Origin: a virus
Length of the DNA stretch: 23,204 nt
Direction: 5' to 3' (one strand)
IMG/VR virus record: IMGVR_UViG_3300019360_000277
Location: 1-23,204 of that record
Under the pieces are notes generated by a model that had not been told where the DNA came from, ran no database searches, and saw only the letters and a program-made list of their open reading frames with translations. The translations under genes were made by a program, and so were the position numbers. Shown here one piece after another: positions 1-23,204 of this stretch. Numbering within the stretch: the first letter of the stretch is position 1; each line of letters begins with the position of its first letter.

Positions 1-84
1 CAGACGGAAATGAGCGAAGAGCGCCGGCGCGAGTTGCTCGGCAAGACGCCCGCAGGCAAGGCCGCGCTTAAGGCCGTCAAATAA
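1..84 (+). CDS. C-terminal end of a probable prohead protease/scaffold (partial)
   Basis: The first 27 codons of the window are open in frame 1 and end at a TAA at 82-84. The visible residues are charged and helical, and finish with a short basic tail containing the string ELLGKTPAGKAAL. C-termini of this style (an arginine/glutamate-rich helix followed by a 'LL..TP.G.A.L' ending) occur on prohead protease/scaffold proteins encoded immediately upstream of lambda-type decoration and capsid genes, and the position fits. Only the tail of the protein is visible, so the assignment rests on gene order and this ending. The start and catalytic domain lie outside the window. Confidence 0.5.
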   Translation, partial: QTEMSEERRRELLGKTPAGKAALKAVK

Positions 85-132
85 TCGCCGCACCGCGGCC
101 ACAACTGAAACGCGAAAGGAGCGTGACTCGCA

Positions 133-558
133 ATGCCTTTAATTCACACATTCACCGGCTTAAAGCTTGAGCCGTTTATGAACCCGGACCTGGCGAGGAC
201 GATAACCGTCAAGCTCGCCCCGTCGCTGACGCTCGCCGCCGGCACGGTGCTTGGGCGCGTCGCCGCGACCAACCTCTGGGTGGCCTATGCGACCGCCGCG
301 GTCGACGGATCAGGCGTCGCGCGCGCAATTCTGCAGTACTCCGCCGCGACCGACGCCGCCGGTAAGCATTTCTTCGGCGCCTCGGCCGTGAGCGAGCACG
401 GTCAGTTTGAGCTCAGCGTTCCGGCCTATGGCCGGGGCGATTTTCTGGTCGCCGACCTGACCGGATTTGACGCCGACGCCCTGGCGGACCTGCAGGCCCG
501 GCTGATCTACGGCGATGACCTGGCTGACACGGCGAACGCCGTAATCCACATCGGCTAG
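133..558 (+). CDS. Head decoration protein (lambda gpD-like)
   Basis: This 141-residue protein has the layout of the phage head decoration family: a short N-terminal segment, then a segment built round 'AAGTVLGRVAAT', then a segment in which a small-molecule-like 'AVDGSGVARAILQYSAATDA' stretch leads to a beta-rich C-terminus. Proteins of this family trimerise on the expanded capsid and stabilise it. Its place directly before the major capsid gene matches the lambda D-E order. The ATG is preceded by GAAAGGAG at 114-121. Nothing looks broken. Somewhat longer than lambda gpD (about 110 residues), which is normal for environmental relatives. Confidence 0.82.
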   Translation: MPLIHTFTGLKLEPFMNPDLARTITVKLAPSLTLAAGTVLGRVAATNLWVAYATAAVDGSGVARAILQYSAATDAAGKHFFGASAVSEHGQFELSVPAYGRGDFLVADLTGFDADALADLQARLIYGDDLADTANAVIHIG

Positions 559-611
559 CGCGGCGCGGCGCGACCGATTCCACTTGACCTTTTAAAGAGG
601 AGAGAAGAGAG

Positions 612-1643
612 ATGGCGACTTTTATTTACGCGACGAGCGCTGAGTTGCGGCAGATCGAGCAGGACAAGCTGCCGAACCTGATCGCGCAGCGGCCGATCTT
701 CGAGATCATGCCGATCGAGAGCGTCGACGCTCACATTCTGATGTGGGAACAGGAGGACAATTATGTCGGCCTGCAGCAGATTCGCGGTCTCAATGGGCAG
801 CCACCGCGAGTGAAGAAGACCGGCGCGAAGCGTTACATGATGCAGCCAGGCGTTTACGGCGAGTACACAACGATCGACGAGCTCGAATTGACCGAGCGCC
901 GGCAGTGGGGGACGTTCGGCCAGCCAGTCTCAATTGATGACCTGGTCATGCGCGAGCAGGACCGCCTTCTGGGCCGCCGGCTCGACCGCGCCGAGTTCAT
1001 CGGCTGGACCTTACTTACAACTGGGACGTTTTCCATCAGCGGTCCCGATGGCCAGGTGCTGCACACTGACAGCTTCACTCTTCAGACCGCTTCGGCGGCC
1101 GTGCCGTGGGCGACCTTCGCGACCGCGACGCCACTCAAGGACTTTCGGGCCGTGCAATTGCTCAGCCGCGGTCATTCGGTGAATTTCGGGGCCGCCGCCA
1201 AGGCCTATATGAACCGGGTCACGTTCAATAACCTGGTCTCGAATACGAACACGAATGATCTGGCCGGCCGCCGGACGAGCGGCCTGCAGAGCGTCCTTAA
1301 CCTGAGCGAGATCAACTCGGTGATGGCCGGCGAGGACCTGCCGCAGATAGTGATCTTCGACGGCGGCTATCTCGACGAGGCGGGAGCCTTTCAGCCATTC
1401 ATCGCCAACTCGAAAGTAATCATCGTCGGCGCCCGGACCGATGGCGGCCGTATCGCCGAATACCGAATGACCCGGAACGCGAACAATCTCAACCTGGAGC
1501 CCGGCCCTTACATGGAAGTGATCGATCGAGGGGCTCCCGGCCCGGGCCAGCAGATTCCGCGCACGATCGAAGTTCACGACGGCCACAACGGCGGCCCGGT
1601 GATCTACTTCCCGAGCGCGATCGTGATCCTGACGGTTTCATAA
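612..1643 (+). CDS. Major capsid protein (lambda gpE family)
   Basis: At 343 residues the protein matches the size of lambda gpE (341). Family-typical segments are visible: an N-terminal 'PNLIAQRPIFEIMPIES' region, 'GAKRYMMQPGVYGEYTTIDELEL' around residues 70-95 (the gpE-type 'R....P......L...E' segment), a conserved 'DRAEFIGWTLLTTGTF' helix, and a C-terminal beta segment ending 'GGPVIYFPSAIVILTVS'. It should adopt the HK97 fold and form the icosahedral shell. A purine-rich ribosome binding site (AAAGAGGAGAG) precedes the ATG. It is followed at once by a strong intrinsic terminator, as expected for a gene that needs high, independently tuned expression. Confidence 0.9.
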   Translation: MATFIYATSAELRQIEQDKLPNLIAQRPIFEIMPIESVDAHILMWEQEDNYVGLQQIRGLNGQPPRVKKTGAKRYMMQPGVYGEYTTIDELELTERRQWGTFGQPVSIDDLVMREQDRLLGRRLDRAEFIGWTLLTTGTFSISGPDGQVLHTDSFTLQTASAAVPWATFATATPLKDFRAVQLLSRGHSVNFGAAAKAYMNRVTFNNLVSNTNTNDLAGRRTSGLQSVLNLSEINSVMAGEDLPQIVIFDGGYLDEAGAFQPFIANSKVIIVGARTDGGRIAEYRMTRNANNLNLEPGPYMEVIDRGAPGPGQQIPRTIEVHDGHNGGPVIYFPSAIVILTVS

Positions 1644-1694
1644 CGAGCTTGTAGTGAGGTGAGGTTGAGTTTGCATAGTGCGAACTCCTGACTA

Positions 1695-1723
1695 CCGGCC
1701 TCGGAAACGGGGCCGGGTTTTTT
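1695..1723 (+). terminator. Intrinsic terminator after the capsid gene
   Basis: Bases 1695-1703 pair with 1708-1716 to give a 9-bp stem (one T-G wobble) closed by a GAAA tetraloop, followed by G and six T (1718-1723). This is a near-ideal rho-independent terminator. It sits only 11 bp before the next start codon at 1734, so the downstream tail genes must be expressed by read-through or antitermination, or this hairpin sets a step-down in expression after the capsid gene. Confidence 0.88.
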
Positions 1724-1733
1724 GAAAGGCAAT

Positions 1734-1961
1734 ATGGCAGACGAGAAGAATCCGAAATCGACGCCCAAGCCTTCTGAGGTGTCTGGCAAGTCCTATACGG
1801 TGCTCTTCAGCGGGATCTCCGACAAGACCGGCAACCTGCGGCGCCAAGGCGAAACAGTGACCGAAGACGAACTGGCGGATCCGGAGTTTCAGTTGAGGAT
1901 CGGCGCGATCGCCGAGGTTCCCAGCGCGAAAGATGAACCGCCGAAAGGTGAACCGAAGTAA
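1734..1961 (+). CDS. Small head-region accessory protein
   Basis: A 75-residue protein with a lysine/proline-rich N-terminus (about residues 1-18), a compact central segment 'SYTVLFSGISDKTGNLRRQG' followed by an acidic stretch, and a charged C-terminal tail. I chose the ATG at 1734 (GAAAGG at 1724-1729) over the in-frame TTG at 1722, which lies in the terminator's T tract. The stop codon overlaps the next start (TAATG), implying translational coupling. The position between capsid and connector genes recalls lambda FI, but no homology is visible. It resembles the protein at 3997-4221 in length and in a 'Y.V...G......RQGE' pattern. Function unknown. Confidence 0.7.
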   Translation: MADEKNPKSTPKPSEVSGKSYTVLFSGISDKTGNLRRQGETVTEDELADPEFQLRIGAIAEVPSAKDEPPKGEPK

Positions 1962-2596
1962 TGCCGACCGTCGCCCAGATCGAAAACGCCGACGCCCTGA
2001 CCGCCAGCCAGGCCTTGCGCCTAATCTCGCGAATCCGCGCGTCCGACCGATACCGCGATAACCGCGCGGCTTATCCCGATCTGGACACGACCATCAAGGC
2101 CAAGGTGAATCGCCGAAAGACGGTCACGGGCGCCACCAACGCCAGTCCGATCGTGATTACGTCGAACGGCTACGGCTTTGCCGACGGCGACCTGGTCACA
2201 GTGCAAAACGTCGGCGGCAATACGGCAGCGAACGGCGTTTGGGTCGCCGGCAACCTGACGGCGAACACGTTCGAATTGAAAGGCTCGACAGGCAACGGCG
2301 CGTACACGTCGGGCGGGGAAGTGGTCGACATGCAATCGCAGCACTTGGCGGCAATATCCGACGCGCTCGACGAACTCGGTGACGGAACGGTCGCAGTTAA
2401 AGGTGGGCGCGACGGCGCAGATTTCTCGCAGGCTCGAGACAGGGAAGACCTGATGGCCGAGGCGCTCGATCTGCTCTATTCGGTCGAAGACGCCGGCGCA
2501 ATTGTCGCCGTCGGGCAGCGGGATTATGCGGATCGAGTTTGCTCAGGTTGCGGTTGCTCGATCTGCGCGTGTAGGAACGCGAAGGTTTATTGCTGA
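1961..2596 (+). CDS. Head-tail connector-region protein with inserted FCCH-like module
   Basis: The 211-residue protein has a helical N-terminal part (1-50), a beta-rich module at residues 55-122, and a second helical part (125-180) with 'GGRDGADFSQARDREDLMAEALDLLY'. The position after the capsid gene suggests a head-completion or connector role. The central module has the 'VTGATNASPIVIT...GNTAANG.W...TF.L.GSTGNGAYTSGG' pattern of phage proteins annotated as ubiquitin-activating E1 FCCH-like; in phage this is a structural add-on, not evidence of ubiquitin chemistry. The helical halves look like one protein split by the module. The last 18 residues carry all six cysteines of the protein (194, 197, 199, 202, 204, 211), which is odd for a virion connector. 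Confidence 0.65.
   Translation: MPTVAQIENADALTASQALRLISRIRASDRYRDNRAAYPDLDTTIKAKVNRRKTVTGATNASPIVITSNGYGFADGDLVTVQNVGGNTAANGVWVAGNLTANTFELKGSTGNGAYTSGGEVVDMQSQHLAAISDALDELGDGTVAVKGGRDGADFSQARDREDLMAEALDLLYSVEDAGAIVAVGQRDYADRVCSGCGCSICACRNAKVYC
2123..2326 (+). repeat. FCCH-like module, copy A
   Basis: Encodes residues 55-122 of the connector-region protein. Aligned by hand against copy B at 12122-12325, about 44 of 68 residues are identical, with exact blocks VTGATNASPIVIT, VGGNTAANG and GSTGNGAYTSGG. Codon choices differ throughout, so the copies are old or separately acquired rather than a recent duplication. Confidence 0.85.
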
Positions 2597-2597
2597 T

Positions 2598-2957
2598 ATG
2601 GGACTTCTGACCAGGCCACATACGCAAGTTTTAAAGGCGCTCAATCGCGTGAAGCATAGGCTTCAGGGCGATCCGACCGAAATCACCCTGCTTGCCTACA
2701 ACGCGACGAATGGCCAGCTCGAACCGTTCGCTACGATCCCCGACACGGTCGTGAAGGGCGAGACTCCAATCGGCATGGGCATCTGGGTTGAGGAATTCCG
2801 ACTTGCCGAGACTGATTTGACGCTGGAGGACGCCGAGCGTCTTGGGGCTGTGGACTACGGCGGCAGGCGCTATTCAATTGGCAAGCGCGTTCCCCCAAAT
2901 GGTCTGCAACGATATTGGTCGTTGCAGGTCAAGCCGGTCGAGCCGGCGACGGTGTAG
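2598..2957 (+). CDS. Probable head-tail joining protein
   Basis: A 119-residue protein starting MGLLTRPHTQVLKALNRV, then a beta-rich body ('GWVEEFRLAETDLTLED'-type alternating segments) and a basic C-terminus ('YGGRRYSIGKRVPPNG') that reads like the positional-information segment of phage head closure/joining proteins. I chose the ATG at 2598, one base after the preceding stop, rather than an upstream in-frame GTG/ATG that would overlap the previous gene for about 95 bp; a GAAGG lies about 13 bp upstream and coupling is likely. Length is close to lambda FII (117), and gene order fits. There is no decisive motif. Confidence 0.6.
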   Translation: MGLLTRPHTQVLKALNRVKHRLQGDPTEITLLAYNATNGQLEPFATIPDTVVKGETPIGMGIWVEEFRLAETDLTLEDAERLGAVDYGGRRYSIGKRVPPNGLQRYWSLQVKPVEPATV

Positions 2958-2962
2958 CAGCA

Positions 2963-3427
2963 ATGATCGAGGTGCGCATTACTCCAAGCCCTGACCTCGT
3001 GGCGTTGCCTGACAGACTGATTGACGCCCTGACCGGCGCTCAATCAGACGGCGGCGACCTGCTCGTTGACCGTTCGAGGGATGCGCTACGAACGGTAGGC
3101 GCGTTTGCCACGGGTGAGACGGCTCGAGGCGTGATGGTCCGTGACTCTGATCTGGAACGCACTGAGGTCTTTGCTCCGCCGCCGGCTCAATTGATCGAGG
3201 AAGGCCGTCCCGCCGGCAAAGTGCCGCAGTGGTCGGTCTTCGAACCGATACTGCAACGTTGGGCTGCAGCGAAAGGCCTGCAGGTGGACAACCTGTTTCC
3301 GATCGCTCTCAAGATTCGTCGCGAAGGATACCCCGCGCGCTTTCCTTTTAAGCGCGCGTTGGACGATTCGAAGCCTGATGTTCTCGACATATTCGACCGG
3401 GCAATTACCGGCGTAATCGGTCAATAG
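2963..3427 (+). CDS. HK97 gp10-like / tail completion protein (lambda Z analogue)
   Basis: This 154-residue protein has the C-terminal signature of the HK97 gp10 and minor tail Z group: 'EEGRPAGKVPQWSVFEPILQRW' (a conserved tryptophan-containing helix after a glycine/proline turn), then 'IALKIRREGYPARFPFKRAL', where an arginine-rich helix is followed by a G..aR.PF..al motif. Proteins of this type join or complete the tail before it attaches to the head. The ATG at 2963 lies five bases after the previous stop, with no good independent Shine-Dalgarno, so it is probably translated by coupling. Confidence 0.75.
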   Translation: MIEVRITPSPDLVALPDRLIDALTGAQSDGGDLLVDRSRDALRTVGAFATGETARGVMVRDSDLERTEVFAPPPAQLIEEGRPAGKVPQWSVFEPILQRWAAAKGLQVDNLFPIALKIRREGYPARFPFKRALDDSKPDVLDIFDRAITGVIGQ

Positions 3428-3441
3428 TTGGCGCAAATAAT

Positions 3442-3963
3442 ATGGCAACGCCTATCACTCACGACCAGGTTCTTGATGCGATTGTCGCGGAGCTGGCCGC
3501 GCTCGATCCGAAGGGGCTGATTATTTCTCAGCCCATCCTCGGGATCGAAGACGGCGATTCGCCGGATTTATATCGCTCCGACAAGGACGAGAAGCGAGTT
3601 CACGCCTGGGTCGTCTATCAAACCAAGGCGCTCGTGAAACGAGTGGGCGACGTCGATTACACGCTCGCGGGATCCGTGCGAATACGGCGGGCTGATAGGA
3701 CCTGGGCGTTTTTGATGAAACTCTATTACCAGATGCAGACCGGCTCGGCGGCCAGTAATTCGCAGCGGCAATTGATGACCATCATCAACACGGTCCAGAA
3801 CGGCTTTTTCAAGAAACCGAAATTGGGGATTCAAAACGAGAATCTCCGGCAACACAACGACGTGCAGTTTGAGGCAATCAGGCCCATCCCGGCCGGCGAT
3901 CTCAAACTGCATCTGGCGACGGGGCGATTGGATGTCATCGTTTGGGAATCCATCGCCCCGTAA
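3442..3963 (+). CDS. Probable tail terminator protein
   Basis: A 173-residue alpha/beta protein: an N-terminal helix ('THDQVLDAIVAELAAL'), strand-rich middle ('RVHAWVVYQTKALVKRVGDVDYTLAGSVRIRRADRTW'), a helix around residues 110-125 and a final strand 'RLDVIVWES'. This order of elements and its place between a gp10-like gene and the tail tube gene fit the tail terminator (lambda U) group, whose members cap the tail tube. No signature residue settles it. The start has no clear Shine-Dalgarno. Confidence 0.58.
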   Translation: MATPITHDQVLDAIVAELAALDPKGLIISQPILGIEDGDSPDLYRSDKDEKRVHAWVVYQTKALVKRVGDVDYTLAGSVRIRRADRTWAFLMKLYYQMQTGSAASNSQRQLMTIINTVQNGFFKKPKLGIQNENLRQHNDVQFEAIRPIPAGDLKLHLATGRLDVIVWESIAP

Positions 3964-3996
3964 CTCTCGACTTACCCTTGAAAGGAGGGCGACACG

Positions 3997-4221
3997 ATGG
4001 GGGCAGAAACGCGTGAATACGTGGTGATAACAGCGGGCGCTGTGACCGCTGGGGAGAAGGTTTTCCGTCAGGGCGAGGTGGCCAACGCCAGAGAGTTCGG
4101 CGAAGACATGGACTACCTCTTCGAGACGAATTCAGTTCGTTGGGCTGATGAATCCGAGGTCAGGAAGTTTTTGGCCCGTAAAAAAGCCGAAGAGAAAACT
4201 ACAGCCAACCTGACGAAATAG
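3997..4221 (+). CDS. Small tail-region accessory protein
   Basis: A 74-residue protein beginning MGAETREYVVITAGAV with a middle 'KVFRQGEVANAREFGEDM' and a lysine/glutamate-rich C-terminal helix. It has an excellent ribosome binding site (GAAAGGAGGG) before the ATG, so it is really expressed. It looks like a sequel of the 75-residue protein at 1734-1961: same size, an N-terminal 'Y.V...G' strand, a shared RQGE, then acidic spacing and charged tail. One such gene follows the capsid gene, the other precedes the tail tube gene. Function unknown. Confidence 0.7.
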   Translation: MGAETREYVVITAGAVTAGEKVFRQGEVANAREFGEDMDYLFETNSVRWADESEVRKFLARKKAEEKTTANLTK

Positions 4222-4279
4222 GCCGAGCGCAATCGGTCTTGAACCAAACAAGCAGCAGCTATAAGGCAAGGGAGGAAAT

Positions 4280-5026
4280 ATGTTTTTTAGCGGTCAAGGA
4301 CCTGTATTCGTTGCGCCGGTCAACGGCAGCGGCGTAATCGGCGCTCTCTTCGACATCGGCAACCTGGAGAGCTTTCAAATCGGCTTCGAGCCGAACGTGA
4401 TCACCGACAAAGAAAGTAAGTCGGGCAATCGGTTGGTCGCGGCGCGCATTGAGACCGAGCTGACGGCCAACATGGAGATCGTGCTCAAGGAGCCGAACCT
4501 GAAGAATCTGGAGGCGATGTTTCGATCCGCAAAGGTAGCCAACATAGGCGCGTCCGTTGTTGATGAGGTCAACACGCAGGCCGGCTTGGCCGTAGGCGAT
4601 TACATCATCACGAAGTTTCAAAACATTTCGGCGGTTACCGTCAAAGACAGCGCCGGATCGCCGCTCACGCTGGTTTTGAATACCGATTACGTGATCGAGT
4701 CGCTGAAGTTCGGTCGCATCAGGTTGCTGACTACGCCTGGCGCGCAGCCCTATAAGGTCAGCTACACCCATGCTGCCCGCACGATCGTGCCGCTGTTCAA
4801 TGCCCCCCAGGCCAGCTTCTTTGTTCACATGGAGGGAATAAACACGGTTGATTCGACCAACTTCCTGGCCCAGTTCTACAACATCAGGTTGTCACCTCCG
4901 ACAGACTTCCCGCTGTTAAATGACGAATTTGGCCGCTACACGCTCTCGGGCGAGGTGTTGATCGATCCGACGCGCGAAGGAGATCCGAATTTCGGCAGGT
5001 TCGGAAGGCTGTCGAACCCGATCTAG
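4280..5026 (+). CDS. Major tail tube protein
   Basis: A 248-residue, strand-rich protein that opens 'MFFSGQGPVFVAPVNGSG' and contains 'FEPNVITDKESKSGNRLVAARIETELTANMEIVLKEPNLKNLEAMF', the pattern seen in siphophage tail tube subunits (an N-terminal strand pair, a 'k...SG.R' loop, then an amphipathic strand and an 'L..lf' helix). The C-terminal part carries a second beta domain ('VHMEGINTVDSTNFLAQFYNIRLSPPTDF'), also usual. It stacks in rings round the tape measure. A strong ribosome binding site (GGGAGGAA) precedes the ATG. The position just before the chaperone genes supports the call. Confidence 0.83.
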   Translation: MFFSGQGPVFVAPVNGSGVIGALFDIGNLESFQIGFEPNVITDKESKSGNRLVAARIETELTANMEIVLKEPNLKNLEAMFRSAKVANIGASVVDEVNTQAGLAVGDYIITKFQNISAVTVKDSAGSPLTLVLNTDYVIESLKFGRIRLLTTPGAQPYKVSYTHAARTIVPLFNAPQASFFVHMEGINTVDSTNFLAQFYNIRLSPPTDFPLLNDEFGRYTLSGEVLIDPTREGDPNFGRFGRLSNPI

Positions 5027-5088
5027 TTTCGGCCTCATAAGGCAGTGGTTGCACATGCGTGTGATCGCTTTGTTCTTCGAACACAGGG

Positions 5089-5120
5089 GGCGGATGCCTG
5101 CATGGGAGCAGGCATCCGCC
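5089..5120 (+). terminator. Perfect 13-bp hairpin after the tail tube gene
   Basis: Bases 5089-5101 are the exact reverse complement of 5108-5120 with a six-base loop (ATGGGA). The stem is GC-rich and ends in TTATC instead of a proper T tract, so termination would be inefficient. It may be an attenuator, an mRNA-stabilising 3' end for the abundant tail tube transcript, or a processing site. It lies 24 bp before the chaperone start codon. Confidence 0.7.
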
Positions 5121-5144
5121 TTATCAACACAAGCAGGAGACACA

Positions 5145-5702
5145 ATGCAAGAAAACGAAATCAGTCTGACCGACGTGTTAGGTCAAACGTCCTCGAAGGT
5201 TAAGGCTGGAGAGGTCGAGTTTATTGTTCGCCCTCTCAAGTTGGGTCAGTTCGAAGCCGCGCAGGAAATCATCGCTGAAGTTTTGGCGAGTTCCCGTGTG
5301 CAGAAAGAAGTCCAGGAGCCCGGCTCAGATCGTGTCTACAAGTTCACGGACACGGACCTTATGCAGGGCTTTTTGAGCAGCCGCGGCCAAGTGGAGCGAT
5401 TTTTGTCGCTGTGCGTGGAGATCAAGCAACCTGTTGAATCAGAGCCGCTGGCCTTAGCCGATGTCCCGCTGAATATCGCCGCTCAGCTTTTACGGGAATG
5501 CTTGAGGGTGAACGAGGATTTTTTCGAGCAAGTTTTGGCGCTCATTATCGATGTGGTCGGGAAGATCGGAAAGGCTACGGAGGCCGTCGGCGCCGCGACA
5601 GCAGAAGCAACAAAAGGACTGGATCTGGCGCAGCAAGGCAAGCCGATTGGGGAGAGATTGCCACAGCTCTACTCTGCGCCGGGATCAAGCTCGGAGAACT
5701 AG
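5145..5702 (+). CDS. Tail assembly chaperone (lambda gpG analogue)
   Basis: A 185-residue protein between tail tube and tape measure, the standard place of the chaperone that coats the tape measure during tail assembly. It begins MQENEISLTDVLGQTSSKVKAGEVEFIVRPLKLGQFE, a strand-helix start usual for this group, followed by helical segments ('FLSLCVEIKQPVE', 'FFEQVLALIIDVVGKIG'). I chose the ATG at 5145 with AGGAGA at 5135-5140; an upstream in-frame ATG at 5049 would run through the 13-bp hairpin. The reading frame overlaps a -1 frame, 5615-5866, that encodes the T extension. Position plus overlap make this call fairly safe. Confidence 0.8.
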   Translation: MQENEISLTDVLGQTSSKVKAGEVEFIVRPLKLGQFEAAQEIIAEVLASSRVQKEVQEPGSDRVYKFTDTDLMQGFLSSRGQVERFLSLCVEIKQPVESEPLALADVPLNIAAQLLRECLRVNEDFFEQVLALIIDVVGKIGKATEAVGAATAEATKGLDLAQQGKPIGERLPQLYSAPGSSSEN

Positions 5703-5866
5703 AAAACCTGACTCTGCGCCAGGTCTGGATCTTCTTCGAGGCCGTTGAGCGCCGCGACGCTGCGCAATTCGCGCGAATGATCCAAGCCGTAAATATTGGC
5801 TCGCACGGCAAGAGAGAGTCCGTTCAGAAAACGGTCAAAGCCCTCACCCAACGGAACGATGCCTGA
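5615..5866 (+). CDS. T extension of the tail chaperone, reached by -1 frameshift
   Basis: The -1 frame of the chaperone gene is open to the TGA at 5864-5866 and reads 'DWGEIATALLCAGIKLGELENLTLRQVWIFFEAVERRDAAQFARM', a helix-rich sequence of the T type (W.ei...l...gi...e.e.ltl.qv...feA), ending 'ALTQRNDA'. It lacks its own ribosome binding site. A slip at AAA 5613-5615 onto 5612-5614 would join 157 residues of G to 83 of T (240 in all). Upstream of this point the same frame is an arginine-rich string that looks non-coding, so a slip near 5612 fits better than one at the lambda-like CGGAAAG at 5567-5573. The stop overlaps the tape measure start. Confidence 0.72.
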   Translation, partial: RTGSGAARQADWGEIATALLCAGIKLGELENLTLRQVWIFFEAVERRDAAQFARMIQAVNIGSHGKRESVQKTVKALTQRNDA

Positions 5867-8800
5867 CTATTCGCTTATTATTGACTTGATCCTCCAGGGA
5901 TCAGATCAACTCGGCCAACTGAAGCGCGAGCTGAAGTCGCTTGGCCAGACATCGGCCACTGTCAGCCGAGCCTCTCGACGAGTCGCCCAGGAAAACGAAG
6001 CCCTCAGCGCCAGCGCGACCGAAGCTGCAGCTAAGTTTCAAAAACTCCAGAATCGGGCGAGCGAAACCGAGAAGGCGATTTTGCAACAGGCGCAGGCCTT
6101 CGCCAGGCTGCAGCAGGCGCAGGGCAATACGGCGGGATCGATCCAGACGCTTGAAACGGCGCTCGGCAAGGTCAACAAAGAGACTATCGAGGCCATTCGC
6201 GTACAGATTCAATTAACGAATCTGCAAAACCAGTTCGCCAATTCTCCGCTGATCTCCGCCATACGCCAGCAGTCGCAGGCTCTGGAGCAATTTTCCACAT
6301 CAGGCGACGGCGCGAGTGAATCCATCAAAAAAACGGGCGACTCAGCCGAGCAGAGCACGGAGGCGACGCTCGAATACGCGCAGACGCTGGCCCGGCTGAG
6401 GGAATTGCAGGGGGACGCCGCGGGCGCCGCGGAGGTTCTTCATACCGCCCTGGTTGAAGTCAATCGTCAGCAATCAGAACTGGCGCAAGACCGTGACAGT
6501 TTCTCGGGGAAGCTGGTTCAGAGTTTGCACACGGCGGCGCTGCTGGTCAACGGCCTCGCCACCGGCCTGCAGGTGTTTCAGGCCGTGCGTCCGGCTGTCG
6601 AAAAAAACGCTGAGAAACTCCGTCAGGCCAACGACACGGCGGCCGACAGCGTCGCGCAGACTACGGCCAACGTGCAAAAGCTGAAGAACTCCGCCCAGCA
6701 GGCCATCGGGACGGTTGAAACGCTCGCCACTCGCGTCCGCGCTGCGTTCAACACCGGCGGCGCGGGACAGAAGGCCCAGGCGGCAGGCAACGATCTGCTC
6801 GAGCGCATTCGCCAAGCCAATCAGCAGATCGTGGAAGCGTCGCGCGCTGAAAAAGCCCAGAAGACCCGCCAAGAGGCCGCGGACCTTGCAGCGCAGGCTG
6901 AGCGGGTTAAGAAGATCTTCCAGGAGCTGGACAAAGCCAAACAGAAGGCGTTGGGCTTTCTCCGTGAGGAAGGCGGTTCTTTCTCGCTTATTGAATTCCT
7001 GCAAGGCTTGGAGCGATTGGCGGGGCGGGTCGGGGCCGCCTTTCGAAGTTTGCGCGAATCCGGCGCGAGGGGCCTCGGCCAGGGCGTTGCAAATGGCGCG
7101 CGCCATTTGTTTGCGTCGCTCGGGCAGGGAGATGGAATCCTCGGCCGTCTGAGGGATTCGTTCGATTCGCTTCGGCTTCGCGCCAGTGACGCATTCGGCG
7201 ACCTGGGAGCGAAGGCCGGTATCGTGGGTGTGGCGATCGGGGGAGTAACTACGGCGTTGTTGGCGATGGCCGCGGCTGTAGGCACACTTGTTACGGCGCT
7301 TGGTGTGGCTGTGCCCCTGTTGGTCAAACTGGGGCTGACCGGGATTGATGTCAACAGCAAACTCGAACAGGTGAGACTGGGCATCGCCACCGTATTTGCC
7401 TCCGTCGGCAAGATCACCGACTCCAAGGGCATCGAATTGAAAGGCGTGGACGCGCTGACGGCGGCGCTGCCCCTTGCCAGGCAGGAACTTGAATTACTCA
7501 AGATAGACGCCCTCAGCACGTCGCTGACTTTCGAACAGCTCGCCCAGGCCGCCTTGCAGGCTTTCGGCCCAGGGCTAGCTGCTGGACTCAATAGAGACCA
7601 GATCCGCAAGGCCATTATCGACATCTCGCAGGTCATAGTCCCGCTGACGGGAAGCGCCGAACAGCTCGGGCAGGAACTGCGCGCGATTTTCTCGGGCGAC
7701 ATCAACAATGATTCCCAGGTGGCGAAGACGCTTTTCGGCGATGACGCTCGCGAGCAGGTCAAGCAGGCAAAGGAGGCCGGACGCTTCGCCGAATTTCTGG
7801 CGGAGAAGACGCTGGCGGCGGCCGTCGCAGGTAAGCTCATGGCTAAGACGTTCGAGGCCGCGGCGAGCAACCTCAAGGATGCGGGTAATAACCTGGCCGC
7901 CACCGTGACAGAAGGATTGTTCGCCACACTGCGCGACCGGTTGAATTCGGTCCTGCCGGAGATCTTCACTACGGCCGGCGGGAAGGTGGCGATCGCGGCG
8001 CCGTTCAAGGGCGTCGCCGATACGCTGACGGAGATCTTCGACAAGTTCGCCGAGTTGGCGGACAAGGCGATCGTTAACGTGGTCGAAGGCGTGAAACAGT
8101 TCTCCGCCTTTCTCGACCGCAACCGCGAGACGGTGGACACAATCATTACATCGTTTTCGGTCATCGTGGAGCAGGTGGCGGGCATCGTGACGGATTTCTT
8201 CTCGATCCTCGGCCTGACGTCCGATACCAACGAGAATCTGAAGATCGGCGCGAGCGTGATCAAGACGACCGCCCTGGGACTGGCAGTGTTTCGCCAGATT
8301 CTGAAGGTCATCGGTAACGTGGCTCTGAATGTCGGGGCCATCATTGCCCGCACGCTGCTTACGCCCATTCAGCTGGCGGCCAACGCCCTGGCCAAGCTCA
8401 TCGGCTTCATCCCCGGAATCGGGCCGGCGGCCCAGGGCGCCGCAGACCAGCTCAACAGCATCGCCACGTCAATAGACGCGGCCCTTACCAACTCGCTGAT
8501 TGGAGGGGTGAACGCGGTCCGCAATTTCGGCGACGAAGTGGCTGCAGTCCGGGCTGAAATTGAAGGGGCCGCCGCGGCCGCCAGATTCCGCCGCGACCAG
8601 CGTGGCAGGCCTGGACGGGATGATACCTCAGGCGCTCGCGTCTCCGGCCGCCAGAACAAGGAGGACGAAGACGAGAAGAAGGCCAAAGAGGCTACGGCCC
8701 GCGAGTTGCTTGCTATCGAGAAGAAGCTGCGGGAAGCCCTGCTGATCGAGCAACGGGCGCGAGGCGAGCAGGCGCTGGCCCTTGCTCGCCTGGCCGATGA

Positions 8801-10742
8801 ACGGCAGACCCGTGAGCTGGAGCGGGCTCTGGCCAATCGCCTGATCTCCATCAAAGACTTTCACGACCGTCGGCGGGCTCTGGTAGAGGAAGCGGTGAAG
8901 CGCGAGATGGCTGCGCTCAATAGGCAATTGGATCAGGAGCGAAGCGCCCTGGATGAACTAAAGACCGACGTGGAAGAGGCAGCAGGGAAGGCTAAGCCGG
9001 GCAAAGAGCGGGACAAAGTCCGAGCTGAAGGCGCGTTACAACAGGCACAGCAACTCGAAAAGATCCTCGATCTCGAAACGAAGATCAAAGAGGTCGAGAT
9101 CAAAGGCGGCATCGAGGTGGCCGACATCGAGCAGAACCGGCTTGAACAGCTTCGCGAACTTCGTGAGGAGCTTCAGGGCGTCGGAGCCGATTTGCTGGAG
9201 ATCACCGGCCGAAGCTTCGAGGCTGCCATCAGCCGAATCGGCGCTCGGTTTAAGGAACTGCTGCAAAAAGTTCTACGCGAATTCAAAGCGAACAGTCCGG
9301 AGGTTGATCTGGTTCGACAAGCGCAGGCGGCCGAGGAGGCGCGGGCGCGAGTCAGTGAAGAAAACCGCTTGTTGGACCTAGAGCGCGCGAAGATCGATAC
9401 GCAGCGCGCCAGAATCCAGGGTGACTTGAACCGCGGGCTGATCAATGAGCGGCAGGCCCGGCAGGAAATTCTCGCGCTGGAGCGCGCCCGACGCGAAGAG
9501 CTTGAAAAGCAGCTCGACGCGGCTGAGAAAGCCACCGTTGAGCTATTCGGCAAAGACTCAATTGAATTTGAGCGCATCCAGCAGGCGCGGGAAGACCTGA
9601 AGCAGTTGGGTGTGGATGGTGAGACCGCGTTTTTGCGGATCAAGCGCTCGGCCGAGGAGGGGCTGACCGACACGTTGACGGATTTATTCAACGGGACCAA
9701 GTCTCTTGGCGAGGCCTTCCAGGACCTGGGGCGCACCATTCTCAATACGATCAGTCGCATCGCCGCCGAAGAGATCACGGATTCGATTTTCCGACGCCAG
9801 CCTCGCAACGCCGATGAACAGACGCGCTCATCAAGCCTCGCGGGAGTGCTCGATAAAATCTTCGGCCGCGGCGGACAAAAAGACCTGGCGGTGGGCGTGA
9901 AGGCCACGGAGTCAGCTGTGAAGAGCCACGAGCGCCAGACCGTTCCCCGCCTGGATGAAATTATTCGCCTATTGATCGAAGAGAAAACCGCACAGGCCAT
10001 AGAGGGGCCGACAGGCATACCATTCCAGGGTGGCGGGCTGGCCGGATTCGCGACTTCCATCGCGACGATTCTTGCCCGCGAGGGAAAGGGTAGCGACGCG
10101 CCTGTTATCAAAGACGAGGAAGGCAACATCCTCGAAGGCGGCAAGACCGGCGGCAACCCCCTCGCGACCTTTATCTCGAAGATCAAAGGCGTCTTCGACG
10201 GAGTTGTCAGCAAGTTCACTTCCCTCTTTCAGAACTTCACTAGCAATTTCGGCAGTATCTTCAAGAATATTTTCAGCGGCATCGGCGGAGCATTGGGAGG
10301 CATATTCGGAAAGATCGGCGGCGGATTGGCCAGCGTTGGATCATTCCTTCTCAAAGGTATCGGCTCGATTTTCGGATTCGGTTTCGATGAAGGCGGTTAT
10401 ACGGGAACAGGTGGAAAGTATGCGCCGGCGGGAATTGTGCATAGAGGCGAATTTGTTCTCAGCGCCGCGGCTGTGCGCCGTGTCGGATTGCCGTTTCTCA
10501 ATCTCCTGAACGCCGGCCTGATGGTTCCGCAATTCGCCGATGGTGGAATTGTCGGGGGCGCGATCAGCGAGCCGCAGCGCGTGACGGTCAACGCGCCCGG
10601 CGGCGATCAGCGGCGATTGACCTTGGTCAACGTCTCCGATCCCAAGGAAGCTCTCGAGGCGCTGAATTCGAGCGCGGGCGAAGAGGTCCTGTTCAATTTC
10701 TTCAGGAAGAATCAAAGGCGGATTCGCCTGTTGATCAAATGA
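5859..10742 (+). CDS. Tail tape measure protein
   Basis: A 1627-residue protein: N-terminal coiled coils (about 1-430), a long hydrophobic segment near 453-495 (GIVGVAIGGVTTALLAMAAA...), more hydrophobic helices near 790-865, a charged coiled region near 935-1110, and a C-terminal part with 'LTDLFNGTKSLGEAFQDLG' followed by a glycine-rich stretch (about 1455-1510) and the 'GGYTGTGGKYAPAG' plus 'VHRGEFVLS' motif (about 1512-1535). These features are those of siphophage tape measures, which set tail length and enter the host envelope during DNA delivery. At about 0.15 nm per residue the tail would be roughly 240 nm. I chose the ATG at 5859, overlapping the T stop; an in-frame start at 5796 lies inside T. 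Residues ~70-120 and ~190-230 look like diverged internal repeats. Confidence 0.93.
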   Translation: MPDYSLIIDLILQGSDQLGQLKRELKSLGQTSATVSRASRRVAQENEALSASATEAAAKFQKLQNRASETEKAILQQAQAFARLQQAQGNTAGSIQTLETALGKVNKETIEAIRVQIQLTNLQNQFANSPLISAIRQQSQALEQFSTSGDGASESIKKTGDSAEQSTEATLEYAQTLARLRELQGDAAGAAEVLHTALVEVNRQQSELAQDRDSFSGKLVQSLHTAALLVNGLATGLQVFQAVRPAVEKNAEKLRQANDTAADSVAQTTANVQKLKNSAQQAIGTVETLATRVRAAFNTGGAGQKAQAAGNDLLERIRQANQQIVEASRAEKAQKTRQEAADLAAQAERVKKIFQELDKAKQKALGFLREEGGSFSLIEFLQGLERLAGRVGAAFRSLRESGARGLGQGVANGARHLFASLGQGDGILGRLRDSFDSLRLRASDAFGDLGAKAGIVGVAIGGVTTALLAMAAAVGTLVTALGVAVPLLVKLGLTGIDVNSKLEQVRLGIATVFASVGKITDSKGIELKGVDALTAALPLARQELELLKIDALSTSLTFEQLAQAALQAFGPGLAAGLNRDQIRKAIIDISQVIVPLTGSAEQLGQELRAIFSGDINNDSQVAKTLFGDDAREQVKQAKEAGRFAEFLAEKTLAAAVAGKLMAKTFEAAASNLKDAGNNLAATVTEGLFATLRDRLNSVLPEIFTTAGGKVAIAAPFKGVADTLTEIFDKFAELADKAIVNVVEGVKQFSAFLDRNRETVDTIITSFSVIVEQVAGIVTDFFSILGLTSDTNENLKIGASVIKTTALGLAVFRQILKVIGNVALNVGAIIARTLLTPIQLAANALAKLIGFIPGIGPAAQGAADQLNSIATSIDAALTNSLIGGVNAVRNFGDEVAAVRAEIEGAAAAARFRRDQRGRPGRDDTSGARVSGRQNKEDEDEKKAKEATARELLAIEKKLREALLIEQRARGEQALALARLADERQTRELERALANRLISIKDFHDRRRALVEEAVKREMAALNRQLDQERSALDELKTDVEEAAGKAKPGKERDKVRAEGALQQAQQLEKILDLETKIKEVEIKGGIEVADIEQNRLEQLRELREELQGVGADLLEITGRSFEAAISRIGARFKELLQKVLREFKANSPEVDLVRQAQAAEEARARVSEENRLLDLERAKIDTQRARIQGDLNRGLINERQARQEILALERARREELEKQLDAAEKATVELFGKDSIEFERIQQAREDLKQLGVDGETAFLRIKRSAEEGLTDTLTDLFNGTKSLGEAFQDLGRTILNTISRIAAEEITDSIFRRQPRNADEQTRSSSLAGVLDKIFGRGGQKDLAVGVKATESAVKSHERQTVPRLDEIIRLLIEEKTAQAIEGPTGIPFQGGGLAGFATSIATILAREGKGSDAPVIKDEEGNILEGGKTGGNPLATFISKIKGVFDGVVSKFTSLFQNFTSNFGSIFKNIFSGIGGALGGIFGKIGGGLASVGSFLLKGIGSIFGFGFDEGGYTGTGGKYAPAGIVHRGEFVLSAAAVRRVGLPFLNLLNAGLMVPQFADGGIVGGAISEPQRVTVNAPGGDQRRLTLVNVSDPKEALEALNSSAGEEVLFNFFRKNQRRIRLLIK

Positions 10743-10752
10743 TGGGTCTTTT

Positions 10753-11700
10753 ATGGCAGTTCAAATTTCAGATGGCGCCGGAACGCCGCACGCGACGAAT
10801 TACTCTGACTTGCTGGCCAAGTTGAAGACGTTCTTGCTGGCCAACGGTTGGGTGAGCGTCGCCGGCACGGCGACCGAGGAGTATCTAAAGGGCACCGGCT
10901 CCGGATCAGACAATATCTTTGTCGGCATTCAGAAGTTCGCGGATGCGTTCAACGATAATTATGCGTGGATTCTGCAAGGTTACACAGGCTACGTCGGTGG
11001 TGCGGGCTTCAACAATCAACCCGGCGCCATCCCGACGAATCAGCCGGCCCTGCCACTCTGGAATAACACGATCCCGTATTGGTTTGTGGCATCCGGTCGT
11101 CGCTTTATAGTGGTGGCCAAGGTCTCGACGCTCTACATGTCCTGCTACTGCGGCTATATCATCCCTTACGCCGTTCCTGCCTCGCAGTGGCCTTACGCCC
11201 TGGCGATCGGAGGAAGTACATGGTTTTCAATCTCAGCAGCCGCTCCATTCCGCTACTCTAACGCGGACGGCCGAACCAGTCTCTACTGCATTCCTCTGAA
11301 CGAAGACGGCAACGTCGGTCAATTGCTGATCCGGGATCCGGCAGGATCGTGGCGGAGACCTCTGAATATTTCTAACAATGAAAACACAATCTATGACTAT
11401 TTCGACGGCGCTGGAGTCTGGCCGTGGACTAACCGTCTGCAAGATCAATTCAACTTCGCGCCGTCGGGCTGGGACGAGGTAGAGAAAACCCTGGACGGTA
11501 ACTACACGCTCCAGCAGGCCATCATTCACGAAGAGGTAGCGGCTCGAAATATCTACGGCGAGCTGGACGGCGTCTTTCACGTCGGCGGGCGCGGGCAGTC
11601 AGCCGAAAACATAGTAGTTCGCGCCGGCGTCAACCATCTCGTGATTCAGAATATTTTCCGCACGACCAAGCAGAGTTACGCGGCTATCAAATTGGCCTGA
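10753..11700 (+). CDS. Tail-tip structural protein, paralogue 1
   Basis: A 315-residue tryptophan/tyrosine-rich, beta-type protein directly after the tape measure. It starts with 'TNYSDLLAKLKTFLLANGW' and has a central 'GYTGYVGGAGFNNQPG' followed by 'IPYWFVASGRRFIVVAKVSTLYMSCYCG' and, near the C-terminus, 'YGELDGVFHV'. Proteins of this kind are common beside tape measure genes in environmental siphophages and are virion proteins of unknown detail. The next gene repeats the same order of motifs, so these two are tandem paralogues. The ribosome binding site is weak. Confidence 0.6.
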   Translation: MAVQISDGAGTPHATNYSDLLAKLKTFLLANGWVSVAGTATEEYLKGTGSGSDNIFVGIQKFADAFNDNYAWILQGYTGYVGGAGFNNQPGAIPTNQPALPLWNNTIPYWFVASGRRFIVVAKVSTLYMSCYCGYIIPYAVPASQWPYALAIGGSTWFSISAAAPFRYSNADGRTSLYCIPLNEDGNVGQLLIRDPAGSWRRPLNISNNENTIYDYFDGAGVWPWTNRLQDQFNFAPSGWDEVEKTLDGNYTLQQAIIHEEVAARNIYGELDGVFHVGGRGQSAENIVVRAGVNHLVIQNIFRTTKQSYAAIKLA

Positions 11701-11719
11701 ATGGTTCGGAGCAATAATT

Positions 11720-12955
11720 ATGGTTGTATATCAATCAGGGAGTGTGGCGGGAGTAGTCGCTTTGCTGGGTACGCTGAAAGACTTTGCTGTGGCGCGTGGG
11801 GCGACAAATAACAATTACTCCGCGGACGGAGCCGGCCAGCGCCATCACATGAAGCTTGGCTCGGGCTTTTTCAATTTCAAAGCTCTGGTGAATGAGTCGA
11901 TTCCCAGTGGAGCGAGCGGCCTGTACGGAATTACGGCCTATGGCTCAACCGGCTACAACGGAGGAGCGGTTTGGAATGACCAGCCCGGGGGACCGAAGTA
12001 CTCGACCAACCAGTTTCCATTCGCGGGGATTCACGGGCTGGGTAATACGGGGACACCGTCACCGACTCTAAATTACCACCTGTTTTACGTGGATCGTCCC
12101 AATCAGCCGAAGGTTCTCAACGTTACCGGCGCGACCAACGCCAGCCCGATTGTGATCACCGCGAACAGGCATCGCCTGGCGACGGGCGACAGGGTTGTCA
12201 TCGCCAGCGTAGGCGGCAACACCGCGGCGAATGGAACCTGGACTATCACCCGGATCGACGCCGACACCTTTTCGCTCGACGGCTCGACGGGCAATGGCGC
12301 TTACACATCGGGCGGAACCATCACCCTTCTGAGCGAGGTTATCTACCTGGTCGTCGAATATACGTCCGGGTACTTCCAGCATCTTATGTTCGGTCAGCTT
12401 GACAGGAGCGAGAGCGGCGAGGTCGCTGGAGCCTGGTTTGTGACGGGCCAACACAAATCCAGCGAGAATAACAATCGTCACCAAACCGTCAATTTCTTCG
12501 GTTTCACGCCTCCTATATTGGGAGGCTTTGTGCCCCGTCCGGACGGCATGGTGTATGCGACCGTGGACGGAATCACGGGCTGGAAGATCAGCAGAGATGA
12601 CGGGAACAGATTCCCGGTGAACGGCAATCAATTTGCCGGTGATGGCGTTCGGAAGTTTTGCGACATCGTTAATTGCGCCCCGAACGCGATCAACAGCCAA
12701 TCGGTGGGATTGCCCATTCCCGTTTTCGTTACACGAGACGGGACAAATCAACACAATAATGCCACCCCGTGGACAATCCTGGGCTATATGCCCGAGATTT
12801 ACTACTGCAACATCAGGAACCTCGTCCCGGCGAGTCAGTACCCGATTGGCTCGACCCAGTATCGAGTCTTTCCGTTTTTCCGAAAGAGCGACGGCGCCTA
12901 TAGCCAGGTAGGCGATCACACCCAGCATCTGGGGTTCTTTATTCGGGAGAGCTGA
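11720..12955 (+). CDS. Tail-tip structural protein, paralogue 2, with FCCH-like insert
   Basis: A 411-residue protein that repeats the plan of its upstream neighbour: an N-terminal 'LLGTLKDFAVARGA' helix, a central 'GSTGYNGGAVWNDQPGG', then 'NYHLFYV' and 'EVIYLVVEYTSGYFQHLMFGQL' and a C-terminal 'WTILGYMPEIYYCN' segment. Between 'HLFYVDRP' (residue ~127) and 'SEVIYLVVEY' (~205) lies a 68-residue FCCH-like module (135-202). The neighbour has only a short loop ('ASGRR') at the matching place, so an insertion into a beta hairpin is the simplest reading. The module may decorate the tail tip. GGAG at 11708-11711 precedes the ATG. Confidence 0.6.
   Translation: MVVYQSGSVAGVVALLGTLKDFAVARGATNNNYSADGAGQRHHMKLGSGFFNFKALVNESIPSGASGLYGITAYGSTGYNGGAVWNDQPGGPKYSTNQFPFAGIHGLGNTGTPSPTLNYHLFYVDRPNQPKVLNVTGATNASPIVITANRHRLATGDRVVIASVGGNTAANGTWTITRIDADTFSLDGSTGNGAYTSGGTITLLSEVIYLVVEYTSGYFQHLMFGQLDRSESGEVAGAWFVTGQHKSSENNNRHQTVNFFGFTPPILGGFVPRPDGMVYATVDGITGWKISRDDGNRFPVNGNQFAGDGVRKFCDIVNCAPNAINSQSVGLPIPVFVTRDGTNQHNNATPWTILGYMPEIYYCNIRNLVPASQYPIGSTQYRVFPFFRKSDGAYSQVGDHTQHLGFFIRES
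12122..12325 (+). repeat. FCCH-like module, copy B
   Basis: Encodes residues 135-202 of the 411-residue tail-tip protein. It shares the three exact blocks described for copy A. The difference between copies lies in surface positions between the blocks, as expected for the same fold in two settings. Confidence 0.85.
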
Positions 12956-12966
12956 GGCAGATTTCA

Positions 12967-14679
12967 ATGGCCACGTTTGGCGGCGATTTTCATCAAAGTC
13001 CGGCGATCCTGGACGGCCTCAATACCGGAGCCGGCGCGATCCCTGCGCCTGAGACTTCGCCGGTATTGTCCTTCGTCGGCCAATCGATCTCAGGAGCAAA
13101 TCAATTTATCCTCCCGGGCGTGGAGCCGAGCGCGACCTTCGGCGCCGATCTATACCAGAGTTTCGCGTACATCTTCTACAACCGCATTCACATCTTCCCG
13201 AACCCGCTTAATTTCGGAGTGATCGTTACGCCCACGACGCGCAATGTCGAAGTCTGGAATGCTTTCTTCGACGTGAGCCAGATTTTGAACTCCATTACGC
13301 CGACGGCGCTTCCAGGCGTGAGCATCGTGGCCGCGCCTCTGCCGCGAACTTTCAATCCGCTCCAAGGCTTTCTCTTTCCTGTCACCGCCTCCCTCGACGG
13401 TCCGGCGAGGGTCGACGGGTTCTACACGTACGGCTTCGCGTCTGGACTGAACGAAAACGGCGCGGTGATCGGCACGCGGAGCTTCATCGTGTCGTTTCGT
13501 CATAACTGGGACTCGAAACCTGTTGAGCGCTTCGCCTGGAAGTCGGACGTCCATTCGGGCGGATCGGGCAAGGAGCAGAGAATACGGCTGCGACAGAATC
13601 CGCGCCGAACCGTTGAGCTGAGCTATTTGCTCAGCGACGCGCGCAGCCGCGCGATCTGGCGCGCGCAGCAGTGGTTCGGGACGCCTTTTCAATTCTCGGT
13701 TCCGCAATGGCAGGACGCGACGTTTCTCACAGGAAATATCGGGACTGGCGCAACGTCGCTGCCCGTCGAGACGACCTTCGCGCGAGACTTCGACGCCGCG
13801 CAGAGTGTAATGCTCTGGCGGGATCCTACGCGCTTTGAAGTGGCGACCGTCCAGAGCCTGAGCGCGAATTCAATCGCGCTTACGGCAGGCGCTCTTCTGG
13901 ATTGGCGCTCTGGCGATTACGTGATCCCCATCCGCCGCGCAGTGCTCTTGCAGAACCCTGTCCATGACGAGATCACTAAGGGCAATAAAAAGGCGCTGCT
14001 CAAAGCCACAATCGTATGGGCGTTGATCCCGGAAGAGTTCTCCATCAACCGGGTCCTTTCGATCTCGCTGCCGACGTATCGAACGCTGCCGGTTCTGACG
14101 GCCGACAGCGACGCCAGCCAGGACCTGCCCGAGGAGATCACTCGCAATCGGGCGATCATCGACAACCAGACGGGAATCATCACGATTATTGCCGTTGATG
14201 ACCAGGCCAAGCCGATCTTTGATTACCGGCGGCTGCTGAAGTCGCGTCAGGAGTTCGGCGAGTGGTTGGACTTTCTCTACGCGCGTGCCGGCCAGATCGC
14301 GCCGGTGTGGATTCCGACCTATGCCGAGGACTTCGAGCTCGTTCAAAACATCCTGCCCGGCGACGTCGGGATTCGAGTCACTGACTGGGATTACGACGTG
14401 TATTACAACGTCGCGGCTTCCAGGCGAGATATATCGATCATCACTGTCAGCGGAACAATGATCAATCGCCGCATCAACTCGGTCACCAACAATGGCGACG
14501 GCACGCAGACATTGACTCTCGATGCGACCGTTGGCCAGTCGCTAACCATCGCGCAAGTGGACCGGATCTCGTTTCTGCGCTGCTGCCGTCTGGCGAGCGA
14601 TGAGGTTCAAATCGAGTACGAAACCGACACGGTCATGTCGACCACGGTGAAGTTTCAGGAGCTGACCACGACACCATGA
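12967..14679 (+). CDS. Distal tail (DIT-like) / tail assembly protein
   Basis: A 570-residue protein. The N-terminal third holds an immunoglobulin-like segment ('PNPLNFGVIVTPTTRNVEVWNAFFD', residues ~77-100). The middle holds 'GGSGKEQRIRLRQNPRRTVELSY' (~197-220), the 'EqR..lR..PRR...y' motif typical of distal-tail domains, and 'QFSVPQWQDATFL'. A similar 'E..tkg..K.....' segment follows near 345, suggesting two related beta domains. It lies between the paralogous tip proteins and the gpL-like protein. The role is likely linking tail tube to tip. Start with GAGG upstream of ATG at 12967. The stop overlaps the next start (ATGA). Confidence 0.62.
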   Translation: MATFGGDFHQSPAILDGLNTGAGAIPAPETSPVLSFVGQSISGANQFILPGVEPSATFGADLYQSFAYIFYNRIHIFPNPLNFGVIVTPTTRNVEVWNAFFDVSQILNSITPTALPGVSIVAAPLPRTFNPLQGFLFPVTASLDGPARVDGFYTYGFASGLNENGAVIGTRSFIVSFRHNWDSKPVERFAWKSDVHSGGSGKEQRIRLRQNPRRTVELSYLLSDARSRAIWRAQQWFGTPFQFSVPQWQDATFLTGNIGTGATSLPVETTFARDFDAAQSVMLWRDPTRFEVATVQSLSANSIALTAGALLDWRSGDYVIPIRRAVLLQNPVHDEITKGNKKALLKATIVWALIPEEFSINRVLSISLPTYRTLPVLTADSDASQDLPEEITRNRAIIDNQTGIITIIAVDDQAKPIFDYRRLLKSRQEFGEWLDFLYARAGQIAPVWIPTYAEDFELVQNILPGDVGIRVTDWDYDVYYNVAASRRDISIITVSGTMINRRINSVTNNGDGTQTLTLDATVGQSLTIAQVDRISFLRCCRLASDEVQIEYETDTVMSTTVKFQELTTTP

Positions 14680-15479
14680 GTTACGACGCGCGGGAACAAA
14701 GCGAATACGCCGGCCAGCCGCAGGAACTTTTCCTGTTCACGGCCGGCTCGACCAATTTTGCATACACGTCGGCTGACCTGGAGCTGAGCCACAACGCGAT
14801 CAGTTATGGGCGTGCGGACATCGATGTCTCGGACATCGTTCAATCCATCGAGAGCGAGCAGGTTGAAATCACGGTCACAATGTCTCGGACGCTCGATTTT
14901 CCAAAACTCTTCGTGAAGATGCTGCCGCCGTTCGATATTTTGGCGACGATCTACCGGCGCCATTATCAGGACTCCGAAACTATCGCGTGGTGGAACGGCC
15001 AGGTCGTGGCGACCAGCATCAAGGGCGCAGTGGCTGAGGTCCGCTGCGCGCCGTTGATCTCAGTCTATCAGCGGTTGGGCGTCCGGCGGCTCTTTCAGCC
15101 GACGTGTAATCACATGCTGTACGACCCGGATACTTGCCGGGTTGATCCGAACGCTTTCAAATCGAATGCGACCATCTCCGCGATCAATGGTTCGACGCTC
15201 GACAGTGCGACCTTCGCTGGTCAGGCGGACGGCTATTACACGGCCGGCTTTATTCGTCGGCCTCTGACCGGCGACCTACGGATGATTGTCGATCACGTCG
15301 GCGACACGATTACGCTCTGGTACCCGTTCGAGGACATGCCGACCTTCGAGACCCTGGAGGTTTTCGCTGGCTGCGATCACAGCGACGTGACGTGTTTCAA
15401 CAAGTTCAACAACCTGGTCAACAACGGTTCCTGGCCGACCGTCCCATTGATAAACCCATCGGCCAAACAGTTCGCGTGA
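14676..15479 (+). CDS. BR0599/gpL-like tail tip protein with four-cysteine cluster
   Basis: A 267-residue protein with the DUF2163/BR0599-type layout: a beta-rich N-terminal domain containing 'ISYGRADIDVSDIVQSIESEQVEITVT' and a C-terminal domain with 'CNHMLYDPDTCRV' (Cys144, Cys154) and 'GCDHSDVTCFNKFNN' (Cys233, Cys240). The CX9C plus CX6C arrangement resembles the four cysteines of lambda gpL, whose C-terminal domain binds an iron-sulfur cluster, and the trailing 'NP' ending is usual. So a metal or Fe-S site at the tail tip is likely but not proven. One more cysteine (124) stands outside the pattern. Start overlaps the previous stop by ATGA. Confidence 0.78.
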   Translation: MSYDAREQSEYAGQPQELFLFTAGSTNFAYTSADLELSHNAISYGRADIDVSDIVQSIESEQVEITVTMSRTLDFPKLFVKMLPPFDILATIYRRHYQDSETIAWWNGQVVATSIKGAVAEVRCAPLISVYQRLGVRRLFQPTCNHMLYDPDTCRVDPNAFKSNATISAINGSTLDSATFAGQADGYYTAGFIRRPLTGDLRMIVDHVGDTITLWYPFEDMPTFETLEVFAGCDHSDVTCFNKFNNLVNNGSWPTVPLINPSAKQFA

Positions 15480-15482
15480 GTT

Positions 15483-17957
15483 ATGCCATTTCCGCTTGTC
15501 GCATTATTGTTCGCTGGTTTGAGCTTTATCAGCTCGACGCTGCTTCGTCCGAAGCAGAAGCAGACCATACCCAAGGCATCTACCCTGGCCGATTTCAATT
15601 TTCCGACCTCGGAGGAAGCGAGGCCTATTCCGTACATCGCCGGCGAGGTCAAGCTCTCGCCGAATTTCACTTTTTTTGGAGACCTAGCCTCCACCCTGAT
15701 TACGAAGTTCGTCAAAACGTCAATCTTCGGCACTGGGACGCGCGTGCCCTTGGGCTATCGCTACAACGTTGGGATGGAGCTCGGGCTGTGCTTCGGCCCG
15801 GGCGTGACGCTCAAAAAGCTGACGATCGACGACAAGGAGTTGTTCAGCGGATCGTTGATCGGCGCGCCGGCGACGACGACGATTCTGAAGGAAAATCTGT
15901 TCGGCGGGGAAGGCGAGGACGGCGACGGCGGGGTCAATGTGATTCTCGACTTCTACGAGGGCAACAGCTCACAGACGGCCAATGCCTACATGGCAGGGAA
16001 ATATACTCGCCAGAGCGGCCATCGAGACGTGTGTTATGCAGTTTGGCGCGGCCCTACTGGACCCGGAGGCGGATCCATCTATCAGGGAGGCCAGTACATC
16101 AGTGGCGGCGGTTACATCGGGAAAACCGCGCAGGTTCGCCCGCTCGCATTCTACCTGTCACGCATTCCTGATTTTCTAGGATCGAGCTTCAAGCTGGTCA
16201 ACACCGTCGAGGCGAACCCAGCGAACGTTCTGTTTGAACTGACAACCAATAAGCTCTATGGCGGAGGCCTGCCCTCGGCGAAGATCGACGGTACGAGTTT
16301 CCAGGCCGCGGCTCAAACGCTCTTTAACGAAGGCATCGGATGCTCGGTCATCTGGGAGCGGACGGACGCGCTCGAAAGCGTCGTACAGCAGCTCGTGGAT
16401 ATAATGGATGCGGCGCTGTATATGGACCTCAAAACTGGCCTGATCAAGATGGTCTTGCTGCGCAACGATTACAACCCGGCGACGCTGCTGGAGATCACAG
16501 ACGATATTTGCGAAGAGATCGTCAGTTTCTCTCGCGGCAGTTGGCTCGATACGAAGAATGAGTATCGCGTGAATTACACCTCGCGAGCAGATGACTATCG
16601 AACCAAGCCAGCCTTCGCCCAGGACCTGGCCAATCAGCGGATTCGCAACGCCACCGACTCGGAGACGCGCGATTACCCCTACATCACGAACGCGGCGCAG
16701 GCGCAAAAGACGGCCTATCGCGATCTGCGCGTGGCCAGCCTGCCTCTGCCTCGCGCCACGCTCCGCTGCAACCGGTTCGCATCGAGCCTCACGCCTGGGG
16801 CCGTCTTTAAATGGACGACGACACGGATTGATCCCGCGTTCTCCAACAAAATCATGCGTGTCCTGAAAGCCGATTACGGCCGCATCACCGATGGCCGGGT
16901 GGAGATCGAGGCCGTCGAAGACGTTTTCGCGCTCGGAGGAACGATCTACGTTGCGCCTCCGACCAGTCAATACGTCGATCCAGTAGGGCAACCGGCGGCG
17001 GCGAATCCTATCTACAACGCTGAGCAACCCTATTTTCTCAGCGGCCAGGCTTTTCGTCCGTGGTCATTGGTTCGCCAGCCGAACGGCTCGCACCTGTCTT
17101 ACGACCTCTACGTCTCGACCGACGCCGGCGCGAATTATCTGCTGAAGCTGGCCACAGGACTCTTTACGCCTGTCGGAACCCTTCACGCCAACTATGGGCA
17201 GTTGACGCCGGCGGTGGACAGTACGGGCTTCGAGCTGAATAACGTGGCAGGCCTGGAGGGAGTATTTTCGGTCGCCGCCGCGGACGTGCCGAACGGCGCC
17301 GGGCTGATCCTCTTCGAAGATACCAGCGAGATCGCGGCCTTCGAGACGATCAGCTTCAACGCGGTCAGTGGACGTTACACGCTGACGAATATCTGGAGGG
17401 GGTTGTGGGACACGACGCCCCGGGCACACGGCGTCGGTTCGCGCGTCTGGCTCTTTTCGTTTGGGATGAGCGTTACAGACGCTGGCTATGCCGATTCGAC
17501 GGCCCTGAAGTTGAAGCACGTGAGCAGGAATGCCAACGGGGAACTGGCGCTGGGGGCGGCCACAGCCTACGACCTGACCGTCGACGGCCGGGCCGACAGG
17601 CCATACCCGCCGGCAAATTTTCAGGTGGACGGTTCGTACACAGGCACGACCCACACGGGCGATGTCAGCCTGACTTGGTCGCGGCGGAATCGGCTGACGC
17701 AGACGCAGGCGCTTAAACAATCGGATCCGGATCAAACGCCGGAGGCCTCGACCACATTCACCCTGGTGATCAAAAACAATTCCAACACCGTCATCCGGAC
17801 CGAAACCGGGCTGACTGGGACCTCCTACGATTACACGGCAGCCCAGGAAGCGATCGACAATGGCGGCTTGACCTCGCCGACCTTGACCTTCGAACTGAAG
17901 GCTGTTCGGGGCGGGGGGGAGAGCCAGGCATGGATCCGGACCTCCACTAGGGTTTAA
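15483..17957 (+). CDS. Tail tip hub / host specificity protein (J/GTA-like)
   Basis: An 824-residue protein, the last gene of the tail block. The N-terminus is hydrophobic (residues 1-21, typical of this family rather than a secretion signal), followed by 'IPYIAGEVKLSPN' (a J-type 'piyGe.k.sgn' segment). The middle has hub-like beta domains with 'KLYGGGLPSAKIDG' and 'TDDICEEIVSFSRGSW'. Residues about 705-824 form a fibronectin-III-like end with 'GDVSLTWSRRNRLTQTQ', the 'v.l.W.RR.R' motif known from gene-transfer-agent and phage tip hubs. It most likely caps the tail and contacts the host. Start lies four bases after the previous stop. Confidence 0.82.
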   Translation: MPFPLVALLFAGLSFISSTLLRPKQKQTIPKASTLADFNFPTSEEARPIPYIAGEVKLSPNFTFFGDLASTLITKFVKTSIFGTGTRVPLGYRYNVGMELGLCFGPGVTLKKLTIDDKELFSGSLIGAPATTTILKENLFGGEGEDGDGGVNVILDFYEGNSSQTANAYMAGKYTRQSGHRDVCYAVWRGPTGPGGGSIYQGGQYISGGGYIGKTAQVRPLAFYLSRIPDFLGSSFKLVNTVEANPANVLFELTTNKLYGGGLPSAKIDGTSFQAAAQTLFNEGIGCSVIWERTDALESVVQQLVDIMDAALYMDLKTGLIKMVLLRNDYNPATLLEITDDICEEIVSFSRGSWLDTKNEYRVNYTSRADDYRTKPAFAQDLANQRIRNATDSETRDYPYITNAAQAQKTAYRDLRVASLPLPRATLRCNRFASSLTPGAVFKWTTTRIDPAFSNKIMRVLKADYGRITDGRVEIEAVEDVFALGGTIYVAPPTSQYVDPVGQPAAANPIYNAEQPYFLSGQAFRPWSLVRQPNGSHLSYDLYVSTDAGANYLLKLATGLFTPVGTLHANYGQLTPAVDSTGFELNNVAGLEGVFSVAAADVPNGAGLILFEDTSEIAAFETISFNAVSGRYTLTNIWRGLWDTTPRAHGVGSRVWLFSFGMSVTDAGYADSTALKLKHVSRNANGELALGAATAYDLTVDGRADRPYPPANFQVDGSYTGTTHTGDVSLTWSRRNRLTQTQALKQSDPDQTPEASTTFTLVIKNNSNTVIRTETGLTGTSYDYTAAQEAIDNGGLTSPTLTFELKAVRGGGESQAWIRTSTRV

Positions 17958-18014
17958 GTAGGGCAGGGAGATGATGCGGAAATTCTTATAGCTGAGGACG
18001 CTGCGGAACGATGG

Positions 18015-18032
18015 GGGCGAAAGCGCCCTTTT
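18015..18032 (+). terminator. Terminator at the end of the structural block
   Basis: GGGCG at 18015-18019 pairs with CGCCC at 18024-18028 round an AAAG loop, followed by four T (18029-18032). It stands between the last late gene and the converging repressor gene. The short stem and T run make it moderate at best. Confidence 0.6.
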
Positions 18033-18036
18033 ACTT

Positions 18037-18408
18037 CTATGAGAGCTCCGCCAGATCCTTCTTCATCGCGTTCAGGTCGTCGGCCATTCTCGCGGCCCTC
18101 TTCGGATTAGCTTCAATTCTGGCGATTGAATCAACCAACTCTTTGCGAATCTGCTTCCGCCGCGCCTTGAGCTTCGTCTCCATCTGCGCGAGCATCCCTT
18201 CGGCCTCCTCAAGCCAGGGGTCATCTTTCAAGGCCTTTGAAAGCTCGAGCCATTTTAAGGCTTTGTCAAGCATCGCGGAATGCTCAGGCTCGATCTCGCC
18301 GATTTCCCAGCGTGAGATAGTGTTACCCGAAACATCCATCTCTGCGCCGAGCTGCGCCTGTGTCAGACCGAGGGCGACGCGGCGGCGTTTCAATTCTTCT
18401 GCCTTCAT
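18037..18408 (-). CDS. XRE-family transcriptional regulator
   Basis: A 123-residue protein with an XRE/lambda-repressor-type helix-turn-helix at about residues 4-55: 'RRVALGLTQAQLGAEMDVSGNTISRWEIGE' shows the classic Q..La...gvs..tiSrWE pattern. The C-terminal half (60-123) is a charged helical region ('KLKARRKQIRKELVDSIARIEAN') that probably dimerises, in place of a peptidase domain. I chose the ATG at 18406-18408, since AAAGGAG sits six bases upstream; a longer in-frame version has no such site. Gene order (behind a coiled-coil gene and two operators) suggests it is the phage repressor controlling its own operon. Confidence 0.83.
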   Translation of the reverse strand: MKAEELKRRRVALGLTQAQLGAEMDVSGNTISRWEIGEIEPEHSAMLDKALKWLELSKALKDDPWLEEAEGMLAQMETKLKARRKQIRKELVDSIARIEANPKRAARMADDLNAMKKDLAELS

Positions 18409-18463
18409 AATCGCTCCTTTATTTGCGCCCGAGGGCGGCGCGGGGTAAGATGACTTTGAAAGA

Positions 18464-18488
18464 GGGGGGCGGCGGTTGCCCACCCCCC
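18464..18488 (-). terminator. Hairpin between coiled-coil gene and repressor gene
   Basis: Read on the - strand, six G pair with six C and the stem extends with one U-G wobble and two further pairs (9 bp), loop GCAACCG, followed by TCTTTC. It may act as an attenuator lowering repressor expression relative to the upstream gene. The T tract is poor. Confidence 0.4.
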
Positions 18489-18497
18489 TTGATTAGG

Positions 18498-18695
18498 TTA
18501 GTCACTTTCGAGGTCTTCGAGTCGCTTCTCGAGGGCCTCGACCTGTTTTTCTAAGTCTCTGATCCGTTGCTCCTGCTGCCGACTGGCCGAGCCTTGCTGG
18601 TCAATCTGCTTTTGGAGATTCTCGATCATCTTGTTCAAGATTCTGATTCGCTCGTTCAAAATGCGAGTCGGATCGTCGCCGTTAGAACCACTCAT
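18498..18695 (-). CDS. Small coiled-coil protein
   Basis: A 65-residue protein: a short polar N-terminus (MSGSNGDDPT), then an almost continuous heptad-type coil ('ILNERIRILNKMIENLQKQID' and 'RIRDLEKQVEALEKRLEDLE'). I chose the ATG at 18695 with AAAGGGGG eight bases upstream; an in-frame ATG at 18725 is less well placed. It is the first gene after the operator region and shares the transcript with the XRE gene. A partner or modulator of the repressor is possible, but only by location. No family is recognisable. Confidence 0.68.
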   Translation of the reverse strand: MSGSNGDDPTRILNERIRILNKMIENLQKQIDQQGSASRQQEQRIRDLEKQVEALEKRLEDLESD

Positions 18696-18754
18696 CGCAA
18701 CTACCCCCTTTCTTTCAAAGATCATCAGTTAGCAACAACCAACTGACAATGCGT

Positions 18755-18782
18755 ATTCTACGCTACGTAGAAAAAAAGTCAA
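18755..18782 (-). promoter_or_regulatory. Promoter P1 for the coiled-coil/repressor operon, with operator O1
   Basis: On the - strand, TTGACT (18777-18782) and TAGAAT (18755-18760) stand 16 bp apart, a good sigma70 match. Inside the spacer and over the -10 lies O1, 18756-18772: arms TTCTACG and CGTAGAA (7 bp, perfect) round three bases. A protein bound there would block RNA polymerase, fitting autorepression by the XRE protein. Confidence 0.72.
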
Positions 18783-18792
18783 CAGAAATAAG

Positions 18793-18820
18793 ATTATAAT
18801 ATACGCTGCGTAGAAGCAAG
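18793..18820 (-). promoter_or_regulatory. Promoter P2 with operator O2
   Basis: On the - strand, TATAAT (18793-18798) has a weaker -35 (TTGCTT, 15 bp spacing). O2 covers 18802-18815, TACGCTGCGTAGAA, differing from the matching 14 bp of O1 by one base; its core TACGCTGCGTA (18802-18812) is a perfect palindrome. O1 and O2 centres are 43 bp apart, about four helical turns. Confidence 0.55.
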
Positions 18821-18842
18821 TTCCACGAGGTGGGGAAATGCC

Positions 18843-19694
18843 TCACTGAATTGCCAAATGGGTCGAAGATGACTCCCCTGGCCGCGCGTGGATATACTGC
18901 ATGGTGGTTTGCAGACTCCCGTGTCCGAGCGTGGCCTGAACCTTGGGAACCGATGCGCCGCGATCAAGCGCATGACTCGCATGGGCGTGACGCATCCAGT
19001 GAGGCGAGACCTTCCAACTTAGCCCGGCCCGCTTCGCCGCGGCTTTCACGATCCGCCAAGCCTGGACTCGGCCGAGTCGTTCACCTTCGCGCGAGAGGAA
19101 GAGCGGGGAATCGGCGTTGGCCCGCATCGCCTCAAGGTCCCGCCAGAGCTTTTCAGGGAGCAACACGTATCTGGTCTTTTCCCGTTTCCCAAACAGGCAG
19201 ATTTGCCCACCGTCCTCGCGCGGCTGGAGATCCCGCCAACTTGCGCCGACGATCTCCGAGACGCGGCCGCCGGTCACGTAGAGCAGGCGGATCAGGACCT
19301 GGTTGCGAGGTGCAGGCTCGAGCGCGATCAGCTTCATCAATTCTTCTTCGCTCAAAATTCGTTCTGCCAAGTCGTTCTTTATCTTCGGCAGAGGCGCCGC
19401 CTTACCGACGTCGAGCTGCAGGTGACCGGCCTTGCACGCGAAGCCGAGCAGACTTTTGACCGCCGCCATTTTTCGCCGGCGAGATCTCGGCTTATAGTCG
19501 ATTTCGAGATGGCGCGAGTAAGCAAGCACGTCGTCAAGTTGGAGATCTCCGAGCATCTTGTTTGCCCAATTTTGGAAGTCGGCCACGTCGCGCGCATAGG
19601 CCTCGCGCGTGGCGGCGCTCGCTTTCGTCTGAAGCCATAGCTCGATAATTCGCTCGTCCTCTTCGGCGGATTCCATAGATTTTTGACGTAACAT
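18843..19694 (-). CDS. Tyrosine recombinase / integrase
   Basis: A 283-residue Xer-size tyrosine recombinase. The N-terminal core-binding domain covers about residues 14-100 ('WLQTKASAATREAYARDVADF'). The catalytic domain shows Arg144 (TGGRVSE), a lysine near 170-173 (FGKREKTR), His232 and Arg235 (PHWMRHAHASHAL), His258 (LGHGS) and Tyr267 (MQYIH), so all active-site residues are present. It should insert and excise the phage, or resolve dimers if the element is a plasmid-like prophage. No Shine-Dalgarno precedes either the ATG at 19694 or the in-frame ATG at 19676; the first lies in an inverted repeat. Attachment site not recognised. Confidence 0.9.
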   Translation of the reverse strand: MLRQKSMESAEEDERIIELWLQTKASAATREAYARDVADFQNWANKMLGDLQLDDVLAYSRHLEIDYKPRSRRRKMAAVKSLLGFACKAGHLQLDVGKAAPLPKIKNDLAERILSEEELMKLIALEPAPRNQVLIRLLYVTGGRVSEIVGASWRDLQPREDGGQICLFGKREKTRYVLLPEKLWRDLEAMRANADSPLFLSREGERLGRVQAWRIVKAAAKRAGLSWKVSPHWMRHAHASHALDRGASVPKVQATLGHGSLQTTMQYIHARPGESSSTHLAIQ

Positions 19695-19710
19695 AATCGG
19701 ATGTTATGTT
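19690..19710. promoter_or_regulatory. Inverted repeat over the integrase start codon
   Basis: AACATAA (19690-19696) and TTATGTT (19704-19710) form 7-bp arms round TCGGATG. The integrase ATG (19692-19694, - strand) lies inside the left arm. On the - strand TTGAGT at 19712-19717 could be a -35 with TATGTT as -10, which would put transcription start near the second ATG (19676), giving leaderless translation. It could equally be a recombinase arm site or an operator. Confidence 0.45.
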
Positions 19711-19801
19711 TCACTCAACGTTTATTCCCAAAAACGGACTTGACTGCAATTGGCAATGGAGTTAGGTGTAAATCGTAGACGGTAACCTGTAGGAGGTAAC
19801 A

Positions 19802-20491
19802 ATGCAGGCGTCATACTATCGCGACTCGCACATAACTCTGTACCACGCCGATTCCAACGAACTCCTGCCCGATCTTACGAGTGTCGATCTGATCATCGCC
19901 GATGTGCCGTATTCGTTCGGTCTCAATTCGACTGACGACGGCGCGTCCTGGGGCGATCTGATGAACGCCTCGCAGATCTATACGCGCTGGCTCCGCGAAT
20001 TTCAGCGTCTCACGACGGCCAGCAATGGCGCGGCCTGGGTTTTCAATAGTTGGCGTTCTTTCCCCACGCTCGCCCGCGGTGCCAACGAGGCCCGCTGGCC
20101 AATCATCTCGCTGCTCGTCTGGGACAAGGTGCGGATGGGGGCCGGCACGCTCCGTGGCCTTCGTCCGCGATACGAGCTCTGCGCCCTGTTTATGCAGGAA
20201 GGGTTCAGAATCAAGAACCGCCGCTTGACCGACATCTGGCCCGAATCCCTTCCCCACGGTAAGCCCACCGGACATAAATCCGAGAAGCCGGTAGGCCTCA
20301 TCAAAAAGATCATCGCCGAGAGCGGTGGAGATCTGATCCTCGATCCGTTCGTCGGCAGCGGGACCACGCTCGTCGCAGCCAAGCAGCTTGGCAAGCAGGC
20401 GATCGGAATCGAGATCGAAGAACGATGGTGCGAGGTCGCAGCCAGACGCGCAGAAAAGGCTGAGGTGGCTCCACTCTCGGACGGCAATTGA
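19802..20491 (+). CDS. DNA methyltransferase, beta motif order (N6-adenine or N4-cytosine)
   Basis: A 229-residue amino-methyltransferase. The catalytic motif IV comes first ('DLIIADVPYSFG', DVPY at residues 34-37), followed by a target-recognition region, then motif X ('HKSEKPVGLIKKII', 158-171) and the AdoMet-binding motif I ('DPFVGSGTT', 181-189) and 'GIEIEE'. This order is the beta class. Known members have DPPY or SPPY; here the first proline is valine. No restriction gene lies nearby, so it is solitary, perhaps protecting phage DNA or regulating. It has a near-perfect Shine-Dalgarno (AGGAGGT, 19791-19797), and a GGTAAC repeat at 19781 and 19795. A TTGACT at 19740 may be the -35 of its promoter. 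It is transcribed opposite to its neighbours. Confidence 0.87.
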   Translation: MQASYYRDSHITLYHADSNELLPDLTSVDLIIADVPYSFGLNSTDDGASWGDLMNASQIYTRWLREFQRLTTASNGAAWVFNSWRSFPTLARGANEARWPIISLLVWDKVRMGAGTLRGLRPRYELCALFMQEGFRIKNRRLTDIWPESLPHGKPTGHKSEKPVGLIKKIIAESGGDLILDPFVGSGTTLVAAKQLGKQAIGIEIEERWCEVAARRAEKAEVAPLSDGN

Positions 20492-20509
20492 CATAATTGA
20501 AATCGTCCG
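20478..20509. terminator. Imperfect hairpin at the convergent methyltransferase/J-domain junction
   Basis: CGGACG (20478-20483) pairs with CGTCCG (20504-20509), and CAATT (20485-20489) with AATTG (20495-20499), giving 11 bp with a bulge. On the + strand CTCTTT follows. It contains the methyltransferase stop codon. Possible terminator between converging genes. Confidence 0.35.
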
Positions 20510-20519
20510 CTCTTTCACT

Positions 20520-21158
20520 TCATTGCCATCCTTTCAAAGTTTTGATCCTCTCGCGGGCGTTGATCACGTTGTTGAAGTCGCTCCCATCCCGACCGTTATT
20601 CGTGTCTGGATGCGTGCGCCTTACCGCCTCTCTCCACACGGAATCGAAGAGCCGCTGATCATTGAGCACTTGCGATGTCGTATGGCTGGCGCACGCGTGA
20701 CGGATCAACACCTTCGCGCATTCCGCCGCCTCATCGGCCGCCCCTGACGCCGGCAGCTTCAGCCATCCGGTGTACTGTTCATGCTTTTCAGTCGTGGCTC
20801 CGTAACGCTCGACCGCGCGCAGGTGTTCGAGCGTGAGCGCGATCGCGCGAAGGTTGGCCTCCCAGTCCCGGTAGGAGTCGCACGGCATCACCATTCTTCC
20901 CTGCTTTGTCGTGAAGCTCAGGATCACGCCCGGCTGCGTCGGCCTGGCGCTCGACTTTGGCCAGCCGTCGTTCCGAATGTCCTTCGACGAAAAGAATCCC
21001 TCGATATTGATCTCTTTCGCCTTCAGGTGATTTAGCTCTCTTTCGAGCAGATCGAGCGTTTGCGACCAACCCGCTTTGAATCGGCTGTGTTGGCGTTTAT
21101 ATCCAGGCGTAGGCATGGATGGCCATTTCTCGATCGGTTTGAATCTGCAATCAATCAT
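20520..21158 (-). CDS. J-domain-like phage protein
   Basis: A 212-residue protein. The last 40 residues read 'SVWREAVRRTHPDTNNGRDG' and continue to '..NARERIKTLKGWQ': an HPD (residues 183-185) between a helix with 'W..a....' and a helix with 'in.A.e.i..l', the J-domain pattern, though shorter than in DnaJ. The N-terminal 130 residues are a family-specific domain ('FTTKQGRMVMPCDSYRDWEANLRAIALTLEHLRAVERYG'). It may recruit host DnaK. The ATG overlaps the end of the ASCH gene and has GGAGGGACGA upstream, almost the same as the site for that gene. Role in this phage unknown. Confidence 0.65.
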   Translation of the reverse strand: MIDCRFKPIEKWPSMPTPGYKRQHSRFKAGWSQTLDLLERELNHLKAKEINIEGFFSSKDIRNDGWPKSSARPTQPGVILSFTTKQGRMVMPCDSYRDWEANLRAIALTLEHLRAVERYGATTEKHEQYTGWLKLPASGAADEAAECAKVLIRHACASHTTSQVLNDQRLFDSVWREAVRRTHPDTNNGRDGSDFNNVINARERIKTLKGWQ

Positions 21159-21663
21159 TCGTCCCTCCGAGTAATTGGTCTTCGACGCCGTCGGGCAGCA
21201 TCGCCATCACCACGTCAGCAACCCTTTCGTCGAGCTTCCACAATCCTTGGCGCCCGCGCGAATAAACCGGCTGTCGCAACTTCCAAATTTCATCGAAGAC
21301 CCACATAAACCGCCCCGGGTCGTAATTCCCGAAGTAATACTCATGCGTGTCGTCTGACGGAATCAGGCGGAAGTGTTCGGTCGTTGACAGGCAGCGTCGG
21401 AGCCAGCCGAGCGCAACGAAACAGCCGCGCGGGATGTCTTCGATTTTGGCGAATTGATCCTTGTCATCACCGAAGAGGACATCTTCGAAAGGCCAACTCC
21501 GGCATGTCTCTTCTAGATCTTTATCCCACTTCTTTGCGGCGTGGATTGGGACTAGGCCGAGGCAATTGCTCGACCAGGACCTGGTTTCGATCTTTTTCGC
21601 GCCTATCGAGATAAGCCTTGCCCATGGCTGCCATAGAGAAAGGCCCATAATGGTCTTGTTCAT
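21151..21663 (-). CDS. ASCH-domain protein
   Basis: A 170-residue protein with the start of ASCH domains: 'GLSLWQPWARLISIGAKKIETRSW' (residues 7-30), the 'lSlwqPwA.li..G.K..EtRsW' pattern, then 'LVPIHAAKKWD', the 'i.Ihaak' motif, and a later 'IPRGCFVALGWLRRC' strand. ASCH (PUA-like) domains bind RNA or modified nucleotides; phage copies sit among early accessory genes. The ATG at 21663 has GGAGGGACG just upstream. It is translationally coupled with the J-domain gene downstream (8 bp overlap). No catalytic role is claimed. Confidence 0.78.
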   Translation of the reverse strand: MNKTIMGLSLWQPWARLISIGAKKIETRSWSSNCLGLVPIHAAKKWDKDLEETCRSWPFEDVLFGDDKDQFAKIEDIPRGCFVALGWLRRCLSTTEHFRLIPSDDTHEYYFGNYDPGRFMWVFDEIWKLRQPVYSRGRQGLWKLDERVADVVMAMLPDGVEDQLLGGTND

Positions 21664-21674
21664 CGTCCCTCCGG

Positions 21675-21932
21675 TTATGCCGCGTCAGACTGAGTGCTCA
21701 GTTTTGCAGACTGAGTGCTCAGCGCCTCGTTAATCAGCCTCGCAAGCTGGCGGTCTTCTTCCGTCACGATTCCCTGACCGGTGCGAATGAACGAACTCAG
21801 CCAGGCCTGCCGCTCCTCGATCTCGCCGGGCCGCGGCTTGTATTCACCGTTCGCTGCCTGGGCGATCATGCTCAGGTGAGCCAGCGCGATCGCGACCTGC
21901 TCAAACGACAGCGGTTTTCTCTCTGTTTCCAT
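21675..21932 (-). CDS. Small hypothetical protein with repeat-encoded C-terminus
   Basis: An 85-residue protein starting METERKPLSFEQVAIALAHLSM, a helical body, and a C-terminus 'ALSTQSAKLSTQSDAA' that is encoded entirely by two exact copies of a 15-nt repeat (21687-21701 and 21708-21722) 21 bp apart. Thus the last ~15 residues look like an added tail, not part of the fold. A strong Shine-Dalgarno (AAGGAGAG) precedes the ATG at 21932, which overlaps the end of the preceding gene by 32 bp. No family is recognised. Confidence 0.6.
   Translation of the reverse strand: METERKPLSFEQVAIALAHLSMIAQAANGEYKPRPGEIEERQAWLSSFIRTGQGIVTEEDRQLARLINEALSTQSAKLSTQSDAA
21687..21722 (-). repeat. Tandem pair of CTGAGTGCTCAG palindrome-like repeats
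   Basis: Two identical 15-nt copies (+ strand AGACTGAGTGCTCAG) at 21687-21701 and 21708-21722, start-to-start 21 bp, two helical turns. Each contains CTGAG/CTCAG arms with a TG centre. They encode LSTQS twice at the C-terminus of the 85-residue protein. Confidence 0.9.
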
Positions 21933-22365
21933 GCTTTCTCTCCTTGCAGAGTAGCCCCGAAGCTTCGAGGCTCTTCCAGTTGAAATACCCGGCCAGCGGG
22001 TAGACTGAGTTATCGGCGGTGGTCAGATCCGGCTTCCGACTGAGTACCCGCAAATACGAAACTCCGTACTCAGTTTCGGCAATGCTGTGGCCCGGCATCC
22101 GCCGGATCAGGTAGCCCGGTTTCTTGCGGCTTCGCTTCCAATTTGCCCGGTCATAAACGATTCCCCGCTGAGCACTCAGTTGAACGACATTGTTTTTGTT
22201 TTTAATCAGTTGCTCTTTTTCCGGTGTACGCCGAGGCCTCTTGACTGAGTGCTCAGCGAGTCCAGTCAGCGAAGGTGCGGCTGAGTGCTCAGCGGGGCGG
22301 GATTTGACCGCCTCGGCTGAGTGCTCAGCCACAGAAGACTGATTGCCATTGTTCGTCTCCGCCAC
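21901..22365 (-). CDS. Basic hypothetical protein with AEHS repeats
   Basis: A 154-residue protein. The N-terminus contains three AEHS units 12 residues apart (AEHSAEAVKSRP, AEHSAAPSLTGL, AEHSVKRP...), each encoded by a copy of the 12-bp DNA repeat; a further copy in opposite orientation encodes LSAQ. Then comes a basic stretch ('YDRANWKRSRKKPGYLIRRMPGHS'), and a C-terminal half with 'YLRVLSRKPDL' and 'YFNWKSLEASGLL'. A nucleic-acid-binding role is plausible from the charge only. The start is a GTG at 22365 in the repeat zone with no good Shine-Dalgarno, so the true start could lie further in, perhaps downstream of the repeats. Function unknown. Confidence 0.55.
   Translation of the reverse strand: MAETNNGNQSSVAEHSAEAVKSRPAEHSAAPSLTGLAEHSVKRPRRTPEKEQLIKNKNNVVQLSAQRGIVYDRANWKRSRKKPGYLIRRMPGHSIAETEYGVSYLRVLSRKPDLTTADNSVYPLAGYFNWKSLEASGLLCKERKHGNREKTAVV
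22039..22074. repeat. 9-bp inverted repeat made from half-sites of the CTGAGTGCTCAG family
   Basis: ACTGAGTAC at 22039-22047 and its exact reverse complement GTACTCAGT at 22066-22074, with an 18-nt loop. Both arms carry the ACTGAGT half-site of the repeats. An additional half-site AGACTGAGT lies at 22002-22010. All are inside the coding sequence of the basic protein. Confidence 0.7.
22168..22180 (+). repeat. CTGAGTGCTCAG-family repeat, inverted orientation
   Basis: CTGAGCACTCAG at 22168-22179 on the + strand, the reverse complement of the other copies, followed by T. It encodes LSAQ in the basic protein, a third reading of the same motif. Confidence 0.9.
22245..22328 (-). repeat. Three CTGAGTGCTCAG repeats spaced 36 bp
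   Basis: Exact 12-bp copies at 22245-22256, 22281-22292 and 22317-22328, so two 36-bp steps. Outer flanks extend the arms: GCTGAG/CTCAGC at 22281 (6 bp) and GGCTGAG/CTCAGCC at 22317 (7 bp). They encode the AEHS units of the basic protein. Confidence 0.92.
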
Positions 22366-22403
22366 TGAGTTAGAGACGGCCTCAGACTGAGTGCTCAGTG
22401 GCG
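22360..22403. repeat. Seventh CTGAGTGCTCAG repeat in a larger inverted repeat, at the gene junction
   Basis: CTGAGTGCTCAG at 22387-22398, with ACTGAG/CTCAGT arms. It is part of a 10-bp inverted repeat (CGCCACTGAG at 22360-22369 with CTCAGTGGCG at 22394-22403, 24-nt loop). The element provides the TGA stop of the membrane protein gene and the GTG start region of the next gene. Confidence 0.85.
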
Positions 22404-23204
22404 CCAGGCTTTTCCCGATGCGGTGTCCGGGAATTCCGATCGACTCTCCAACTTCACTCGTCCCAGGACGGCCAGTATCTGCGCTTTCACTTCGGGATCG
22501 GCGATCGAATTTATGGCTTCCTCCCCGCGTTGCTTCACCTGGGCGAGCTGCTCGACGGTCTTGACGTATTCCTCCTCCATAAGCACCTGTTCCTGAAAGA
22601 ACCCAAGACGCGCCCTCTCAATTTCCATCTGGTTTGCGAGTTCGACCTTTTCGGTGAGCAGGGACGCGCGGCTGCGCTCAGATTCCACCACGGCCTTGGC
22701 TCGATCCTCACTGATTCTGGTTGACCAGTGGGTGTAGTAGAGGACGCAGACGCCGGCGAGCATCATCGAGAAGATCAGCGGGAACGCCACAAAGTAGGAA
22801 TAGACCCATAACGGGCGGCCGATGCTCTTCCCCGCGCCGCTGATCTCATAGAGCGAAGCGCAGGCGTGTATGAACGAGATGGTCGTGAAGGAGATGGCGA
22901 AAAAGCGGAGGGCTATCCGATGCGCGCAGGCGCTCTTCGTCTGCTTGTTCCAGCAGTAGATGGCGAAGGCTTCGCTGAGGATCGCGACGCAGGCCACAGC
23001 GACGCCCCACGCGCCCGGGATGGTGATATGGAACAGGCGCCAGTTGAGAGCGCCGAGGACGGTGTAGACGGCGTATTTGACGACGGACAGAAATCCGCCC
23101 GTGCCGGCCAGATCGAAATCCGCCGCTTCGTTCTGCGCCGTGGTGGCGCGCTTCTCTTTTTGCTGGGAGTCTCTTATTGCATGGCCAAAACGGAAGATTT
23201 TCAT
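22395..23204 (-). CDS. Four-helix membrane protein with cytoplasmic coiled coil
   Basis: A 269-residue protein whose first codon (ATG) is the last codon of the window on the - strand, so the true start may lie here or beyond it. Predicted membrane helices at about residues 38-58, 64-84, 97-118 and 131-157, then a charged coiled-coil region (about 163-232: 'STRISEDRAKAVVESERSRAS', 'LMEEEYVKTVEQLAQV') and a short C-terminus. The N-terminal 37 residues are polar. Such a 4TM plus coil layout could anchor a complex at the membrane. No family is recognised. It is the first visible gene of the leftward block, and its stop codon is supplied by a repeat element. Confidence 0.6.
   Translation of the reverse strand: MKIFRFGHAIRDSQQKEKRATTAQNEAADFDLAGTGGFLSVVKYAVYTVLGALNWRLFHITIPGAWGVAVACVAILSEAFAIYCWNKQTKSACAHRIALRFFAISFTTISFIHACASLYEISGAGKSIGRPLWVYSYFVAFPLIFSMMLAGVCVLYYTHWSTRISEDRAKAVVESERSRASLLTEKVELANQMEIERARLGFFQEQVLMEEEYVKTVEQLAQVKQRGEEAINSIADPEVKAQILAVLGRVKLESRSEFPDTASGKAWRH

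Follow-up and report, generated by a model that had tools for sequence, protein, structure and literature searches.

ParABS partition loci carry clustered palindromic sites, and gene O of phage lambda carries the origin iterons within its coding sequence. Salmonella phage BTP1 harbors aba, a 63-bp DNA element that overlaps the start of bstA and whose repeats are essential (PMC8585504). Of the lambda pair RexA/RexB, RexA has been described as binding DNA non-specifically (PMC11077077).

In the window, i.e., the whole 23.2-kb stretch of virus DNA analysed here (23,204 nucleotides), seven exact copies of the 12-bp near-palindrome CTGAGTGCTCAG span positions 21690-22398, and none lies elsewhere. 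When up to two mismatches were allowed, we counted 15 strand-matches versus a shuffle mean of 1.97, and none of 100 shuffles reached 15. A direct sequence check confirmed the array as it had been described in the original prediction: all seven copies are present at the listed coordinates with the one at 22168 inverted, the spacings of 21, 36, 36 and 70 bp are correct, and so are the reading frames AEHS, LSTQ and LSAQ and the stop codon formed by one copy. That copy, at 22387, provides the TGA stop of a membrane-protein gene (22395-23204); of the others, four are situated in the 5' half of a gene that we call B and two in the 3' end of a gene that we call A. Half-sites and degenerate sites at 22005-22016, 22040-22045, 22062-22073 and 22364-22370 had been missed. 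The features of the locus are as follows.

22395..23204, minus strand: upstream membrane-protein gene; 269 aa with a charged tail and three to four hydrophobic segments; 45% identical to its counterpart in L010.
21901..22365, minus strand: gene B; 154 aa, basic C-terminal domain with pI ~10; candidate site-binding protein.
21675..21932, minus strand: gene A; 85 aa, acidic, predicted three-helix protein; overlaps the end of B.
21690..21701, plus strand: palindromic site copy 1; gene A 3' end, frame LSTQ.
21711..21722, plus strand: palindromic site copy 2; gene A 3' end, frame LSTQ.
22168..22179, minus strand: palindromic site copy 3; gene B, LSAQ; CTGAGTGCTCAGCGGGG at this place in L011 and CTGAACACTCAGCGGGG in L012.
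22245..22256, plus strand: palindromic site copy 4; gene B, frame AEHS.
22281..22292, plus strand: palindromic site copy 5; gene B, frame AEHS.
22317..22328, plus strand: palindromic site copy 6; gene B, frame AEHS.
22387..22398, plus strand: palindromic site copy 7; TGA stop of the upstream membrane-protein gene.
22364..22370, plus strand: extra half-site ACTGAGT between copies 6 and 7.
22062..22073, minus strand: degenerate site CTGAGTACGGAG; conserved domain of gene B.
22040..22045, minus strand: half-site ACTCAG preceded by GT; conserved domain of gene B; GTA codon in 6/6 phages, CTC in 5/5.
22005..22016, minus strand: degenerate site CCGATAACTCAG; conserved domain of gene B; TCA codon in 6/6 phages.

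On the minus strand, the membrane-protein gene is followed by B, A and the gene of an ASCH-like protein. The structure model of B (mean pLDDT 63.5) has a low-confidence, probably disordered N-terminus, the DNA of which holds sites, and a basic C-terminal domain predicted to be mostly beta; the C-terminal tail of A is encoded by two array sites. The pI ranges from 9.8 to 10.2 for the B domain and from 4.7 to 6.7 for A. Pfam, PHROGs, NCBIfam and PADLOC yielded no significant match to either B or A, and fold searches with both returned nothing significant; in three phages B matched phrog_2046 weakly, at ~16 bits or less, and these matches were given no weight. Among annotated phages and plasmids, B had no meaningful match, and a megablast search with the window among annotated phages found none. 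Homologs of B were found neither by peptide pattern in the genome collection nor in the 396, 400 and 398 sampled genomes of three phyla, although a host may still be among these genomes; a match to B with an E-value of 7.6e-4 in the genome samples was attributed to chance. A scan for sigma-70-type promoters between 20500 and 23204 and an Rfam search each returned none. The record stops exactly at the start codon of the membrane-protein gene (23204), so the promoter of the module, if any, lies outside the window.

Several other features of the window were recorded. The protein encoded downstream of A at 21151-21663 matches phrog_3193 (5e-26) and, weakly, an ASCH domain. A gene for an N6/N4 DNA methyltransferase (19802-20491; Pfam N6_N4_Mtase, 3.1e-27) lies near B and A on the opposite strand, and methylase-like genes adjoin the module in contigs G001 and G002 too. 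A tyrosine integrase (18843-19694) and an HTH_3-type regulator (18037-18483) are consistent with a temperate phage. One sequence module (VTGATNASPIVIT...VGGNTAANG.W...STGNGAYTSGG) is found twice, at ~2120-2330 and 12120-12335, in the predicted proteins of two distinct ORFs (1961-2596 and 11720-12955).

Homologs of B and A were found in five further IMG/VR phage contigs, each with an array at the same place, so that all six phages with B carry one. In the four relatives that were scanned whole (contigs of 38-74 kb; core YR, at most one mismatch), the copies were confined to one locus apart from two strays with one mismatch, in G001 (50740) and G002 (4664). With any core allowed, zero to four one-mismatch words and no exact ones were found outside the locus of each contig. 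The 32 better sites define the two-fold symmetric consensus RCTGAGNNCTCAGY, with the central pair occurring in both orientations. The contig of L020 holds a variant with four CTGAGTACTCAG sites, three of them within a perfect 18-bp palindrome, AGACTGAGTACTCAGTCT. The third frame, which contains TGA, is used at gene ends, namely for the stop of the membrane-protein gene in the window and for that of A in L014. The membrane proteins of these loci are very divergent, and related integrases are present in five contigs.

The claim that selection acts on DNA rather than on protein was borne out. In the coding regions of B and A of the six phages we observed 20 sites, in two reading frames, versus 0.18 expected when synonymous codons of both genes were redrawn from each phage's own usage; therefore, selection acts on the DNA. 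Within the conserved B domain, the three lowest p-values of any synonymous column belonged to V GTA (6/6, p=0.002), S TCA (6/6, p=0.0007) and L CTC (5/5, p=0.005), all of which fall in half-sites (GTACTCAG and AACTCAG), a test that is partly circular because the half-sites were first spotted in the window and these same relatives.

In the L010 lineage, this place is taken by another palindrome. The membrane-protein gene of L010 is 45-48% identical to that of the window and is followed by a gene that encodes a basic, 191-aa protein and is itself full of TGTGCCACTAGTGGCACA and its half-sites. In L010 and a 60-kb relative, near-exact copies of this 18-bp palindrome occur only downstream of the homologous membrane-protein gene; in the 60-kb relative, five copies of the core palindrome were counted with up to three mismatches, four at the locus and a fifth, with two mismatches, ~1 kb upstream. 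A 12-bp insertion distinguishes L010 from this relative and adds one half-site. Profile comparisons detected no homology between B and the B-like protein of L010 or between A and the small ORF that follows the B-like gene. The parallel with the window is an architectural one, and because homology of B was undetected, synteny, basic charge and architecture are the grounds for regarding the two as one system with different sites. In L085 the membrane-protein gene is present without B or array, and it may therefore be a mere neighbour of the module.

There is good support for viewing the array as a cluster of binding sites that works at the DNA level and is tied to B and A; its DNA probably serves a protein made from these genes as a landing pad. 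We lean, with some reserve, towards an intragenic cluster of dimeric binding sites for the module's own basic protein B. B is the putative binder because its domain is basic, A is acidic and the arrays follow B, and binding as a dimer is suggested by the symmetry of the sites; A or a host protein could bind instead of B. According to this working model, the RCTGAGNNCTCAGY sites in the B and A genes would constitute a cis-acting cluster of two-fold-symmetric protein-binding sites, on which a dimer of B would assemble with the viral DNA into a nucleoprotein complex. More speculatively, this complex may regulate the module from inside the operon or, alternatively, may tag the DNA of the phage as its cognate element for self-recognition, comparable to aba in the case of bstA, in which case the membrane protein would be a partner. 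Autoregulation, aba-like self-recognition and tethering are the candidate roles of the array. From the original list of meanings, an operator or other nucleoprotein site is retained, while a replication origin, a ParA-type partition site and a mobile repeat are disfavoured. A bolder proposal, to which we give little credence at present, is a phage module of a new class: its small basic protein and a symmetric DNA word within that protein's gene would diverge in step and give each lineage a private DNA address, separating its own genome from competitors and read via a fast-diverging membrane protein. At the least, two unnamed protein families are linked to a lineage-specific palindromic array inside their own genes. 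If B reads the array, the differing palindromes offer a natural series on the co-change of a DNA-binding domain and its site, and on whether intragenic arrays are self-recognition marks in temperate phages.

An unlikely alternative is a prophage exclusion system in which the array would be the cognate mark of self-immunity, in the manner of bstA and aba. The sites form an intragenic, repeat-bearing and lineage-specific DNA element in phages that bear integrases, and this element may confer self-immunity; aba is likewise DNA-based, overlaps the bstA start, depends on its repeats and is homolog-specific (PMC8585504). In addition, a divergent membrane protein beside a DNA-binding candidate recalls RexA/RexB (PMC11077077); family searches with B, A and the membrane proteins yielded no hit. 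However, no PADLOC entry matched any of these proteins to a relevant degree, and a KilA-N domain was not found in B (none in Pfam at E-values up to 1).

We consider it quite unlikely that the array works like a centromere in partition or tethers the DNA to the membrane, with B binding the centromere and the membrane protein acting as its anchor. The single locus, the palindromic sites and the gene of a hydrophobic protein directly upstream in 7/7 loci would fit such a role, but the membrane proteins are very divergent and a ParA-type ATPase (PF13614) scored above the cut-off in 0/7 records, some of which may be incomplete. The integrases shared by five contigs also speak against it, as a plasmid prophage is not required.

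It is improbable that the copies are iterons of a replication origin inside an initiator gene, in the style of lambda O. This reading would account for multi-copy sites where the gene of a small basic protein is poorly conserved and for the replication-like genes that lie close to the module on the L010, L020 and L008 contigs, yet G003, G005 and G006 each hold a separate initiator-like gene, named by sequence resemblance, with its own tandem iterons of 23-24 bp, which makes a main origin at the array unlikely. Instead of tandem iterons with an AT-rich flank as in lambda-type origins, the array is irregular and has no AT-rich stretch beside it, and a GC-skew check gave no consistent switch at the array. 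Tandem repeats of 23-24 bp in initiator-like genes, resembling the lambda origin, were noted in L010 (2156-2276), L020 (4556-4627) and G003.

Very improbable, in our view, are RNA hairpins in the B/A mRNA that would act in antitermination or translational control: some copies fold well (-12.1, -8.5 and -10.9 kcal/mol), but others fold like shuffles, the conserved GTACTCAG half-site does not fold, and the core is found in either orientation (two of each in G003).

Although the same word recurs in several frames in near-identical copies, a mobile palindromic repeat or a host-genome repeat that spread into the phage can practically be dismissed, because the cousin L010 holds a different palindrome at the same place, and also in view of copies that are restricted to one locus per contig rather than dispersed and of 38 bacterial loci with paired 12-mers that contain neither B nor A.

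Bacterial genomes provided further observations. The Prevotellaceae MAGs RUG733 and RUG483 hold many paired, hairpin-like CTGAGCGCTCAG words on many contigs (loci L021, L024, L027, L031, L036, L037, L039, L042, L045, L048, L049, L052, L054 and L055), and two Moorena loci (L025 and L053) have tandem repeats with CTGAGTGCTCAG or close variants. The suggested kinship to CACTCAG-type tracts encoding HSALSTQ-like tails found no support, as the two Acidobacteria loci that were read turned out to be head-to-tail heptads at unrelated places. The 12-mer also turns up in two papers, neither of which concerns phages judging by title and abstract.

Compared with known systems, the array resembles bacterial tandem heptads such as (TCCTGAG)n in its CTGAGTGCTCAG words and LSAQ-like peptides, but such heptads run head-to-tail at unrelated loci without B or A. 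As in ParABS loci of phages and plasmids, palindromic sites are clustered at one locus beside the gene of a candidate binding protein; unlike there, they lie inside genes and are accompanied by no ParA-type ATPase above the cut-off. Like the origin iterons in lambda gene O, multi-copy symmetric sites reside inside the coding sequence of the putative binder, whereas their spacing is irregular, no AT-rich region is present and three phages keep iterons separately in initiator-like genes. With lambda RexA/RexB, the module shares a membrane-protein gene beside the gene of a putative DNA-binding protein in temperate phages, and it differs in having a site array, RexA being a non-specific binder (PMC11077077). 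Finally, although several symmetric sites are spread over ~700 bp rather than contained in a 63-bp element and B is without a detectable KilA-N domain, the locus has in common with bstA/aba a repeat-bearing DNA element that is located in the phage's own gene, may be homolog-specific and belongs to temperate phages (PMC8585504).
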